In this document: positions 1-64,000 of the stretch, piece by piece | Layout of the letters: each line of letters opens with the position of its first letter | How positions within the stretch are numbered: the first letter of the stretch is position 1 | Position numbers and translations under genes: made by a program | The notes under the pieces: model-generated | Told to the model about the DNA's origin: nothing | Database searches by the model: none | The model's input: the letters and a program-made list of their open reading frames with translations, nothing else | Assembly: GCA_016342595.1 (NCBI GenBank) | Contig: JAEINY010000003.1 | Span: 1-64,000 of the forward strand | Length of the DNA: 64,000 nt | Source of the DNA: Marinilabiliaceae bacterium | GTDB taxonomy: Bacteria; Bacteroidota; Bacteroidia; Bacteroidales; Marinilabiliaceae | Direction of reading: 5' to 3'

Positions 1-2
1 CT

Positions 3-2420
3 AAATCATTACCTGAAGATTTCATTATTTCACTTTATCTGGATAAGCGAAATCACCTTTGGATTGGGAGTAAGAATAAGGGATTATGGCAGATGAGTTT
101 AAATGCCAAACCATTTAAACATTACTATCATGTGCCTGGGCAAAATAGTTTGTTGGGTAATTCTGTTTTTGGATTGGCACAGGATGAATATGATAATGTA
201 TGGATTGGAACTCAGGAGGGATTAACACATTTAGATTTGAAAAGCAATGTGTTTACACCTGTAGATATTTTGAAAGACGGTAGTTTGATGTCAGTTTGGA
301 CATTGTACGCTGAAAAACCCAATTCGCTATGGATCGGAACCTCCAATGGTGTTATGAAATATGATATTATCACTAAAAAATATGAGGTCTATTCCTATGA
401 TGAAGACGATCCTACCTCCCTATCAAATGATGAGGTGTTTGCCATTGAGAAAGATAAATTAGGACGTTTGTGGGTGGGAACTGTTTATGGCTTGAACCGT
501 TATATTCCGGAGGAAAAACGATTTAAACGCTATCCGGCTTTCGGTACCTCTCGTTCGTTGAGTCATCCCACCATATGGAGTATTGATAAAGACAGTAAAG
601 GGAGATTGTGGATTTCCACAGCTGAGGGTTTGAATTTGTACAATTACAAAACGGATGATTTTACGGTTATAAAACATCGTACAGACGATTCGTTGTCTAT
701 TAGTGATAGTTATGTCAATTCGGTGTATGAAGATCATCAGAACCGCATTTGGGTATCCACCCGGCAGGGTATTAGTGTTTTAAATGATGAATTAGAGGTT
801 GTCAGGCAAGTTCATTTGGCTCAGGGAATGGCCAGTTCTTATGTCTACTCATTATTGGAGCACAACGGACATATTTGGGCTTCTACAAATTTTGGTTTGG
901 CGTGTATTAATACAACTAACTTTCGGATTGAAAATTTTAATGTGACAGATGGGCTTCAAGCCAATGAATTTAATATTGCAGCCTTGAAGTTAGCTGATGA
1001 GCGATTGATATTCGGAGGGATTAACGGATTGTCTGTTTTTCATTCGGATAGCATCACCAGGTCTGATTTCGTCCCACCTATCTATTTTACAGGACTTAAG
1101 CTATACGAGAGAGATATCTCTCCACGGGATACCACTTCCTGGCATGATATTGTCATTCGTTCATCAATGATAAATGCGCGTACACTAAAGCTTAGTCCTC
1201 AAGAAAAGGTGATCACTCTTGAATTTGCAGCCCTCGACTTTGATGCTCCTGAGCGAATTAATTATTTTTATCGTCTTTTACCTAATACTAAGGATTGGAT
1301 TCCACTTGGAAATAAAAACTTTCTGACATTCATTAATCTTAATCCGGGGAAATATCAGCTTGAAATAAAATCCACTAATGCAGATGGTCTTATCTGTGAT
1401 AATGTAAAATCCCTTAAAATTGAAGTGAAGCCACCTTTATGGAAGGAAACTTGGTTTATTACAATGGAGTTTTTATTCCTGTTTTTGTTTGTTTATTCGA
1501 TAGTGCGGTATCGAATGCACCGATTAAAGCGAGATAAAGAGCGATTGGAATCTGTCGTGGAATCAAGAACGCGAGAAATTGAAGTGCAGCGTAATGTGGC
1601 TCATAAGCAACGGGATGAAATCGCCAGACAAAAGGTACAACTGGAAGAATTTGCAAAGGGTTTGGAAGAGAAAGTGAAGGATAGAACGCGTGAATTGGAA
1701 AAGGCTAAAGTAAAAGCAGAGGAGTCCGATCGGCTAAAGTCGGCGTTCTTATCAAATATGTCGCATGAGATTAGAACACCTATGAATGCGATCATTGGTT
1801 TTTCTGAGTTATTATTGGAGCCTTCATTTGAAGAGAAAGAGCGAATAGCATTTGCTCAAATGATTAAAACCAATGGGGATACGCTTCTTAATTTGTTGAG
1901 CGATATCATTGATATTTCAATGATCGAAAGTGGTCAGTTGAAAACAAGTCAATCACGAACCGATGTGAATCAACTAATGAATGCGGTCTATGCAACATTT
2001 TCTAAAACCAACGTGATTGATGATAAGTTAGGTGTTGAATTGATTTTGGACTGTACGGACAAGGAAATAGTATTGAATACCGATCCGCTTCGGTTAACGC
2101 AAATACTCAATAATCTACTGGGTAATGCCTTGAAATTTACAGAGCAAGGTTTTGTGAAAATGGGGTGTCAAGTGATTTCTGACCAATGGGTTGAGTTCTA
2201 TGTCGAAGACTCAGGTATAGGGATAGATCTGGAATATCAGAAGCAAATATTTGATCGCTTTTTAAAAGTTGAAGAAGACAAAGATCATCTATATCGAGGC
2301 AGTGGATTGGGCCTGACTATCACCAAAAATTTAGTGGAATTGTTAGATGGTACCATTGGTCTGGAATCAGAGAAAGATAAAGGTTCCCGGTTCTTCTTCC
2401 GATTACCCTATAATTATTAG
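3..2420 (+). CDS. Propeller-type sensor histidine kinase (5' end outside window)
   Basis: The reading frame enters from the left edge, because codons from base 3 already encode a propeller blade motif (LWIG) upstream of the first ATG at 93. Several two-component-regulator propeller blades follow (repeated W-I-G-T and L-W-V-G type motifs), then a Y_Y_Y domain, one membrane helix around bases 1450-1510, a coiled-coil linker, HisKA and HATPase_c. The phospho-acceptor His is in MSHEIRTPMN (His codon 1764-1766). N, G1 and G2 boxes are visible as NNLLGNALKF, EDSGIGID and GSGLGLTI. The protein ends directly after the ATPase domain, so it lacks the receiver and AraC domains of classical hybrid two-component systems. 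Such kinases sense periplasmic ligands, often glycans, and phosphorylate a separate response regulator; the ligand cannot be told here. Confidence 0.93.
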   Translation, partial: KSLPEDFIISLYLDKRNHLWIGSKNKGLWQMSLNAKPFKHYYHVPGQNSLLGNSVFGLAQDEYDNVWIGTQEGLTHLDLKSNVFTPVDILKDGSLMSVWTLYAEKPNSLWIGTSNGVMKYDIITKKYEVYSYDEDDPTSLSNDEVFAIEKDKLGRLWVGTVYGLNRYIPEEKRFKRYPAFGTSRSLSHPTIWSIDKDSKGRLWISTAEGLNLYNYKTDDFTVIKHRTDDSLSISDSYVNSVYEDHQNRIWVSTRQGISVLNDELEVVRQVHLAQGMASSYVYSLLEHNGHIWASTNFGLACINTTNFRIENFNVTDGLQANEFNIAALKLADERLIFGGINGLSVFHSDSITRSDFVPPIYFTGLKLYERDISPRDTTSWHDIVIRSSMINARTLKLSPQEKVITLEFAALDFDAPERINYFYRLLPNTKDWIPLGNKNFLTFINLNPGKYQLEIKSTNADGLICDNVKSLKIEVKPPLWKETWFITMEFLFLFLFVYSIVRYRMHRLKRDKERLESVVESRTREIEVQRNVAHKQRDEIARQKVQLEEFAKGLEEKVKDRTRELEKAKVKAEESDRLKSAFLSNMSHEIRTPMNAIIGFSELLLEPSFEEKERIAFAQMIKTNGDTLLNLLSDIIDISMIESGQLKTSQSRTDVNQLMNAVYATFSKTNVIDDKLGVELILDCTDKEIVLNTDPLRLTQILNNLLGNALKFTEQGFVKMGCQVISDQWVEFYVEDSGIGIDLEYQKQIFDRFLKVEEDKDHLYRGSGLGLTITKNLVELLDGTIGLESEKDKGSRFFFRLPYNY

Positions 2421-2450
2421 CATTAGTGACGCCTCGTTTTTATCTTCTGT

Positions 2451-2939
2451 TTATTCCAAGTGCAGATGAGTGCCTGTTTTTATTTCACGCATCACAAATG
2501 AGCTTCTAACATTGCCGATGTTTTCAATGGAAGCCAGTTTGTTATAAATGAAATTGTGGTAAGTATCCATATCCTTGGTGATGATCTTAAGCATATAGTC
2601 GTACATGCCTGCAATATGGTGACACTCTAATACTTCAGAAGATTTGACAATTTCAACTTCAAATTCCCGAATCACATCGTGTGAATGGTGTTTCAGCGAA
2701 ACATTACAAAAAGCGATCAGCTCTTTACCTACTTTTTGTTTATTGATGATGGCCACATATTTTTCGATGACACCGTTGCGCTCCAGTCGTTTCATGCGCT
2801 CAAATACAGGTGTCAGGCTTAGTCCCAAATGATGAGCGAGTTGTTTGGTGGTCATCTTTGCATCCTGTTGTAATAAATCCAACAGCTTTTTATCTGTTTT
2901 GTCTAATTGAATAGGAGAAAATTTTTCCTCTTTAGCCAT
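2451..2939 (-). CDS. Lrp/AsnC family transcriptional regulator
   Basis: A 162-residue protein with the two-domain Lrp/AsnC plan. The N-terminal winged helix-turn-helix (about residues 15-70) reads MTTKQLAHHLGLSLTPVFER, and a C-terminal RAM/AsnC ligand-binding domain follows (about 75-155). Length is typical of the family. These proteins are octameric or dimeric regulators of amino-acid metabolism that sense amino acids through the RAM domain. It is convergent with the sensor kinase (30 nt between stops) and has no co-directional partner, so its targets are unknown; autoregulation is common in the family. No exact TAnnTTTG box is seen upstream. Confidence 0.93.
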   Translation of the reverse strand: MAKEEKFSPIQLDKTDKKLLDLLQQDAKMTTKQLAHHLGLSLTPVFERMKRLERNGVIEKYVAIINKQKVGKELIAFCNVSLKHHSHDVIREFEVEIVKSSEVLECHHIAGMYDYMLKIITKDMDTYHNFIYNKLASIENIGNVRSSFVMREIKTGTHLHLE

Positions 2940-3074
2940 GGTAATACAGTATTTATGCTTTATTTTTCCTGTGATATCGCAATGCTAAGAAAAAAAAACT
3001 AAAAACTTTATGGTATGTAGGAAAAAATGTCTATAAAGTGGTATGTTTGTTTGTAATAATAGAGTGATAATTCT

Positions 3075-3200
3075 TTATTGAAATATAGATACACACCTTC
3101 TAGGTGGTTATGAAGGTGAGCAATTCGGCCACTTAGTGGTCTGAATTTGGTTTTTATGGTTAATGTTTTGCTTAAGCCCGGAGACGTCCGGGCTTTTTTT
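3075..3200 (+). ncRNA. Candidate structured small RNA, unknown family
   Basis: An apparently gene-free stretch that folds into three consecutive hairpins on the + strand. Hairpin 1 is CACCTTC 3094-3100 with GAAGGTG 3112-3118. Hairpin 2 is an 11-bp stem with one bulged T between 3122-3132 and 3136-3147. Hairpin 3 is an intrinsic terminator, 3174-3195, followed by a T run. No + strand gene ends upstream that would need the terminator. A loose promoter (TTTG 3046-3049, 18-nt gap, TAATTCTT 3068-3075) lies just before. I do not recognise it as tmRNA, 6S, SRP or RNase P RNA. It could instead be a regulatory leader or simply a terminator region. Confidence 0.35.
3174..3200 (+). terminator. Intrinsic terminator of the RNA candidate
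   Basis: Perfect 8-bp stem AAGCCCGG (3174-3181) / CCGGGCTT (3188-3195) with loop AGACGT, followed by T's to 3200. The T tract is on the + strand only. The minus-strand gene ending at 3199 has no T run on its far side, so this signal belongs to + strand transcription. Confidence 0.75.
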
Positions 3201-3564
3201 ATGCCTTTTTTTGACGGTATTCCATATAAACCAGATGATAATCAACGATTGAAGAGCTATTTGGAAACGAATCTCCTTTTAACCATCCCCATCGGAGTAA
3301 GGCATGCTCAATAATTTGCCGGTCACTCCCTGAGTTTTCATGCCACTTCTCTGCCAAAAATCGAAATGCTTTACATTGTTTACAGCGCCATTCTGTTTGA
3401 AGTACTACATTATCAGTAGCTTTTCGCATTGTCCATTCGCATATGGCCAGATAGGTTTCTTTATACTTTCGTTTAACGTATTTGCAATCTTTTTTACTGC
3501 CGTAGCTTGGTAAACATATTAATAGGAGGAGGGTGAAACTGATGATCCGAAATGTCTTTTGCAT
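3199..3564 (-). CDS. Small secreted protein of unknown function
   Basis: A 121-residue protein beginning with a clear Sec signal peptide (MQKTFRIISFTLLLLICLPS, probable cleavage after YGS around residue 22). The mature part is basic and aromatic, with cysteines at K-D-C-K, I-C-E-W and a CxxC pair (WRCKQCKAF); these could form disulfides or bind a metal in the periplasm. I do not recognise the family. It stands alone with an ATG start, and no co-directional neighbour within the same transcription unit is obvious. Confidence 0.7.
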   Translation of the reverse strand: MQKTFRIISFTLLLLICLPSYGSKKDCKYVKRKYKETYLAICEWTMRKATDNVVLQTEWRCKQCKAFRFLAEKWHENSGSDRQIIEHALLRWGWLKGDSFPNSSSIVDYHLVYMEYRQKKA

Positions 3565-3861
3565 GATAGTGTTGTTTTATGGTATTCAAAGTTACAACTC
3601 ATTCTTGAGAAAATGGATTCATTACACGAAACGGTAAGTTCATTCTCTATTTTTTATTGTTTAAGTCTTTTTTCTATCAAATTAACATTTACTTTTTCTA
3701 TTTTCGGCGTGAACAATTTGATGTTATTCTTTTTTATATTGGGTTTAAATAAAATTGGTCGATTAAAGATAAAAATCTATTTTTAACCCTCTTAATAATT
3801 GACTTACCCTATTCTACCTAAAGGAAAAATTATTTTTTGTGACTTAAAAAATTAAAGTATC

Positions 3862-4470
3862 ATGCAAACCAAGCTCCAGGAATTAACGGACAAGATTTAT
3901 AATGAAGGAGTGCAGAAGGCCCGCGATGAAGCGGAAGTCATTCTGAGTAAGGCCCGGGAGGATGCCGATGGTATTGTGGCCAAAGCCGAAGCAGATGCCG
4001 GAAAAATGCTTCAGGAAGCACAAAAGAAAGCGGATGAATTGAAACGTAACATGGAAGCCGAGATGAAATTAGCGGCCTCTCAATCCATGAGTGCTTTAAA
4101 GCAGCAAATCGCAACTGCTATCACACTTCAGGTTGTGGAGCCCGGTGTTAAAGAGGTGTTTGGCGACAAACAGTTCATGCAGGAATTATTGGTGAATGTT
4201 GTTCAGGGATGGACGGCATCCGGTAATTTTGATTTGAATTTGATTCTTCCCGAAGCGGACAAGGATCAGTTAGAAAGCTTCTTTAAGAATAGCTTAGCTG
4301 TCGAATTGAATAAGGGTATCACGTTTGAGTTTGACAAACGTTTAAAAGCTGGGTTTAAAGTTGGACCGAAAGATGGTAGCTATATCATTGGTTTGTCTGA
4401 TGATGATTTTGAAAATTTCTTCAAAGCTTATCTGCGCCCTAAAACCACCACTTTACTTTTCGAGAAATAA
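3862..4470 (+). CDS. ntpE: V-type ATPase subunit E (peripheral stalk)
   Basis: First gene of a seven-gene V-type ATPase operon. The 202-residue product starts with a long Ala/Glu/Lys-rich coiled coil (about residues 1-75; for example KAEADAGKMLQEAQKKADEL), followed by a globular C-terminal domain, as in vATP-synt_E proteins. E subunits form the peripheral stalk linking the catalytic A3B3 head to subunit I in the membrane. The next gene begins 5 nt after the stop. The partner stalk subunit (G/H) is not encoded in this operon. Confidence 0.93.
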   Translation: MQTKLQELTDKIYNEGVQKARDEAEVILSKAREDADGIVAKAEADAGKMLQEAQKKADELKRNMEAEMKLAASQSMSALKQQIATAITLQVVEPGVKEVFGDKQFMQELLVNVVQGWTASGNFDLNLILPEADKDQLESFFKNSLAVELNKGITFEFDKRLKAGFKVGPKDGSYIIGLSDDDFENFFKAYLRPKTTTLLFEK

Positions 4471-4475
4471 TCAAA

Positions 4476-5339
4476 ATGGCTAGAAACTATTACTGTTTAG
4501 TTGCAGGATTACCCGATTTAGTTATGGAGGATCGTAAATTGGCGTTTACATCCGTTGCATTGAGGGAACTGCTGCAAGAGGATTTGCATCCGCAGGATTA
4601 TAGATTGGTCAGCCTCTTTTTTCTCCCCTACGATCATCAAAATATTATTAATCGATTATTTAATAAGGATACATCCTTTGATAAGAGAGGTTTGTATGCC
4701 GAAGAAGTAATTGATGAAGTCACTGATAAAAAAGCGTTTGAATTGGCTGAAGAGACTGGATTACATGGTTATTTGAACAATTTTTTAAACGACTTTTATG
4801 AGCGTGAAGAAAAGCCGGCTCGTCAAGATGCCGAGCGGCAATTAACTTCAGCCTATTTTCAAATGTTGCTGGGAGGATCCAATTCATTTGTTAGTGCCTA
4901 TGCACAGCAAGAATTAACGATTCGTAATATTATTGTAGCATTGAATGGCCGGAAGTATGATCTGGAAGTGGAAAAAGACATCATTGGTGATGGCGATGTG
5001 GTGGATGCGCTCAAAAAGAGTCGTGCCCGTGACTTTGGCCTGACGACCGATGTGGAGATGCTTGATCATTTGATGCAAATTCATGAAAATCCTGATCCGC
5101 TCGATCGGGAGATGAAGCTGGATCTGTTGCGTTGGCAATTTCTCGACGAAGAAACCTTTTTTAATTACTTCACCATCGAAAAGGTGTTGGCATTTACACT
5201 TAAACTTATGATTGTAGAACGTTGGTTTGAGTTAGATGAAGAAAAGGGACGAGAGTTGTTCAAGAACCTTATTAACGATCTGGAAACCGGATACGAATTT
5301 CCTGAAGAATTTAAATTAAGCCATGGAAAGAAAAAATAA
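4476..5339 (+). CDS. DUF2764 protein of the V-ATPase operon (possible subunit C equivalent)
   Basis: A 287-residue protein opening with YYCLVAGLPDL, characteristic of the DUF2764 family found between subunits E and A in V-ATPase operons of Bacteroidota, Chlamydiae and spirochaetes. It has no signal peptide or membrane helix and is predicted mostly helical and acidic. It occupies the operon place where other bacteria carry ntpC, and no C (d-type) subunit is present here. The inference that it caps the rotor like subunit C is therefore attractive but unproven. Its last 17 nt overlap the start of ntpA, suggesting translational coupling. Confidence 0.85.
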   Translation: MARNYYCLVAGLPDLVMEDRKLAFTSVALRELLQEDLHPQDYRLVSLFFLPYDHQNIINRLFNKDTSFDKRGLYAEEVIDEVTDKKAFELAEETGLHGYLNNFLNDFYEREEKPARQDAERQLTSAYFQMLLGGSNSFVSAYAQQELTIRNIIVALNGRKYDLEVEKDIIGDGDVVDALKKSRARDFGLTTDVEMLDHLMQIHENPDPLDREMKLDLLRWQFLDEETFFNYFTIEKVLAFTLKLMIVERWFELDEEKGRELFKNLINDLETGYEFPEEFKLSHGKKK

Positions 5340-7089
5340 AACAACCGGTAAGGTAGCCGGTATCATTGCCAACCTGGTTATTGTGGATGTAGATGGGCCG
5401 GTGGCTCAGAACGAAATATGCTTTATCCACCATCAGGAAGCGAGTTTGATGGCGGAGGTGATTAAAGTATTGGGTAACCATGCTTATGTCCAGGTGTTTG
5501 AAAGTACACGTGGACTAAAAGTGGGGACTAAAGCTGAATTCGAAGGTCACATGTTGGAAGTAACACTGGGGCCTGGTATCCTGTCGCGTAACTACGATGG
5601 ATTACAGAATGACTTAGACAAGATGGAGGGTGTTTTCCTGAAACGGGGAGACTACACTGATCCACTGAACCGTGAATTGGAATGGGACTTTACACCGCTG
5701 GCAAAAGCCGGTGATGAAGTGTCGGCCGGTGACTGGTTAGGCGAAGTACCTGAAAACGGGATGCCACACAAAATTATGGTGCCATTTAAGATGGAAGGCC
5801 AATATACCCTTAAAAGTATTGTAGGCGCCGGAAAACATAAAGTGGATGATACCATTGCCGTAGTAACCGATAAAGATGGAATAGACATTCCTTTGACCAT
5901 GGTACAGAAGTGGCCGGTGAAAGTACCAATCCGTGCTTTTATCGAGAAACCACGTCCGTTTAAATTGTTGGAAACAGGAGTACGCTGTATGGATACCTTA
6001 AATCCTATTGCTGAAGGAGGAACCGGATTTATTCCCGGACCTTTTGGTACTGGTAAGACCGTATTGCAACATGCCATTTCCAAGCAGGCGGAAGCAGATA
6101 TCGTAATCATCGCCGCTTGTGGTGAGCGTGCCAATGAGGTGGTTGAGATCTTTACAGAGTTTCCGGAGTTGGAAGATCCACGTACCGGTCGGAAATTGAT
6201 GGAACGAACAACCATTATTGCGAACACTTCGAACATGCCGGTGGCTGCCCGTGAAGCATCCGTATATACCGCGATGACTTTGGGTGAATATTATCGTTCC
6301 ATGGGATTACGTGTATTGCTGATGGCCGATTCCACATCACGTTGGGCACAAGCTTTACGTGAGATGTCCAACCGTTTGGAAGAATTACCCGGACCGGATG
6401 CCTTCCCAATGGATTTATCATCCATCGTGTCTAACTTTTATGCACGGGCAGGTTATGTTTTTCTGAATAATGGTGAAACAGGATCCATTACCTTTATTGG
6501 TACGGTATCACCTGCGGGTGGTAACCTGAAAGAGCCGGTAACGGAATCAACTCGTAAAGCAGCGCGTTGTTTCTATGGATTATCGCAGGCACGCGCCGAT
6601 AGTAAGCGTTATCCGGCCATTGATGCCATTGATAGTTACTCCAAATATCTCGAATATCCTGAAGTGCAGGAATATTTGGCCAAACATGTATCTGAAGATT
6701 GGCTTGGCAATGTGATCATTGCGAAAGATTTACTTTTAAGAGGTAAAGAAGCCATGGAGCAGATCAATATTCTTGGTGATGACGGGGTACCGATTGAATT
6801 CCATGAGCGTTTCTGGAAAGGGGAGTTGATTGATTTCGTGATCCTGCAACAAGATGCCTTTGATAAAATTGATTGTTCAACTTCAATGGAACGTCAGAAA
6901 TTCATGTTAGGTTCTGTGCTGAATGTGACTGAAGGAACCTATTTCTTCGGAAATTTCGAAGAGGTATCGGAATTCTTTAAAAATGTGATCAACCAATATA
7001 AGCAAATGAACTACTCTGAATTCAAATCAGAGAAATTCAATGCATACGTAGAGGAGTTGCAAGCCATGCTCAACGAGCGTAAAAACTAA
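5323..7089 (+). CDS. ntpA: V-type ATPase catalytic subunit A
   Basis: A 588-residue catalytic subunit. It has the beta-barrel N-terminus, the A-subunit-specific bulge domain, and an intact Walker A P-loop GPFGTGKT (residues 239-246) that binds ATP at the A/B interface. Length is typical. It hydrolyses (or makes) ATP, driving rotation of the D-centred shaft and ion flow through the I/K sector. It overlaps the DUF2764 gene by 17 nt and is followed after 35 nt by ntpB. Confidence 0.98.
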   Translation: MERKNKTTGKVAGIIANLVIVDVDGPVAQNEICFIHHQEASLMAEVIKVLGNHAYVQVFESTRGLKVGTKAEFEGHMLEVTLGPGILSRNYDGLQNDLDKMEGVFLKRGDYTDPLNRELEWDFTPLAKAGDEVSAGDWLGEVPENGMPHKIMVPFKMEGQYTLKSIVGAGKHKVDDTIAVVTDKDGIDIPLTMVQKWPVKVPIRAFIEKPRPFKLLETGVRCMDTLNPIAEGGTGFIPGPFGTGKTVLQHAISKQAEADIVIIAACGERANEVVEIFTEFPELEDPRTGRKLMERTTIIANTSNMPVAAREASVYTAMTLGEYYRSMGLRVLLMADSTSRWAQALREMSNRLEELPGPDAFPMDLSSIVSNFYARAGYVFLNNGETGSITFIGTVSPAGGNLKEPVTESTRKAARCFYGLSQARADSKRYPAIDAIDSYSKYLEYPEVQEYLAKHVSEDWLGNVIIAKDLLLRGKEAMEQINILGDDGVPIEFHERFWKGELIDFVILQQDAFDKIDCSTSMERQKFMLGSVLNVTEGTYFFGNFEEVSEFFKNVINQYKQMNYSEFKSEKFNAYVEELQAMLNERKN

Positions 7090-7124
7090 ACTCCTTGATG
7101 TAAAACATTGCAAAATTAGAATTC

Positions 7125-8447
7125 ATGGAAACTCAAGCTTTTCAAAAAGTATATACAAAAATCACCAACATCACCAAAGCTACCGTGTCGCTGAATGCGC
7201 CGGGAGTAGGTTATGAGGAGCTGGCTGTGGTGAATGGCCGCTTGGCTCAGGTGGTAAAAATATTTGGTGATAATGTGACATTACAGGTATTCTCAGGGAC
7301 AGAAGGTATTCCAACGGATGCGGATGTCATGTTCTTAAATCACCCACCTCAATTAAAAGTGAGCGATCAGTTGGCCGGACGTTTCTTTAACGCATATGGA
7401 CATCCCATCGATGGTGGCCCGGAAGTAGAAGGAGAGATTCGTAACATTGGTTCGCCATCGGTGAATCCGGTACGTCGTATGCAGCCTTCTGAATTTATTG
7501 CCACAGGTATTGCTGGTATTGACTTGAATAACACCTTGGTGACAGGTCAAAAGATTCCGTTTTTTGCCGATCCCGATCAGCCTTATAACCAGGTAATGGC
7601 TAACGTGGCCTTACGTGCAAAGGCCGATAAGATTATTCTGGGTGGAATGGGATTATCGAACGATGATTACCTGTTCTTTAAAAATGTATTTGATAACGCC
7701 GGTGCCTTAGACCGCATCATTAGTTTTGTGAATACAACGGATAACCCACCGGTAGAACGATTGTTAGTACCCGATATGGCCCTGACAGCTGCGGAGTATT
7801 TCGCGGTAGATAAGAAGCAGAAAGTACTGGTACTGTTAACAGATATGACTCTGTTTGCCGATGCCTTGAGTATCGTATCCAACCGGATGGATCAGATTCC
7901 GTCGAAAGATAGTATGCCAGGATCACTGTATTCCGATTTGGCGCGTATCTACGAGAAAGCAGTTCAGTTTCCTGATGGTGGATCCATTACCATTGTGGCT
8001 GTAACAACACTATCTGGTGGTGATATTACACACGCCATTCCGGACAATACCGGTTATATCACAGAGGGACAGTTGTTCCTGCGTCGTGATACAGAGATTG
8101 GTAAAGTTATTGTTGATCCATTCCGAAGCTTATCTCGTTTGAAGCAGCTGGTAATTGGTAAGCAAACACGTAAAGATCACCCGCAGGTGATGAATGCTGC
8201 CATTCGTTTGTATGCTGATGCAGCCAACGCACGAACTAAAATGGAAAATGGTTTTGATTTGACGGATTACGATGAGCGGACATTAGATTTCGCGAAGTCC
8301 TATTCGGAACAAATATTAGCCATTGACATTAATGTGGATGCAGTAGAAATGTTGGAAACATCCTGGGGATTATTCCGCAAACACTTCTCTAAAGCAGAAG
8401 TGGGAATCAAGCAGGAGTTTGTAGATGAGCATTGGGATAAAAAATAA
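7125..8447 (+). CDS. ntpB: V-type ATPase non-catalytic subunit B
   Basis: A 440-residue paralogue of subunit A in which the P-loop position is degenerate (IDLNNTLVTGQKIPFF in place of a GxxxxGKT), as expected for the non-catalytic B subunit. The conserved SNRMDQIPSKDSMPGSLYSD region that completes the catalytic interface is present. It forms the A3B3 hexamer with NtpA. The gap of about 90 nt to the true ntpD start is the longest within the operon's core. Confidence 0.97.
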   Translation: METQAFQKVYTKITNITKATVSLNAPGVGYEELAVVNGRLAQVVKIFGDNVTLQVFSGTEGIPTDADVMFLNHPPQLKVSDQLAGRFFNAYGHPIDGGPEVEGEIRNIGSPSVNPVRRMQPSEFIATGIAGIDLNNTLVTGQKIPFFADPDQPYNQVMANVALRAKADKIILGGMGLSNDDYLFFKNVFDNAGALDRIISFVNTTDNPPVERLLVPDMALTAAEYFAVDKKQKVLVLLTDMTLFADALSIVSNRMDQIPSKDSMPGSLYSDLARIYEKAVQFPDGGSITIVAVTTLSGGDITHAIPDNTGYITEGQLFLRRDTEIGKVIVDPFRSLSRLKQLVIGKQTRKDHPQVMNAAIRLYADAANARTKMENGFDLTDYDERTLDFAKSYSEQILAIDINVDAVEMLETSWGLFRKHFSKAEVGIKQEFVDEHWDKK

Positions 8448-8537
8448 TGAAATTTGATAGACGATTTTTGAAATTTGATTTATGAAATCAAGAATCTCAT
8501 ATCAGAAATCATATATCTTAAATCAAAACAATCCGGA

Positions 8538-9133
8538 ATGGCTATAAAATTTCAATATAATAAAATCTCCCAGCAGGCTCTTGGAAAGCAGTTGAAAGTA
8601 AGGGAAAAAGCCTTGCCCACGCTGAAGAACAAGGAAGCAGCTTTGCGGATGGAGGTGAAGAGAGCAAAAGACCGTGCCGGGGTGCTTGTGAAAGAATTGG
8701 AGGATAAAATAGCTCAATATGACGGCATGGTCCGTCTGTGGGGTGAATTTGATACATCTCTTATCCGTATTAAAGATGTAGAGTTATCTGTAAAAAAATT
8801 GGCTGGTGTTAGAACCCCGATTTTGGATAATGTCGTCTTTGATATTCAACCATTCGTCATGTTCAATCAGCCTTTGTGGTTGATGGATGGGATAAAATTG
8901 GTGGAGCAGATGGCACGTATTGCCATTGAAAGGGAGGTATTTCTTCAAAAAATGAATCTCTTGGATTTTGCCCGTAAAAAGACCACTCAGAAAGTAAACC
9001 TTTATGAGAAGGTGCAGATTCCGGGGTATCAGGATGCCATTTTGAAGATCAAGCGATTCCTGGAAGACGAAGATAATTTATCCAAGTCCGCGCAGAAAAT
9101 TGTGAAAACCCGTCAACAACAGGAGGTGCAGTC

Positions 9134-9137
<4 letters not shown>
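8538..9137 (+). CDS. ntpD: V-type ATPase subunit D (central shaft)
   Basis: A 199-residue ATP-synt_D protein formed largely of two long helices, which make the rotating shaft inside A3B3. I place the start at the ATG at 8538 (MAIKFQYNKISQQ), which matches the usual D-subunit N-terminus. The frame stays open upstream to a TTG at 8475, but those 21 residues come from low-complexity AT-rich spacer and are unlike the family. The stop overlaps the ntpI start by 4 nt (ATGA). Confidence 0.95.
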
Positions 9138-11448
<2,311 letters not shown>

Positions 11449-11472
11449 ATTGTTTTTGAACTATTATATTTG

Positions 11473-11505
11473 AGAGTTGGTCCACGGTGACCAACTCTTT
11501 TTTTT
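11473..11505 (+). terminator. Intrinsic terminator of the V-ATPase operon
   Basis: Perfect 10-bp stem AGAGTTGGTC (11473-11482) / GACCAACTCT (11489-11498), loop CACGGT, then a run of eight T's. It lies 24 nt after the ntpK stop and closes the ntpE-ntpK operon. Confidence 0.93.
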
Positions 11506-11511
11506 ACGCCT

Positions 11512-11871
11512 ATGGATTTAACAGGGTTTTGGCATTTTTTCGAAGAGTTTGGAGCAGGTTTTGACTTGGGTTATGCGATTTTTCATCAGGAAGGTGATCG
11601 CGTGACCGGAGCATTGGTGTATACGGAATACATAGAACTGGAATCACCCTTTGTGATTAAAGTTGATGTGCTTGGCGAGATAATGGAGGACAGGCTCTTG
11701 TTAAAGGGGCAATCCTATGAAATCATCGAATCAGTAGGTGAGATTCATTATTGCCTCGATGATCGCATGGTTATTTTAGATGATCCTATGTGGCTGGAAG
11801 GTCACAGTGTAGATGATCAGGATCTCGAAGGACGTTTCATCTTGCGTCGTATGTTTGTAGAGGAAAATTAG
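11512..11871 (+). CDS. Hypothetical small acidic beta-rich protein
   Basis: A 119-residue protein with no signal peptide or membrane helix. Its alternating hydrophobic/polar pattern (for example VTGALVYTEYIEL, DRLLLKGQSYEII) suggests a small beta-barrel of the lipocalin or avidin sort. That is only a fold impression and I do not recognise the family. It begins 7 nt after the T tract of the V-ATPase terminator, so it depends on read-through or on a promoter within the hairpin region. Asp/Glu content is high. Confidence 0.7.
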   Translation: MDLTGFWHFFEEFGAGFDLGYAIFHQEGDRVTGALVYTEYIELESPFVIKVDVLGEIMEDRLLLKGQSYEIIESVGEIHYCLDDRMVILDDPMWLEGHSVDDQDLEGRFILRRMFVEEN

Positions 11872-12195
11872 ACAATCTACAGGTTTTCGGGTGATAGTTG
11901 TGTCCTTTCTATGGACAACGAAAGAGGCCTGGAAAGGGATGAAATAGTATTCTTCAAGTATCCCAAAATTTACGAGTTCTTCCAAAAAAGTTACCTTAAA
12001 TTGGTAAAAAGTTCAAAATCGTTGATCAATACTCCCTTTTTGTAGATTGAGAAACTAACATTCTCCCCTTTTCATACGTATAAACTAATGAACGCGCGTC
12101 GTTTATCGAAAAAGTTCGATAGTGTGTCTTCTTACGGTCTTCTTGCGGCACCGGTATGAATCTTCTTTCCGCGGTAATTTTTAAAAATTAGGATT
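11872..12195. other. Gene-free interval upstream of the UspA gene
   Basis: 324 bp with no convincing gene. It contains only short inverted repeats (for example TACCTTAAATTGGTA near 11990) and no exact TAnnTTTG box. The promoter of the downstream universal stress gene must lie here but cannot be located with confidence. Confidence 0.5.
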
Positions 12196-13011
12196 ATGAA
12201 AAGGATTTTGTTGTTGACCGACTTTTCTGATACTGCCAGGAATGCCGCAATGTACGCTCTCAAGATGTTTGAAAACGAAAAAGTATACTTCGATTTATTA
12301 AATGCATATGATCTTGAGTTCAGCGGCAGTCCATACATTATGCAGGTCAAAGAAGAGTTGTCTGAAGAAAGCCTGAAAGGCTTGAAAAATGAACTGTCCC
12401 TCTTGCATCGGCGTTTTCCCAATGCACGTGTTGAACTAGCCTCCCGATTTGGATCTTTAATTGATGTCGTACAACAAGAAGTAAGTGATTTTCACCCTGA
12501 ATTAATTGTGATGGGATGTAGGGGTGAAACCGCTTTAGAAAACTTCTTATTAGGCAGCAATGCGTATGAAGTAATTAAGAATGTGGATGCAGCCATTATG
12601 GTCGTGCCCAAACACGCGAAATTCAAAAAACCGGAAAAAATTGTGTTTGCGACCGATCTGAAGGATGTGCACAAAGATGAAGTAGTTGAACCACTTCGTG
12701 ATTTGGCGCATCACTTTCATTCCGCCTTGTTGTTTGTGAATGTGCTGGAAGATGAATATGTCAATCGCTTAGATGCAGAAGAAAAGATTGCCGATCACTT
12801 TCAGGGATTGAACCTGAGCTTCAATTTTATTGAAGGTGATAATGTGAGTAAAGGAATATTGAAGTTTATGGATGATAATGATGCCGATATTGTAACTATG
12901 GTACGGCACAATGAAACGTTTTTCGAACGTTTGTTCCATCCAAGTGTGACCAAGCAAATGGTGTTACATCCCGAACATCCCATGTTAATCCTTCATGATA
13001 AGGTGAAATAA
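12196..13011 (+). CDS. Tandem-domain universal stress protein (UspA family)
   Basis: 271 residues forming two consecutive Usp domains (about 1-140 and 145-271). The first domain keeps an ATP-binding motif, G107-C-R-G110 then nine residues to G120-S121. The second lacks the glycine motif (MVRHNETFFERLF at the equivalent place), so probably only the first binds nucleotide. Tandem Usp proteins of this size are common in Bacteroidota and accumulate under stress. It is a single-gene unit ending in a bidirectional terminator shared with the convergent transporter gene. Confidence 0.92.
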   Translation: MKRILLLTDFSDTARNAAMYALKMFENEKVYFDLLNAYDLEFSGSPYIMQVKEELSEESLKGLKNELSLLHRRFPNARVELASRFGSLIDVVQQEVSDFHPELIVMGCRGETALENFLLGSNAYEVIKNVDAAIMVVPKHAKFKKPEKIVFATDLKDVHKDEVVEPLRDLAHHFHSALLFVNVLEDEYVNRLDAEEKIADHFQGLNLSFNFIEGDNVSKGILKFMDDNDADIVTMVRHNETFFERLFHPSVTKQMVLHPEHPMLILHDKVK

Positions 13012-13040
13012 AAAAAAGAGGCCCAAGGGCCTCTTTTTTT
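13011..13040. terminator. Bidirectional intrinsic terminator
   Basis: A near-perfect inverted repeat: A-run plus GAGGCCC (13011-13024), loop AA, GGGCCTC plus T-run (13027-13040). The A run on one side and T run on the other give a U tract in both directions. It serves the Usp gene on + and the peptide transporter on -. Confidence 0.93.
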
Positions 13041-13058
13041 ATATGTAAAAATCATTGT

Positions 13059-14624
13059 TTACTTAGCAACTCTTTCTAGCCACTTTACCATACCTAGCAT
13101 TACAAACATTGAAAGGGCACAAGCAGCAACAAATACAAACCATGTTAACCACATTGGACTGTTAGTGTACAAGATACCACCAATAAATAGGATAGAGTTA
13201 CCGAGTGCAGTTGCAGCTAACCAAGCTCCTTGCATAATACCTTGCATGTGAGGAGGCGCTACTTTTGCTACAAATGCGATTCCGAGAGGACTAATAAATA
13301 ACTCAGCTACTGTAAGGATGAAATATAAGCCAACCATAATCCATGGAGTTAACTTAATTGCTTCAATAGCCTCAGGTGACATTCCTGCTAATTCAGCTTT
13401 CGTTGGTACAGCAAAAGAGTATACCATTAAGAATACATAAGCCAAAGCTGCAATTCCCATACCGAATGCAATCTTTTTAGGAGTAGAAAGGTTAATTCTT
13501 TTTTTCTCTAGGAATCCGAAGAACCATACAATTACAGGAGTTAAGAATACTACGAAGATTGGGTTAACAGCAGCAAATATTTCTGCACCAATAATCTGAG
13601 TGAACCCTAAATCAATTTTAATAGCACTCAAATCTATATAGTCTCTAGCAAAGTAAGTTAATGAGTATCCATTTTGGTGGAATGCAAACCAGAAGAAAAT
13701 AACAACACCAAATACTGCAAATAAAGCATATACACGTTGCTTAATTTCTTTAACATCCATTTGGATTTCTTCTTTTGAAGGGCCTTCCTTGTCAGCTTTT
13801 TTAGCTTTAGCAGACATGTCAGGGAACTTTGATTTATTTACTATATAAATAATCAATGATACTCCCATCATGATAATCGCTGACATAAAAGCGTATTGAA
13901 AACCAGCACTAAATACGTTCAGGTAATCGTTAACAAAAGTGTTTAAGTCAGTTATAGCACTTCCATCAGCCATTACTTCTTTTGCATAAGTAGTTAACTG
14001 AGCCATTCTCTCAGTTGGCATTGCAGTACCTGCTTTAGCATGACCAATATATTCGTGACATAATTCAGGTAAAGAAGAATTATATAAGAAGTTGTTTGTT
14101 TTTAACCACCAGTTACGAACACCTACTGCAATGAAAGGAGCAAAAAGAGCACCAATATTGATAAACATATAGAATAACTGGAATCCTGATTCTCTTTTGT
14201 CCCTGAACTCTTTCTTGTCGTACATTTGTCCTACAAGAGCTTGTAAGTTACCTTTAAATAATCCGTTACCAAATGCAATAACAAATAAGCCGAAGCAAGT
14301 AATACTTAAATACAAAGCATAACTTGGTACAGGCGTAGGTGTCGGGATAGCAATCATTACATAACCCAAAGCCATTATAATGATACCAGTGAGAATTGTC
14401 CCCTTGTAATTTTTTGTTTTGTCGGCAATTCTACCGCCAACTAAAGCCAATAAGTAAATAGAGGCATAAAAGGCAGAATAAATATATCCTGTTGTTGTTT
14501 CTGATAAACCGAACTTAGCAGAAATAAATAACGTCAAGATTGCCATCATAATATAGAAGCCAAAACGTTCTCCCATATTAGCTAATGCCGCAGCAATCAT
14601 TCCTTTAGGATGTCCTTTAAACAT
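13059..14624 (-). CDS. POT/PTR2 family peptide transporter
   Basis: A 521-residue integral membrane protein with 12-14 helices of the proton-dependent oligopeptide transporter family, opening MFKGHPKGMIAAALANMGER. The family's ExxERF coupling motif on helix 1 reads N16-M-G-E19-R20-F here, so the first Glu is replaced by Asn. Large hydrophilic insertions lie between helices (about residues 180-235 and 265-300). It imports di- and tripeptides into the cytoplasm, which fits the PepD dipeptidase encoded 3 kb away. Its own promoter has a perfect Bacteroidota match. Confidence 0.93.
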   Translation of the reverse strand: MFKGHPKGMIAAALANMGERFGFYIMMAILTLFISAKFGLSETTTGYIYSAFYASIYLLALVGGRIADKTKNYKGTILTGIIIMALGYVMIAIPTPTPVPSYALYLSITCFGLFVIAFGNGLFKGNLQALVGQMYDKKEFRDKRESGFQLFYMFINIGALFAPFIAVGVRNWWLKTNNFLYNSSLPELCHEYIGHAKAGTAMPTERMAQLTTYAKEVMADGSAITDLNTFVNDYLNVFSAGFQYAFMSAIIMMGVSLIIYIVNKSKFPDMSAKAKKADKEGPSKEEIQMDVKEIKQRVYALFAVFGVVIFFWFAFHQNGYSLTYFARDYIDLSAIKIDLGFTQIIGAEIFAAVNPIFVVFLTPVIVWFFGFLEKKRINLSTPKKIAFGMGIAALAYVFLMVYSFAVPTKAELAGMSPEAIEAIKLTPWIMVGLYFILTVAELFISPLGIAFVAKVAPPHMQGIMQGAWLAATALGNSILFIGGILYTNSPMWLTWFVFVAACALSMFVMLGMVKWLERVAK

Positions 14625-14937
14625 ATCTCGTTAATTTTTAGTTAGTTATTTTTTATGTTCGAAACAAAAATAGATAAATTTGCTTCTCTTACAAATCGTA
14701 AGTGTCAGTGTTCTGATTGATTGTATTTTAAGTTGCTGATGAGTAGGGGGTAGCGGGATTGTGTTTTATAACATTTGTTCCTTATTTATACTTATTAAAG
14801 AGATCAGTTGGGATTTGTTACTCTGTTTTTCGCCCAAAGGCTGTTTTATTGAAGTAATTAAGCAGATTCTGTTCCTGATCATTCTACCTTATTATTGTAG
14901 TTTGTATATTAGAGGAATAACTCAATTTTTTCGACCC
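14625..14937. other. Divergent intergenic region, POT transporter / nnr
   Basis: 313 bp holding the transporter promoter on the minus strand. On the + strand the nnr frame is open from a GTG at 14761, but those codons give a hydrophobic, Cys-rich stretch unlike Nnr proteins and are probably untranslated leader. No exact + strand TAnnTTTG box was found. Confidence 0.5.
14665..14695 (-). promoter_or_regulatory. Bacteroidota-type promoter of the POT transporter
   Basis: Read on the minus strand: TTTG (14695-14692), 19-nt spacer, TATTTTTG (14672-14665). This matches the TTTG/TAnnTTTG consensus exactly with ideal spacing, 41 nt before the ATG. Confidence 0.8.
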
Positions 14938-16449
14938 ATGAAGATTTTTCCCGTTCGGCAGATTTCAGAAATTGATCATTTTACCATCGAAAAAGAGCCC
15001 ATCTTATCCATTAATTTGATGGAGAGAGCCGCATTAGCATTTTATAATTGGTTCTTGAAACAATTCCCATCACAAGAGGTGCATCTCCTGGTGGGACCCG
15101 GAAATAATGGGGGGGATGCCTTAGCTATTGCACGATTGTTATTGCTGGCTGGACGTAATGCTAACATTTGGCTGGTTAATCCGTTCGGCCGCTTTTCTAA
15201 AGATGCCGAGATTAATTTACACCGGTTGAAAAGCATTAATTCCGTTTGTATTAGGACTGTGGAAATGGCATCTGAATTGAAAGTTATTAGCCGGGATGCT
15301 GTGATCATTGACGGTTTGTTTGGGTCAGGACTGAATCGTTCACTGGATGGATTAGCCTTAGACGTTGTACAGCAAATCAATCAATTACCCAATACATGTG
15401 TCGCGATTGACATGCCCTCAGGTTTGTTTGGTGAAGATAACTCAGAAAATAATTCCAATGGGATTATACAAGCCCATTACACTGTCTCCTTTCAATTTCC
15501 CAAACTAGCCTTTCTAATGCCGGAAAATGAAAAGTTCGTCGGTAAATGGGAAGTGGTGGATATTGGTTTGCATCCTGAAAAAATTGATGTAACAAATACG
15601 GATTGGTATTATCATGAGCGGGATGAAATAATTGATATACTTAAACAGCCTAATAAATTTGCACACAAAGGTCAGTTTGGTCATGCCCTGTTAATGGCCG
15701 GGAGTTATGGAAAAATGGGCGCTGCGGTGTTAGCATCCAAAGGTTGTTTGAAAGCAGGGGTTGGATTGTTAACAGTTCATGTACCGCATGTGGGGTATCC
15801 CATTTTGCAGGCCGCCGTTCCGGAAGCCATGGTGAGTATTGATCGGTCTGATTATTTAGTCTCTGAATTTCCGGATCTGAGTGCCTTTAATGCCATCGGT
15901 GTAGGACCGGGTATCAGTCAAAAGCCTAATACGCAGAAAGCTTTAGTGGATTTATTGAAAAATATCAGGGACCGATCCCTGGTGTTGGATGCAGATGCTA
16001 TTAATATCCTTGCAGAACACAAAGAACTATTGACGTTATTACCTCCCAATACTATTCTTACACCGCATCCCGGTGAGTTCGATCGTTTGGCCGGAGCCAG
16101 CCGAAACGGTTATGAGCGACTTCAAAAGGCTATCGCCTTGTCTGAACAATATAAAATAGTTGTTGTACTTAAAGGGGCACACACCATTGTTATAACGCCG
16201 GCCGGACACTGTTATTTCAATTCAACAGGCAATCCGGGAATGGCGACTGCCGGGAGTGGAGATGTATTAACGGGCATCATCCTTTCACTATTAGCTCAAA
16301 AGTATGCACCTGTTGAAGCGGCTCGATTAGGTGTTTATATGCACGGGCTGGCTGGTGATATTGTTTATTTACAAGAGTCATATGAAGGCGTAACAGCAGG
16401 ATGTATCATTGAAGCGTTAGGTTCAGCATTTAAGCAATTAAGGCGATAA
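14938..16449 (+). CDS. nnr: Bifunctional NAD(P)H-hydrate epimerase/dehydratase
   Basis: 503 residues from the ATG at 14938, chosen because MKIFPVRQISEIDHFTIEKE is the standard Nnr N-terminus. The N-terminal YjeF epimerase domain has GPGNNGGD (53-60) and DGLFGSGL. The C-terminal ADP-dependent dehydratase domain has GHALLMAGSYGKMGAA, LDADAINIL, TPHPGEFDRL and NPGMATAGSGD (432-442, with catalytic Asp442). It repairs damaged NAD(P)HX back to NAD(P)H in the cytoplasm. It is an isolated housekeeping gene, and the next gene has its own promoter. Confidence 0.96.
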   Translation: MKIFPVRQISEIDHFTIEKEPILSINLMERAALAFYNWFLKQFPSQEVHLLVGPGNNGGDALAIARLLLLAGRNANIWLVNPFGRFSKDAEINLHRLKSINSVCIRTVEMASELKVISRDAVIIDGLFGSGLNRSLDGLALDVVQQINQLPNTCVAIDMPSGLFGEDNSENNSNGIIQAHYTVSFQFPKLAFLMPENEKFVGKWEVVDIGLHPEKIDVTNTDWYYHERDEIIDILKQPNKFAHKGQFGHALLMAGSYGKMGAAVLASKGCLKAGVGLLTVHVPHVGYPILQAAVPEAMVSIDRSDYLVSEFPDLSAFNAIGVGPGISQKPNTQKALVDLLKNIRDRSLVLDADAINILAEHKELLTLLPPNTILTPHPGEFDRLAGASRNGYERLQKAIALSEQYKIVVVLKGAHTIVITPAGHCYFNSTGNPGMATAGSGDVLTGIILSLLAQKYAPVEAARLGVYMHGLAGDIVYLQESYEGVTAGCIIEALGSAFKQLRR

Positions 16450-16457
16450 TTATCATC

Positions 16458-16487
16458 TTGGGATTTTAATTTTTTCGTTTACCTTTG
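16458..16487 (+). promoter_or_regulatory. Bacteroidota-type promoter of the DUF4831 gene
   Basis: TTG 16458-16460, 19-nt spacer, TACCTTTG 16480-16487: an exact TAnnTTTG box. It lies right after the nnr stop and about 70 nt before the ATG at 16561, giving a leader of about 65 nt. It probably drives the DUF4831-pepD-MFS unit. Confidence 0.8.
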
Positions 16488-16560
16488 AAGCTGGCCTGTT
16501 TTTTGTTAAAAAGAAATGTTTTCCAACTATTCAGACCCGATAGAAAAAGTAACTTATAAG

Positions 16561-17667
16561 ATGAAGAAAGCAATATTATCTCTGTTAACAGGAGTGATTC
16601 TACTTTCCTGTGCTTCTGAGCAAACGATTCCTTCAAAAGTAAATGTGAAGGAGGTTAATACCTTAACCAATGCCACTGCTAACGCACTGGTTTATTCACT
16701 GCCAACAACGGTTATTCGTGTGGAAGTCGATGTGGAGAAAACCATTAGTAAAGTCGGTCCCTTTTATCGCTACTCGCAAAAAATGTTGAATGTCACTGAT
16801 GTTGTGACTGAAGATAAGGAGGAGTGGCAAATCAAAAAGGTGCGTATCAAAACGGTCGGAAAGCCGGATAGTGATAAGCGGTTTAATGTTGCGTTCTCCG
16901 GGCAATCGGTAGCTCCATTTTTGAATTTAACCGACGACGGTATTTTAGCTGGTGTTAATTTAAAGCAAGTACCGCCGTATGAATCTTCTTTAATGGATTA
17001 TTCTTCAGCGGAACTCCCTCAATTGAAAGATGTGAATTTTAATAATGTATCCATGCTGGAAAAGCAGTTGGTGAAAACATCTACTGCTGCCATGGCCGAG
17101 GAAGCTGCCAACTTTATCTATAAAGTACGTAAGCGCCGATTTAAAATATTAGCCAGTGATTATGAAAATCTACCCCCTGATGGTCTTTCTTATGAAGTAT
17201 CGGTACGAGAGCTGAATCAATTGGAAACTGATTTTATGGAGTTGTTCATTGGTAAAAAGCAATCCTATCAAACCACTCAGGTGTTTGAAGTGATGGCTGA
17301 ACCATTGGCGGTTAATAATACAGTATTATTTCGTTTTTCTACACTGAAAGGGATTGTTGATAAAATGGATTTAAGTGGAACACCGGTATATGTGGAGGTA
17401 GAAGTTGATAATCAAAAAACATTGCCCGATCAGCCAAACATTGATCACAAGAATAAAGTGGAGATTCGCAATGGACTCTACTATTGCCGGCCTGCCAAAG
17501 CAAGGGTTAAAATTATCGATCGGAATATTCTGTTGAATCAAAAGGAAGTTTATTTGGCACAATATGGTCAGGTGTTATCCATGCCATCCGAAGTATTGGA
17601 ACGCGATGATGTACGTATTGAATTGAATCCGGTGACAGGTGCCTTGAAAAGTATTTCGAAAGAGTAA
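16561..17667 (+). CDS. DUF4831 family lipoprotein
   Basis: 368 residues from the ATG at 16561; an upstream in-frame ATG at 16516 would add 15 residues before the signal sequence and is unlikely. MKKAILSLLTGVILLSC17 is a lipoprotein signal with lipobox LLSC. The rest (TNALVYSLPTTVIRVEVDVE, DVVTEDKEEWQI) matches the Bacteroidota-specific DUF4831 family as I remember it; function unknown. It is predicted anchored in the outer membrane facing the periplasm or surface. pepD follows after 43 nt, so co-transcription is likely. Confidence 0.85.
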   Translation: MKKAILSLLTGVILLSCASEQTIPSKVNVKEVNTLTNATANALVYSLPTTVIRVEVDVEKTISKVGPFYRYSQKMLNVTDVVTEDKEEWQIKKVRIKTVGKPDSDKRFNVAFSGQSVAPFLNLTDDGILAGVNLKQVPPYESSLMDYSSAELPQLKDVNFNNVSMLEKQLVKTSTAAMAEEAANFIYKVRKRRFKILASDYENLPPDGLSYEVSVRELNQLETDFMELFIGKKQSYQTTQVFEVMAEPLAVNNTVLFRFSTLKGIVDKMDLSGTPVYVEVEVDNQKTLPDQPNIDHKNKVEIRNGLYYCRPAKARVKIIDRNILLNQKEVYLAQYGQVLSMPSEVLERDDVRIELNPVTGALKSISKE

Positions 17668-17710
17668 TAAAAATAAATATAAACAGAAAATCCCCCTTAA
17701 AAATCGAGTT

Positions 17711-19174
17711 ATGAGTAACGAAATTGCGAAGTTACACCCACAGGGCTTGTGGGAAAGCTTTTATAAATTAACACAAATTCCACGGCCTTCGAAAAAAGAA
17801 GGTAAGGCCATTGATTTCATCGAGCAATTCGGGAAAAACCTGGGCTTAGAAACGATTCGTGATGAGGTTGGTAACGTGATCATTCGTAAACCAGCTACAC
17901 CGGGTATGGAAGACCGTAAAGGTGTGATTTTACAAGGACACATTGATATGGTGCCGCAAAAGAACAGCGATAAGGATCACAACTTCGAAACCGATCCCAT
18001 CGAAACAATGATCGAAGATGGTTGGGTAACAGCCAATGGAACAACTTTGGGTGCTGATAACGGAATGGGTGTGGCGGCTGCCATGGCTGTTTTGCAAGCA
18101 ACTGATTTGGTACACGGTCCTGTTGAAGCCTTAATTACCATGGATGAAGAGGCGGGTATGACTGGCGCAAACGCTTTGAAGCCAGGTTTATTGAAAGGTG
18201 ATATCCTGTTGAACATGGATTCAGAGGATGAGGGTGAATTATACGTTGGTTGTGCCGGTGGTGCAGATGCTAACATTGCCTTCAAATATACCGATGCCGA
18301 AGTACCTGCTGGTTCAGTGGCTTTCAAATTAAGTCTGACTGGTTTGAAAGGTGGTCATTCCGGAATGGATATTAACATCGGACGTGCTAACGCCAATAAG
18401 TTATTGTTCCGTTTCATGAAGTTCGCGGTAGCCAGCTTAGATGCCCGTTTGGCTTCTATTGATGGCGGTAGTCTGCGTAATGCCATTCCTCGGGAAGCAT
18501 TTGCTGTGGTGACTTTGCCAGCGGATAACGCCGATGAATTGATCGAAGCAATCGAAGAATTTGAAGATATCTACAAAGCTGAATATGCAGGTGTGGAGCC
18601 AAGTATTCAGTTTGTAGCAGATAAAACAGATGTGCCTGCTTCATTGATTGATGAAGTGACTCAAGATGACTTGATCAATGCCATACAAGGATGTCCCAAT
18701 GGCATGATGCGCATGAGTAGCGATATGGAAGGATTAGTAGAGACTTCTACTAACCTGGCTATTATTAAATCGGATAACGGGGTCATTGATGTGAAATGTT
18801 TAATCCGTAGCTCCGTGGATTCAGCAAAAGAAGATTTAGAGTCATCCATTGAGAGTGTATTCCGTTTAGCTGGTGCCGAAGTATACTTTGGTGGTCAGTA
18901 TCCGGGATGGAAACCAAATATGGATTCTCCTATCCTGAAGACGATGCAGGAAGTGTACAATAACAAATGGGGGAAAATTCCTGAGATTAAAGGTATTCAT
19001 GCTGGTTTGGAGTGTGGTATCCTGGGCAGTGCCTATCCGCATTGGGATATGATTTCCTTTGGACCAACCATTCGTTTCCCGCACTCACCCGATGAAAAAG
19101 TAAACATCGAAACATGTGAGAAATTCTGGGATTACCTGGTTGAAACAATGAAAAATATTCCGGTGAAAGCCTAA
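17711..19174 (+). CDS. pepD: Aminoacyl-histidine dipeptidase (M20 family)
   Basis: A 487-residue cytosolic di-zinc peptidase. Metal-site residues are visible: H77 and D79 in GHIDMVPQ, D116 in TLGADNGMG, and E146/E147 in TMDEEAGMTG. The dimerisation (lid) domain contains GLKGGHSGMDI. PepD cleaves a wide range of dipeptides including Xaa-His, finishing breakdown of peptides imported by carriers. It sits 24 nt before a transporter gene with which it is almost certainly co-transcribed. Confidence 0.96.
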   Translation: MSNEIAKLHPQGLWESFYKLTQIPRPSKKEGKAIDFIEQFGKNLGLETIRDEVGNVIIRKPATPGMEDRKGVILQGHIDMVPQKNSDKDHNFETDPIETMIEDGWVTANGTTLGADNGMGVAAAMAVLQATDLVHGPVEALITMDEEAGMTGANALKPGLLKGDILLNMDSEDEGELYVGCAGGADANIAFKYTDAEVPAGSVAFKLSLTGLKGGHSGMDINIGRANANKLLFRFMKFAVASLDARLASIDGGSLRNAIPREAFAVVTLPADNADELIEAIEEFEDIYKAEYAGVEPSIQFVADKTDVPASLIDEVTQDDLINAIQGCPNGMMRMSSDMEGLVETSTNLAIIKSDNGVIDVKCLIRSSVDSAKEDLESSIESVFRLAGAEVYFGGQYPGWKPNMDSPILKTMQEVYNNKWGKIPEIKGIHAGLECGILGSAYPHWDMISFGPTIRFPHSPDEKVNIETCEKFWDYLVETMKNIPVKA

Positions 19175-19198
19175 TTTGAATGTGTTTAATAACAAATA

Positions 19199-20827
19199 AT
19201 GGAAGCAATTAAAAAAACGTTAAAAGACAATGCTGCCATGCGTTGGTTGGTACTTGTCCTTGTAAGTACATTACTTTTCTCAACATACTGGTTTCAGGAT
19301 TTCTTCGGATCGTTAAAAGGTCTGATGGATTCCGAGTTAGGTATCAATAGTGAAGAGTTTGGTCGCATGCTTGGTATGACAACCATTGCCAATATCTTTG
19401 GTATGATCATCGTTGGTGGTATCATCCTGGATAAATGGGGTATTCGTATTGCCGGTTTAGCTTTTGGTGGATTAGCTACCTTAGGTGCTGCTATTTCAGC
19501 CATGGCTGCTGCTGGTTTCTTTGGTGATGATAAATCAGTCATGTTAACCTGGATGATCATTGGTCGTGTCATGTTCGGATCTGGTCTGGAGGTTGTCTGT
19601 GTGGTTGCAACACGTACCATTGTGAAGTGGTTTAAAGGCTATGAATTAGCACTAGCCATGGCTATTAATATGGGCTTTGGCCGTTTAGGTTCTGCCCTTG
19701 GATTAGCTATTTCATTGGACATTGGTGGAGGCGCTGTTTCTCCATCGGTAACTTTTGCCGCTGCTCTGATTGGAATCTCCTTGTTAATGTTTGTCATCTA
19801 CCTGTTCTTTGATATCAAATTGGACAAACAGATTGGTGCTGGTTCTATAGAAGGTGCCGATGATGAAGAGTTCAAATTTAGCGATCTGATTAAATTGATG
19901 ACCAATAAGTCATTTGTTTTTATTGCTTTATTGTGTGTGTCTTTTTATGCTGCAGTGTTTCCGTTTATTCAATATGCTCCTGATTTATTAGTGAATAAAT
20001 TTGGATTCTCATACGCGTTACCAGAAGCTGGTAATTTTCAGTTGTTCGGAAGTAATTCTATTGGAACGGCTTCCATCTATATTCTGTTGTTTATTTTTGG
20101 CTTGGCCTTTTCGATGGTACCATCGAAAATGAGGTCATTTCCTGCTAAAGTGGTCAGCATTGTGATCATTGGTGCTTTGTTTGGTGCGTTTGTTTACAGC
20201 TTGAAAGATGTATTTAGCGTATGGTTAGTAAATGGACCCAAAACAGCTTCTTTAATCCCAATGGGAACAATTTTATTTACACCCATCTTTGGTAGCTATG
20301 TAGATAAAAATGGTAAAGCAGCCTCTTTAATGATTTTAGGATCATTATTGTTAATCTTTGCCCACCTTTCTTTATCAGTATTCCAAAGTGAGTTGTTAGG
20401 ATATTTCGGACTACTTAGTTTAGGTGTTGCCTTCTCTTTAGTGCCTGCTGCCATGTGGCCTTCTGTTGCTAAGATTGTTGCGGAGAATCGTTTAGGTACT
20501 GCTTATGCATCGATGTTCACCGTTCAGAATTGGGGTTTGGGTCTTTTCTTCTGGGGAATTGGTGCGTTATTGAATGCCGTGAATCCTTCTGTGATCAAGA
20601 TAACTGAAGATTTTCGTGCGAAATTTGAAGCAGCCGGTTTAAGCAAAGTTGAAATTGCTGAAAAAATTGACGCCTTGAAATTATCTGATCAAATTCCACC
20701 ATTTGATTATACCATTCCAATTTTAGTATTGGTGTTATGTGGTGTGATTTCAATCTTCTTATCATTTATGCTGAAAAAATCAGATAGAGAACAAGGATAC
20801 GGATTAGAAAATCCATCTAACGGATAG
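19199..20827 (+). CDS. MFS transporter, MFSD1-like (candidate dipeptide carrier)
   Basis: 542 residues with about 12 membrane helices, a long first hydrophilic segment and the MFS helix 2-3 loop (GGIILDKWGIRIAG). The overall look (FQDFFGSLKGLM, GRVMFGSGLE) resembles the MFSD1-like branch, whose mammalian member moves dipeptides across lysosomal membranes. It lies 24 nt after pepD, which supports a dipeptide substrate. The family assignment is from memory and the substrate is inference. A C-terminal cytoplasmic tail of about 25 residues follows the last helix. Confidence 0.85.
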   Translation: MEAIKKTLKDNAAMRWLVLVLVSTLLFSTYWFQDFFGSLKGLMDSELGINSEEFGRMLGMTTIANIFGMIIVGGIILDKWGIRIAGLAFGGLATLGAAISAMAAAGFFGDDKSVMLTWMIIGRVMFGSGLEVVCVVATRTIVKWFKGYELALAMAINMGFGRLGSALGLAISLDIGGGAVSPSVTFAAALIGISLLMFVIYLFFDIKLDKQIGAGSIEGADDEEFKFSDLIKLMTNKSFVFIALLCVSFYAAVFPFIQYAPDLLVNKFGFSYALPEAGNFQLFGSNSIGTASIYILLFIFGLAFSMVPSKMRSFPAKVVSIVIIGALFGAFVYSLKDVFSVWLVNGPKTASLIPMGTILFTPIFGSYVDKNGKAASLMILGSLLLIFAHLSLSVFQSELLGYFGLLSLGVAFSLVPAAMWPSVAKIVAENRLGTAYASMFTVQNWGLGLFFWGIGALLNAVNPSVIKITEDFRAKFEAAGLSKVEIAEKIDALKLSDQIPPFDYTIPILVLVLCGVISIFLSFMLKKSDREQGYGLENPSNG

Positions 20828-20850
20828 TACCTTTTTTAGATAACGATTTG

Positions 20851-20881
20851 AAAGAGCTGCCTTTGAGGTGGCTCTTTTTTT
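20851..20881 (+). terminator. Intrinsic terminator after the MFS gene
   Basis: 11-bp stem with two G-T wobbles, AAAGAGCTGCC (20851-20861) / GGTGGCTCTTT (20867-20877), loop TTTGA, followed by T's. It lies 24 nt after the MFS stop and closes the DUF4831-pepD-MFS unit. Confidence 0.88.
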
Positions 20882-20983
20882 ATGTTGTAAAACAGATCAA
20901 AGTCGTGAAAGATTGTGATTTATATTCTTTTGCTGAGCTGTTTTTTTCTATTTTGCTTGCCTTAATTTTAATGAAATTTAACA

Positions 20984-22522
20984 ATGGGTGTAGCGGGAAA
21001 AAAGGAAAAGAAATCGTTTGTCACCATCTTTCTGAACAGTGTGGAGCGTGTGGGTAATGTATTGCCCCATCCGGCCTTGTTATTTGGAATATTTGCAGTC
21101 ACTATATTGTTGTTCTCGGGTTTATTTGCCTGGATGGGCACAACCGCCTCTCATCCCACTACCGGAGAGGAGATTCAAGTCATCAATCTGCTGTCGGTAG
21201 AAGGATTACGGCGTATACTGATCGAAATGGTTAAGAACTTCACCAGTTTTGCGCCCATGGGGATTGTGGTGGTGGCCATGCTGGGGATTGGATTGGCTGA
21301 GAAATCAGATTTGATTGGCGCCCTCATTCGTAAGTTGGTCTTAGCAGCCCCTAAAAGTTTATTGACCTTCGTAATCATCTTTGCCGGTATCATGTCCAAT
21401 GTAGCCTCCAGTGTGGGCTATGTATTGTTGGTGCCGTTGGGAGGCATTATTTTTTTAGTGGCCAAACGGCATCCGTTGGTGGGTATGTCAGCTGCCTTTG
21501 CCGGTGTGTCGGGTGGTTTTAGTGCCAATCTGATTATTGGTACCATCGATCCTTTGTTGGCCGGTTTAACCGAAGAAGCCTCTCACATTGTGGACAAAGC
21601 CTATACGGTGAATCCGCTGAGCAACTATTACTTCATGGTGGTCTCTACATTTATGGTGGCTTTAGTGGGTACCTGGGTGACGGAAAAAATTATTGCGCCT
21701 CGTTTTGGTGAGTACAAAGGCGAAGTGTCTGAAGAGGAAACAAAGCTGGAGGCTTTATCCAAAACGGAAAAAAAGGGTGTACGCTGGGTAAGTATCGTAT
21801 CGCTGATCTTTCTGGGATTGATGGCTTGGGGATTGATTCCTTCAAACGGATTTCTGCGCGGTGCGGATGGCGGCTTGTTAACCTCACCACTGTTAAAAGG
21901 TGTGGTAGCTGTTCTGTTTTTGTGGGCCGGTGCATGTGGTATAGTCTATGGGATGATTACCGGAAAATATAAAGACAGTAAAGACATCATGGGGGCTATG
22001 GGAGAGGCGGCTAAGTCTCTAGGACCCTACCTGGTATTAGTGTTCTTTGCGGCTCAGTTTGTAGCCTATTTTAATTGGAGTAATCTCGGCTTGGTGATGG
22101 CGGTGAACGGTGCGAATGCCATTCGTGCTTTGGATTTGAGCGTAATCCCACTGATGTTGATGTTTGCCTTTTTCTGCGGGATGATTAACCTGGTGATGGG
22201 AAGTGCCTCGGCTAAATGGGCCTTATTAGCACCCATCTTTGTGCCGATGTTTATGATGTTGGGGTATTCACCTGAATTAACTCAAGTGGTATATCGCATT
22301 GGCGATAGTGCCACCAACATTGTTTCGCCCATGATGAGTTTCTTTGCCCTGATCATCGTCTATTTCCAAAAGTATGATGAGAAGGCGGGTATCGGTACCA
22401 TCATCTCAACCATGTTGCCCTATTCCATTGTATTTATGATATCCTGGATGATTCTGTTAGCCATATGGTTATTGACCGGCTTACCATTGGGACCAACAGG
22501 TGTGTTGCACTATGCCATGTAA
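20984..22522 (+). CDS. abgT: AbgT family transporter
   Basis: 512 residues, 11-13 membrane helices, with the AbgT family pattern (ERVGNVLPHPALLFGIF near the N-terminus, SNVASSVGYVLLVPLGG, and a C-terminal half with GDSATNIVSPMMSFF). AbgT carriers import p-aminobenzoyl-glutamate for folate synthesis; relatives MtrF and YdaH act as exporters of antimetabolites such as sulfonamides. Direction and substrate cannot be told from sequence. A candidate promoter (TTTG 20929-20932, TATTTTGC 20949-20956) gives it an independent unit. No terminator is seen downstream. Confidence 0.94.
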   Translation: MGVAGKKEKKSFVTIFLNSVERVGNVLPHPALLFGIFAVTILLFSGLFAWMGTTASHPTTGEEIQVINLLSVEGLRRILIEMVKNFTSFAPMGIVVVAMLGIGLAEKSDLIGALIRKLVLAAPKSLLTFVIIFAGIMSNVASSVGYVLLVPLGGIIFLVAKRHPLVGMSAAFAGVSGGFSANLIIGTIDPLLAGLTEEASHIVDKAYTVNPLSNYYFMVVSTFMVALVGTWVTEKIIAPRFGEYKGEVSEEETKLEALSKTEKKGVRWVSIVSLIFLGLMAWGLIPSNGFLRGADGGLLTSPLLKGVVAVLFLWAGACGIVYGMITGKYKDSKDIMGAMGEAAKSLGPYLVLVFFAAQFVAYFNWSNLGLVMAVNGANAIRALDLSVIPLMLMFAFFCGMINLVMGSASAKWALLAPIFVPMFMMLGYSPELTQVVYRIGDSATNIVSPMMSFFALIIVYFQKYDEKAGIGTIISTMLPYSIVFMISWMILLAIWLLTGLPLGPTGVLHYAM

Positions 22523-22819
22523 TGATTAAACGATAATCGATATAGATTATTACTACCCTTTCGGCGGCTGTAAGCCTAGGAAAAACGTTTTTACCAGCTA
22601 AAGAACAATCTTGTGCTGACTCCGACATCAGCAACGTAGTTCGGGACCCACTTCCTGGAGTTGATGTGAAGGCAGAAAGCTGTTTGAACAAGGTTCTTAA
22701 TCGGGTGAGTTCTTTCTGTCTCATTAACTGTAGGATTAGTGGGTGAACGAGTGGTGTAGTCGGCGGACTCTTTGTTTCCTTTTTCGACTGTAGGAGAAAG
22801 GAAAAGCCTCCACAGCCTG

Positions 22820-22837
22820 TCCCGATAACTATCGGGA
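22820..22837. repeat. Extragenic palindrome TCCCGATAACTATCGGGA
   Basis: Perfect 8-bp inverted repeat TCCCGATA / TATCGGGA around AC. Near-identical palindromes of the CCCGATAG-CTATCGGG type are common between genes in Bacteroidota, and a decayed relative appears near 47871-47890. No T tract follows, so it is not a standard terminator. Confidence 0.7.
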
Positions 22838-22992
22838 GCTTGAGTGGAAAATGGAAGTGATTAACTATCGTTCTGGGGATATCACTTTTTTTAAAACGAA
22901 TTCCCTGAAGTATAGCCCTGAAAGGGGTGACAAGTTGAAAAAATAGTAAATGCACCAAGTGTAGGAACCGCTCAGTCGGCTCAATTTGTTCA

Positions 22993-23202
22993 AATGTCAC
23001 TGGAAGGAGCCGGAAAGTCATGCGAAGGAGCGCACAAGTCACCTCCAAAATCGGACAAGTCACCTGAAGGAATGCATAAGTCACTGGAAGGAATAGACGA
23101 GTCACCTGAAGGAATGGACCAGTCAGCGTCAAAAATTCATAAGTCCCCTGAAGGAATGCAAAAGTCATTGGAAGGAATACATGAGTCGATCAAAATAACG
23201 AA
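22993..23202. repeat. Tandem array A: 10 units of 21 bp
   Basis: Ten head-to-tail units exactly in register, consensus about NNAGTCACCTGAAGGAATGNA. Units 3, 7 and 10 are a variant type in which GAAGGAAT is replaced by an AAAA-containing core. Per-unit divergence is high while length is strictly kept. Because 21 is a multiple of three, open frames cross it on both strands (heptad-like S-P-E-G-M on +), but there is no convincing start or composition for a gene. Confidence 0.85.
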
Positions 23203-23610
23203 TGAAGTCCTCGCTTTTTATCAGAAGAGATAACTGATCAAGCGATGGTCACCGTCTTTCAATCAATTGGGTAGAATCGTTTCCATTAGTTATGAATGCG
23301 TACATGAGGTGACGTGCATTAAAAACTTAGTTGATTATAATCATTGAACCCCTTCTATGTTGTAATCCAATGCTACTTGCAATAGAGGGTGTTCAGGAAT
23401 GAAAATAATTGCCACTAAGGCTCTATGTCACAAAGAGGACAAGCCAGCTATTGTTTGAATAATCAAAACTTTGTGTGGCTTAGTGACTTTGGGTCTTTGT
23501 GGCAAGAAGCTAAGAAATATTCGTTTTCGGACATTCCCCTACTTGTGCTCAATGGTGGTAAATGGTTAGTTTGAGTTCAACTCTTGAATCTCATTATGAT
23601 TTACTGGAGC

Positions 23611-23639
23611 AAAAAAAAGGCCCATATTAGTGGGGCCTT
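23611..23639 (-). terminator. Intrinsic terminator of the lipoprotein pair
   Basis: On the minus strand: AAGGCCC (23639-23633), 9-nt loop, GGGCCTT (23623-23617), then T's (A run at 23611-23616 on +). It lies 21 nt past the stop at 23660. Confidence 0.85.
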
Positions 23640-23659
23640 GTAAGGGGGATTATTGTTTC

Positions 23660-24661
23660 TTATTGGTTAATGACCATTACTTCCTCTTTGTTTCGTTTTC
23701 GTTTTTCAATTATTTTCCGCACATACAGGTTTTTGGTTACCTGACGTCCCAGGTTAATCAAGTCAATTTCGGCAGTAAGGAGCTCTTCGGTTTTAATAGT
23801 CGATTTCTTAAAAGCAGGAGAGGGGACATCGCCTGAATCAGAGCTTTTGGCCAATTCATTCATCAAATAACCTCCGGAGTAATGAAAGCGTACCGGAACG
23901 TTGGAAATGCCATTTGATGCGGAGTCTAATATAGAGAATCGTATATGACCTTCTTTTACCGTTTGGCCCGAAATAGTGACAATTTGGTCATAGTCGGCTT
24001 TAATTTTAAAGGCTTGAATTAATTTGACAATGCGATCTTTGCTTTCTGCAATTAAGTCCGTTTTTTCACCGTCTATGGTAGCCGCTGCTTCTTCATTCAT
24101 ATAACCGCTTAATACATCCATACACGCCGCATAAAGCTCAATGGCCGCGATCTGTTCACCCATTGCTTCCTTTTCCAGGGCTTGTTGGTATTTCAGTGTG
24201 GCATTTGATATAGCATCCGCTTTACGTTGGGCTTTACGGGTGTAAAACTCCTGTTTGGAGAGGCGATAATAGGCATAGTAGTTTTTATCATCCTGCCATT
24301 TATCCAGGTATTCGTATCCTTCTAAAAACTCCGATGAAGTCGCTTTGATCCGACTCTGAATGTACTCCCGAATACCATTGGTATCCTCTACTTTGTAGAA
24401 GTTGGATTCAGAGGATATTTGCGTGCTGATCTGTTTGGATAAATCAGACAAGGCTCGTTCTTTGGCTTTTTCTTCATAAAACATGGGGGCGCCTACCTTG
24501 GGCGTAATGCCAATGCCATACCAATAATTGGGATGGTGCGGACGCTCTTTCAGCCACATGGGTTTGCTCAATTCCAGTAATTCTGCTTGTTTCTTTTTGG
24601 AAGAGCAACTACTCAGAAGTAAGCTAAATGATAGAAGGATAAATAGAGAGTATTTAAACAT
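23660..24661 (-). CDS. LPP20-like lipoprotein
   Basis: 333 residues starting with a lipoprotein signal, MFKYSLFILLSFSLLLSSC19. The region after it (KPMWLKERPHHPNYWYGIGI and then an Ala/Ser-rich segment with ERALSDLSKQISTQISSES) is the pattern of LPP20/LpoB-like envelope lipoproteins. A helical stretch around 145-200 and a beta-rich C-terminal part (about 220-300) follow. It is the second gene of a two-gene unit, 8 nt after the larger lipoprotein gene. Role unknown; a periplasmic envelope complex with its partner is likely. Confidence 0.82.
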   Translation of the reverse strand: MFKYSLFILLSFSLLLSSCSSKKKQAELLELSKPMWLKERPHHPNYWYGIGITPKVGAPMFYEEKAKERALSDLSKQISTQISSESNFYKVEDTNGIREYIQSRIKATSSEFLEGYEYLDKWQDDKNYYAYYRLSKQEFYTRKAQRKADAISNATLKYQQALEKEAMGEQIAAIELYAACMDVLSGYMNEEAAATIDGEKTDLIAESKDRIVKLIQAFKIKADYDQIVTISGQTVKEGHIRFSILDSASNGISNVPVRFHYSGGYLMNELAKSSDSGDVPSPAFKKSTIKTEELLTAEIDLINLGRQVTKNLYVRKIIEKRKRNKEEVMVINQ

Positions 24662-24669
24662 AGTAATGA

Positions 24670-26061
24670 TTAGTTTTCCGGATTGTAAGCTTCAATTTGT
24701 TGAGCAATTTGGGTAGCACATTTATTCATCATCTCTTTTTCGATGCTACCTGTGCTTTTTATCTTTTTCGAATTGTTAAAGAGCTGGTGTAATTTATCCC
24801 GGGAACTACTATCGTCATATACCTTATCACTCTCCGAATCTTTATCCATGTACTTCCAGTAGCCTGGGACCAGTTGTTTGTAGTCGCCGTCAAAAGTGGC
24901 ATAATGGATCGTTGGTCTTTCTTCGTGCGAGAACACATCGGAGATGATAATTTCACCGTTTTCAATATTTACCAGCGCATATTCCATCACGTATTGAACG
25001 GTATTGTTTTGCTGGTATTCAAAGTAGCGAATTTTGTCATAGACGGTTTTCTCAACAGGAAGATTGGTTTCTTTATCGGTTACTTTAATAACGCGTTTGC
25101 GGTAAGCTTTCTTTTCAGATTTAGAAATCCTTCCTGTCTGTTTGGTGTACCTCACAATTTTGCCGGTCAGAATGGTTTTAGCTTGTACATCAGCCCCCAT
25201 CTTTTTCAACCATTGAACAGCTGCTGCCGGATCATTATTGATAGTAACATTCGACATGGAACTCACCACCTGATCGCTGATCACTTTATAAAAAGGTGAT
25301 TTCAGGTTGTTAATATGACTAACGATTATGGGCTTCAGTTGCATGGACACTTGCTTCTGCGTGGCATTGGAGTAACTGACGGGTACCAAGGCAATGGTGA
25401 TCATCGCTTTTTCCAGTGCCTCAGCTTTTAATTCAAGTGAGTTTTTGTATCCGCCGGTTCCCTTCAGAATGGTTTCATAGTCAGAATAGGCCTTTCGAAA
25501 TAAATTGTTGGCCTGGTATTCATTGGCTTGCCGGTAAATGGGTTCGTACTTAGCCGTGGTCCAATGGGTCTTGCTGTCTTTGTAGGATGCATGGATAGTC
25601 AATATCTCTGAAAATAACTGTTCAGCGCTGCTGAATTCTTCCAGATTTAGTGCTTTCATCGCATCCTGATAGACTTTATTCAGATACAGATCTTCCACTT
25701 CACGGTAGTAAGCTTTTTGTTCTTCGGATATGTGAACGGGGATGCCAACCGTTTTTAGTTTATTGAAATAGGCTTCAGCATCCCGAAAGGCATATACAGC
25801 GTCTTTGGCTGTTCCACTGGTATATTGATTTTTAAATTCTTTGATTTTATCTTCCAGTACCATTTGGCCGGTGCGTTGCAATCCTAATTTGGCATCAATG
25901 TTTTTATTATTGGCTTTTAGCGAACGGTAATACATGTCAGCAGCATCGGTGTATAAACCAGCCGTATCTAATTCAGCTGCTTTTTTCACATAACGTTTGC
26001 TGGCACATCCATGAAGTAATAGAACGGACAGCACCGTAATTAATAAGTAAATATGTTTCAT
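24670..26061 (-). CDS. TPR-like envelope lipoprotein
   Basis: 463 residues with signal MKHIYLLITVLSVLLLHGC19. Residues about 25-220 contain Tyr/Ala-rich helical repeats resembling tetratricopeptide units (AGLYTDAADMYYRSLKANNK, NLFRKAYSDYETIL). A mixed alpha/beta domain follows, with IALVPVSYSNATQ and a segment reminiscent of CsgG-like nucleotide-fold lipoproteins. Only 8 nt separate it from the LPP20-like gene, so the two products probably act together at the outer membrane. I do not recognise a named family. Confidence 0.8.
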   Translation of the reverse strand: MKHIYLLITVLSVLLLHGCASKRYVKKAAELDTAGLYTDAADMYYRSLKANNKNIDAKLGLQRTGQMVLEDKIKEFKNQYTSGTAKDAVYAFRDAEAYFNKLKTVGIPVHISEEQKAYYREVEDLYLNKVYQDAMKALNLEEFSSAEQLFSEILTIHASYKDSKTHWTTAKYEPIYRQANEYQANNLFRKAYSDYETILKGTGGYKNSLELKAEALEKAMITIALVPVSYSNATQKQVSMQLKPIIVSHINNLKSPFYKVISDQVVSSMSNVTINNDPAAAVQWLKKMGADVQAKTILTGKIVRYTKQTGRISKSEKKAYRKRVIKVTDKETNLPVEKTVYDKIRYFEYQQNNTVQYVMEYALVNIENGEIIISDVFSHEERPTIHYATFDGDYKQLVPGYWKYMDKDSESDKVYDDSSSRDKLHQLFNNSKKIKSTGSIEKEMMNKCATQIAQQIEAYNPEN

Positions 26062-26139
26062 TGTATTGGACTTTATTCTGAACTAAGCGTTATTTAACGT
26101 GAAGAAACGAAAAGTGTTCCAATTATTAAGAGAATCTGC

Positions 26140-26147
26140 TAGATTTG
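26140..26147 (+). promoter_or_regulatory. -7 box upstream of the K+ channel gene
   Basis: TAGATTTG matches TAnnTTTG exactly, 31 nt before the ATG. No clear TTG lies at the matching -33 distance, so only half of the promoter is seen. Confidence 0.5.
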
Positions 26148-26178
26148 TATTACGTCTATACAAAAAAGTCGTTTCAAT

Positions 26179-26847
26179 ATGATTTTGTCCAAAGGTTTTG
26201 CCAAAAACTTCAGTCAGATTGCCAGTAATTGGGGATTATTTGTCATTCTATCAATTACCATATTTATATTACCCATCCTATCAACCGTAATTCCCTATCG
26301 TTTGTTTGAAGTATTCCTTTCTCTTATTGTGCTATTGTCGGTTTATGCCACACGTGAGGATCGGAAAAAACGAGCGATGGTTCAGCTGGGCATTGCTATT
26401 TTAGCCATATGGGTCACCCGTATCATTGACATGCAAGGGCTTAATTTTTTAGCAAAAATTCTTTTGATTCTGTTTTTCATGGTACGCGTCTTTAAGTTTA
26501 TCCTGGCTGTATCCCGGAAATCAGATGTGAATTCTTTAGTCATTGTGGAAGCGATTAATGGCTATCTATTAATGGGAATAGGCTTTGGTGTGTTATTTAG
26601 TCTGGTGCTGACGGTTTTTCCCGGGTCCTTTAATTTTACTGCTTCCGTAGCGGGGAATGATTATTTTGATCCCATCTATTATGCTTTTGTTTCCATGACC
26701 ACACTTGGTTATGGTGATTTATTGCCTTTGAATCCTTTTGCAAAGTCCATGGCATTGTTAGTCACCTTGTGTGGGCAGTTCTACCTGGTGACAGTCATGG
26801 CTTTCCTGATTGGAAAACTATTGACACAAAAGTATGAAAAAGCGTAG
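26179..26847 (+). CDS. Ion channel with K+ selectivity filter
   Basis: 222 residues. About four N-terminal membrane helices (residues 15-115) precede a pore unit with filter T174-T-L-G-Y-G-D180, the K+ signature TxGYG, and an inner helix ending in GKLLTQKYEKA. The C-terminus stops right after the inner helix, so there is no RCK domain. The plan resembles bacterial Ion_trans_2 channels with a degenerate voltage-sensor-like N-terminus; few regularly spaced Arg residues are present, so voltage gating is doubtful. It is convergent with the next gene, with 5 nt between stops. Confidence 0.9.
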   Translation: MILSKGFAKNFSQIASNWGLFVILSITIFILPILSTVIPYRLFEVFLSLIVLLSVYATREDRKKRAMVQLGIAILAIWVTRIIDMQGLNFLAKILLILFFMVRVFKFILAVSRKSDVNSLVIVEAINGYLLMGIGFGVLFSLVLTVFPGSFNFTASVAGNDYFDPIYYAFVSMTTLGYGDLLPLNPFAKSMALLVTLCGQFYLVTVMAFLIGKLLTQKYEKA

Positions 26848-26852
26848 ATCCA

Positions 26853-27941
26853 TCAGATCATCATCTCAACAGTTGCACCATTGGTTAGTTGATAGCCTTT
26901 CATGAGATTGGCAGTGAGGCAGCTGTGAATGGGCAGGATGGCCATCAGATCACCCATTTTTATTTGGTTCATAACCCTATCACTTACCGTTATAATGCCA
27001 TGTTCCTGGGATACTTTGGAAACCAATCCCAGAACATCCCCGGAGTTCCAGTTTTGACCGTCAAATTTCACGGCTACGCCATAATAAGGATGGTCTTCAG
27101 CATCTTTAATGGTATCTTTAGAGAGATGAACAGCGCCGCCGTGGACAATGATTTCGCCACGCGAAGGGTATTTGGCCACCACCGGACAAATCAGACTAAT
27201 AGCAATGTCTGAACGCTGACAGGATCCAATGTGAGCTTGCATCTCATCATAAAATACAAAATTGCCAGGTCTTATTTCATCAAAATCAGAAAGATCCTCC
27301 ACGATTGAGCAGGAGGGCGTATCTCCATAGGAGATTTGAATCAATGGAAAATCGTTAGCCATGAATGTTTTCAGTGCTAACAGTTTTTGACGCGATACAT
27401 TCAGTATGTTTTTAATTTCATCCTTATTGGTTGTATTGTATGTATGGCCTGCATGACACAGAAAACCAATAAAAATAAGACGCTTACATGTTTTTAAGAC
27501 CCTCAGTAGTTGTTGCATGGTGTCGTAATCATCTGCATCCACACCGGTTCTGCCATAGCCCGTATCCGTTTTGATGTAAACCCCAACCGGATTGGATAAT
27601 TGCTTTTCCAGGTATTGAATGGTTTCAATCGATTCAACGACGATGTTCAGGTTAATTTCTTCTGCCAGATCATCAATAGCTGTCACCTCCAGAATGTTGG
27701 TAGGAAACGCTATGGTGATATCTGTCCAGCCGTTATGAGCAAAATACTCCGCCATTTTAACGGATGATACGGTACAGCATTGGATGTCAAACTCACGAAA
27801 CCAACTCGCCACTTCGGCTGATTGATGTGTTTTGAAATGTGGTCGGAGCAAGGTGTTGTTGCGTTTTGCTTTATTGACCATGCGCTCAATATTGGTGAGG
27901 CATTTGTTTTTATCCAAAAGTAAAGTGGGGCGAGTGATCAT
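26853..27941 (-). CDS. D-threonine aldolase / D-serine dehydratase-like PLP enzyme
   Basis: 362 residues with the alanine-racemase-type barrel and the fold-type III PLP lysine K37 in RPHFKTHQ. Near the C-terminus H339 and C341 (LPIHSC) match the metal-binding His-x-Cys of DSD1/D-threonine aldolase enzymes. These use PLP and a divalent metal to cleave D-threonine to glycine and acetaldehyde, or to deaminate D-serine. The substrate cannot be fixed from motifs. It appears to be a single-gene unit, and glyA is not linked to it. Confidence 0.88.
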   Translation of the reverse strand: MITRPTLLLDKNKCLTNIERMVNKAKRNNTLLRPHFKTHQSAEVASWFREFDIQCCTVSSVKMAEYFAHNGWTDITIAFPTNILEVTAIDDLAEEINLNIVVESIETIQYLEKQLSNPVGVYIKTDTGYGRTGVDADDYDTMQQLLRVLKTCKRLIFIGFLCHAGHTYNTTNKDEIKNILNVSRQKLLALKTFMANDFPLIQISYGDTPSCSIVEDLSDFDEIRPGNFVFYDEMQAHIGSCQRSDIAISLICPVVAKYPSRGEIIVHGGAVHLSKDTIKDAEDHPYYGVAVKFDGQNWNSGDVLGLVSKVSQEHGIITVSDRVMNQIKMGDLMAILPIHSCLTANLMKGYQLTNGATVEMMI

Positions 27942-28000
27942 ATCGTTAAAATTTTACTGTAAAAATAGGCATTTATGAGTTATTACTTTTAATTTTGAGA

Positions 28001-28498
28001 ATGGTTAAGATAGGAGGTGTAAGGCAAATCGTAATAGGTTGGGTTTATCTTTATTCTAAGCTGCGTCGATTCAAAGCAAAATCGGTCGAAATTGAATCTG
28101 TTAAATCAGAGATTCAGTTTCTTAATAAGACCTTTCCAGTACGTGAGTTTCGAATATATAATCGCACCAAAAAGTGTGTGGCCATCTCGAAGGTGATGGC
28201 CGGGCGATTTGAAGAAAAGGCCTATCATTATTGTGTTTCTTACGATCTTCATGTGAATGCATTGTATCGGCATAGGGGATATGCCGAAAAGATGCTTCGG
28301 CTTCACCTGGAATTTTGTCAAAAGGAAGGATTTGAGTTTCTCATCGGCGTTATCCGAAAAGAAAATGAAGCTTCTGTTTCGTTGTGCTCAAAACTCGGCT
28401 TCAAAATAATATACAATCCTAATGAACCTGTATCGGCTGTTCGGGAAGCTCAGCTTTATCGTGAGGATAATATGTGCGTTGCAGTATATGCATTGTAA
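28001..28498 (+). CDS. GNAT family N-acetyltransferase
   Basis: 165 residues from the ATG at 28001; a TTG six bases earlier is less likely. The acetyl-CoA-binding motif A is visible as LYRHRGYAEKML, followed by the typical GNAT ending (VRKENEASVSLCSKLGFK: an Asn-x-x-S-x-x-L-x-x-K-L-G-F pattern). Substrate unknown. It is convergent with purA, whose terminator lies between the two genes. Confidence 0.88.
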   Translation: MVKIGGVRQIVIGWVYLYSKLRRFKAKSVEIESVKSEIQFLNKTFPVREFRIYNRTKKCVAISKVMAGRFEEKAYHYCVSYDLHVNALYRHRGYAEKMLRLHLEFCQKEGFEFLIGVIRKENEASVSLCSKLGFKIIYNPNEPVSAVREAQLYREDNMCVAVYAL

Positions 28499-28503
28499 TT
28501 AAA

Positions 28504-28529
28504 AAGCCGGATGTCATGACACCCGGCTT
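28504..28529 (-). terminator. Intrinsic terminator of purA
   Basis: Stem AAGCCGG (28504-28510) / CCGGCTT (28523-28529), with an additional TGTC-GACA pairing inside. On the minus strand it is followed by a T run (A's at 28499-28505 on +). It sits 28 nt beyond the purA stop. Confidence 0.8.
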
Positions 28530-28557
28530 GCTTCTTTATCGTAATACTCGTCAGTTA

Positions 28558-29817
28558 TTATCGAACAATGGTTTGATCTCTATCCGGACCTACAGAAACA
28601 ATAGTAATAGGTACTTCCAGTTCTTTTTCAAGATAGGCAATGTAGTCTTTCAACTCTTGCGGAAATTGTGCTTCCGATTTAACACCTGTCAAATCTTGTT
28701 TCCATCCTGGGAGTTCAGTATAAACTGGTTCTACGTCATCCGTCAATTCAAATGGGAATTCTTCTGTAACCTGGCCATTCATTTTATAACCGGTAGCCAC
28801 TTTTATGGTTTCAAATCCACTTAATACATCACCTTTTGTCATGATCAGCTGAGTAACGCCATTAATCATCACAGAGTATTTCAAGGCAACTAAATCCACC
28901 CATCCACAACGACGAGGACGACCAGTTGTAGAACCGAATTCATTACCGGCTTTACGAAGGGCATCACCTGTTTCATCAAATAGTTCTGTTGGGAATGGGC
29001 CGCTTCCAACGCGTGTACAGTAGGCTTTGAAGATACCAAATACTTCGCCGATTTTAGTGGGCGCAATTCCCATACCCGTACAAGCACCGGCACAAATGGT
29101 GTTGGATGAAGTCACAAATGGATAGGAACCGAAATCAATATCCAGTAAGGTACCTTGAGCACCTTCAGCCAATATGCTTTTTCCGTTGCGCAGGTATTTG
29201 TTGATTTCATGCTCACTGTCAATCAGGATACAGCTTTTCAAGGTTTCAATACCTTCTTTTAAGCCTTCTTCAAATTTCTCAATGTCGTACTCAAAATCGT
29301 ACATCTGGAGTAATTTGATATGTTTTTCTTTTAAAGCTTCGTATTTCTCTTCGAAGTTATGCAGAATATCACCCACACGCATTCCGTTTCTACCGGTTTT
29401 ATCCATGTAAGTGGGGCCAATCCCTTTTAAAGTAGAACCAATTTTGGTTTTACCTTTTGAGGCTTCCGAAGCCGCATCTAATATGCGATGAGTAGGAAGA
29501 ATCAAATGGGCTTTTTTAGAAATGTGTAGGTTGCCCGTGATGTCAAATCCTTTTTCCTTCAATTGATCAATTTCATGTTTGAAAGTAATAGGATCGAGTA
29601 CCACACCATTGCCTACGATGTTGACTTTGTTAGTATGAAAAATACCGGACGGGATGTTGTGTAAAACGTGCTTAAAGTTGTCAAACTCTAACGTGTGACC
29701 GGCATTCGGACCTCCCTGAAAACGGGTAATGACGTCGTATTTTGGTGTTAAAACATCTACCACCTTACCTTTTCCTTCGTCTCCCCATTGGAGCCCCAAT
29801 AATACATCAACCTTCAT
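28558..29817 (-). CDS. purA: Adenylosuccinate synthetase
   Basis: 419 residues from the ATG whose first base is 29817 (MKVDVLLGLQWGDEGKGK). An upstream in-frame ATG at 29859 would add 14 unconserved residues. The GTP-binding GDEGKGK loop (12-18) and catalytic QGGPNAGHT are intact. PurA makes adenylosuccinate from IMP and aspartate with GTP, the committed step to AMP. It lies downstream of fur and relA/spoT on the same strand; PurA is a known (p)ppGpp-inhibited enzyme in other bacteria, so the neighbourhood is functionally coherent. Confidence 0.97.
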   Translation of the reverse strand: MKVDVLLGLQWGDEGKGKVVDVLTPKYDVITRFQGGPNAGHTLEFDNFKHVLHNIPSGIFHTNKVNIVGNGVVLDPITFKHEIDQLKEKGFDITGNLHISKKAHLILPTHRILDAASEASKGKTKIGSTLKGIGPTYMDKTGRNGMRVGDILHNFEEKYEALKEKHIKLLQMYDFEYDIEKFEEGLKEGIETLKSCILIDSEHEINKYLRNGKSILAEGAQGTLLDIDFGSYPFVTSSNTICAGACTGMGIAPTKIGEVFGIFKAYCTRVGSGPFPTELFDETGDALRKAGNEFGSTTGRPRRCGWVDLVALKYSVMINGVTQLIMTKGDVLSGFETIKVATGYKMNGQVTEEFPFELTDDVEPVYTELPGWKQDLTGVKSEAQFPQELKDYIAYLEKELEVPITIVSVGPDRDQTIVR

Positions 29818-30083
29818 TTTCTTATGCTTTAGATTTATGGCTATTGAGCCTGTTGGCATTTCTTTAGCCGCTTGGTTTATGTTTCGCTAAAATACCGGCG
29901 GCTCGAAATTTGCTTAGATCATTTGTTGTTGAACAGATGGCTAAACATTAAAAATCGGACTTTCAGGTCGCCCCAAAATTCCGATAGGTAAAAATAGATA
30001 TATTCTCCCTAAATGCGAATGCAATTATGGGATATTTTTCGATCAGTGTCCTTTTTTAACGTTTCTTATTTTTTTTATGAACG

Positions 30084-30551
30084 CTATTCATTGTTTTCCT
30101 GTTGTCCGTTCTTGCATTTTTTGCAAGTTCCATAAATGTATAATGAGTGGTGCGATACATCGAAGTTATAGAAGGCAGAGGCATTGTCCAGAACAGCTTG
30201 AATACCAGGATTGCAGAATTCATCGACGCTACCGCAATGCGTACAGATCAAGTGGTCGTGTTGTTTGGATTCAAAAGCCTTTTCGAATTGAGCTATATTT
30301 TTACCAAATTGGTGTTTGATCACTAGTTTGCAATCCAGCAGCAGGTCTATGGTATTGTATAAGGTGGCACGACTGACACGGTAATTTTTATTTTTCATGA
30401 AGATGTACAATGACTCGATGTCAAAGTGACCTTCACGCGTGTATATTTCATCTAAAATAGCATAGCGTTCAGGCGTTTTGCGATGACCATTTTTCTGAAG
30501 ATAATCAGTAAACAACTGCTTTACCACGTCTTTGGTGTTAGCCTTATCCAT
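30084..30551 (-). CDS. Fur family metal/peroxide-responsive repressor
   Basis: 155 residues from the ATG at 30551; a TTG four codons upstream is unlikely. The N-terminal winged helix has [12 protein letters not shown] as recognition helix. The C-terminal dimerisation domain carries two structural zinc pairs, C103-x-x-C106 and C143-x-x-C146, and a HxHxxC-type stretch (QHDHLIC). Whether it is Fur, Zur or PerR cannot be settled by eye. It lies 79 nt from relA/spoT on the same strand; the link relA/spoT-fur-purA is, to my knowledge, frequent in Bacteroidota. Confidence 0.92.
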
Positions 30552-30630
30552 ATGTAGTCTCAATTAAAATAGAGCTTAAAAATAGTCAAATTCAAGTGAA
30601 AATAAAACAGTTGTTTAGAATAATTATAAA

Positions 30631-32850
30631 TCAGGTCTTGATTTGCTCATTACGTGCTACATTATGAATGCCCTTTATTTTCATGAGGTTGAAAATGAGG
30701 TTGTTTAAATCTTCAATATTATGGATGTATAAGTATATTTCGCCTTCAAAAATACCATCGTGACTTTCGATGTTAATGGAACGCATGTTTACATTCTGAT
30801 CATCGGAAATCACTTTCGTAAATTTATTGACGATGCCTATTTGATCAATACCAGATATACTAATGTTTGCCAGGTAGGATAGTATTTTGTGCGATTCCCA
30901 ATTGGCTGAAACGATTCGATTACCCTGGCTTGACATTAACTTAATGGCGATGGGGCATCTGCGACTGTGAAGAATTAGACGATTTTCATCATCCAAATAT
31001 CCAAGGATATCATCACCCGGGATAGGATGGCAGCATTCGGCAATTGTATAATGTTCCTTATCATGAGATTCTGATAATTGCAATGCTTTTTGTTTCGCTG
31101 GTTTTTCAGTGGTGTCTTGTTTCGAAGGAGTCGAAATGCCCAATGATAACCGCCAATAACGAATCCACTTATTAGACGTTTTTGTCGCTAATATTTTTGG
31201 TAGATTATCCAGTTTAATCGATCCTTTACCGATACGGAAGTAGAGCTCTTCACGGTCATCAATGTTATGAAAACTCTGGATTTTCTTTAATATTCGGGAG
31301 TTAATGGTTAACTTTTTCTGATGCAGGGCTTCCTGAAGTACACTTTCACCTTTTTCTATAAGTGTTTTGCGTTCTTCTTTGAACGTTTCTTTAATGCGTG
31401 TTTTAGCTTTGGCAGTAGTTACAAAACCTAACCAATCATATTTTGGTTGCTGTTTTTCCGAGGTGATAATTTCTACCTGATCGCCGCTTTTTAGCTCATA
31501 ACTGAGAGGAACCAGTTTGTAATTGACTTTGGCACCAATGCATTTATATCCTAAATCTGTATGTATTTCAAATGCTAAATCTAGAGCTGTAGCACCTTTG
31601 GGCATCACTTTGATATCACCTTTAGGCGTGAAAATCATCATTTCAGAGGCAAACAGGTTCAGTTTGAAATCATCCAGGAACTCCAGTGAATCAGAATCCG
31701 GATTGGACAACAAATCGTTGATACGTTCCAGCCATTTATCCAGTTCCGATTCTTTCTCCTGATGACCTTTGTATTTCCAGTGGGCTGCAAAACCACGCTC
31801 TGCTATTTCATCCATCCGACGCGTCCGAATCTGGATTTCTACCCATTTCCCTTCCGGGCCCATTACCGTACTATGCAAGGCCTCATATCCATTTGCTTTG
31901 GGAGTAGATACCCAATCACGCAAACGATCAGGTTTAGGTTTGTACATATCGGTAATCATCGAATACATGGCCCAGCATTGGGTTTTCTCCTGCAAATTGT
32001 CTTTCGGTGTGAAGATGACACGGATGGCTAATACATCATAAATTTCTTCAAAGGGTAATCCTTTTTTCTGCATCTTACTCCAAATGGAATAGATGGATTT
32101 GTGACGGCCAACGACTTCAAATTCATAGCCCTCCTTTTTTAAGCGGGCTTCAATGGGGGCTTTGAAGTTATTGATAAACTCTTTGTGTTTTTCTTCGCTC
32201 GCTTTGACCTTTTCGGTGAGCTCATTGAAAATTTGTGGATGTTCCGTTTTAAGACTAAGGTCTTCCAATTCCGTTTTGATGGAGTAGAGTCCTAACCGAT
32301 GTGCCAGAGGAGCGTAGATATATAATGTTTCACCGGCAATTTTGTAACGCTTGTGTTCCGGCATGGAAGCCAACGTGCGCATATTGTGCAAGCGATCTGC
32401 CAATTTGATCAGAATGACCCGCACATCCTCTACCATCGTCATTAGCAATTTTCTGAAATTTTCTGCTTGAACGGATTGTGATTGGTCGAATACGCCTTCT
32501 AGTTTAGTGAGGCCATCAACAATAGAAGCAATTTTTTCACCAAAAATATTCTTCAGATCTTCAACGGTATAGTCCGTATCTTCTACTACATCGTGGAGCA
32601 GAGCTGCAATAACGCCTTTAGTACCTAACCCAATCTCTTCAGCCGCGATTCGCGCCACTTCTAATGGATGTAAAATATAGAGTTCACCGGATTTACGTCG
32701 CATACCAACGTGTGCTTCATGAGCGAGCTCAAAAGCTTTGGTCACCAGTTTTCGGTTCTCATCCGTCTGACAGCGGGAGCACTTATCTAATAATTGTTCA
32801 AACTGTTGTCGGACTTCTCTTTCTTCCTGTTCACGATTGGTATTCGTCAT
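30631..32850 (-). CDS. relA/spoT: Bifunctional (p)ppGpp synthetase/hydrolase
   Basis: 739 residues with all RSH domains. The HD hydrolase (about 45-195) has an intact H86-D-V-V-E-D91 motif. The synthetase domain (about 230-360) includes YDVLAIRVIF and a substrate-binding region with TPKANGYEALH. TGS (about 395-455), a helical/zinc-finger region with HPIPGDDILGY, and a C-terminal ACT domain follow. Both activities look intact, as expected where a single RSH enzyme runs the stringent response. It has its own promoter (TTG-20 nt-TACTTTAG). Confidence 0.97.
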   Translation of the reverse strand: MTNTNREQEEREVRQQFEQLLDKCSRCQTDENRKLVTKAFELAHEAHVGMRRKSGELYILHPLEVARIAAEEIGLGTKGVIAALLHDVVEDTDYTVEDLKNIFGEKIASIVDGLTKLEGVFDQSQSVQAENFRKLLMTMVEDVRVILIKLADRLHNMRTLASMPEHKRYKIAGETLYIYAPLAHRLGLYSIKTELEDLSLKTEHPQIFNELTEKVKASEEKHKEFINNFKAPIEARLKKEGYEFEVVGRHKSIYSIWSKMQKKGLPFEEIYDVLAIRVIFTPKDNLQEKTQCWAMYSMITDMYKPKPDRLRDWVSTPKANGYEALHSTVMGPEGKWVEIQIRTRRMDEIAERGFAAHWKYKGHQEKESELDKWLERINDLLSNPDSDSLEFLDDFKLNLFASEMMIFTPKGDIKVMPKGATALDLAFEIHTDLGYKCIGAKVNYKLVPLSYELKSGDQVEIITSEKQQPKYDWLGFVTTAKAKTRIKETFKEERKTLIEKGESVLQEALHQKKLTINSRILKKIQSFHNIDDREELYFRIGKGSIKLDNLPKILATKTSNKWIRYWRLSLGISTPSKQDTTEKPAKQKALQLSESHDKEHYTIAECCHPIPGDDILGYLDDENRLILHSRRCPIAIKLMSSQGNRIVSANWESHKILSYLANISISGIDQIGIVNKFTKVISDDQNVNMRSINIESHDGIFEGEIYLYIHNIEDLNNLIFNLMKIKGIHNVARNEQIKT

Positions 32851-32872
32851 TAAACTTCCTCTTTAAAGCGAA

Positions 32873-32903
32873 CTAAAGTACTTAATTCCTTGCATTGTTC
32901 CAA
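32873..32903 (-). promoter_or_regulatory. Promoter of relA/spoT
   Basis: Minus strand: TTG (32903-32901), 20-nt spacer, TACTTTAG (32880-32873), one mismatch to TAnnTTTG. It gives a leader of about 15-20 nt before the ATG at 32850. Confidence 0.6.
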
Positions 32904-32941
32904 TGATGGGCTTAATTGTCTTGCATCATAGGGTAATATGT

Positions 32942-32971
32942 AATCCCAATCTTAATAAATGGATTGGGATT
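32942..32971. terminator. Stem-loop after the M16 gene pair
   Basis: Perfect 10-bp stem AATCCCAATC (32942-32951) / GATTGGGATT (32962-32971) only 6 nt beyond the stop of the minus-strand peptidase gene. On the minus strand the following bases are ACATATT rather than a T run, so it may be a weak or Rho-assisted terminator or an mRNA 3' stabiliser. Confidence 0.6.
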
Positions 32972-32977
32972 TATTTA

Positions 32978-34255
32978 TTATTGGCCGGCTATGACTGTTG
33001 TAAAATTGCTTGGTTGAAGGTATTTATTAGCAAGTTTCAACAAGCGTTCAGGCGTCATGTTTAAAATGGCATTAAACCGTTTTTGAAAGTGGTCCGGTGA
33101 TAGATTTAAATCAATAAGACCACAATAGTTATCTGCTGTAGCAAATGGACCATCAAAATTACGGATCATATCACCGGTCATATAGCTTTTTACCAAATTC
33201 AATTCATCATCACTGATTAGTTCATCACATAGGCGTTGCATCTCATTAAAAATCTCCAATACAGCCAGCTCTCTGTTTTCCGCTTTCACCTCGGTTGCAA
33301 TTACCATAAAACCACTATTCTTATAGGGCATAATAAAGGATGAAATGCCATATGTCAAGCCTTTTTCTTCACGAATATTCGTCATTAAGCGTGATCCAAA
33401 GTAACCACCCAGGATTGTATTCAATATTTGAAAGTCAAAATAGTCGGGATGTTCCTTGTTGAATAAACGGCACCCTATTTTAATGGCCGATTGCACCGCT
33501 CCGGTTTTGGGGATCACAATGGTTTCAGGTTTTAAGGTGTCAAAATTTGACACGCTATCAGAAGGGATATTCGCTTCTCCCCATTTTTGACCCAGATGTT
33601 TATTCAGTAAGTTTTTAATGTCTGCTCCTGGTTGGCCGGCAATCAAAATATGTGTGTGCTCAGGCGTATAAACATGTTTGTGAAAATTCACAAGGTCTTC
33701 ACGGGTTAATTGCTCAAAATGTTCTTCGCTCAGGAAATTACCATAAGGGTGCTCTTTACTAAACAACTGTTGAGTAAAAGCGCGCATAGCAATGGTTTTT
33801 ACTTTTTCTCCTTCTACCAAAAAAATTTGTTTTCGTTTGCTGAGAAAATTGTCTATTTCATGCTGAGGAAAGACTGGGTTTTTAATAATATCTTCCAGTA
33901 TGGCTAATGTCTCAGGGAGATAATGAGCAAGTGAAATCAGCGTTAGTATGGAATGGTGATAATCGGTTTGCTGGCCAATATAGGCGCCATAAAAATCGAT
34001 CTTTTCTGATATTTCAACTGAGGTAAGTGTCGTGGTGCCTTCGGCCATCACTGTATTGGTAGCAGAAGCAACCAGCGGTTTTCCGGCTTGCACGCTTCCG
34101 GCCGGGAAGATGATATCAATTTTGGCCACTTCTTGAGAGCCGGCCTCCATTATATGCACTTTAATTCCATTATCCAGTTCATAAACTTCAACGGGTAATA
34201 GGTTGAGTGAATCAACTGTTTTAAAAACAGGAGGTGTATGTCTGTCAATACTCAT
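32978..34255 (-). CDS. M16 peptidase-like, non-catalytic partner subunit
   Basis: About 425 residues from the ATG at 34255 (MSIDRHTPPVF), 4 nt after the upstream stop; an in-frame ATG at 34276 would overlap that gene. It has the M16 fold, but the zinc motif HxxEH is absent (VASATNTVMAEG stands at that place). The substrate-binding R/Y segment FGSRLMTNIREEKGLTYGIS near the C-terminus is kept. This is the expected split of a heterodimeric M16 protease, with one subunit carrying the zinc and the other the R/Y pair. No signal peptide, so cytoplasmic. Confidence 0.9.
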   Translation of the reverse strand: MSIDRHTPPVFKTVDSLNLLPVEVYELDNGIKVHIMEAGSQEVAKIDIIFPAGSVQAGKPLVASATNTVMAEGTTTLTSVEISEKIDFYGAYIGQQTDYHHSILTLISLAHYLPETLAILEDIIKNPVFPQHEIDNFLSKRKQIFLVEGEKVKTIAMRAFTQQLFSKEHPYGNFLSEEHFEQLTREDLVNFHKHVYTPEHTHILIAGQPGADIKNLLNKHLGQKWGEANIPSDSVSNFDTLKPETIVIPKTGAVQSAIKIGCRLFNKEHPDYFDFQILNTILGGYFGSRLMTNIREEKGLTYGISSFIMPYKNSGFMVIATEVKAENRELAVLEIFNEMQRLCDELISDDELNLVKSYMTGDMIRNFDGPFATADNYCGLIDLNLSPDHFQKRFNAILNMTPERLLKLANKYLQPSNFTTVIAGQ

Positions 34256-34259
34256 TCGA

Positions 34260-35501
34260 TTATTTTTTTCGGGCATTGTAAAATAAAGTGCTACTGTTTT
34301 CTTTTCGAAAGGTGCGTTGCGCAGCCTCTAATAATGAGGCATTGGTGACGGCTCGGTACTTATCAACTTCCTGGTTAATTTCGTCTGCCTGGCCTAACAT
34401 TTCAAACTGGGCCAGGTTCATGGCTTTATTGAGGAAGTTAATTTCGGAGAAGACCAATGAGGACTCCACTTTATTTTTCACTTTTTGCAATTCATAGTCC
34501 GATACTGCCGTTTGTCGGATGCCATCCAGTTGTTCCCAAATGGCGCTTTGGGCATGTTCCATCGTTGTTCCCGGTAAGAGACGGCCCATCACAGTGAGTA
34601 ATCCCGGGTGATGATCGCCGGAGATGTAAGCATTTACTTCACCAAATAATTTCTGGTCTTTAATCAAAGACTGGTTGAGACGTGATGATGGTCCATTTGA
34701 CAGTACATCTGATAATAAGTCGGTGGCGTAAAAGTCATCATTCGTGCGTCCCCCAATGTGGAAAACCATCTGTATTAAATCAGCTGGCACATCACGTTCT
34801 ACACTTAGCTCTCTGGCTTGTGTTTGCTCAGGTTCCGCAGGGATGACAGGATTGGCAATATCACCTCTCGGGATATCGCCAAACCACTTTTCTGCGAGTT
34901 GAAAGGCATTATCCGGATCTACGTTACCCGAAATTACCAGTATGGCATTATTGGGTGCATAGTGATGGTAGAAGAAGTTTTTTACATCCTCAAGGGTGGC
35001 TTGTTCAATGTGCTTAATTTCTTTACCGATTGTAGGCCATTGATAGGGATGCTCCTTATAAGCCAGAGGACGTAACAGTAATGGAATGTCTCCGTAAGGT
35101 TGGTTCAGATAGCGTTGTTTAAACTCTTCAATAACGACCTTTCGCTGAACTTCCAAACTTTCTTCCGAAAAATCAAGTTCGAGCATGCGATCCGATTCCA
35201 GCCAAAAACCGGTTTCAAGGTTAGCAGCCGGTACCGTAAGATAATAATTGGTAACATCATTGTTGGTCCAGGCATTATTGTCGCCACCAACTTGTTGCAG
35301 GGGGGTATCATAGGAGGGGATGTTTTTACTACCGCCAAACATGAGATGCTCAAATAAATGGGCAAAACCAGTCTTGTCCGGATGCTCATTTTTAGCACCT
35401 ACCTGATAGAGTAGGTTAATAGCTGCCAGGGGTGTGCTTTTATCAACATGCACCAACACGCGCAAACCATTGTTTAGTGTTCTTTTTTCCGACTTAATCA
35501 T
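34260..35501 (-). CDS. M16 zinc peptidase, catalytic subunit
   Basis: 413 residues with an intact inverted zinc motif H48-L-F-E-H52 and the downstream Glu in VVIEEF. There is no R/Y motif as clear as in its partner, which fits a two-chain enzyme. These cytoplasmic M16 proteins degrade short unfolded peptides or process specific ones. The partner gene follows directly, and the flavoenzyme gene upstream ends at the adjacent base (35502), so the three genes form one tight operon. Confidence 0.93.
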   Translation of the reverse strand: MIKSEKRTLNNGLRVLVHVDKSTPLAAINLLYQVGAKNEHPDKTGFAHLFEHLMFGGSKNIPSYDTPLQQVGGDNNAWTNNDVTNYYLTVPAANLETGFWLESDRMLELDFSEESLEVQRKVVIEEFKQRYLNQPYGDIPLLLRPLAYKEHPYQWPTIGKEIKHIEQATLEDVKNFFYHHYAPNNAILVISGNVDPDNAFQLAEKWFGDIPRGDIANPVIPAEPEQTQARELSVERDVPADLIQMVFHIGGRTNDDFYATDLLSDVLSNGPSSRLNQSLIKDQKLFGEVNAYISGDHHPGLLTVMGRLLPGTTMEHAQSAIWEQLDGIRQTAVSDYELQKVKNKVESSLVFSEINFLNKAMNLAQFEMLGQADEINQEVDKYRAVTNASLLEAAQRTFRKENSSTLFYNARKK

Positions 35502-36458
35502 TTAAAATTGGTATTGATCGTTGGATGTTAATTCGTTTTTCACATGGCGGTATTCGGTTAATATCTCTTCAATTATTTCTTTAACCGGTTTAATAGAATT
35601 GATCAATGTGGCGACCTGACCTATTTCAAGTTCTCCTTCCAACAGATCACCTTCAAACATGCCTTTTTTTGCACGTCCGCGTCCTAATAATTTTTGTAGA
35701 TCCAGGGTAGATGCGCCACTTTTTTCTGCTTCCTGTACTTGTTCGAAGAAAGCATTTTTAATTAATCGTACCGGGGCTAATTTTTTTAGTGATAGTAAAG
35801 TACCGCCTTCGCCTGTTTCCACGATGCATTTTTTAAACTCACTGTGTGCCGATGATTCTTGGGATGCGGCGAATCGAGATCCGATCTGAACACCGTCAGC
35901 CCCCAATGTAAATGCAGCAGCCATGGTTCTGCCGGTGCCAATACCGCCGGCAGCAATAACCGGTAAGGTTGTTAACTGTTTGATGTGTGGAATCAACGTT
36001 AAGGTAGTGGTTTCTTCCCGCCCATTGTGTCCGCCGGCTTCAAACCCTTCAGCAACAATGGCATCTACACCAGCTTCTTCGCATTTTTTTGCGAATTTAC
36101 CATTGGCAATGACATGAACGACTGTGATGCCTTTTTCTTTGAGAAAGCCCGTCCATTTAGCAGGATTGCCAGCTGAGGTAAATACAATTTTCACTTCTTC
36201 TTCAACAATGATGTTCATGATTTCATCAATGTCAGGATATAATAGCGGTACATTAACACCCCAGGGGTTGGTGGTCGCTTGTTTCATTTTTTGAATGTGT
36301 TCCCGTAAAACTTCGGGATACATTGATCCTGCGCCTAATAAGCCTAAGCCCCCGTTATTACTGACCGCTGATGCTAAACGCCAGCCACTGCACCAAACCA
36401 TTCCACCTTGTATGATTGGGTATTGTATGTTAAATAAATCTGTTATTCGATTTGTCAT
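35502..36458 (-). CDS. FabK-like enoyl-ACP reductase II / nitronate monooxygenase family
   Basis: 318 residues, FMN-binding TIM barrel. The start IQYPIIQGGMVW, the catalytic His144 in AEGFEAGGHNG and the phosphate-binding AAGGIGTGRTMAAA are seen; His144 has the same number as the active His of Streptococcus pneumoniae FabK. FabK and nitronate monooxygenase share these motifs, so the reaction (last step of fatty-acid elongation, or nitronate oxidation) is not certain. The divergent fatty-acid desaturase gene mildly favours lipid metabolism. It is the first gene of the M16 operon. Confidence 0.88.
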   Translation of the reverse strand: MTNRITDLFNIQYPIIQGGMVWCSGWRLASAVSNNGGLGLLGAGSMYPEVLREHIQKMKQATTNPWGVNVPLLYPDIDEIMNIIVEEEVKIVFTSAGNPAKWTGFLKEKGITVVHVIANGKFAKKCEEAGVDAIVAEGFEAGGHNGREETTTLTLIPHIKQLTTLPVIAAGGIGTGRTMAAAFTLGADGVQIGSRFAASQESSAHSEFKKCIVETGEGGTLLSLKKLAPVRLIKNAFFEQVQEAEKSGASTLDLQKLLGRGRAKKGMFEGDLLEGELEIGQVATLINSIKPVKEIIEEILTEYRHVKNELTSNDQYQF

Positions 36459-36526
36459 GTGTTAATATCTAATTATTGTGTTGACTTTCCCCTTTAATTT
36501 CAATGGAAGGATGAATAATTAATGTG

Positions 36527-36534
36527 CAAAGATA
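36527..36534 (-). promoter_or_regulatory. -7 box of the fabK-like/M16 operon
   Basis: TATCTTTG on the minus strand, an exact TAnnTTTG match about 70 nt before the start. The -33 region is weak. Confidence 0.55.
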
Positions 36535-36717
36535 CGAAAGTATAGCAATGCACTCTTTTTAATTGTGGGTAACTAAGTATTGTGCTACCAATTTATTGGG
36601 GAGTTAAATACTGACCTAGTGATCGTATGTTTTTTGAAAAATTTTGAAAGCGACCAATTGCCTGTTGTTGATTATTGTTGTAAATTATTGGTGCCTAAAT
36701 GTTAGGTGAATTAATAC

Positions 36718-37746
36718 GTGAAAAAATTTATTAAGATTATGTTACAAGGTAGTTTTTCCCCCCATCCATCCCGGGCCACATGGATGGATGTTATTTTGAG
36801 ATATAATAAACCCAATCATCTCAAGAGTATTTGGCAAATTGTAAATTCAGTTGGGCCGTATGTTTTGCTTTGGATATTAATGGTGCAAAGTTTAGAAATA
36901 TCTTATTGGTTAACCCTTTTGCTTTCGATTTTTGCTGCAGGATTTCTGGTTCGGATTTTTATTATCTTTCATGACTGTGTGCATGGTTCCTTTTTTAAGT
37001 CAAAACGTTTAAATACGATCTGTGGAGTTATTCTGGGTGCATTGGCATTTACGCCCTTTCATCGATGGCAAAATGAACACCTGACGCATCATCGTACCGT
37101 AGGTAATTTAGATAAACGGGGCATTGGTGATGTGAAAACATTAACGGTTGAAGAATATCAAAATTGTTCTAAATGGCAACGTTTTAAATATCATTTTTAT
37201 CGTCATCCCATTTTTTTATTTGGCATGGCGCCCATTTTATTATTTCTCTTGAAATATAGATTCACTTCCCGCGATATGTCCTGGAAAATGAGGTATCAGA
37301 CCTATTTGACTAATTTTATACTCCTCCTTATTTATGGGTTACTGGTTTGGCGGTTAGGTTGGAAAGTAGTTGTATTAATTCAATTACCAATACTTTACAT
37401 TTCGGCTGTTCATGGCGTCTGGTTATTTTATGTGCAGCATCAGTTCGAAGGTGTCGTATGGACTCGAACCGCAGAGTGGAATTATCAAACGATGGCTATT
37501 AAAGGATCATCATTTTTTAAATTACCTGCAGTTTTAAAATGGTTTACCGGTAATATTGGTTTTCATCACATCCATCATTTATCACCTATTATTCCAAATT
37601 ACAATCTGGAACAATGTCACAATGAAAATGAGATGTTTCGAAGTGTTAAACCCCTCACTTTTTGGTTAGCCTTTAAAACCATCCGCCTTCGATTGTGGGA
37701 TGAGAAACGACAGCGCTTGGTTCGGTTTAAGGATGTGAAAGGATAA
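36718..37746 (+). CDS. Membrane fatty-acid desaturase
   Basis: 342 residues with about four to six membrane helices and the three histidine boxes of acyl-lipid desaturases: H85-D-C-V-H89, H121-L-T-H-H125 and H283-H-I-H-H287, which hold a di-iron centre. It introduces a double bond into membrane acyl chains and needs an electron donor not encoded nearby. Start is a GTG at 36718; an ATG at 36739 (MLQGSFSPHP) is possible. It has no co-directional neighbour, and a bidirectional stem-loop follows. Confidence 0.92.
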   Translation: MKKFIKIMLQGSFSPHPSRATWMDVILRYNKPNHLKSIWQIVNSVGPYVLLWILMVQSLEISYWLTLLLSIFAAGFLVRIFIIFHDCVHGSFFKSKRLNTICGVILGALAFTPFHRWQNEHLTHHRTVGNLDKRGIGDVKTLTVEEYQNCSKWQRFKYHFYRHPIFLFGMAPILLFLLKYRFTSRDMSWKMRYQTYLTNFILLLIYGLLVWRLGWKVVVLIQLPILYISAVHGVWLFYVQHQFEGVVWTRTAEWNYQTMAIKGSSFFKLPAVLKWFTGNIGFHHIHHLSPIIPNYNLEQCHNENEMFRSVKPLTFWLAFKTIRLRLWDEKRQRLVRFKDVKG

Positions 37747-37756
37747 TTGGAATCAA

Positions 37757-37796
37757 GGAAAAAGCCTCAATTATTCACACTTGATAATTGAGGCTT
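37757..37796 (-). terminator. Terminator of the rRNA methyltransferase gene
   Basis: Perfect 13-bp stem, AAGCCTCAATTAT (37762-37774) / ATAATTGAGGCTT (37784-37796). The A run at 37759-37763 gives a T tract on the minus strand. It probably also slows + strand transcription from the desaturase. Confidence 0.82.
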
Positions 37797-37822
37797 GTAT
37801 TGTAAAAGTATCTTATCAGATA

Positions 37823-38989
37823 TTATTCACTTCTCCGAACCGGACGTCGTGCTTTAAATTCCTTCATTTTACCTTCGAACATATGGTATTTCAAGAATTC
37901 ACATTCTAACGCACCATTGTATAAGGTATGTTTTTCTTCAGTATGTAAGCCTAAACGGTAGATGGCTTCTTCATTGGAGCTTAGTGCCCAAACCACCCAG
38001 CCGTCATAATTTTGTTTCAGCGTGCTACCAATCTTCTTATAGAAGTTAAAGATATCTGTTTTCTTCAATCGCTCACCATAAGGTGGATTAAAAATCATCA
38101 TACCGCGACGGAATGGTAACTCACGCTCTTCAAAGGAAGCTTTCATGATACTGATTTGACGATTCAGCTTGAAGTCAAGTGAAGATGTTTTTGCCATATC
38201 GATGGCTTTCAGGTCAATGTCGCTTCCAACGATACGTGTACGTGGGTAGTTAATTTTCTCCTCAGCATCCTTGTATATCTTACCCCACAGAAACTTGTCA
38301 TAATCAGCCCAACTCATGAAACCAAATTTCTTGCGTTTGAAACCAGCAGGAATATTACACGCAATCATAGCAGCCTCCATCAAAATAGTTCCGGTGCCGC
38401 ACATGGGATCAAACAACGGAATGTCCTTGTTCCACTCAGCAATCTTAAGCATACCCGCTGCCAATACCTCGTTTAACGGTGCCTGGTGACCCGGTTGGCG
38501 ATACCCTCTGCGGTGCAGTGATTCACCTGAGCTATCCAGTGAAATGGTAAAGCTATCACGAGCGACATGTACATTGATTAACACATCCGGATTGTCTGTG
38601 TTGACTGATGGACGGATACCTGTTTTCTCACGAAACTGATCAACTATGGCATCTTTTGTTTTAAGGGCCAGGTATTTTGAATGTTTGAATAGCTCAGAAA
38701 AAGCAACTGCATCAATGGCAAATGTTGTTTTCTCCGTCATGTATTCTGACCAGTTAAATTTATGGATGGCCTCGTAAAGCTCATCTTCTGTTTTAGCCGT
38801 AAAAGTGCTGATGGGCACTAAAATACGTAAAGCAGTTCGCAAATGTAAATTCGCTTTGTATAACACTTCTTTATCGCCTTCACAAGCTACCGCTCTTTTC
38901 AAAGATCTGATGTTGGTAGCTCCCAACTCTTCTAATTCCTTAGCCAGAACGCTTTCCAGCCCATGAAACGTTTTAATCAGTAATTCCAC
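37823..38989 (-). CDS. THUMP-domain rRNA methyltransferase (RlmL/YpsC-type)
   Basis: 388 residues. It has an N-terminal THUMP RNA-binding domain (about 1-155), a Rossmann-like SAM domain with DPMCGTGTILMEAAM, and a catalytic NPPYGERL, the (D/N)PPY motif of N-methyltransferases acting on an amino group. It probably makes m2G in 23S rRNA. Start: I choose the GTG at 38989 because a GGAGGG Shine-Dalgarno lies about 9 nt upstream and the following ELLIKTFHGLE is family-like. A TTG 33 nt upstream keeps the frame open but lies in the ribosome-binding region. Confidence 0.93.
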   Translation of the reverse strand: MELLIKTFHGLESVLAKELEELGATNIRSLKRAVACEGDKEVLYKANLHLRTALRILVPISTFTAKTEDELYEAIHKFNWSEYMTEKTTFAIDAVAFSELFKHSKYLALKTKDAIVDQFREKTGIRPSVNTDNPDVLINVHVARDSFTISLDSSGESLHRRGYRQPGHQAPLNEVLAAGMLKIAEWNKDIPLFDPMCGTGTILMEAAMIACNIPAGFKRKKFGFMSWADYDKFLWGKIYKDAEEKINYPRTRIVGSDIDLKAIDMAKTSSLDFKLNRQISIMKASFEERELPFRRGMMIFNPPYGERLKKTDIFNFYKKIGSTLKQNYDGWVVWALSSNEEAIYRLGLHTEEKHTLYNGALECEFLKYHMFEGKMKEFKARRPVRRSE

Positions 38990-39503
38990 TATTATTTCCC
39001 TCCGGTTATTAATCGGCTGCAAGTTACGAAAGTTCAGAGAAGCAGCAATTATGATTTTTCACATATGGGTTAAGAATTGTTAATTATGAAGGAATGCTAC
39101 TATTTGAAAATTACATGGTCCGACAGGCATGAGACTGGTGTAAGGAAAACAGAAACCCTCCTGCAAGCTGCAGGGCGGAATCCTCGGATGAGTAAATCCT
39201 CCTGCAAACTGCAGGACAGAAACCTTGGATGAGGAAACCCTCCTGCAAGTTGCAGGAAAGAATTCTTGGATGAGGAAACCTTCCTGCAAGTTGCAGGACA
39301 GAATTCTATGGAGCGTAACCCTCGCTGCACCTTGCAGGAAGGAAAGATATCTGTTTCAGAAAATCATAGTATTGAACAGTTGGATTAATAAGGAGCGAGC
39401 GTGTCTAGAATGGCATGCATTTGATGAATATCTTTGTTTTGCGCCTCAGCTAAATGAGATCAAATTACTTTATGAATAATACCCGGGTAAAGGTGGTTGA
39501 TGA
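38990..39503. other. Intergenic region holding tandem array B
   Basis: About 510 bp between two minus-strand genes. No gene is credible here: open frames change with each 41-bp unit. Outside the array (39140-39346) I see nothing recognisable. Confidence 0.6.
39140..39346. repeat. Tandem array B: about 4.5 units of 41 bp with a palindromic core
   Basis: Units start at 39157, 39198, 39239, 39280 and about 39320 (partial), with a unit tail also present before the first. Each carries a dyad: TCCTGCAAGTTGCAGGA in units 3 and 4, and CTGCAAGCTGCAG and CTGCAAACTGCAG in units 1 and 2. The remainder of the unit reads about AGAATTCTTGGATGAGGAAAC. The 41-bp period (2 x 21 minus 1) shifts frame every unit, so it is not coding. 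The dyads could form a row of small hairpins in RNA. Confidence 0.85.
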
Positions 39504-41897
39504 TTAAAATTCAATCATTAAGCCAAATGTGGGAAGCAGGGTACCTGATGTTGTTGTTAATTCTTTTAATTCATAACGTTGTTCCTCAATGGGGGCACCG
39601 GGATTGGTAATGATTGGGTTATTAGTATCATCTGTAACCTGCACGAGGTTACTTGGTTGAGCTGCCTGATTATTGTAGATGTTTTGAATATCAAGATAAA
39701 AACCTAAAGTGAACGTCTTAAAATTGTAGGATTTATCTACTCTAAAATCCAATTGATGAAAGGCCGATAAGCGCTGTGTGTTGAATTGTGAATAATCCAG
39801 GTATTCTCTTCCTTGTGCATCCCAGGCTAACACTAAAGATGATTTGTTATAGTCGTATGGTGTAAAAGGTAATCCACCCAGATAGCGCCATTTCAAGCCG
39901 ATGTCCCAATTACGTTTGAGTCTTTGATTGAGTGTGAAGGTAAAAATATGACGGCTATCCCACGATGATGGGACATAATCCCCCTGGTAATCTGTAAATT
40001 CACTTCGTACATAGGTGTAAGCTGAAGTTATACTTAGTCCTTTAGAGGTTCGGGTCTGATAGAATAGTTCTAAACCATAGGCTTTTCCTTTCGAGTCGGA
40101 AGTGACTTCTTCATCGCCAAAAACACCGAAGTCACCTCCTTTACTGGCCAGTGAAATGGAATCATTGACTGAGAAGGGGTAGTTATTGTAGTTTTTGAGA
40201 AATCCTTCCAATGTAATCCGGGTGTGGTTATCGGGTCTGTATTCCAAGCCGGCTACAAAATGATCAGCACCAATATATTTCAAACCATTTTGCCGATTCA
40301 CCAATTCGCCGGTGTTGCTTCGAAAGCCCATGGTGGTATAGGCCGGGCTTTGGTAATAACGTCCCGCATTCACATTGAGATAAAAGTCTGGCAAAACCAT
40401 TAATGAGGCTGCAATCCTCGGACTTATCTGATTCAGTAGGTTGTTCATTTCAGGGGAATAGTTGTTGGCATCCATCCGGAGGCCCGCAGAAAGGGTAAGG
40501 CGATTATTGAAAAAGGGATGTGAAAGCGAGCCGAAAGCCGACCACTTCACTATATTTAAATCAGACGCGTAGTCGATTTCCCGGGGCTCATCATTTATGA
40601 AGGTTTTGTTATAGGTCTTGTTGGAGTACTGAGCATATTCCAGGCCACTGCCAATATTGATAGTAAAGTCGTTGGGCCGCGCTGTATACTCCATCCGAAA
40701 CTTATTCTCAATTTCGTCCGAAGTGTAATCCGTTCTCAGATTTTCAGGTGCTTCAATATTATCCTGGTATTTGTAGGCTCGGTTATTCAGATGATTTCGA
40801 CTCATTACAAATGTCAGGTAACTTTTCTCCAGATAGTGTTTCCATGATGTCCCTAGGGTGTAATTCCATTGCTCATTGACAGGGATGTAACTGAGGATGT
40901 AATCGTTTTCTTCAGTTGGTTTGGGAGAGGGATTTAAAGCAAAATCATCTATGGCACCAACGCCGATAAAGGAAATTTCGTTTTTAGTGTCCAGGCGGGT
41001 TTTAGTTTTAAATTGAAAATCAGTGAATGTAGGGAGGAAGGGTAGGCCAATGGCATCAAAAAGAAACTGTAGATAGGAACGGCGTACCGATGCAATAAGA
41101 CCTGTTTTTTTGCCCAATGGCGCGGTGGTTGTCAAGGATATTTCGGAAGCTCCCAGCGTACCTTTAAAATTGGGACGATTACTGTTGACATCAATCTGTT
41201 TGAATTCTAAAACAGAGCTCAGCGCATTTCCTTTTCCTGCCGGGAAGGCACTGGAGTAAAAATCTACTTCACGAATGAAATCCACATTTAAGATGCCCAC
41301 CGGCCCCCCGGAAGCACCTTGAGTAGTGAAGTGATTGAGATTGGGTATTTCTATATCATCCAAATAGAATCGATTTTCAGAGGGGCCGCCCCCCCTTACA
41401 ATTAAGTCATTTCGAAAAGTAACGGCACTACCAACGCCTGGAAATGATTGTAATACCTTGGAGATATCCCTGTTGGCACCGGCACTTTTTTCAATCTGGT
41501 CAATACCAATACGTCTTAATGAAACAGGAGCTTCCGGCTTTTGGGCAAACGGGGACGCTTTAATTTCAATTTCGCTCAGAGCCTCTGAAACAGGCTCCAT
41601 GCGGATCTCTACAAAGTTACTTCTGATTTGAGATATGTTGTATTCTTCGGTAATTAGTCCTTTGTAGCCAATCGAGGATACCTGCAGACGGATAAAACCA
41701 GCATCCAGATTTTCGAATTCGAACTGCCCCAATGTATCTGTCATCGTTCCAATGGTCGTATCAAAAATGATGATGTTGGTAAAGGGGATGGTTTCGTTGG
41801 TGAAGGCGTTTTTTACAATACCTTTTAAGGTTCCTTTCTGACTAAAGGATAAACTGCTTGAAAGGATCAGGATAAAGAGTATACAATAGCGTTTCAT
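39504..41897 (-). CDS. TonB-dependent outer-membrane receptor
   Basis: 797 residues. Signal peptide MKRYCILFILILSSSLSFSQ, an N-terminal CarboxypepD_reg-like domain (about 22-110, GTLKGIVKNAFTNETIPFTN), plug domain (about 120-240, including DLIVRGGGPSENRFYLDDIE) and a 22-strand-type barrel ending in an aromatic residue (LPTFGLMIEF). Such receptors import large nutrients through the outer membrane using energy from the TonB/ExbBD complex, one copy of which is encoded at 51.5-53.9 kb. There is no SusD partner, so it is a stand-alone receptor. The substrate is unknown. Confidence 0.94.
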   Translation of the reverse strand: MKRYCILFILILSSSLSFSQKGTLKGIVKNAFTNETIPFTNIIIFDTTIGTMTDTLGQFEFENLDAGFIRLQVSSIGYKGLITEEYNISQIRSNFVEIRMEPVSEALSEIEIKASPFAQKPEAPVSLRRIGIDQIEKSAGANRDISKVLQSFPGVGSAVTFRNDLIVRGGGPSENRFYLDDIEIPNLNHFTTQGASGGPVGILNVDFIREVDFYSSAFPAGKGNALSSVLEFKQIDVNSNRPNFKGTLGASEISLTTTAPLGKKTGLIASVRRSYLQFLFDAIGLPFLPTFTDFQFKTKTRLDTKNEISFIGVGAIDDFALNPSPKPTEENDYILSYIPVNEQWNYTLGTSWKHYLEKSYLTFVMSRNHLNNRAYKYQDNIEAPENLRTDYTSDEIENKFRMEYTARPNDFTINIGSGLEYAQYSNKTYNKTFINDEPREIDYASDLNIVKWSAFGSLSHPFFNNRLTLSAGLRMDANNYSPEMNNLLNQISPRIAASLMVLPDFYLNVNAGRYYQSPAYTTMGFRSNTGELVNRQNGLKYIGADHFVAGLEYRPDNHTRITLEGFLKNYNNYPFSVNDSISLASKGGDFGVFGDEEVTSDSKGKAYGLELFYQTRTSKGLSITSAYTYVRSEFTDYQGDYVPSSWDSRHIFTFTLNQRLKRNWDIGLKWRYLGGLPFTPYDYNKSSLVLAWDAQGREYLDYSQFNTQRLSAFHQLDFRVDKSYNFKTFTLGFYLDIQNIYNNQAAQPSNLVQVTDDTNNPIITNPGAPIEEQRYELKELTTTSGTLLPTFGLMIEF

Positions 41898-42009
41898 GCA
41901 TTTAGTTGTTTAAAGTGTTGCATCACGTATTAAACGCCGTATGGGGGGAATTGTTTTTTGTTGCGATTTATTAAAAAGTGTTAACTTGGGTGCGCCCAAA
42001 CCCGTTTCT

Positions 42010-43785
42010 ATGGATAGAAAGTCTCTTTTTCGAAAGTTTTTAGTCTGGCGATTACGTCATGTGAGTAATCGTCAGTTCATGATGATATTAAGTGTTATCG
42101 TGGGAGTGTCCTCCGGTTTGGCTGCTGTAGCAATTAAAAACTCTGTCCATTTTATCAGTCACCTGGTTTTAAATGTACTTCAGGATAGTAAAGGACTTCT
42201 TTTTTTGATAGCACCTGCTGCAGGAATTCTACTAACCGTTTTATTTATTAAATATGTAATCAAACGGCCGGTTCGACATGGAATACCCAATGTGTTGTAT
42301 ACCATTTCGAAAAATCAAGGGCAGATGAATCGCCATAATATGGTGTCTTCAATTGTCACGAGTGCCTTAACCGTGGGGTTTGGTGGAAGTGTGGGATTGG
42401 AGGGACCGACCGTTTCCACGGGTGCAGCTATTGGCAGTAATGTCGGACAGCTTTTTCGCTTGAATTACCGACAGGTTAAACTCTTGCTAGGATGTGCCTG
42501 TGCAGGTGCTATGGCTGCTATTTTTAAGGCGCCCATTGCCGCCATTGTTTTTGCTTTGGAAGTGATAATGCTGGATTTGACCTTAGCCTCTTTAGTACCT
42601 ATTTTAATGGCTTCCATTTCTGCTGTCGTGACCTCTTACCTCTTCATGGGGCAGGAAGTAGTCTATCCTTTTAAAATGGAATATACCTATGTGATGGAGG
42701 ATTTGATTTACTACGGTTTGCTGGGAGTTGTTGCTGGTTTTGTAGCGTCTTATTTTACCAAGGTATATATATTGATCGAAGGTTGGTTTGAGCAGATGAA
42801 ACAAAGGAGGGTTCGTTTTTTAGTTGGAAGCCTTGCTTTGGGGGCCTTGCTATTTTTCTTCCCCTCACTGTATGGCGAAGGGTATGAAGTAATCAATCAT
42901 GCCTTAGCAGGTGAGGTAACACATTATTTTGAGAATCCTTTTTTTGCTCAGTTTGGAGATAGTTTCATTGCCATGGCTATCTTTTTGTGCGCACTCATTG
43001 CCTTGAAGGTAGTAGCTGCGTCATTAACTTTTGGGAGCGGGGGTGTAGGCGGTATTTTTGCCCCTACTTTGTTTATGGGAGCACATACTGGTATGTTGTT
43101 TGCCTTTGTGATTAATAAACTAGGCTTTCATCATTTACCGGTTAAGAATTTCGCATTGATTGGGATGGCCGGGTTAATTGCGGGCGTATTACAAGCTCCT
43201 CTGACGGGTTTGTTCCTGATCGCTGATTTGTCCGGCGGGTATCAGCTTTTTTTACCCTTAATGATCACCGCCACGGTTTCATTTGCGACCGCTAAAACCT
43301 TTGAAAAGCACTCTGTTTATACCCATCAGTTGGCGAAGCGTCGGGAGTTGTTAACACACGACAAGGATCAGGCGGTATTGACCATGATGGAAGTGAAAAA
43401 TCTCATTGAAACTGATTTTGCCCACATATCACCGACCGCCAATTTGGGTGATTTAGTAAAGGTGGTTTCAGATGCCCATCGTAACTTGTTTCCGGTTGTT
43501 GATGATGACGGGCTATTACACGGCATGGTGAAAATGGATGACATTCGGAAAATCATTTTCAAACCTGAATTGTACGATAAAGTTCAGGTGAAAGAGTTGA
43601 TGTACATGCCCGAATATTTCATAAGTCCGGATGATGCTATGGAAGACCTGGTAGAAATGTTTCGTAAGTCCTCACGTTTTAATATTGCTGTGATTGATAA
43701 AGGGAAATATCTGGGTTTTATTTCCCGGGCCAATGCATTCACTGCTTACCGTAATCATTTGAAGATGTATTCGGGCGACTACTAA
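42010..43785 (+). CDS. ClC chloride channel/transporter with CBS domains (paralogue 1)
   Basis: 591 residues from the ATG at 42010; an in-frame ATG at 41941 precedes the probable promoter (TTTG 41957-41960, TAACTTGG 41982-41989). The membrane part has GSVGLEGP with gating Glu131 and GSGGVGGIFAPTLFMG. The position of the internal proton Glu is Val185 (FALEV), as in vertebrate ClC channels, and the GSGIP loop reads R89-H-G-I-P. Two CBS domains (about 460-590) follow. It is convergent with dus, 8 nt between stops, and a close paralogue lies 2.2 kb away. Confidence 0.93.
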   Translation: MDRKSLFRKFLVWRLRHVSNRQFMMILSVIVGVSSGLAAVAIKNSVHFISHLVLNVLQDSKGLLFLIAPAAGILLTVLFIKYVIKRPVRHGIPNVLYTISKNQGQMNRHNMVSSIVTSALTVGFGGSVGLEGPTVSTGAAIGSNVGQLFRLNYRQVKLLLGCACAGAMAAIFKAPIAAIVFALEVIMLDLTLASLVPILMASISAVVTSYLFMGQEVVYPFKMEYTYVMEDLIYYGLLGVVAGFVASYFTKVYILIEGWFEQMKQRRVRFLVGSLALGALLFFFPSLYGEGYEVINHALAGEVTHYFENPFFAQFGDSFIAMAIFLCALIALKVVAASLTFGSGGVGGIFAPTLFMGAHTGMLFAFVINKLGFHHLPVKNFALIGMAGLIAGVLQAPLTGLFLIADLSGGYQLFLPLMITATVSFATAKTFEKHSVYTHQLAKRRELLTHDKDQAVLTMMEVKNLIETDFAHISPTANLGDLVKVVSDAHRNLFPVVDDDGLLHGMVKMDDIRKIIFKPELYDKVQVKELMYMPEYFISPDDAMEDLVEMFRKSSRFNIAVIDKGKYLGFISRANAFTAYRNHLKMYSGDY

Positions 43786-43793
43786 TGAATGTC

Positions 43794-44825
43794 CTATTTA
43801 GGCTGTTCTGCTAAAAAGTTAGCAAGAACAGTTTCCACCTCTTCCAGATTGTGTGTATACATCAATTGAGATCTTAGTGCAGGTGCGCCATTAAAGCTGT
43901 TGGTGTAAATTTTAAAGAAACGTTTAATGATCGACCACGGTTTTTCTCCCTTCCAGGTGGTTGCGTAGAGCGTGGCATGCAGGCGCAAAGCATCTAGTTT
44001 GTCTTGCATGCCTGGTTCATGATCGGGGTTGTATAACCAGGGATTTCCAAAGATGCCACGACCAACCATCACGCCATCAACACCGTAATCGTTTATTTTT
44101 TGCATCGATTCTTCAATAGACTTGACATCGCCATTGCCCAGTAGTTTCATTCCAGGGTTGATCTGATTGCGTAACTGTACGGCTTTTCCAATCTCATTCC
44201 AGTCTGCTTCTCCGTCTGACATCCTCTTTTGAATGCGGCCATGCACTGTTAATGCATCAGCTTCGGATGCCAGTAGGTTTGAAATCCAACCTTCAGTGAC
44301 TACTGATTTAAATCCAATGCGTGTTTTAACACTCAGCGGTAGGTTTGATCCCTCTTTAGTCGCAGTAATGATTTCCCGGGCTAACCCGGGAGTGTTAATC
44401 AGAGCCGAACAAGCTCCTTTTCTGATGATGTTTTTCATAGGACAGCCCATATTGATGTCAATGCCATCAAAAGGGGTTTCTTCGGCTATATAACGTGCTG
44501 TTTTGTGAAACTTTTCAGGATCAGTACCCCATATTTGAGCCACCATTTTAACGTCATGCTTTTTGACTAATTCCAGTTCACTTTCGTTAATTTTTAAGCG
44601 ATGGATAACCTTGGTTTGGCCAACAGGATGACAAAAACCGTCGGTAGACAGAAATTCACTGAATAAAATCGGATAGTGATCGGGATGACCTAAGCGTAAT
44701 ACTACCTCGCGAAAAACAGTATCGGTCACATCTTCCATTGGAGCCAATGCCCAAATAGGACCAGTGGAGGATTTCCAAAAATTTGAACTTGTGTTGTTTG
44801 TAGCGTCTGTACCTTCCATCGTCAT
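43794..44825 (-). CDS. dus: tRNA-dihydrouridine synthase
   Basis: About 343 residues from the ATG at 44825 (an ATG at 44819 is possible; the TTG at 44834 is unlikely). FMN-binding TIM barrel with WALAPMEDVTD, the catalytic Cys in INMGCPMKNIIRKGACSAL and LLGNGDVKS. It reduces uridine to dihydrouridine in tRNA D-loops. The subfamily (DusA/B/C) is not decidable by eye. The gene has no operon partner and lies between the two ClC genes. Confidence 0.95.
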   Translation of the reverse strand: MTMEGTDATNNTSSNFWKSSTGPIWALAPMEDVTDTVFREVVLRLGHPDHYPILFSEFLSTDGFCHPVGQTKVIHRLKINESELELVKKHDVKMVAQIWGTDPEKFHKTARYIAEETPFDGIDINMGCPMKNIIRKGACSALINTPGLAREIITATKEGSNLPLSVKTRIGFKSVVTEGWISNLLASEADALTVHGRIQKRMSDGEADWNEIGKAVQLRNQINPGMKLLGNGDVKSIEESMQKINDYGVDGVMVGRGIFGNPWLYNPDHEPGMQDKLDALRLHATLYATTWKGEKPWSIIKRFFKIYTNSFNGAPALRSQLMYTHNLEEVETVLANFLAEQPK

Positions 44826-45238
44826 CACAATCAATTCTAATTTTTAATCGGCTGCAAAAATAGAAATATTCCCGAAAAGGGAAAGGCTAAATTGTTTATA
44901 CCATATTCATACCAGATTAGTAATCTGGTTCCAGCTCAATAAAGTACTCTGAATTGACTTTTTCTTGCAAAGAAATTATTTTGGTGTTATCTTGATTTTT
45001 GGTTTTCGAAAAGATGATTTTCAAATTAATTTAAAGTTTCTTAATGAAAGCTTAACTATTTTTAACAGTATATAGCTACGGTATGATATTGCGCCTACTG
45101 ACGCTTTTTTATACTTTTGCTAGTACTTTTGCCGGGTTAGCCATTGATTCGGGAATTATGTTGGGATACTGTTTGAGATTCATCGAATTATCTGGAATTA
45201 TTCAGCGCTTGTCGCTGCCACCTTAACCCTATTGGGCT
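44826..45238. other. Leader region of the NUMOD4 gene
   Basis: About 410 bp with divergent promoters. It holds a full-consensus + strand promoter (45089-45119), a second -7 box (45124-45131), and a 22-codon open frame (45158-45226) inside the predicted 5' leader. The rest is AT-rich with no recognisable feature. Confidence 0.55.
45089..45131 (+). promoter_or_regulatory. Promoter with doubled -7 box, NUMOD4 gene
   Basis: TTG 45089-45091, 20-nt spacer, TACTTTTG 45112-45119: an exact TAnnTTTG with ideal spacing. The same octamer recurs at 45124-45131, 12 bp downstream, which could give a second start. The leader before the ATG at 45239 is about 100 nt. Confidence 0.75.
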
Positions 45239-45808
45239 ATGAAACCGAAAAAAGAAGAACGAAAATTACGTAAGATTGAAGATGAAATCTGGAAGGAGTT
45301 GATCTTTACAGATAAGAAATACGAGATCAGTAACTACGGCCGTATAAAGAGTTATTGTTATGACCATGAAAATGGTCGCATTGTTAAACTTGGTAATATT
45401 AAAGGTTTTTTTAACGTAAGCCTCCGCGTCGAAGGTAAAAAGAAATCCTATTTGGTTCATAAACTGACTGCTGAGTACTTTGTTGATAAAACCTCAGATG
45501 ACCAGGATGTAGTAATTCATTTGGATTGGAATAAACAAAACAATTACTACCTAAATCTTCAGTGGGTAACAAAAGCTGAAAGTTATAAACGCATGCATAA
45601 AGTGTTACAAGAGGCTCGGAAAAAGGCAGGAAAAGTTGTAACCAGCTCTAAATTAACCAAAAAAGATGTGGCGGTTGTAAAAGGTATGTTAGAGAAAGGG
45701 GTAAAGCAAAATTTAGTCGCTAAAATGTTTTGCATTAGTGAAATGCAGGTGAGTCGCATTGCGCGGAAGGAGAATTGGGCGGAGGTAGAGCCTATAATGT
45801 CATTATAG
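45239..45808 (+). CDS. NUMOD4 / HNH-like protein with C-terminal HTH
   Basis: 189 residues in three parts: a NUMOD4 motif (EIWKELIF...YEISNYGRIKS, about 17-40), an HNH_3-like core (VHKLTAEYF ... VIHLDWNKQNNYYLNLQWVT, about 77-117), and a helix-turn-helix (about 140-180, KQNLVAKMFCISEMQVSRIA). The usual N-H-x-D of the nuclease reads I-H-L-D, so the first catalytic Asn is missing. I recall this protein type as widespread at fixed chromosomal positions in Bacteroidota, suggesting a homing endonuclease turned regulator. Single gene, own promoter and terminator. Function inferred only. Confidence 0.85.
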   Translation: MKPKKEERKLRKIEDEIWKELIFTDKKYEISNYGRIKSYCYDHENGRIVKLGNIKGFFNVSLRVEGKKKSYLVHKLTAEYFVDKTSDDQDVVIHLDWNKQNNYYLNLQWVTKAESYKRMHKVLQEARKKAGKVVTSSKLTKKDVAVVKGMLEKGVKQNLVAKMFCISEMQVSRIARKENWAEVEPIMSL

Positions 45809-45833
45809 TACCGTTAAAAGCATTTTGAAAGAG

Positions 45834-45861
45834 AGCTTGTGATTCATACAAGCTTTTTTTA
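45834..45861 (+). terminator. Intrinsic terminator of the NUMOD4 gene
   Basis: Stem AGCTTGT (45834-45840) / ACAAGCT (45848-45854), loop GATTCAT, followed by a T7 tract. It starts 26 nt after the stop. Confidence 0.85.
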
Positions 45862-45968
45862 TCCCTTTAAAAAGAAAACTGGAAATTTGACACTGTAAGC
45901 GAATTATCTTTTTTTGCATAGAATTGATATAAATATCCCAAGTGGGAATGACAAACAGGCATTTATGC

Positions 45969-45976
45969 TACTTTTG
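45969..45976 (+). promoter_or_regulatory. -7 box immediately before ClC paralogue 2
   Basis: TACTTTTG, an exact TAnnTTTG, ends 9 nt before the ATG at 45985, which would place the transcript start within a few bases of the start codon (leaderless or nearly so). No TTG at -33. Confidence 0.5.
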
Positions 45977-45984
45977 TGCCCGAT

Positions 45985-47763
45985 ATGGAAAAAGTGAATC
46001 AATTATTGGGGAAGTTTTTAGTGTGGCGAGTGAAGAACATCAGCCAAAAACATGTTGTGCTGTTTTTGAGTTTACTGGTAGGGATATTCAGTGGCTTAGC
46101 TGCGGTTATATTGAAAAATGCCATTCATTTTACGCATTCTGTTTTAACAGGAAGCTTTCAGTTGGAAGGTCAGAATTACCTTTATTTGGCCTATCCAATG
46201 ATGGGTATTCTCATCACTGTTTTAATCGTTCGTTTCTTTATAAAGGACAGTTTAGGGCATGGTGTGAGTAAAATACTCTATGCCATTTCGAAACGGGGCG
46301 GTCATATCAAACCCCACAACAATTATTCCTCTATCCTGACCAGTACCTTTACCATTGGATTTGGTGGATCGGTAGGAGCAGAGGCACCTATTGTATTAAC
46401 CGGTGCTTCCATCGGCTCTACTTTAGGGCGCTTGTTTCACATGAACTACAAAACAATCATTTTATTGATGGGATGTGGTGCGGCTGGTGCCATTGGTGGT
46501 ATTTTTAAAGCACCTATTGCCGGATTGGTTTTTACACTGGAGGTGTTAATGCTCGATTTGACCATGGCTTCCTTAGTTCCGCTGTTGATTTCTGCCGTAT
46601 CAGCTGCCTCTGTAGCTTATTTCTTTTTGGGTAAAAATGTGGAATTTGCATTTGCTTTAGAAGCACCCTTTCATCTGAATAACATTCCCTATTACTTGGT
46701 ATTAGGTATTCTGGCTGGATTTATCTCTTTGTATTTTACCAGAGGGGTGATGTTTGTTGAGCAGCGTTTGGGCAAATTTAATAACAGATATGTGAAATGG
46801 GCTGTGGGGGGATTGATATTAAGTTTATTGATCTTTTTATTTCCGCCCCTCTATGGTGAAGGCTACAATACAATCACAGCCTTATTAAATGGACAGAGTG
46901 AGACGATCATGGGAAATAGTTTTTTCTATGGTTTTCATGATAATAATTGGGCAGTACTGGGCTTTTTGCTTCTACTGATCATCTTCAAGGTGTTTGCGAC
47001 CGCTATCACTACCGGTAGTGGGGGTGTTGGAGGAATCTTTGCTCCTACTTTATTTATGGGAGGGGTGACAGGTTATTTTTTCGCGCGATTGATAAATAAT
47101 TTTGGTTGGGTGGATTTGCCGGCTTCCCATTTTACCCTGGTCGGGATGGGCGGTATGATGGCCGGTGTGATGCATGCCCCCTTAACAGCCATCTTTCTGA
47201 TTGCTGAAATCACCAATGGATATGGACTCTTTATTCCCTTGATGATTACGGCCACCATTGCGTACCTGACCATTATGTATTTTGAACCCCATTCAATTTA
47301 TACAAAACGACTGGCGGCTAAAGGCGAACTGATCACACACCATAAAGATAAAGCTGTGTTGACCCTGATGCGTCTGGAACGGGTTTTAGAAACCGATTTT
47401 AAAACCATTTATCCGGAGATGACATTGGGCGAATTGGTGAAAGTGATTTCAACGTCGAAACGTAATATTTTTCCGGTCGTGGATCATGAACGGCAAATGA
47501 TTGGCATTGTATTGTTGGATGATATTCGTGAAATCATGTTCAATAATGATTTGTATCACGAAACATTGGTTGAAGAATTAATGTCAGTACCTCCTGCGAT
47601 GATTGAGTGTAATGAGAATATGGATGGCGTGATGCGTAAGTTTGAGGAGACAGGGGCCTGGAATTTACCGGTTGTGGAAGATGGTAAGTACCTTGGATTT
47701 GTTTCGAAATCGAAAATTTTCTCAGTGTACCGACGGGTGTTAATTCACTTCTCAGATGAATAG
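45985..47763 (+). CDS. ClC chloride channel/transporter with CBS domains (paralogue 2)
   Basis: 592 residues from the ATG at 45985; a GTG three codons earlier overlaps the -7 box. It is closely similar in plan to the gene at 42010: shared FLVWR near the N-terminus, GFGGSVGAEAP with gating Glu133, GSGGVGGIFAPTLFMG, Val187 at the internal-Glu position (FTLEV), and a CBS pair at the C-terminus. The GSGIP loop reads G-H-G-V-S. The two arose by duplication but have diverged, so they are probably not redundant. It moves Cl- or another anion; direction and ion specificity are not certain. Confidence 0.93.
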   Translation: MEKVNQLLGKFLVWRVKNISQKHVVLFLSLLVGIFSGLAAVILKNAIHFTHSVLTGSFQLEGQNYLYLAYPMMGILITVLIVRFFIKDSLGHGVSKILYAISKRGGHIKPHNNYSSILTSTFTIGFGGSVGAEAPIVLTGASIGSTLGRLFHMNYKTIILLMGCGAAGAIGGIFKAPIAGLVFTLEVLMLDLTMASLVPLLISAVSAASVAYFFLGKNVEFAFALEAPFHLNNIPYYLVLGILAGFISLYFTRGVMFVEQRLGKFNNRYVKWAVGGLILSLLIFLFPPLYGEGYNTITALLNGQSETIMGNSFFYGFHDNNWAVLGFLLLLIIFKVFATAITTGSGGVGGIFAPTLFMGGVTGYFFARLINNFGWVDLPASHFTLVGMGGMMAGVMHAPLTAIFLIAEITNGYGLFIPLMITATIAYLTIMYFEPHSIYTKRLAAKGELITHHKDKAVLTLMRLERVLETDFKTIYPEMTLGELVKVISTSKRNIFPVVDHERQMIGIVLLDDIREIMFNNDLYHETLVEELMSVPPAMIECNENMDGVMRKFEETGAWNLPVVEDGKYLGFVSKSKIFSVYRRVLIHFSDE

Positions 47764-47824
47764 GGTTTATTCCACTTCCTGTCTAGTACCTAGTTCACAA
47801 ATTAATATTTTATAATTAAATAAT

Positions 47825-48045
47825 GTATACCTCGGTTGAGCGAAGCGAAACAATCTTTGTGGGCCGATAGTTATCCGGGCTAAATTGTTCTACATGGGAA
47901 AGTTACACAGAGTACACTGAGGTAAAAAGCATAAGGCAGTTCACAAAGGGTTATTATATCATCAATACAGCCCAATATAAGATATCCTCTCCGTGCCCCT
48001 TTGTGTTTTCTTCGTGCAACTTTGTGTAACTATTATTTTTTTGTA
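47825..48045. repeat. Dispersed Bacteroidota-type intergenic repeat text
   Basis: Contains CTCGGTTGAGCGAAGCGAAA followed by CAATC, a decayed GGGCCGATAGTTATCCGGGC palindrome (47871-47890), and CCCCTTTGTGTTTTCTTCGTG, the last of a kind that recurs in many Bacteroidota intergenic regions in my memory. A related stretch occurs at 23467-23510. No gene. Confidence 0.45.
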
Positions 48046-48052
48046 CGCTCTA

Positions 48053-48412
48053 CTAGTGGCCGTGTAATATGTTTCTAATCCAAATGATGAGCAGGATTCC
48101 TAAAAAAGGGAAAAGAATAGTATTGGGCCATCTCTGTTTTAGTAATCGATAAAACGAATTCCGGTTGTTTAGGATGTCCCGGATTAACCAAAGTTCAGCG
48201 ATTATAATAAAGAGGTGGAAGACCGGGCCTAAAGGATGCCATTGAAAAGCCGTCCATAGATGACCGTGTAATAATTCAAAAGTGCTACGTCCCATTCCGC
48301 ATCCGGGACAAGGAAAACCGGTTAATTGCTTGATGGGACATAGCGAAAATGTAACTTCATAATTCGCAAAGATTAAGATGTAAGCATAGCCGGAAAGTAT
48401 GCAGATCAGCAT
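48053..48412 (-). CDS. DUF2752 membrane protein
   Basis: About 119 residues from the ATG at 48412 (MLICILSGYAYILIF). The frame is open to an ATG at 48502, but that longer form would overlap the upstream TM2 remnant. The motif CPIKQLTGFPCPGCGMGRS is the DUF2752 signature, with Cys pairs between membrane helices. Three helices are predicted. Family function unknown; in Bacteroidota it is often found beside small TM2-domain genes, as here. Confidence 0.85.
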   Translation of the reverse strand: MLICILSGYAYILIFANYEVTFSLCPIKQLTGFPCPGCGMGRSTFELLHGHLWTAFQWHPLGPVFHLFIIIAELWLIRDILNNRNSFYRLLKQRWPNTILFPFLGILLIIWIRNILHGH

Positions 48413-48455
48413 GCTGACACCTCGTATCCGATGATTGTGTTTAGCTACCGTCTTT

Positions 48456-48639
48456 TTAAGCAACACGCATAAATTTTTCGAGATTACTATCTTTGGTGGC
48501 ATCCATAATAATAAACAGATCGATCAAATACCGAAAGAACAATCCTCCGCAGGTTAATAGTTTAGCTACTCCCAGGCTGGTTTGACCAATGATAAACCGA
48601 TCGATACCCAATTGACCAACAAATAGTGAAAAAAATCAT
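48456..48639 (-). pseudogene. TM2-domain gene remnant, frame broken at a T7 tract
   Basis: On the minus strand the frame from 48635 to the stop at 48456-48458 encodes 59 residues that read as a TM2 domain (FVGQLGIDRFIIGQTSLGVA, then a second helix YLIDLFIIMDATKD). Immediately upstream is an in-frame TGA (48636-48638). Removing one T from the seven-T run (48629-48635) would join it to an ATG at 48639 (M-I-F-S-L-F-V-G). It is therefore a broken gene, a sequencing indel, or a slippery-tract switch. It lies directly before DUF2752, its usual partner. Confidence 0.6.
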
Positions 48640-48699
48640 TTTTGATTCTTTAATAAAGTTATAAACTGCAAACAGTTTTTTTTTGTCGCATCGTTCAGG

Positions 48700-48707
48700 T
48701 AAATTTG
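48700..48707 (+). promoter_or_regulatory. -7 box of glyA
   Basis: TAAATTTG, an exact TAnnTTTG. The -33 region is a T run (48677-48684) ending in TTTG at 48682-48685, which is closer than ideal. Leader about 80 nt. Confidence 0.6.
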
Positions 48708-48794
48708 TGAGCATGTGTAAGTAAGAAATGTATTTATTGAATAATGCAGGTGAGGAATTATGAAAATCTGACGCTGCAACCAAATTAAGGACTA

Positions 48795-50075
48795 ATGAAA
48801 AGAGATACAGTAATTTTTGATTTAATTCAGAAGGAATACGATCGTCAGAAAAATGGCATCGAGCTGATCGCTTCTGAGAACTTTGTGAGCGAACAAGTGA
48901 TGGAAGCTCAGGGATCTTGTCTGACAAATAAATATGCAGAAGGGTATCCTGGAAAAAGATATTATGGTGGTTGCCAGGTAGTAGATCAAACTGAGCAATT
49001 GGCTATTGACAGAGCTTGTGAGTTGTTCGGAGCTGAGTATGCAAATGTTCAACCTCACTCCGGTGCCCAGGCGAATGCCGCAGTATTTTTTGCTTGCCTG
49101 AAGGCTGGTGATACATTTATGGGATTGGATTTAGCCCACGGTGGTCACTTAACACATGGTTCTCCTGTAAACTTTTCAGGTGTGACTTATCATCCGGTTT
49201 CTTACCACGTGAAAGAAGAGACTGGTCAGGTGGATTACGATGAGATGGAAGAATTGGCGCGTGAGCACAAGCCTAAAATGATTATTGCCGGTGCATCGGC
49301 TTATTCTCGTGAGTGGGATTACGCCCGTATGCGTCGTTTAGCCGATGAAATTGGTGCCATCTTATTGTGTGACATGGCTCACCCTGCGGGTTTGATTGCA
49401 AAAGGATTATTAAGCAATCCGGTTGAGCATTGTCACATTGTGACCACAACCACACACAAAACATTGCGTGGCCCACGTGGTGGTATGATTCTGGTAGGTA
49501 AAGATTTTGAAAACCCATGGGGCATTACCACTCCTAAAGGAGCTGTGAAAATGATGTCGGCAGTACTGGATTTCGCTGTTTTTCCAGGTCAGCAAGGTGG
49601 TCCTTTGGAGCACGTCATTGCAGCTAAAGCAATTGCTTTTGGCGAAGCATTGTCAGATGATTTCAAAGTATACGTTGATCAGGTGAGAGCGAATGCTCAG
49701 GCTATGGCTGATGAGTTTCTAAAGTTAGGTTATAAAATTGCGTCAGGAGGTACTGATAATCACTTGATGTTAATCGATTTAAGAACGAAGTTTCCGGAGA
49801 TTACCGGTAAGAAAGTGGAAAATACTTTGGTGAAAGCCGATATTACCATCAATAAAAACATGGTACCATTTGATACGCGTTCGCCATTCTCTACTTCCGG
49901 ATTCCGTGTCGGTACTTCGGCCATCACTTCACGTGGTTTGAAAGAAGACGATATGCGTGTGATTGTTGGATTTATTGATGAGGTTATTTCTAACATCGAT
50001 AATGAAGAAGTCATTGCTGATGTATGTAAGCGAGTAAACGCTATGATGGCTGACAAACCAATGTTTGCCTGGTAG
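48795..50075 (+). CDS. glyA: Serine hydroxymethyltransferase
   Basis: 426 residues, full length. The PLP lysine is K222 in [14 protein letters not shown]. The N-terminal [12 protein letters not shown] and [15 protein letters not shown] are classic GlyA. It converts serine plus tetrahydrofolate to glycine plus 5,10-methylene-tetrahydrofolate, the main source of one-carbon units. It has its own -7 box and terminator, so it is transcribed alone. Confidence 0.98.
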
Positions 50076-50096
50076 TAGTAAGATATAATAAAGTTG

Positions 50097-50128
50097 AAAA
50101 GGGTGCTGTGATAGACGGCACCCTTTTT
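50097..50128 (+). terminator. Intrinsic terminator of glyA
   Basis: Perfect 10-bp stem AAAAGGGTGC (50097-50106) / GCACCCTTTT (50118-50127), 11-nt loop, T tract. It lies 21 nt after the stop. Confidence 0.9.
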
Positions 50129-50131
50129 ACA

Positions 50132-50139
50132 TATCTTTG
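50132..50139 (+). promoter_or_regulatory. -7 box of the TauE gene
   Basis: TATCTTTG, exact TAnnTTTG, directly after the glyA terminator and 25 nt before the ATG at 50165. The -33 half is not evident. Confidence 0.5.
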
Positions 50140-50164
50140 GCTAACAAACTCCAAATCCTAAATC

Positions 50165-50923
50165 ATGACAATTATTGATGCCATATGGTTAATTGTGGCC
50201 GGTCTCTTTGCTGGTTTTATTAACACCTTAGCCGGCAGTGGTTCGCTCATCACCCTTCCATTATTGATGTTTCTGGGTTTATCGCCACATCAGGCCAATG
50301 CAACTAACCGGGTGGCTATTTTCTTTCAGAACCTGGTGGCCGTACGTAATTTCAGACAACAAAAGATGCTCCATGCCAGGCAGGAACTTTATTTAGTGAT
50401 TCCAGCGCTTATTGGATCGGCTGTTGGGGCTTCCTTAGCCATTCAGGTGAATGAGGAAGTGCTCAATACCTTTATTGGCATTTTACTCTTTGTGATGTTC
50501 TTTCTGATCTTGTTCAAACCGGATAGGTGGGTGAAGCAACAGGCCGGATTGGTATCCGGAAAAGGAAAGGTGTTGAGAATTATTATCTTTTTCTTTATCG
50601 GTGTATATGGCGGATTTATTCAGGCAGGGGTTGGTTTCTTTTTGCTGGCAGGATTAGTGTTGGGAGTGGGTTATGATCTCATTAAAGCCAATGCCGTGAA
50701 GGTGTTGATTGTATTTACTTATACCGCACTGGCACTGGGTATTTTTATCTGGTCCGGTCAGGTGAATTATCTATACGGATTGGTGTTGGCTGTCGGTAAT
50801 GCTTCCGGAGCTTATGTGGCTTCTAAGTACGCCAAACAAATTGGGGTGAAGTATATTCGATTTATTCTTTTAGCTGCTGTGTTTATTGCTGGTTTAAAGG
50901 TGTTGGGCGTTTTATCTTTATAA
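50165..50923 (+). CDS. TauE/SafE family sulfite/organosulfonate exporter-like protein
   Basis: 252 residues, seven to eight membrane helices. The first helix pair has GFINTLAGSGSLITLP, and the internally repeated second half starts GGFIQAGVGFFLLAG, as in TauE/SafE (DUF81) carriers. The family exports sulfite, sulfoacetate or related anions; the substrate cannot be read from sequence. It is transcribed alone, and its stop is followed within 8 nt by tandem array C rather than by a terminator. Confidence 0.92.
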   Translation: MTIIDAIWLIVAGLFAGFINTLAGSGSLITLPLLMFLGLSPHQANATNRVAIFFQNLVAVRNFRQQKMLHARQELYLVIPALIGSAVGASLAIQVNEEVLNTFIGILLFVMFFLILFKPDRWVKQQAGLVSGKGKVLRIIIFFFIGVYGGFIQAGVGFFLLAGLVLGVGYDLIKANAVKVLIVFTYTALALGIFIWSGQVNYLYGLVLAVGNASGAYVASKYAKQIGVKYIRFILLAAVFIAGLKVLGVLSL

Positions 50924-51469
50924 GAATTAAGTATCGCTACAAGTTGTAGAGATATCGTTACAAAGATAATCAGTGTTGTTTTGCTTCACATAGATACTGC
51001 TAAGGCATAAAACAACATCTACATAAAGCATAGAGGTATCGCCACATTAAAAAACAGTATCGCTACAATCTGTAGAGATATTGTTACAAAGATAATCAGA
51101 GCTGTTTTGCTTCACAGAGATACCGCTATGGCATAAAACAACATCTCCATAAAGCCTAGAGGTATCGCCACATTAAAAAACAGTATCGCTACAAGTTGTA
51201 GAGATATCGTTACAAAGATAATCAGAGCTGTTTTGCTTCACAGAGATATCGTCATGGCTTAAAACAGTATCTTCATAAAGCATGGAGGTGTCGTTACAAA
51301 TAAAATCAATGCTGTTTTGCTCCGCAGAGATAGTGTTAAGGTTTAAAATAATATCTCTATAAAGCATAGAAGTGTTAAAACTGCCCTGAAGGAGATTTGA
51401 TAATAAAAGTGATAAGTGGGTTTTTATATTGGTAGAATGTCGCCAAGTAATCCGCGGTTCCAAATGTAT
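50924..51469. other. Intergenic region filled by tandem array C
   Basis: About 545 bp between the convergent TauE and tonB genes. 441 bp of it is the array; the remaining about 100 bp (51372-51469) is AT-rich and featureless. No intrinsic terminator for either gene is visible. Confidence 0.6.
50931..51371. repeat. Tandem array C: 21 units of 21 bp in 126-bp super-units
   Basis: Exactly 21 x 21 bp in register. Units are of six types, for example GTATCGCTACAAGTTGTAGA, ATATCGTTACAAAGATAATC and GTATCGCCACATTAAAAAAC (each shown without its last base). They recur in fixed order as 126-bp super-units: 50931-51056, 51057-51182, then a third copy that loses one type-6 and one type-1 unit and continues to 51371. 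The type-1 unit contains the palindrome CTACAAGTTGTAG. Copies 1 and 2 are nearly identical. Confidence 0.92.
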
Positions 51470-52399
51470 TTAGTCTAATACAAAGTGATAGGTAATCTTG
51501 CCTTTTTGATGAGCCGCAGCATTTTTATCGGTATTAAATTTTGCTTTTTTAGCAGCTTCAACGGCCTTGGCTTGTAAATAATTGTTTTGGGTGGTTGAAC
51601 CGCGTAAAATAGGTACCGCAGCAATCACATTTCCATTTCGATCCACCGTTATTTCAACAACCACGATGCCTTCTTCCTGAATGTTGTAATGTGGTTTGGG
51701 AAGTCCACCAATGAGGTTTCTGCCGGTTAAATCAAATCCGCTTCCTGAGTTACCCAGGCCGGAACCGGTTCTGTTTTTTGAATCCGGATCACCGGTCAGG
51801 TGTCCCTGGTTGCCGGTTCCTTTGGTATCACCTTCTGAACCATCCGAACCATCAGGTTTTTTACCAAAAGCACCACTTACTTTGTTTCTGGCATCGGCCG
51901 CCTGCTTTTCTTGTACTTCCCGTTTTTTGCGGGCTTCTTCTTCTTTTTGGCGTTGTATTTCCTGTTGCCGTTCAATCTCTTTTTGCCGTTCTAGTTCCTT
52001 TTGACGCTCAATTTCTTTTTGTTGATCCAGCTCCTCTTGTTTTTTACGTTCTTCCTCCTTGCGTTTCTTTTCCTCAGCGTCTTTCTTCTTTTGTTCAGCA
52101 CTTTTTACTTCAGGTGCTTTATCGTAATCCTGTGTTTTTATTTCTTCTTTGGCGGGTTCTTCTTTGACAGGTTCCGGTTTTTTAGCAGGAGGTGGAGGGG
52201 GTGTTTCCACAACTTTTTCAGAAACGGAAGGGCGCGGTTCTTTATCGCCAAGTGCCGTTACCGTATCGCCAAAATTCACCAATATTCCCTCTTCTTCTTG
52301 CGGAATGGATTTCAACCCGAAAAAGATGAGTAATAACAGTAATAATGAGTGAAATATTACTGTTCCTATAATGCCATATCGTCTGTTCTTGTCCGTCAT
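51470..52399 (-). CDS. tonB: TonB-like energy transducer
   Basis: 309 residues. An N-terminal membrane anchor (about 8-28) is followed by a Pro/Lys/Glu-rich spacer (PPPPPAKKPEPVKEEPAKEE), a long charged coiled coil made of ER-Q-K-E repeats (about 100-170), and a C-terminal domain (about 240-309) with VVVEITVDRNGNV, typical of TonB/TolA C-termini. It spans the periplasm and passes energy from ExbBD to outer-membrane receptors. The TolA-like coiled coil is unusually long for TonB, so a Tol-type role is possible. Last gene of the four-gene operon; its start is 1 nt from exbD2. Confidence 0.93.
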   Translation of the reverse strand: MTDKNRRYGIIGTVIFHSLLLLLLIFFGLKSIPQEEEGILVNFGDTVTALGDKEPRPSVSEKVVETPPPPPAKKPEPVKEEPAKEEIKTQDYDKAPEVKSAEQKKKDAEEKKRKEEERKKQEELDQQKEIERQKELERQKEIERQQEIQRQKEEEARKKREVQEKQAADARNKVSGAFGKKPDGSDGSEGDTKGTGNQGHLTGDPDSKNRTGSGLGNSGSGFDLTGRNLIGGLPKPHYNIQEEGIVVVEITVDRNGNVIAAVPILRGSTTQNNYLQAKAVEAAKKAKFNTDKNAAAHQKGKITYHFVLD

Positions 52400-52400
52400 G

Positions 52401-52796
52401 CTATTTGGCTCGTGTTGCCAGAATCAACTTATATTTATTTCGAATTGCAATGTCTCTGATCTTACCAACCACTGAGAATGGAACCGATGCATCCACATGA
52501 AGTGAAATATAGGTTTCGGGGCTGGCTTCTAAGATACTTTTTAAGTGACGCTCTATTTGCCAGAATTTAATCTCTTCGCCTTCCACAAAATATTTCAGAT
52601 CTTTGGTAACAGAAATAGTCGTATTGGGCTTGGCGGATACCTGGTGATCACTCTGTGGTAAGTTCAGGTCTTTAACAGCGACCGGTGTCACCAATGTGGA
52701 GGTAATCATGAAGAATATGAGTAACAGGAACACAATGTCGGTCATGGATGACATGCTGAAACCGGATTCTACCTTGCTTTGTCTTTTAAGTGCCAT
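52401..52796 (-). CDS. exbD: ExbD/TolR family protein (second copy)
   Basis: 131 residues, one N-terminal membrane helix with the conserved proton-carrying Asp in MTDIVFLLLIFFMITST, then a periplasmic domain. It pairs with ExbB to form the proton-driven motor. It differs from the copy at 52796 mainly after the helix. Start and stop codons of the two exbD genes overlap at base 52796. Confidence 0.94.
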   Translation of the reverse strand: MALKRQSKVESGFSMSSMTDIVFLLLIFFMITSTLVTPVAVKDLNLPQSDHQVSAKPNTTISVTKDLKYFVEGEEIKFWQIERHLKSILEASPETYISLHVDASVPFSVVGKIRDIAIRNKYKLILATRAK

Positions 52797-53185
52797 TACC
52801 TGATGTCTAGTATTACTTTTACGCCATTGGATTCTGCAATGTCCAATATCCTGGCCACATCACCCGTTGAAGCCTTTTTATCGGTTCGTAATTTGATGAT
52901 GTTTTTGTCTGCCTGCGCAAAAGCACGTGTTAACTGAGCCATTAAATTGCCTTGATTCACACTTTTGTTATTGATCAAATATCTTCCGGATGCCGTTACG
53001 CGCATGTTAATGAATTTCTCAACAACAACTTTCTTGGTACTTTTTTGGGGGATCAATAATTTGATGGCATTAGGGTGTACCATTGTGGAAGTGATCATGA
53101 AAAAAATAAGCAATAGAAACACAATGTCGGTCATTGACGACATGCTAAAACTGGAGCTTATCTTAGTACTTCTTTTTAATGCCAT
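52796..53185 (-). CDS. exbD: ExbD/TolR family protein (first copy)
   Basis: 129 residues, same plan as the second copy, including the helix MTDIVFLLLIFFMITST with its Asp. The first about 37 residues of the two ExbD proteins are nearly identical and the periplasmic parts diverge, suggesting a mixed ExbD dimer in the motor. It lies 7 nt after the exbB gene. Confidence 0.94.
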   Translation of the reverse strand: MALKRSTKISSSFSMSSMTDIVFLLLIFFMITSTMVHPNAIKLLIPQKSTKKVVVEKFINMRVTASGRYLINNKSVNQGNLMAQLTRAFAQADKNIIKLRTDKKASTGDVARILDIAESNGVKVILDIR

Positions 53186-53192
53186 ATTTCAA

Positions 53193-53888
53193 TTAGTGAG
53201 CAGGTTCGTTAAGCAGATCCATAAATTCCATGGTGCTGGCTTCCATCTTAAAGACCACCTTTTCAACTTTGGCAACCAGAATGTTGTAGGCGAAATAGGC
53301 AATAATACCAATGATTAAACCTGCAACTGTCGTTACCATGGCGGTATAAATACCGGATGAAAGCACGCCGACGTCGATATTGTTACCCGCATTGGCCATG
53401 TCAAAGAAGGCGCGAATCATACCGATTACTGTTCCCAGGAAACCAATCATGGGGGCTCCTCCGGCTACCGTAGCCAAGGTTGGTAAGCTTTTCTCAAGGC
53501 GACTGATCTCCAGGTTACCCACATTTTCAATGGCGATATTTACGTCATTTAAGGGGCGGCCAATTCTGGAAATGCCTTTCTCAATCATGCGTGAAATCGG
53601 AAAGTTATGCGATTGACAAAGGGCCAGTGCCGAATCAATTTTTCCATCATGAATGTAATCTTTAATTTTATTCATGAATCCGGCATCTTCGCGTGATGCT
53701 TTTTTAATGGCCATGAAGCGCTCAAAGAAGATGTAAACAGATACAATGGACAAAAGTGCCAATGGTATCATGATCCATCCACCATTGATGGCCATTTCAA
53801 TATAGTTCATGCTTGCTACCGCTTCTTCAGCTAATTCTTCTGTTGAGGCATTTTCAGTAACTGCCTGTATGAATAAAAATGGATTCAT
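53193..53888 (-). CDS. exbB: ExbB/TolQ/MotA family proton channel
   Basis: 231 residues with three membrane helices (about 30-50, 135-160, 175-200). The conserved LEKSLPTLATVAGGAPMIGFLGTV region (two overlapping motifs) around helix 2 marks MotA/TolQ/ExbB proteins. It forms the pentameric stator around ExbD. First gene of the exbB-exbD-exbD-tonB operon; upstream a TACTTTAG box (53921-53914, minus) resembles the relA/spoT -7 box, without a clear -33. Confidence 0.94.
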   Translation of the reverse strand: MNPFLFIQAVTENASTEELAEEAVASMNYIEMAINGGWIMIPLALLSIVSVYIFFERFMAIKKASREDAGFMNKIKDYIHDGKIDSALALCQSHNFPISRMIEKGISRIGRPLNDVNIAIENVGNLEISRLEKSLPTLATVAGGAPMIGFLGTVIGMIRAFFDMANAGNNIDVGVLSSGIYTAMVTTVAGLIIGIIAYFAYNILVAKVEKVVFKMEASTMEFMDLLNEPAH

Positions 53889-53984
53889 GTGATCTCAAAT
53901 TTTAACTTTGGAGCTAAAGTACTAAAAAAATAGGTCCGTTCGGTTGAAATGCATTTACTTCTCTCTGATGATAAACGTGAAGAT

Positions 53985-56900
53985 TTAATCCTTAGTCTCT
54001 TGCTCTTCTTTCTTTTCTTTTTTATTTCGTCCGGTAATGATCTGCCAGTATCGGTGCATTAATTCTTCAAGTGTATCAAACTCCTCTTTAAACGAAAAAC
54101 CAATGCCCTGAGTAGTTGGTGAGGTTTCGTATATAATGTCGTTGTTAGAGTGGGTGTAAGCTTTAAAACGTAAATTACCGCTTCGATTCAATTTTACATC
54201 CATGTCAAAATCTCCAATCAGGTTACTGGCACGTGTTTCGTCTTCGCCATATCCGACATTACCGTTGATACTTACCCGGTTATTAAACATTTGAGTGGAT
54301 AAGGCCACTTCCACCTCCTCCTGTGTGTATTGGTCGGCAGGGCGATAACTAACCCCAATATCAAATTCGTTACTTATTTGCGATAACCAGTGACTGAGTT
54401 GGTTAGAAAGTACTTCGGCTGAAGTGACGGCGGCCGCATTACTGCCAGTGCCAGGGGATGAACCATCTTGCGTCGCTTGCCTGTCTGATGTATAAAAGCG
54501 ATTTAGAACCAGTAGTGACAGTACCTGACGGTTCAGCTCTTCCTCTGTATCAATGTAGGCATCAATAATATCTTGTGTGGTATTGTTAAGCGAGGGTGAC
54601 TCGATTTCGAATCTGATATTTGGCTTCATCAGGCGATCAGTCAGTAATAAATTACAATGGATGGGCACGCGACTGGTATATTCTGAATTATCCACCTCAT
54701 TATCCCCACTAAAGTTTACCAGATTATTTAGGGAGGTTCTCAGTTTATATGTGGCATTTAAGTCAATGTTGGCATCGTACGGATTGCCATCCCAATTAAT
54801 AGTGCTGCCTTGGTTGATGAGAAAGCGCTTGTTGATAACGTTTTGAAGCGAGAACATGTAATCACCTTCTTCAAAGATAAAATCTCCAAAGAAGTTAATG
54901 TTTCCTTGTTTGTTAATTTTAATTTGAAGATTTCCATTGCCATTACCTTTGAGAATATCACCAATTTTAGAATCTAAAATAACCTGTGTCTTAGCAGCCG
55001 GGGTGATATCAATTTCCATGGTAATGGTCATTCCTGTTAGATCAGCTATGTATTCATCATCGATAATGGCGATTTCATGTGTTGGTTTGTTTTCATTCTT
55101 TGAAACGAAACGGATGAAGTTACTTTCTTCCGCTTTTTCCTCACTTTTCAGAGGGATAAAAAAGGAGGTGTTATTCATAGTTTTACCGGCAATGTCAATT
55201 ATAATATCACTGGTAGTACCGGTTACTGCTAAATTACCATCAACGAATACGGTTCCGTAATACAAAGGATTATCTTTCCCTTTGGTATTTAGAGCGAGCA
55301 TATTTTCTGTGTTCAAATGTAAATTGTAGCGCATGTTACGAAAAGTCGTATGCTCAATTGTTCCATCAAACGTTCCGGTATTATTGTATTTGTCTTTAAT
55401 TTTTAAAGTATTGAAAATAATTTTCCCTTTTTCAAAGCTGACTGAGTCTGTAACATCATAAGATGTTTGTAAAAGATTAATGTCAAAATGCCCATCATTT
55501 ACTTTTAAGTCTCCCAAAAGTTCAGGCGATGCAAGCGGACCTTTGATGCCTATTTGCCCGGAAGCGGTACCTGTAAGGTTCTGCATGATTTTTTTGAGAT
55601 AGATGTTTAAAAAACCAATTTTCAAACTGTCTATATTGAAATCAAGATCAACCATGGATTGCTCTAATGATATATTTCCGCCCCCTTTTAGCGGAAATTG
55701 TCCATTCCTTTCAACGGAAGATTCAATCTCTAATGATTTCAGTTTTGGTAAATATTGGCTGCTTAAGTAAAAATTGCCAATCGTATCATTGTTAAATTCA
55801 AAATCTTTGATTTTTATATCACTATCGATGATGGGTGTTTTAAAAAGATTTTGAACTTCAACCAGGCCATTCAGTAAGCCGGAGGCGCTTACATTACCAA
55901 TGTTTTGATATTTTAAAAGTTCATCTAAATGAATGTTTTGAAAGTGGATTTTTAAACCATCTTTCGCTTCTTTATGAAGAAAACCATTAATGCCGATTTC
56001 TTGATTACCATGATGAAAACGGAAGTTTTTTACAGAAAAACCCATGGGGTGATAATGAAAGCTGGTTGGTTGAAATTCCCATAAGCTATCTCGGAACATC
56101 ACATGCGATGGTTCCAAATTAATGGTGGCATATAGGCCGTTTTTGTTGCTTTTTAAATGTGTTTTAGTAAAGATGGATCCACTGTTCGTGAATTCATCCC
56201 AATTATTCCAAAAAATATTGAACAATACGGTATCCTTCTTTGCGTAGTGGTGAAGGCTTAGGTTTTGAAAGGAACCAAGGGTGTTTACATCGAGATTTTT
56301 CACTCGGGTAATGACAGATAGTGTCTGATTATTAGTTGTTGTATTAATATAAACTTCCGGGCTTTCGGATTTAAAACCTGTATAATTGATGTAATCAAAT
56401 TCACCATCTATATCAATAAAATGAGTTTCGCTATTTATTTTTCCCAAAAATATCCCATTATCAGAGATGTCTAATTCCGGAATAAACAGTTTCACGATTT
56501 CATTGATGCGTTTAAAGCGACAAGAAAATGAAAAATCATTTATCCGGGATGTGTTTTCATGTTGAGGGAGCTTGTATTTGAGAGATGGAAGGAAATTCAG
56601 AATTTCTGATTGAAGTGTTGTGGCGAAATGATTAAAATTATAATGGCCAATTAAATCTCCTTCCAGAATATCCGATTCAAGTATGATGTGTTTACCTTCT
56701 TCCTGTCGAATCGCAATTAACTGGAGCGAATCCATTTGAACACTCGCTTGTGGCGAAGTGAACCTGGCATTAGTGGCTTTAATATATCCGATAACATCAT
56801 CCAGGTCAACACCATTAAAATTAGTTTCCAAATCAACTGAAAAATTACTTTCCGGAATGTGTTTGATTAGGTTTAGTTGATCGAGTTTTAAGTTTTTTAG

Positions 56901-58379
56901 TGAAGCCTGAAAATTGAAGTTAGGTACCTGATTTGAAAAATCAATTTTTCCCTCGAAATTAATATTGGCATTTGGATCGTTTAATATAAATTGACCATCA
57001 AATTTTTGGTTGGCAAATAACCCGTTAAGGTTAATGTCAGAATAAGTGTAGTTGTTGATTGTAAGTGAATCTATTTGGCCATCTAAAAATGCAAAGAAAG
57101 ATGATTTAGATTGCCGATTTCCATTGATGGAGGCAGACATGGAAACATGTCCAATTTGTTTTTCCGCTCCGAGAAGTTTTCCCACATTAAACCCACTCGT
57201 GCTCATGCCTCCTGAAAATATTAGTTTCTTCGTGGGGTCAAGCTTGAGTCCCATATCCATACTGATTTCTCCTAAGGGAGTTGTTACATTACCGAAAGCT
57301 ACTAAATCAGTTATAAAACCTGTGAAATTTCCCGTGTAATGAATATAGCCAAGGTTTTGCAATGTGGCTGGTAGTTCAAGAGATCGGGCATCCGAAAGAG
57401 CCAGCAAACGATGCAAATCATGCGGGGTTGTAACCAGTTTTTTTACATCCAGGTAGAGAAATGTTTCGTTTATATCGGGCAAGCCATTAATATCAAAACT
57501 GGTAGATATCTGGGAGTCGGGCCCAAATCCTAAGTTCACATTTCGACCCTTAATGTTATTTAATCGCCCTAGTAGCTTTCCGGAAATATTAATTGGAACA
57601 TTTCCAAAACGTTTCAGCGTGACGAAATATTCAATGTCCTTTGGGGATATGATAGAATTTTCTAACTGCAAATAGAAATTACTGGTGGTATTTGGGAGGC
57701 CTGTTTTTTCATTAATGGCCACCGATAAGGAATCTAAATGAATGTTAGAGTTTTTAGTTTTTGCAATGAAATCAGATAGTCGAATTTGGTTATTAACGAT
57801 GGTGACTTCTCCTTTTGTTTCTATGAGCGAAAATCCGGTACGCTCTTCAAACTGAAGTTCATTTAATGATATGTTAAATGAACTATCTTTTTGAATTCCT
57901 GTAATATCAACATTGACGTTAGTAAATAAAAGATTAGGAGCACCTTTGTCCATTTTGTTTGAATACGAGACATTTCCTTTTTCTAAAACGATGCGTCTGA
58001 TGCCAGGTTTCCAATTTTTTCGGATGCTGTCATGCGAAGAAGGTTGATTAAGTAAAAATGAAAAATTATAGGTTGTATCAGTTTTGGAGATGTTTAATTT
58101 CGGGTTTTCAATTTTAATCGTTCCAAAGTATATTCTGCGTGTTTTTAAACGTAGCGAATCAATGGATGCATTTATTTTTTCGATGTGTATTAACGTGTCT
58201 TTTTGCTGGTCATAAATCAAAAAACCCTCAAGCACCAAGCTCTTAAAAGGTTTAATATGAATCCTTTTGATGGAGATGTCGGTATGAAGTTCGGAAGCAA
58301 TTTGTTGGGTGACATAGGAAACAACATGTGTTTGTACAACAGGCAAAAGCAATGCCGTATACAATAGCAGTGGCACCAT
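53985..58379 (-). CDS. tamB: TamB/AsmA-like translocation and assembly protein (giant)
   Basis: At least 1464 residues. Near the N-terminus is a membrane anchor (PLLLYTALLLPVVQTHVVSY), then a very long repetitive beta-structure, and a C-terminal DUF490/TamB domain (about 1080-1430, with IDITPAAKTQVILDSKIGDI and GDFIFEEGDYMFSLQNV). TamB-like proteins bridge inner and outer membranes as a lipid-conducting groove and help outer-membrane assembly. The start is uncertain: codons upstream of the ATG at 58379 continue the hydrophobic helix and a basic flank, but no in-frame start codon exists up to the divergent tsaD gene (see findings). Confidence 0.92.
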   Translation of the reverse strand: MVPLLLYTALLLPVVQTHVVSYVTQQIASELHTDISIKRIHIKPFKSLVLEGFLIYDQQKDTLIHIEKINASIDSLRLKTRRIYFGTIKIENPKLNISKTDTTYNFSFLLNQPSSHDSIRKNWKPGIRRIVLEKGNVSYSNKMDKGAPNLLFTNVNVDITGIQKDSSFNISLNELQFEERTGFSLIETKGEVTIVNNQIRLSDFIAKTKNSNIHLDSLSVAINEKTGLPNTTSNFYLQLENSIISPKDIEYFVTLKRFGNVPINISGKLLGRLNNIKGRNVNLGFGPDSQISTSFDINGLPDINETFLYLDVKKLVTTPHDLHRLLALSDARSLELPATLQNLGYIHYTGNFTGFITDLVAFGNVTTPLGEISMDMGLKLDPTKKLIFSGGMSTSGFNVGKLLGAEKQIGHVSMSASINGNRQSKSSFFAFLDGQIDSLTINNYTYSDINLNGLFANQKFDGQFILNDPNANINFEGKIDFSNQVPNFNFQASLKNLKLDQLNLIKHIPESNFSVDLETNFNGVDLDDVIGYIKATNARFTSPQASVQMDSLQLIAIRQEEGKHIILESDILEGDLIGHYNFNHFATTLQSEILNFLPSLKYKLPQHENTSRINDFSFSCRFKRINEIVKLFIPELDISDNGIFLGKINSETHFIDIDGEFDYINYTGFKSESPEVYINTTTNNQTLSVITRVKNLDVNTLGSFQNLSLHHYAKKDTVLFNIFWNNWDEFTNSGSIFTKTHLKSNKNGLYATINLEPSHVMFRDSLWEFQPTSFHYHPMGFSVKNFRFHHGNQEIGINGFLHKEAKDGLKIHFQNIHLDELLKYQNIGNVSASGLLNGLVEVQNLFKTPIIDSDIKIKDFEFNNDTIGNFYLSSQYLPKLKSLEIESSVERNGQFPLKGGGNISLEQSMVDLDFNIDSLKIGFLNIYLKKIMQNLTGTASGQIGIKGPLASPELLGDLKVNDGHFDINLLQTSYDVTDSVSFEKGKIIFNTLKIKDKYNNTGTFDGTIEHTTFRNMRYNLHLNTENMLALNTKGKDNPLYYGTVFVDGNLAVTGTTSDIIIDIAGKTMNNTSFFIPLKSEEKAEESNFIRFVSKNENKPTHEIAIIDDEYIADLTGMTITMEIDITPAAKTQVILDSKIGDILKGNGNGNLQIKINKQGNINFFGDFIFEEGDYMFSLQNVINKRFLINQGSTINWDGNPYDANIDLNATYKLRTSLNNLVNFSGDNEVDNSEYTSRVPIHCNLLLTDRLMKPNIRFEIESPSLNNTTQDIIDAYIDTEEELNRQVLSLLVLNRFYTSDRQATQDGSSPGTGSNAAAVTSAEVLSNQLSHWLSQISNEFDIGVSYRPADQYTQEEVEVALSTQMFNNRVSINGNVGYGEDETRASNLIGDFDMDVKLNRSGNLRFKAYTHSNNDIIYETSPTTQGIGFSFKEEFDTLEELMHRYWQIITGRNKKEKKEEQETKD

Positions 58380-58426
58380 TAAGAGCCCTACTACCAGCCA
58401 AATCCATATTTTGATATTTTTTTTTA

Positions 58427-58434
58427 TACTTTTG
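58427..58434 (+). promoter_or_regulatory. -7 box of tsaD
   Basis: TACTTTTG, exact TAnnTTTG, about 80 nt before the tsaD ATG. The nearest TTTG (58410-58413) is only 13 nt away, so the -33 half is doubtful. Confidence 0.45.
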
Positions 58435-58514
58435 ATGTGTTTTTTCCGATCAAAATTACGAAAAAAAGACCGGGATATAGGAATTGAATGGTAACATTTC
58501 TTTAGAGGGGATAT

Positions 58515-59534
58515 ATGAGTGTGATAATATTAGGCATAGAATCATCATGTGATGACACATCAGCGGCAGTAATAAAAGATGAAGTCATCTTATCAAATGT
58601 TGTAGCCAATCAGGATGTTCATCAGGCGTATGGGGGGGTGGTTCCGGAATTAGCATCCAGGGCACATCAGCAAAATATCATTCCGGTGGTAGATAAGGCC
58701 ATACATGATGCAGGTATCACAAAAGATCAGATTGCTGCCATTGCATTTACGCGAGGGCCTGGTTTAATGGGATCTTTATTGGTTGGTACATCCTTTGCAA
58801 AAGGGTTTGCGTTAGCAAATGATTTACCACTTATTGAAGTGAACCATCTTCATGCCCATGTGTTGGCTCATTTTATTAAAGAAGATGAGCAAGATGCGAA
58901 TCAACCGAAGTTTCCATTTTTGTGTTTGCTGGTATCGGGAGGAAATAGCCAAATCGTATTGGTGCGTGATCATTTAAATATGGAGATTATTGGTCAGACG
59001 ATTGATGATGCTGCCGGTGAGGCGTTTGATAAATGCGCCAAGGTTATGGGATTACCTTACCCTGGTGGGCCTTTAATTGATAAGCTTGCTGCAGAAGGCA
59101 ATCCGGATATGTTTTCTTTCAGCAAACCAAATATTCCGGATTACAATTATAGTTTTAGTGGATTAAAAACATCTTTTTTATACTTCTTAAGAGATGAGTT
59201 AAAAAAAGACACTGATTTTATAGAAAAGAACAAAAAGGATATTTGTGCCTCCTTACAAAAGACCATTATTGATGTTTTAATGAAAAAACTAATTTTGGCT
59301 GCTAAAGATACAGGAATTAAGGAGGTTGCGTTGGCTGGCGGTGTTTCCGCCAATACGGGATTGAGAGATCGGTTAACCAATTTGGCAGATGAATTGGGAT
59401 GGAAAACCTATATACCAAAGTTTGCATATACTACTGATAATGCAGCCATGATTGCGATTAACGGATACTATAAGTATCTTAATAGGGAGTTTGTGAATCA
59501 AGAGGTGGCACCATTTGCACGTTTGGTGTTTTAA
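58515..59534 (+). CDS. tsaD: tRNA t6A37 threonylcarbamoyltransferase
   Basis: 339 residues, ASKHA fold. The metal ligands H111 and H115 are in HLHAHVLAHF. The start GIESSCDDTSAAVI and the glycine loops LVSGGNSQIVLV and ALAGGVSANTGLR are typical. It transfers the threonylcarbamoyl group to A37 of ANN-decoding tRNAs and is essential in most bacteria. It is divergent from tamB. Confidence 0.98.
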   Translation: MSVIILGIESSCDDTSAAVIKDEVILSNVVANQDVHQAYGGVVPELASRAHQQNIIPVVDKAIHDAGITKDQIAAIAFTRGPGLMGSLLVGTSFAKGFALANDLPLIEVNHLHAHVLAHFIKEDEQDANQPKFPFLCLLVSGGNSQIVLVRDHLNMEIIGQTIDDAAGEAFDKCAKVMGLPYPGGPLIDKLAAEGNPDMFSFSKPNIPDYNYSFSGLKTSFLYFLRDELKKDTDFIEKNKKDICASLQKTIIDVLMKKLILAAKDTGIKEVALAGGVSANTGLRDRLTNLADELGWKTYIPKFAYTTDNAAMIAINGYYKYLNREFVNQEVAPFARLVF

Positions 59535-59634
59535 GATGACCTTGTTGATTTGTAAATTGGAGTGGGAAAATTGATCTTTTGTCAAAAAAAAAAGAAGTTT
59601 TGATTTTAAAATCAAGTAAAAGGATGTTTTTTTT

Positions 59635-59642
59635 TATTTTTG
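59635..59642 (+). promoter_or_regulatory. -7 box of the peptide cassette
   Basis: TATTTTTG, exact TAnnTTTG, 20 nt before the GTG start of the PqqD-like gene. -33 half not evident. It probably drives all five genes to 63394. Confidence 0.5.
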
Positions 59643-59661
59643 CGGATAAATTAAAGGCATT

Positions 59662-59946
59662 GTGGGAGAACAGTTTTACAAAAGATCAAAAGGATTTGTT
59701 GAAAAGAAAATAGGTGATGATCTGGTTTTAGTTCCATTAGCCAACTCCGTTGTGCAGATGGAAAAGGTGTTTTCGTTAAATGAATTAGGAACGTTTGTTT
59801 ACAGCTTAATGGAAAAGTGTATATCGGCAGATGAATTATTGCGTAATATTGTGAGTCAATTTGATGTGTCGAAAGAAGAAGCGAAAGGTGATTTGAACAC
59901 TTTTTTATCTGAAGCTGTTAATAATAAAATTATTGAGGTTTATTAA
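59662..59946 (+). CDS. PqqD-like peptide-recognition protein
   Basis: 94 residues from a GTG at 59662. The order of beta strands then helices (VLVPLANSVVQMEKVFSLNE, GTFVYSLMEKC, and a final three-helix part with ADELLRNIVSQFDV) is that of PqqD proteins, the RiPP recognition element fold that binds leader peptides and presents them to modifying enzymes. The conserved L-N-E-x-G-x-x-V core is intact. First gene of a five-gene cassette; the candidate precursor peptide starts 19 nt after its stop. Confidence 0.88.
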   Translation: MGEQFYKRSKGFVEKKIGDDLVLVPLANSVVQMEKVFSLNELGTFVYSLMEKCISADELLRNIVSQFDVSKEEAKGDLNTFLSEAVNNKIIEVY

Positions 59947-59965
59947 TAAAGGTATTTGGCCAATA

Positions 59966-60190
59966 ATGAGTTTGAAGCGTAAATATAGTGCCCCGAAAAT
60001 TAATGTTCATTCATTGGATAAAGAGATTTGTTTGGTGATGGCTTCTGATGCACCAACTGATCCTACTAAAGATCCTGATAGTGAATGGTCATCAGCTCCT
60101 TCTGCATCTGAAAGTCCGGCTGAATCTTCGGGATTGAAAAGGTCTGATTATCCCTTTGGAGGTGATAAACCGGATTATAGCAATATGTAA
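59966..60190 (+). CDS. Candidate precursor peptide (Ser/Pro/Asp-rich)
   Basis: 74 residues from the ATG at 59966; an upstream in-frame TTG at 59933 lies inside the pqqD-like gene and is unlikely. It starts MSLKRKYSAPKINVHSLDKE, a leader-like segment with alternating basic and aliphatic residues. A low-complexity core follows (about 26-57) rich in Ser, Pro, Asp, Glu and Ala, and the tail is DYPFGGDKPDYSNM. There is no signal peptide and no Cys after residue 22. Its place between a PqqD-like protein and an HPr-kinase-like protein makes it a plausible modified peptide. Not recognised as a known family. Confidence 0.75.
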   Translation: MSLKRKYSAPKINVHSLDKEICLVMASDAPTDPTKDPDSEWSSAPSASESPAESSGLKRSDYPFGGDKPDYSNM

Positions 60191-60201
60191 TTACTAATTG
60201 G

Positions 60202-61095
60202 ATGAATCAATCCAGATTTTACGATATAGGGGGCTTGATGATAGAGGTGATTTATCAAAGCCCTTTTTTAGTGTTTGATCCTCGGGGTGGTGCTGTGGGG
60301 TTTGAGGAGTGTGAAAAATCTTCCCAATGGATTATTAATGTTGATCATCTGGCAAATATAGACCTTTCGGATTCACATGTATTATTTGAGGGGGTTCGGG
60401 AATTTCAAGCTAATATCCCATATAAATGGAGTATCCACTTAATTGATGGTTTTCGAACCATTTTTTTTGAGTTCGAGAATCATCACCATATAAAAAGAGG
60501 AACTGCAGTTATTGATTACGATCAAACGACCGTTTCTATTAATTTGGAGCTTTTAGGAAATGAAATTTTTCCGCTTGATCCGTTTTTTCATCCGCTTGGG
60601 GTTTTAGTTTTGAACGAGATAATAAGTGATTCAAATGGATTTATGATTCATGCCTCGGGAGTGAATGATCACGGGAATGGTTATCTGTTTTCAGCGGTCT
60701 CAGGAACCGGGAAATCCACGATGGCTGACCTGTGGGCACAAAAGGGAGCTACTGTTATAAATGATGATCGCTTAATTGTTCGGTCTTCTGCAGGAGGAGA
60801 TTTTTTTATCTATAATACACCGATGCCTTATTATAGTGATGTTACAAAAAGTGCGCCTGTGAAAGCTTGCTTTTTATTAAAGCAAGCTACAGAGAACTAT
60901 ATTGCCAGACTAACTGAAATTCAAAGTGTTTTAGGAATGATGGGAAATTGTATACAGCACTTGTACAGTCAGTCACGGATTGAAAATCACATGATGTTGA
61001 TTCAAAATTTAGTTCAGCAATGCGATGTTTTTGAGGTTGGCTTTAAGCCAGATACTGATATTGTGGATCTTATTCGACAAGAGTTTGGACATTAG
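60202..61095 (+). CDS. HPr kinase/PEPCK-like serine kinase
   Basis: 297 residues. The C-terminal half holds the HPrK/P-type P-loop SAVSGTGKST (164-173), the preceding IHASGV (His150) and the Asp pair N187-D-D-R190. The N-terminal about 130 residues are a beta-rich domain specific to this group. It is not a true HPr kinase by context, since no pts genes are near. Relatives in lasso-peptide clusters phosphorylate a C-terminal Ser of the precursor. Here the preceding gene encodes a Ser-rich peptide. Its 3' end overlaps the next gene by 11 nt. Confidence 0.88.
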   Translation: MNQSRFYDIGGLMIEVIYQSPFLVFDPRGGAVGFEECEKSSQWIINVDHLANIDLSDSHVLFEGVREFQANIPYKWSIHLIDGFRTIFFEFENHHHIKRGTAVIDYDQTTVSINLELLGNEIFPLDPFFHPLGVLVLNEIISDSNGFMIHASGVNDHGNGYLFSAVSGTGKSTMADLWAQKGATVINDDRLIVRSSAGGDFFIYNTPMPYYSDVTKSAPVKACFLLKQATENYIARLTEIQSVLGMMGNCIQHLYSQSRIENHMMLIQNLVQQCDVFEVGFKPDTDIVDLIRQEFGH

Positions 61096-61525
61096 CAATT
61101 GGAGATCGATTGTAGCTCATTTATTAAATGAGGGGCGCGTTATTGAAATTCATGCCAGCGGATTTAGTATGTTCCCGTTATTAAGACCCGGTGATAAGCT
61201 TCAGATACAACCACAAAAAGGATCTTTCAAGTCAGGAGATATCATTGTTTTTGATCGGGGAGATGTTTTTGTCGCCCACCGTCTTATAGAGATTAGACAA
61301 GATCAGGTTATTTGCAAAGGTGATGGATTTGTTACTTATGATACTCCTATCGATCTTCAGCAAGTAGTTGGTAAGGTTACTCACCGTATTCGCAAGAAAG
61401 TCTCGGTCGATTTAAGTTCGAAGAGGTATGTGTGGTTTGCTAAAGTGATGCTTCGCTTTCCCCGGGTAATGGGATTATTTTTTAATTATACAGCCAGGGG
61501 ATACCATAAATTTTTCGTGGATTAA
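61085..61525 (+). CDS. S24/S26 family signal-peptidase-like protease
   Basis: 146 residues if started at the TTG at 61085, overlapping the kinase stop by 11 nt. The frame is open to an ATG at 61025, but those residues are shadow translation of the kinase C-terminus. Ser28 in ASGFSMFPLLRPGD is the nucleophile. FVAHRLIEI (His65) and CKGDGFVTYD (Asp80, Asp86) follow the Ser-His-Asp arrangement of SipW/ER-type signal peptidases rather than Ser-Lys. There is no strong N-terminal membrane anchor, unlike housekeeping LepB. It probably cleaves a cassette-specific substrate such as the peptide's leader. Confidence 0.82.
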   Translation: MDISNWRSIVAHLLNEGRVIEIHASGFSMFPLLRPGDKLQIQPQKGSFKSGDIIVFDRGDVFVAHRLIEIRQDQVICKGDGFVTYDTPIDLQQVVGKVTHRIRKKVSVDLSSKRYVWFAKVMLRFPRVMGLFFNYTARGYHKFFVD

Positions 61526-61606
61526 TATTGTTTGGGAGTAGAATATTTTATTTCCCCTTGATTTCAGAATTAAATATTACTTTAGTAGTACATTGTATAT
61601 TGTTTT

Positions 61607-63394
61607 ATGGACTCAAGGTTTACGCGTACTATTTTTTATCTTCGGCAAGCAATGGCAATAGTTTATTACAGCTCGCCAAAGTGGACTTTCATTAATGTAA
61701 TAATTACCATCTTACGTGGGGCTCTTCCTCTTTTGCTTTTGTATGTTGTACAGCAAATTATAGATGTCGTAGGAGAATTTCTTTCACACTCTGGTCCCGT
61801 TGAAGATCACTACTCGATCTATTTCGCAGTTGGTTTAGGAGGTGTTTTTTTCTTTTTAAATGCTATTACCGGATCATTGGCCACCTTGGTACGGGAGCGC
61901 CAATCCTATAAAGTAAATGATTATATTCAAAATATAATTCATGAGAAGACCGTTCGAATTCCCTATCGGTATTTTGAAGATCCCACTTACCAAAATATTT
62001 TCTACAGAGCGCTTACGGATGCGGCTTTTCGTCCTTCTCGTATTTTTTATGGCTTTCTGGGTGTCACTCAAAATATATTGACTCTTGTTTTAGTTTTTGC
62101 AGTCTTGGTGAGCTTGCATTGGGGAATGATTCCGTTCCTGATTGTAGCAGGAACACCAACCATTCTTTTTCGTCTGTATTACTCGAAGAAAATCTATTCT
62201 CTTCGAAAAGATCAGACAGAGGATGAGCGACGTGTTGGTTATTTTAATCAGTTGCTAACAGGAAAGAGTTTTGCTAAGGAGCTGAGGGTGTTTAACCTTG
62301 GCGAAACCTTTAAAGAACAGTACGAATCGATGCGTAATCAATTACGCGATAAGCAATGGAAATTGTTGGTGTCAAAAACAAGCTGGGAAATTATTGTTCA
62401 GATTATATCTACCTCAGGATTATTGTTGGTTTTTAGTTTTGTGGTGTATGAAGCGACTCAGGGTGCAATTACAAATGGATCAATGGCCATGTACTTTTTA
62501 GCTTTGCAGCGAGGTTATGCTGTGCTGCAGGAATTACTCAAGAGAATTTCAGCGCTGTATGAAGATAATTTGTTTTTAAAGAATTTTTTCGAGTTTGAAA
62601 AGATCGATGTTTCCGGAGCGAATGACAAAACAAATAGATTTCCAGCTGTTTTGAAAGAGGGAATATCTTTTAAAGATGTAGGTTTTAAATATCCGAATTC
62701 CGACCGTTGGATTTTTCGTCATGTTAATTTTTCCATTCCGGCACGAAAGACAGTGGCTTTGGTAGGTGCTAACGGAAGCGGGAAAACTACAATGGTGAAG
62801 TTATTGGCGGGTTTGTATGAACCTGTGGAGGGCGAAATTAAAGCGGATAATGTGAATTGGTCCTCGATTAACACTATTGACATAGCGAAGCATGTAAGTG
62901 TTATTTTTCAGGATTTTATGCTCTATAATGTATCGGCTGCCGATAATGTAAGGTTTGGCAATGTATCCAAGCCTTTTGATGAGAAGGAAGTAGTGGCGGC
63001 TGCAAAAAATGCAGGAATTCACGAACGGTTTATGGGTTTGGAAAATGGTTATGATACAGCTCTTGGTACGCTGTTTAAAGGGAGTGAGCAGCTCAGTCAG
63101 GGTGAATGGCAAAGGACAGCTTTGGCGCGCTCTTTTTATAATCCCTCTCAGGTAATTGTATTAGACGAGCCCACTAGTTCCCTGGATGCTTTCACAGAGG
63201 CTAGTTTAATTTCTCACTTTAGTGAAATAGCCAAAGATAGAACGGCAATAATTATTAGTCATCGGTTGTCTACCATTAAGTTGGCTGATGTAATTGTTGT
63301 GTTAGATGGAAAAGGTGTTGCGGAAGTGGGCGCGCCTGGGCAATTATTGGCTCAAAAAGGTATATTTTACCAAATGGTTGAGTCGTTAAAATAA
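61607..63394 (+). CDS. ABC exporter (fused membrane and ATPase domains)
   Basis: 595 residues: six membrane helices (about 20-310), then an ATPase domain with Walker A GANGSGKTT (387-395), signature LSQGEWQRTALAR, Walker B VIVLDEPTSSLD and switch His in ISHRLSTI. There is no N-terminal C39 peptidase domain, so leader removal would need the separate S24/S26 protease. Half-transporters of this plan export peptides or lipids as homodimers. It ends the cassette, and its stop abuts the convergent beta-barrel gene. Confidence 0.95.
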   Translation: MDSRFTRTIFYLRQAMAIVYYSSPKWTFINVIITILRGALPLLLLYVVQQIIDVVGEFLSHSGPVEDHYSIYFAVGLGGVFFFLNAITGSLATLVRERQSYKVNDYIQNIIHEKTVRIPYRYFEDPTYQNIFYRALTDAAFRPSRIFYGFLGVTQNILTLVLVFAVLVSLHWGMIPFLIVAGTPTILFRLYYSKKIYSLRKDQTEDERRVGYFNQLLTGKSFAKELRVFNLGETFKEQYESMRNQLRDKQWKLLVSKTSWEIIVQIISTSGLLLVFSFVVYEATQGAITNGSMAMYFLALQRGYAVLQELLKRISALYEDNLFLKNFFEFEKIDVSGANDKTNRFPAVLKEGISFKDVGFKYPNSDRWIFRHVNFSIPARKTVALVGANGSGKTTMVKLLAGLYEPVEGEIKADNVNWSSINTIDIAKHVSVIFQDFMLYNVSAADNVRFGNVSKPFDEKEVVAAAKNAGIHERFMGLENGYDTALGTLFKGSEQLSQGEWQRTALARSFYNPSQVIVLDEPTSSLDAFTEASLISHFSEIAKDRTAIIISHRLSTIKLADVIVVLDGKGVAEVGAPGQLLAQKGIFYQMVESLK

Positions 63395-64000
63395 CTAATT
63401 GATGATTAGAATTATCCCACCAAATATTCCCAGTGAAACAGGTTTGTAGGAATGATCTGAGTCGCCATTTACAGAGTTTAAAAAATATTTAAGTTTTGGC
63501 TCCAGTGAAAAACGGAATGTTTTGCCAATAGGTAGCTCTAATCCCAGCCCCAAAGAGCTACTAAAAACAAGAGGTTTGATGTTATCGGTTTCACCAATTT
63601 CAATTTCTGTTTTTCCATTGCTCAGGTAGACATCATTGCCGATCAGGAAGTTTGAGCTGATTCCTCCGGATAATGATACCGTAGGGAAACCGGAAATGAT
63701 TTTATACCTCACGCTGAGTGGTATTTCAATATATTCCATAGTTTGTTTGGTCTCAGCGGATGAGTTTTCTAATGGGAGTGAATGGGCATATATATTGGAT
63801 ATGTCTTCCTTCATGTTTCCCTGTGTGTAGTTGAGGTTGTTATTATCCAGGTGGATTTGGCCAATCGAGTTATTGAGCGATATTTGCTGTAGAATATGTG
63901 TTTCGTTTGCACTTGATGAAAGTTTATTTGGGGAATAGCTAAAATCGTTTTCAACAGTTTCGCCAATTTTCGAATAGTGAATACCCGTTTCAAAGCTCCA
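63395..64000 (-). CDS. Outer-membrane beta-barrel protein (5' end outside window)
   Basis: The frame is open from its stop at 63395 to the right edge, so the gene's start is missing; the ATG at 63814 is internal. The visible about 200 residues include repeated amphipathic strands (IEIPLSVRYKIISG, FSSSLGLGLELPIGKTFRFSL, EPKLKYFLNS), with a final strand SLGIFGGIILIIN, as in small OMP_b-brl/PorT-like barrels. A polar, Asn/Ser-rich stretch (63810-63930) would be an external loop or periplasmic insert. Relation to the convergent ABC cassette is unknown. Confidence 0.8.
   Translation of the reverse strand, partial: WSFETGIHYSKIGETVENDFSYSPNKLSSSANETHILQQISLNNSIGQIHLDNNNLNYTQGNMKEDISNIYAHSLPLENSSAETKQTMEYIEIPLSVRYKIISGFPTVSLSGGISSNFLIGNDVYLSNGKTEIEIGETDNIKPLVFSSSLGLGLELPIGKTFRFSLEPKLKYFLNSVNGDSDHSYKPVSLGIFGGIILIIN

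Follow-up and report, generated by a model that had tools for sequence, protein, structure and literature searches.

Where new small RNA (sRNA) genes come from is an open question, and the 3′ UTRs of mRNAs are a proposed source. The portions of PMC9438474 considered here describe several 3′-UTR-derived sRNAs of gammaproteobacteria (SdhX, NarS, FarS and OppZ). Bacteroides lacks Hfq, and extended seeds have been suggested as a compensation for its absence, in the part of PMC7366714 that also gives TAnnTTTG as the −7 promoter consensus of Bacteroidota. The locus analysed here lies in a window of 64,000 nt (contig C177) from a Marinilabiliaceae bacterium whose assembly comprises 6.76 Mb (98.99% complete, 6.04% contamination), and which has its closest relatives among Carboxylicivirga and other members of the Marinilabiliaceae (Bacteroidales). 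Comparison with these relatives strongly supports the reading of the locus as an sRNA gene: with a probability of about 0.86, the candidate RNA is a trans-acting, base-pairing sRNA that derives from the 3′ end of the mRNA of a PLP enzyme and became a stand-alone transcript after deletion of the coding region. The features on which this reading is built are collected in Table 1.

Table 1. Features of the sRNA locus and its neighbours, in window coordinates.
Feature	Position	Strand	Description
Histidine-kinase gene	93-2420	+	Neighbour, upstream of lrp; name presumed from its translation
lrp (Lrp/AsnC-family regulator)	2451-2939	−	Divergent from the RNA; NF008370 and synteny
−7 element TATGTTTG	3042-3049	+	TAnnTTTG consensus; conserved position relative to lrp
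Proposed sRNA	3056-3200	+	Estimated length about 145 nt, the 5′ end being placed by the −7 element; terminator, homologues
Hairpin 1	3094-3118	+	CACCTTC/GAAGGTG, 3094-3100 with 3112-3118, 7 bp; from codons AFEVVKKA of the lost enzyme
Hairpin 2	3122-3147	+	3122-3132 with 3136-3147, 11 bp, one bulged T (3142)
Invariant pairing segment GGTTTTTATGGTTAATGTTTTGC	3149-3171	+	23 nt, identical in 16 genomes
Intrinsic terminator	3174-3200	+	9-bp stem (3174-3195), then T run to 3200; sequence and fold
Small secreted-protein gene	3199-3564	−	Converges on the RNA; presumed V-ATPase genes beyond

Sequence and fold bear out the architecture of the original prediction, two hairpins (of 7 bp, and of 11 bp with one bulge) followed by a terminator, and its placement between the minus-strand lrp and a secreted-protein gene stands as given; no long plus-strand ORF was found that would explain the hairpins. 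To call the RNA an orphan, as was done there, is historically wrong. Judging from the homologous loci, it is what is left of the 3′-terminal part of an enzyme gene that Carboxylicivirga still has intact. A BLAST search of the region against 61 genomes returned three clear homologues in Carboxylicivirga, together with several matches of 24-34 nt to a single segment, and in this genus the sequence of the RNA is made up of the final codons of a PLP-enzyme gene beside lrp and of the 3′ UTR of that gene. The enzyme belongs to the cystathionine gamma-synthase family (NCBIfam NF005455, 555 bits against a cut-off of 504) and scores below the cut-off for methionine gamma-lyase (TIGR01328, 368 bits against 550). 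At E≤1e-60 the protein is present in 32 of 71 family genomes, including all 14 Carboxylicivirga, and is absent from the window genome and from strain JC017 (G019). Every one of the 14 Carboxylicivirga 3′ UTRs holds the segment TTTGGTTTTTATGGTTAATGTTTTGC followed by a terminator, so that in this genus the RNA closes a coding gene and has its terminator in common with it, as expected for a 3′-UTR-derived sRNA, while the window keeps the relic only. The exact 23-mer occurs in this sense context in 16 of the 71 family genomes, and it was not seen by eye in 16 enzyme 3′ UTRs fetched from other genera.

The decay of the parent gene can be followed at this one locus. The gene order is histidine kinase, lrp, enzyme and RNA in C. 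marina, and lrp, RNA, secreted protein and V-ATPase in JC017; lrp accompanies the locus in Carboxylicivirga and JC017 alike, its product in the window having NF008370 (Lrp) as best NCBIfam match, with a score of 120 bits that falls short of the equivalog cut-off (233). The small secreted-protein gene keeps the same position in JC017 and gave no match in an NCBIfam profile search. JC017 retains a 40-codon C-terminal relic of the enzyme with an in-frame stop (tblastn E 2e-4). In the window about 15 enzyme codons are still recognisable at the DNA level, and a Glu codon within hairpin 1 has turned into TAG. A tree of the MetY and IlvD proteins, built from the 23 genomes having both loci, groups the window genome with Carboxylicivirga and leaves JC017 outside the two (support values of 0.95-0.96, with one neighbouring node carrying no value). 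Because of this placement, and because the enzyme occurs in more distant genera, two separate losses make the simpler history, and the enzyme was likely lost independently in the lineages of the window genome and of JC017.

What appears to have been inherited along with the RNA is the promoter of the enzyme. The promoter-like pair of the original prediction, TTTG/TAATTCTT, is not the conserved one. Of the 16 genomes, 15 instead have a TAnnTTTG element at a distance of 101-105 nt from the start of lrp, the exception being G071: it precedes the enzyme gene in 13 of the 14 Carboxylicivirga and the relic RNA in JC017 (102 nt) and in the window (103 nt). Since the element holds the same position before the enzyme and before the RNA, the stand-alone RNA seems to use the promoter of its parent, and from the location of the conserved −7 element the RNA probably begins near 3056. 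The predicted sRNA itself is supported, by its stems, its pairing segment and the complement before metY, and its proposed size of about 125 nt gives way to an estimate of about 145 nt. A GTGGTwAAAwAAACTGC-like block, noticed by eye shortly upstream of TAnnTTTG in the lrp-enzyme intergenic region of many Carboxylicivirga, is a possible Lrp operator.

Folding energy taken alone is only moderate evidence for structure, because the minimum free energy of positions 3085-3205 (−37.3 kcal/mol, against −28.1 with a standard deviation of 3.63 in dinucleotide shuffles) has a z-score of just −2.53 and was equalled by 3 of 200 shuffles. The evolutionary evidence appears much stronger. Conservation of the stems in related genomes, a check suggested by the original prediction, was found together with compensatory changes in an alignment of 15 of the 16 RNAs (JC017 was set apart, its upstream part being unalignable), of which 14 distinct rows served for covariation. 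Over hairpins 1 and 2 together, 97.2% of cells are paired and six pairs have changed on both sides, a result equalled by none of 500 shuffles. Hairpin 1 has 99.0% of cells paired with double changes in 4 of 7 pairs, and hairpin 2 has 96.1% with double changes in 2 of 11. When the partners were slid by 1-3 columns as a control, just 24-53% of cells could pair, and RNAalifold recovered both hairpins independently. Hairpin 2 was formed from the last codons of the enzyme, its stop codon and the beginning of the 3′ UTR, and in Carboxylicivirga the stems double as codons. In the window, where coding is dead, hairpin 1 has gone from C-G-C-C/G-G-C-G to C-A-C-C/G-G-T-G, a change on both sides. Read by eye, each of the 15 aligned RNAs has a terminator-like hairpin after the segment, and so does the RNA of JC017, in which inspection by eye did not reveal hairpins 1 and 2. 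The pairing segment is unpaired in the 121-nt fold and predicted to be partly paired in the 146-nt form (mean unpaired 0.45), in which the added 5′ end covers part of it. Taken together, the locus appears to encode a conserved structured RNA with its own promoter element and an intrinsic terminator.

The invariant segment suggests what this RNA would do. In the window genome it has just two further matches at ≤3 mismatches, both antisense and both 2-8 nt before a start codon, one at metY (TIGR01326, O-acetylhomoserine sulfhydrylase) and the other at the gene that we take, by recognition, to be ilvD. For metY, ilvD, asnB and a leuA-like gene, 30 loci each were examined among the matches listed (matching genomes: 68, 67, 47 and 66, respectively). 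A complement of the segment ends 6-8 nt ahead of the metY ATG in all 16 genomes that carry the RNA, including that of the window, and in none of the 14 that do not among the matches listed, although these sites are not independent evidence because the genomes of the family are related and the sites may descend from one ancestor. The window genome pairs 20 Watson-Crick and 2 G-U positions out of 23, and the weaker site of JC017 pairs 17 Watson-Crick and 1 G-U. Among the matches listed, the 14 leaders from genomes without the RNA reach at best 10-14 Watson-Crick pairs, at varying places in the part of the leader examined. Site scores are 17.0-22.5 in the 16 genomes with the RNA and 13.0-15.5 in the 14 without it among the matches listed, and the predicted duplexes range from −21.0 to −37.6 kcal/mol in the former and from −7.5 to −17.9 kcal/mol in the latter, again among the matches listed. 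These comparisons show a conserved complementarity to mRNAs encoded elsewhere in the genome. The metY leaders also contain a short ORF with a Met-rich end (...HMMMCMMMTR*), in 16 of 16 genomes with the RNA and clearly in about 10 of the 14 without it among the matches listed; that of the window genome (C399, upstream of metY at 2038) encodes ...GMMDMMCMMTK* and is followed by a 10-bp inverted repeat. The ORF looks like a methionine leader-peptide attenuator, and an Rfam search of the metY leader gave no match.

The second site of the window genome lies 2 nt before ilvD and matches at 21 of 23 positions; ilvD itself precedes a leuA-like gene with which it shares contig and strand. Among the 14 Carboxylicivirga it is found at the same place in five, pairing with a 3-nt bulge, and it is missing in the other nine and in JC017; judged on energy alone, a fairly strong ilvD duplex (−23.8 kcal/mol) is also predicted for one genome without the RNA (G010). 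The ilvD leaders encode an Ile/Leu/Val-rich leader peptide, MKFNLSLILNIIIILVVIIIRT, in all 18 loci inspected (MNFNLSLILNIIIILVDIT in the window genome). In the window genome a terminator-like hairpin comes after the peptide, and the sRNA site lies downstream of this hairpin and ahead of the start codon of ilvD. From its sequence, this leader is a putative branched-chain attenuator. In the other Carboxylicivirga subclade a site 5-10 nt before what is presumably a leuA/cimA-like gene matches at 18-21 of 23 positions in 7 of 8 gene-bearing genomes, the exception being G035 with no more than 16 (in G027 the gene itself gave no match), and this site is absent in the window genome. Wobble-tolerant and 18-nt seed patterns gave 62 and 25 matches in the window genome against 107 and 46 for the reversed controls, so a broad regulon was rejected there; the lack of enrichment points to a narrow one in which only metY and ilvD are retained. 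Among other matches, that of G002 (L007), about 400 nt inside a coding gene, was treated as chance, L038, L039 and L041 (G070, G071 and G065) have no clear gene start, and L027 (G007) and L029 (G026) have no site at a start.

A different kind of site is found at a gene that we take to be asnB, for a glutamine-hydrolysing asparagine-synthase-like protein. In all 12 asnB-bearing Carboxylicivirga the 3′ UTR, otherwise diverged, holds a complement of the segment just before its terminator, with 15-21 Watson-Crick pairs. The duplex energy beats that of every genome without the RNA in 11 of the 12, the weak site of G035 failing. This 3′ UTR is a candidate sponge for the RNA, or a candidate second 3′-UTR RNA; the window genome has no match to asnB at E≤1e-200.

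These observations suggest a mechanism. The RNA would be transcribed from the old TAnnTTTG promoter of the enzyme, beside lrp and perhaps under Lrp control, and would fold into the two hairpins and terminator backed by covariation, leaving between them a U/G-rich pairing segment of 23-27 nt. This segment would pair with the A/C-rich site directly upstream of the metY start codon, and in the window genome with that of ilvD too, blocking ribosome entry, perhaps with decay of the mRNA, and lowering methionine and branched-chain synthesis. In Carboxylicivirga the RNA would be cut from the enzyme mRNA or end with it, and the complementary site in the asnB 3′ UTR could titrate it. Seen in this way, an amino-acid enzyme locus neighbouring an Lrp-type regulator would in addition restrain the synthesis of methionine and branched-chain amino acids.

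An RNA that pairs with the same targets could also activate or stabilise them, for example if pairing opened the leader or protected it against RNases. Complementarity by itself gives no sign of the effect, and in principle pairing could alter the folding of the metY and ilvD leaders, which seem to hold leader-peptide attenuators. Activation is nevertheless unlikely, since the sites end 2-8 nt short of the start codon, a position classically associated with a block of initiation, and the ilvD site comes after the attenuator-like hairpin. It is less probable still that the 3′ segment acts in cis on the stability or termination of the transcript of a decaying pseudogene and that its complements arose by chance in A/C-rich leaders. 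In favour of this reading, Bacteroidota leaders are A-rich, related leaders of genus g5 contain TTAACCTATAAA, and exact 20-mers are also found in front of ATGs elsewhere in the phylum, for instance in Chryseobacterium. The exact 20-mers found outside Marinilabiliaceae (for example in Chryseobacterium, Pedobacter, Arenibacter, one Bacteroidales MAG and one archaeal MAG) had no sRNA context by eye and were put down as chance or leader-like. Against chance stands the division of the metY sites by presence of the RNA (among the matches listed), as does the failure of shuffled seeds, of which 1 (metY) and 6 (ilvD) per 20000 matched the window scores with dinucleotide shuffling and 0 of 20000 with mononucleotide shuffling. 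The drift of the sites is also G-U compatible, departures at positions 2-23 of the metY site amounting to 43 wobble-compatible cells against 12 pair-breaking ones, and in G061 all six changes are G-U compatible and leave 23 of 23 positions paired. Further, the segment has been retained after loss of the enzyme in two lineages, and the complement recurs outside leaders, in the 3′ UTRs of asnB.

A small protein or leader peptide encoded at the locus is very improbable. An 8-codon frame, ATGAAGGTGAGCAATTCGGCCACTTAG, does begin at 3110, but in relatives the equivalent frame is the C-terminus of the enzyme, its ATG is absent from the other rows of the alignment and the changes follow base pairs. 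A cis-regulatory leader or riboswitch, to which a structured RNA with a terminal terminator might at first be assigned, can be dismissed almost entirely, since the gene that follows is transcribed in the other direction and Rfam offers no matching family: the Rfam search advised in the original prediction, with 4227 families, found none at the gathering threshold in the whole window, and for 2900-3600 it gave nothing better than sub-threshold matches.

With the base-pairing sRNA as the preferred reading, the evidence leans towards a wider history in which the RNA survived two or more independent losses of the protein, one in the window lineage and one in that of JC017, keeping promoter element, segment and terminator, and in which it would be, in Carboxylicivirga, the hub of an Hfq-free network of metY and ilv/leu genes with asnB as sponge. 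A search of the window genome with PF17209 gave no Hfq match, while 5 of 14 control genomes were positive, and the candidate RNA does not qualify there as an Hfq-dependent sRNA. It is very probably a new sRNA family, known in kind and unusual in that its whole origin is visible at one locus, and a targeted search of the available literature (sRNAs of Carboxylicivirga or Marinilabiliaceae, sRNAs pairing with metY) returned no report of it.

Among described systems, GibS and other sRNAs of Bacteroides thetaiotaomicron, as far as the available part of PMC7366714 describes them, resemble the present RNA in belonging to Bacteroidales without Hfq, in their AT-rich extended seed and in their TAnnTTTG promoters; they differ in their targets, and the present RNA has a traceable protein-coding parent. 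The sponge SroC and its target sRNA GcvB (PMC9438474, in the portions considered) offer a parallel in joining an amino-acid regulon with a 3′ UTR, here that of asnB, that bears a complementary site. No sequence relation to them is claimed, the sponge role of the asnB 3′ UTR is a predicted one, and the window genome lacks an asnB match at the threshold given above. For the Hfq-less Bacteroidota, the locus would add an sRNA with targets drawn from comparative genomics, extended pairing, an amino-acid regulon and a candidate 3′-UTR sponge. There is a likeness, too, to SdhX, NarS, FarS and OppZ: in the Carboxylicivirga the RNA shares the terminator of its parent, overlaps the last codons and has predicted targets in related metabolism. 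Unlike these sRNAs, as presented in those portions of PMC9438474, the present one occurs in a window genome without Hfq and has a long, 23-nt pairing segment; and both the window and JC017 have lost the parent coding gene and keep the RNA by itself, next to the promoter element of its parent, a persistence after loss of the coding gene of which those portions contain no case. Since one syntenic locus displays all the stages, parent with RNA, decayed parent with RNA, and parent almost gone with RNA, the birth of an sRNA by liberation from its parent becomes directly testable. If the reading is true, the locus would be, beside those relatives that still share an mRNA with their parent, a direct snapshot of the birth of an sRNA gene through the loss of the parent coding region.

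Follow-up and report, generated by a model that had tools for sequence, protein, structure and literature searches.

The 64,000-nucleotide stretch of Marinilabiliaceae DNA analysed here (the window) contains an operon in which tsaD (starting at 58515) is followed by a gene for a PqqD-type RRE protein (59662), a short peptide gene, a gene for an HprK-like kinase (60202), one for an S26-type protease (about 61076), and one for an ABC exporter (61607). The peptide ORF (59966..60190, + strand) starts with an ATG at 59966, stops at 60188-60190, and encodes 74 amino acids. Upstream of tsaD lies a divergent gene for a TamB-like protein (PF04357; 53985-58379), and in relatives long ORFs of comparable length (about 1480-1510 aa) recur divergently beside tsaD. 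At the other end, an outer-membrane beta-barrel protein (PF13568) is encoded at 63395-64000, convergent with the ABC exporter gene.

The RRE protein (59662..59946, + strand) has 94 residues, begins with a GTG codon, and is of the PqqD/lasso-B1 type. It matches PF05402 with an E-value of 7e-11, the sole PF05402 match in this genome, and the best match of its profile among solved structures is the lasso RRE TbiB1 (5v1u/5v1v; E 2e-9). With the model for lasso PqqD proteins (NF033536, lasso_PqqD_Bac) it scores 35.3 bits, which is under the curated cut-off of 80 bits. The 297-residue kinase (60202..61095, + strand) is assigned to the HprK/PEPCK fold by its structural model and its catalytic motif. 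The model has a pLDDT of 92, matches PEPCK with a Z score of 14.4, and matches HprK in Foldseek with an E-value of 5e-6. Its predicted catalytic residues, H150, G168, G170, K171, S172, D188, and D189, have the same spacing, offset by 2, as residues H148, G166, G168, K169, S170, D186, and D187 of the lasso peptide kinase BsfK (PMC10368454). Of the eight positions of the motif H-G-G-G-K-S-D-D, seven are present with unchanged spacing; the window kinase has Ala where the motif has its first Gly, a position at which Gly does occur in relatives. (Named relatives of the kinase are found in Carboxylicivirga, Labilibacter, Marinilabilia, Saccharicrinis, and Alkaliflexus.)

The protease gene (61076..61525, + strand; the exact start is uncertain and overlaps the end of the kinase gene) encodes a signal-peptidase-like protein that matches TIGR02228 (E 2e-9) and whose profile resembles Sec11 (E 1.5e-5). 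An invariant Ser48 (in GxSMxP) and an invariant His85 (in HR) place it with the Ser/His, Sec11/SipW-like S26 enzymes. The exporter (61607..63394, + strand) is a fused permease and ATPase (PF00664 and PF00005) that is conserved in the locus, so the exporter that the original prediction had placed downstream of the peptide is indeed encoded there. A C39 peptidase domain had no match in this exporter, and a GG motif was not found in the peptide leader; a GG-leader/PCAT bacteriocin system was ruled out on both grounds.

The 74-aa ORF is real and conserved rather than a chance ORF, since its homologues share both the start and the end of the peptide and lie within a conserved gene order. Nothing in Pfam, NCBIfam, or PHROGs matches it, and for want of an informative PHROGs match a phage origin was rejected. 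Neither an N-terminal secretion signal nor a T9SS C-terminal sorting domain was found on the peptide itself. Three segments can be distinguished. The leader comprises residues 1-27 (59966..60046, + strand), as judged from an information content that is high from Tyr-3 to Tyr+20 and then falls below 1 bit. Within it, residues 6-25 read KYSAPKINVHSLDKEICLVM, and Y7, P10, and I12 form a YxxPxI motif (59984..60001, + strand), a lasso-type leader motif that is recognised by RRE proteins; the related YxxPxL has been reported in lasso leaders (PMC10368454). The leader ends with Ser27 (60044..60046, + strand), an invariant Ser/Thr located 20 residues after Y7 and a candidate phosphorylation site. Residues 28-61 (60047..60148, + strand) form a variable Pro/Ser/acidic spacer of low conservation with no secondary structure in the model, and residues 62-74 (60149..60187, + strand) form a C-terminal motif, YPFGGDKPDYSNM, that is rich in aromatic residues, Gly, and Asp and is conserved among homologues. 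The AlphaFold model of the whole peptide has no secondary structure (pTM 0.20).

The peptide had originally been described, from its own letters, as a leader-like stretch of residues 1-25 followed by a Ser-rich, low-complexity core typical of a RiPP precursor, and the Ser cluster had been offered as a kinase substrate. Its composition is as described: nine Ser lie within residues 26-57 (at 27, 39, 42, 43, 46, 48, 50, 54, and 55), the tail is aromatic/Gly/Asp, and a secretion signal is lacking. Alignment of homologues, the check that had been proposed, reveals a conserved N-terminal part, a variable segment, and a conserved Ser/Thr at the leader border; the uniform conservation and folded domain that would have argued against a precursor were not seen, the model being unstructured. 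Two amendments follow from the alignment. The leader exists, but its conservation extends to about residue 27, and the bipartite layout holds for the leader and the poorly conserved spacer but not for the tail, which is a conserved motif instead of part of a variable core. Like RiPP precursors in general, the peptide has a conserved leader ahead of a variable segment and is encoded beside an RRE and a putative modifying enzyme; we regard it with high confidence as the precursor of an RRE-guided system.

Among 98 distinct peptides (92 without near-duplicates), the leader consensus is [KR][KR]xYxxPx[ILV]xxxx[IL]DxxIxLxMx[ST]. The YxxPx[IL] motif and an Asp at Tyr+11 are present in all 98, an invariance that is expected because Y, P, and D partly served to register the sequences. 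A hydroxyl residue is also found at Tyr+20 in 98 of the 98 (Ser in 64 and Thr in 34; S27 in the window peptide); this column lies outside the registering pattern, although it was included in the profile that collected the homologues, so that some selection is possible, and no exceptions were found. (An apparent exception in one peptide, L044, was due to a mis-registered Tyr and became a Ser once re-registered; two others from outside the Marinilabiliaceae, L282 and L294, look by eye to be likewise mis-registered.) Ser and Thr exchange freely at Tyr+20, and the Ser at Tyr+15 is often replaced by C, V, L, or A. The C-terminus reads (N/Y)PFGG(D/S/G)xPDYxxM in homologues encoded beside a kinase gene and ENPFxE in peptides of an orphan class, which are encoded elsewhere.

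The spacers of the 98 peptides contain on average about 20% Pro, 16% Asp/Glu, and 11% Ser. At 26%, the spacer of the window peptide has the second highest Ser content of the 98, which makes the Ser cluster a feature peculiar to this copy. A conserved phospho-cluster was rejected, as spacer Ser content is lineage specific. What survives of the kinase-substrate idea is its general sense, which is plausible and has gained a specific site in the Ser/Thr at position 27. The residue that BsfK phosphorylates in its precursor is Ser3, which lies 19 residues past the Tyr of YxxPxL; the enzyme is accelerated by its RRE, BsfB1, and accepts Thr but not Tyr (PMC10368454). The invariant Ser/Thr at Tyr+20 is thus within one residue of the BsfK phosphosite at Tyr+19 (PMC10368454). 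From these parallels, the 74-aa peptide is probably phosphorylated by the neighbouring HprK-like kinase, and S27 is, by a modest preference, the site at which this would occur.

Searching with the single sequence detected peptide homologues in 34 of 61 related genomes. Profile searches of 71 Marinilabiliaceae genomes found the kinase in 69, almost always once, and the peptides in 63, with one to five in each. (One genome, G036, is the only family genome listed with two kinases, at C1:381117-381989 and 2218421-2219293, each with its own peptide and with a nearby protein carrying the T9SS-associated module described below.) The order tsaD-pqqD-peptide-hprK-S26-ABC is kept in many genera of the Marinilabiliaceae, within the Bacteroidales. 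In some loci S26 and ABC lie outside the operon; at least S26 has then been relocated elsewhere in the genome, and it is still encoded in 14 of the 15 genomes tested. Such reduced loci keep the RRE, peptide, and kinase genes together. In other loci pqqD directly adjoins hprK with no peptide between, which indicates that peptides are encoded elsewhere and act in trans. Across 295 Bacteroidales genomes, with kinase presence scored at E <=5e-30, the kinase is found in 26, the peptide in 27, and both in 23 (Fisher p 4e-27, a value that overstates the evidence because related genomes are treated as independent; the positives come from many different families). Against a strict coupling, a few genomes (G158, G197, G270, G324, and G030) have peptides and no detected kinase, although their assemblies are incomplete.

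The original prediction did not cover the sister peptides that other parts of the genome encode, nor the link of these peptides to surface proteins of the type IX secretion system (T9SS). Most of these orphan peptides start 16-50 nt downstream of a gene for a large secreted protein, in apparent operons. Among the 55 peptides that have an upstream ORF of at least 550 aa on the same strand, the upstream gene ends with the T9SS type A sorting domain (TIGR04183) in 46; the background is 18-74 such genes per genome. In a separate check outside the Marinilabiliaceae, 15 of 18 upstream genes (two of the 18 being kinase loci) have TIGR04183, and in two more distant kinase loci (L118 and L123) a T9SS protein is encoded directly upstream of pqqD. 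The T9SS proteins beside peptides also share a C-terminal module that precedes the sorting domain. In nine genomes, each of the 10 strong matches to this module directly precedes a class-B peptide, a result that speaks for specificity rather than giving an unbiased rate, because the module profile was derived from proteins that adjoin peptides. Among the weaker matches, giant T9SS-like proteins predominate, and several of these are encoded beside kinase loci. When four complete or nearly complete genomes are considered, 10 of their 11 peptides are no more than about 15 kb away from a module protein; the expectation for 20 kb is 2-8% per peptide. The sister peptides are therefore likely to be functional partners of T9SS proteins, a partnership whose mechanism is inferred, and their position beside surface-exported proteins suggests a surface or signalling system that has not been described before.

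The window peptide itself has no adjacent T9SS gene, and its paralogue on another contig of the same genome (C71; L032:2642-2836) has one. This second peptide, MNSSKRQYTKPQIRAHRIDQSICLVMASES...NPFENNPFEGE, is encoded 37 nt downstream of a gene for a Big_5 protein with a T9SS tail. A third class of peptides (L198, L200, L201, L211, L214, and L216) has the same leader and a Gly-rich core (KPPWSGGGGKPP and similar), and mostly lacks a T9SS gene immediately upstream. Peptides that lie downstream of ordinary genes (L066:6040-6264, after a purF-like gene, and L218) are exceptions to the T9SS rule. Giant ORFs of more than 2000 aa occur beside some peptide or kinase loci; two of these (L061:7828-15000 and L042:8519-15001) have no Pfam domain, and two others (L104:7817-14662 and L119:7820-14734) match the T9SS-associated module.

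Taken together, these observations are best explained, with moderate confidence, by an RRE-guided phosphopeptide and export system that is partnered with T9SS surface proteins. Sequence and fold comparisons establish the conservation of leader, hydroxyl, and tail, the family and active site of the kinase, the family of the RRE, the gene order, the co-occurrence, and the T9SS adjacency; the steps from leader binding to a physical partnership are inferred. In this model, the PqqD-like RRE would bind the leader (YxxPxI...D..I) and present the peptide to the HprK-like kinase, which would then phosphorylate the single invariant Ser/Thr at the end of the leader (S27 in the window peptide). The S26-type Ser/His protease would probably trim the peptide next, and the ABC transporter would export it to the periplasm. 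The same machinery would also act in trans on the sister peptides, which are encoded beside large T9SS-exported surface proteins sharing the C-terminal module and probably function together with them. A more specific version, to which we give somewhat less than an even chance, is that one RRE-guided kinase locus phosphorylates several scattered peptides, each produced with and dedicated to a module-bearing T9SS surface protein, and that phosphopeptides and cargo cooperate on the cell surface.

The chief rival concerns the invariant Ser/Thr. Together with the hydrophobic run before it, this residue might be the cleavage site of the S26 protease, the kinase targeting a spacer Ser, the tail, or something else. 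The hydrophobic ISLVM followed by a small residue does resemble a short signal-peptidase site, and the S26 gene is retained in nearly every genome tested even when it has left the operon; since S26 is present in almost all genomes, the loci that lack it do not tell a kinase site at S27 from an S26 cleavage site there. Signal peptidase sites do not usually have Thr at P1, however, and a third of the peptides have Thr at this position; furthermore, reduced loci retain the RRE, peptide, and kinase genes without S26 and ABC. Cleavage at this residue, with phosphorylation elsewhere, is on balance unlikely. Less probable still is that the conserved C-terminus (PFGGDxPDY or ENPFxE) is a mature secreted signal or bacteriocin freed by proteolysis, with the kinase having a regulatory or immunity-related role. 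The C-terminal motif is conserved across genera where the spacer is not, and the operon encodes both an exporter and a protease; yet nearly all genomes of the family have the system, with a single kinase each, unlike sporadic bacteriocins, and in peptides from other families the leader and the Ser/Thr persist as the C-terminal motif weakens.

Two further readings are highly improbable. The peptide could serve T9SS proteins as a small regulator or chaperone without ever being modified, its leader motif being coincidental. The position of most orphans a few tens of nucleotides downstream of T9SS genes is compatible with this, but the window peptide and many others lie between RRE and kinase genes, and across the Bacteroidales the presence of the peptide follows that of the kinase. 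Marginally the least probable of all is a conventional lasso peptide with a tailoring kinase, the protease and cyclase being encoded elsewhere in the genome. Two lasso hallmarks are found here, a discrete B1-type RRE (TbiB1, E 2e-9) and YxxPx[IL] (98 of 98, with Y and P used in registering), and an HprK-like kinase and an ABC exporter are also present in the bsf lasso cluster (PMC10368454). Nevertheless, the lasso B2 protease (PF13471) is absent from this genome and from 22 other sampled genomes of the family, although the same search did detect lasso B2 in two genomes of other families. In addition, the operon has no asparagine-synthase-like cyclase, for which the conserved order leaves no room, and the residue that would open the core, provided that the lasso register applies, is mostly V, I, M, or L rather than Gly or Ala. 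Because B2 is absent from the genome and the cyclase from the operon, this is not a lasso cluster.

The RRE-guided phosphopeptide system proposed here can be compared with several known ones. HprK-related kinase A/B and ScmC systems (TIGR04352, TIGR04355, TIGR04249) likewise have an HprK-like kinase beside a PqqD-like protein. Equivalog membership was rejected for the window kinase, which scores 20, 31, and 35 bits against cut-offs of 200, 200, and 125. The closest comparison is with the kinase-bearing lasso clusters, namely bsf of Bradymonas sediminis, paeninodin pade, thco, and psm (PMC10368454; PMC9266682). As in those clusters, there is a separate PqqD-type RRE, a leader with YxxPx[IL], an HprK-like kinase whose catalytic residues and their spacing agree, and an ABC exporter, and the RRE is expected to speed the kinase (PMC10368454; PMC9266682). 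Unlike them, the present system lacks a lasso core and a cyclase at its locus, and B2 is missing from the genome; its protease is of the S26 type, one enzyme locus serves several scattered peptides, these peptides are T9SS-linked, and the system is near-universal in its family. It works like the RRE-kinase part of the phosphorylated lasso clusters, yet it is not lasso. (HprK-like kinase genes also occur at two other loci. One from the Bryobacterales, L139:2643-8749, encodes two HprK-like kinases and PqqD-like, asparagine-synthase-like, and ATP-grasp proteins, and looks like a lasso-type cluster with kinases. Another, L138:5045-7546, has consecutive S26-like, radical-SAM-like, and HprK-like genes and represents a RiPP-like arrangement of a different type that includes a kinase.)

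In T9SS type A cargo (TIGR04183), the sorting domain is on the upstream neighbours of the sister peptides and not on the peptides. The literature search revealed neither small peptides that accompany T9SS cargo nor, in the open-access papers it covered, a description of this RRE-kinase-peptide system; subscription papers were outside its scope. In the RRE-Finder study, the discrete lasso RRE model retrieved almost 8,000 proteins, of which only about 4,000 co-occur with a protease and a cyclase; the remaining hits could not be assigned and were considered to be perhaps false positives, DNA-binding relatives, or members of unknown RiPP classes (PMC7470986). That paper makes no mention of kinases (PMC7470986). 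This system may be one answer to the thousands of lasso-type RREs that RRE-Finder found without lasso enzymes (PMC7470986).

If the model is correct, a lasso-type RRE can serve a kinase without lasso enzymes, and the candidate phosphorylation site named here is open to a single-experiment test. Because the system is near-universal in the family, its role would appear to be basic rather than that of an optional toxin. The consistent pairing with T9SS cargo would offer a starting point for studying how small peptides might serve the surface proteins of Bacteroidota as partners, cofactors, or signals.
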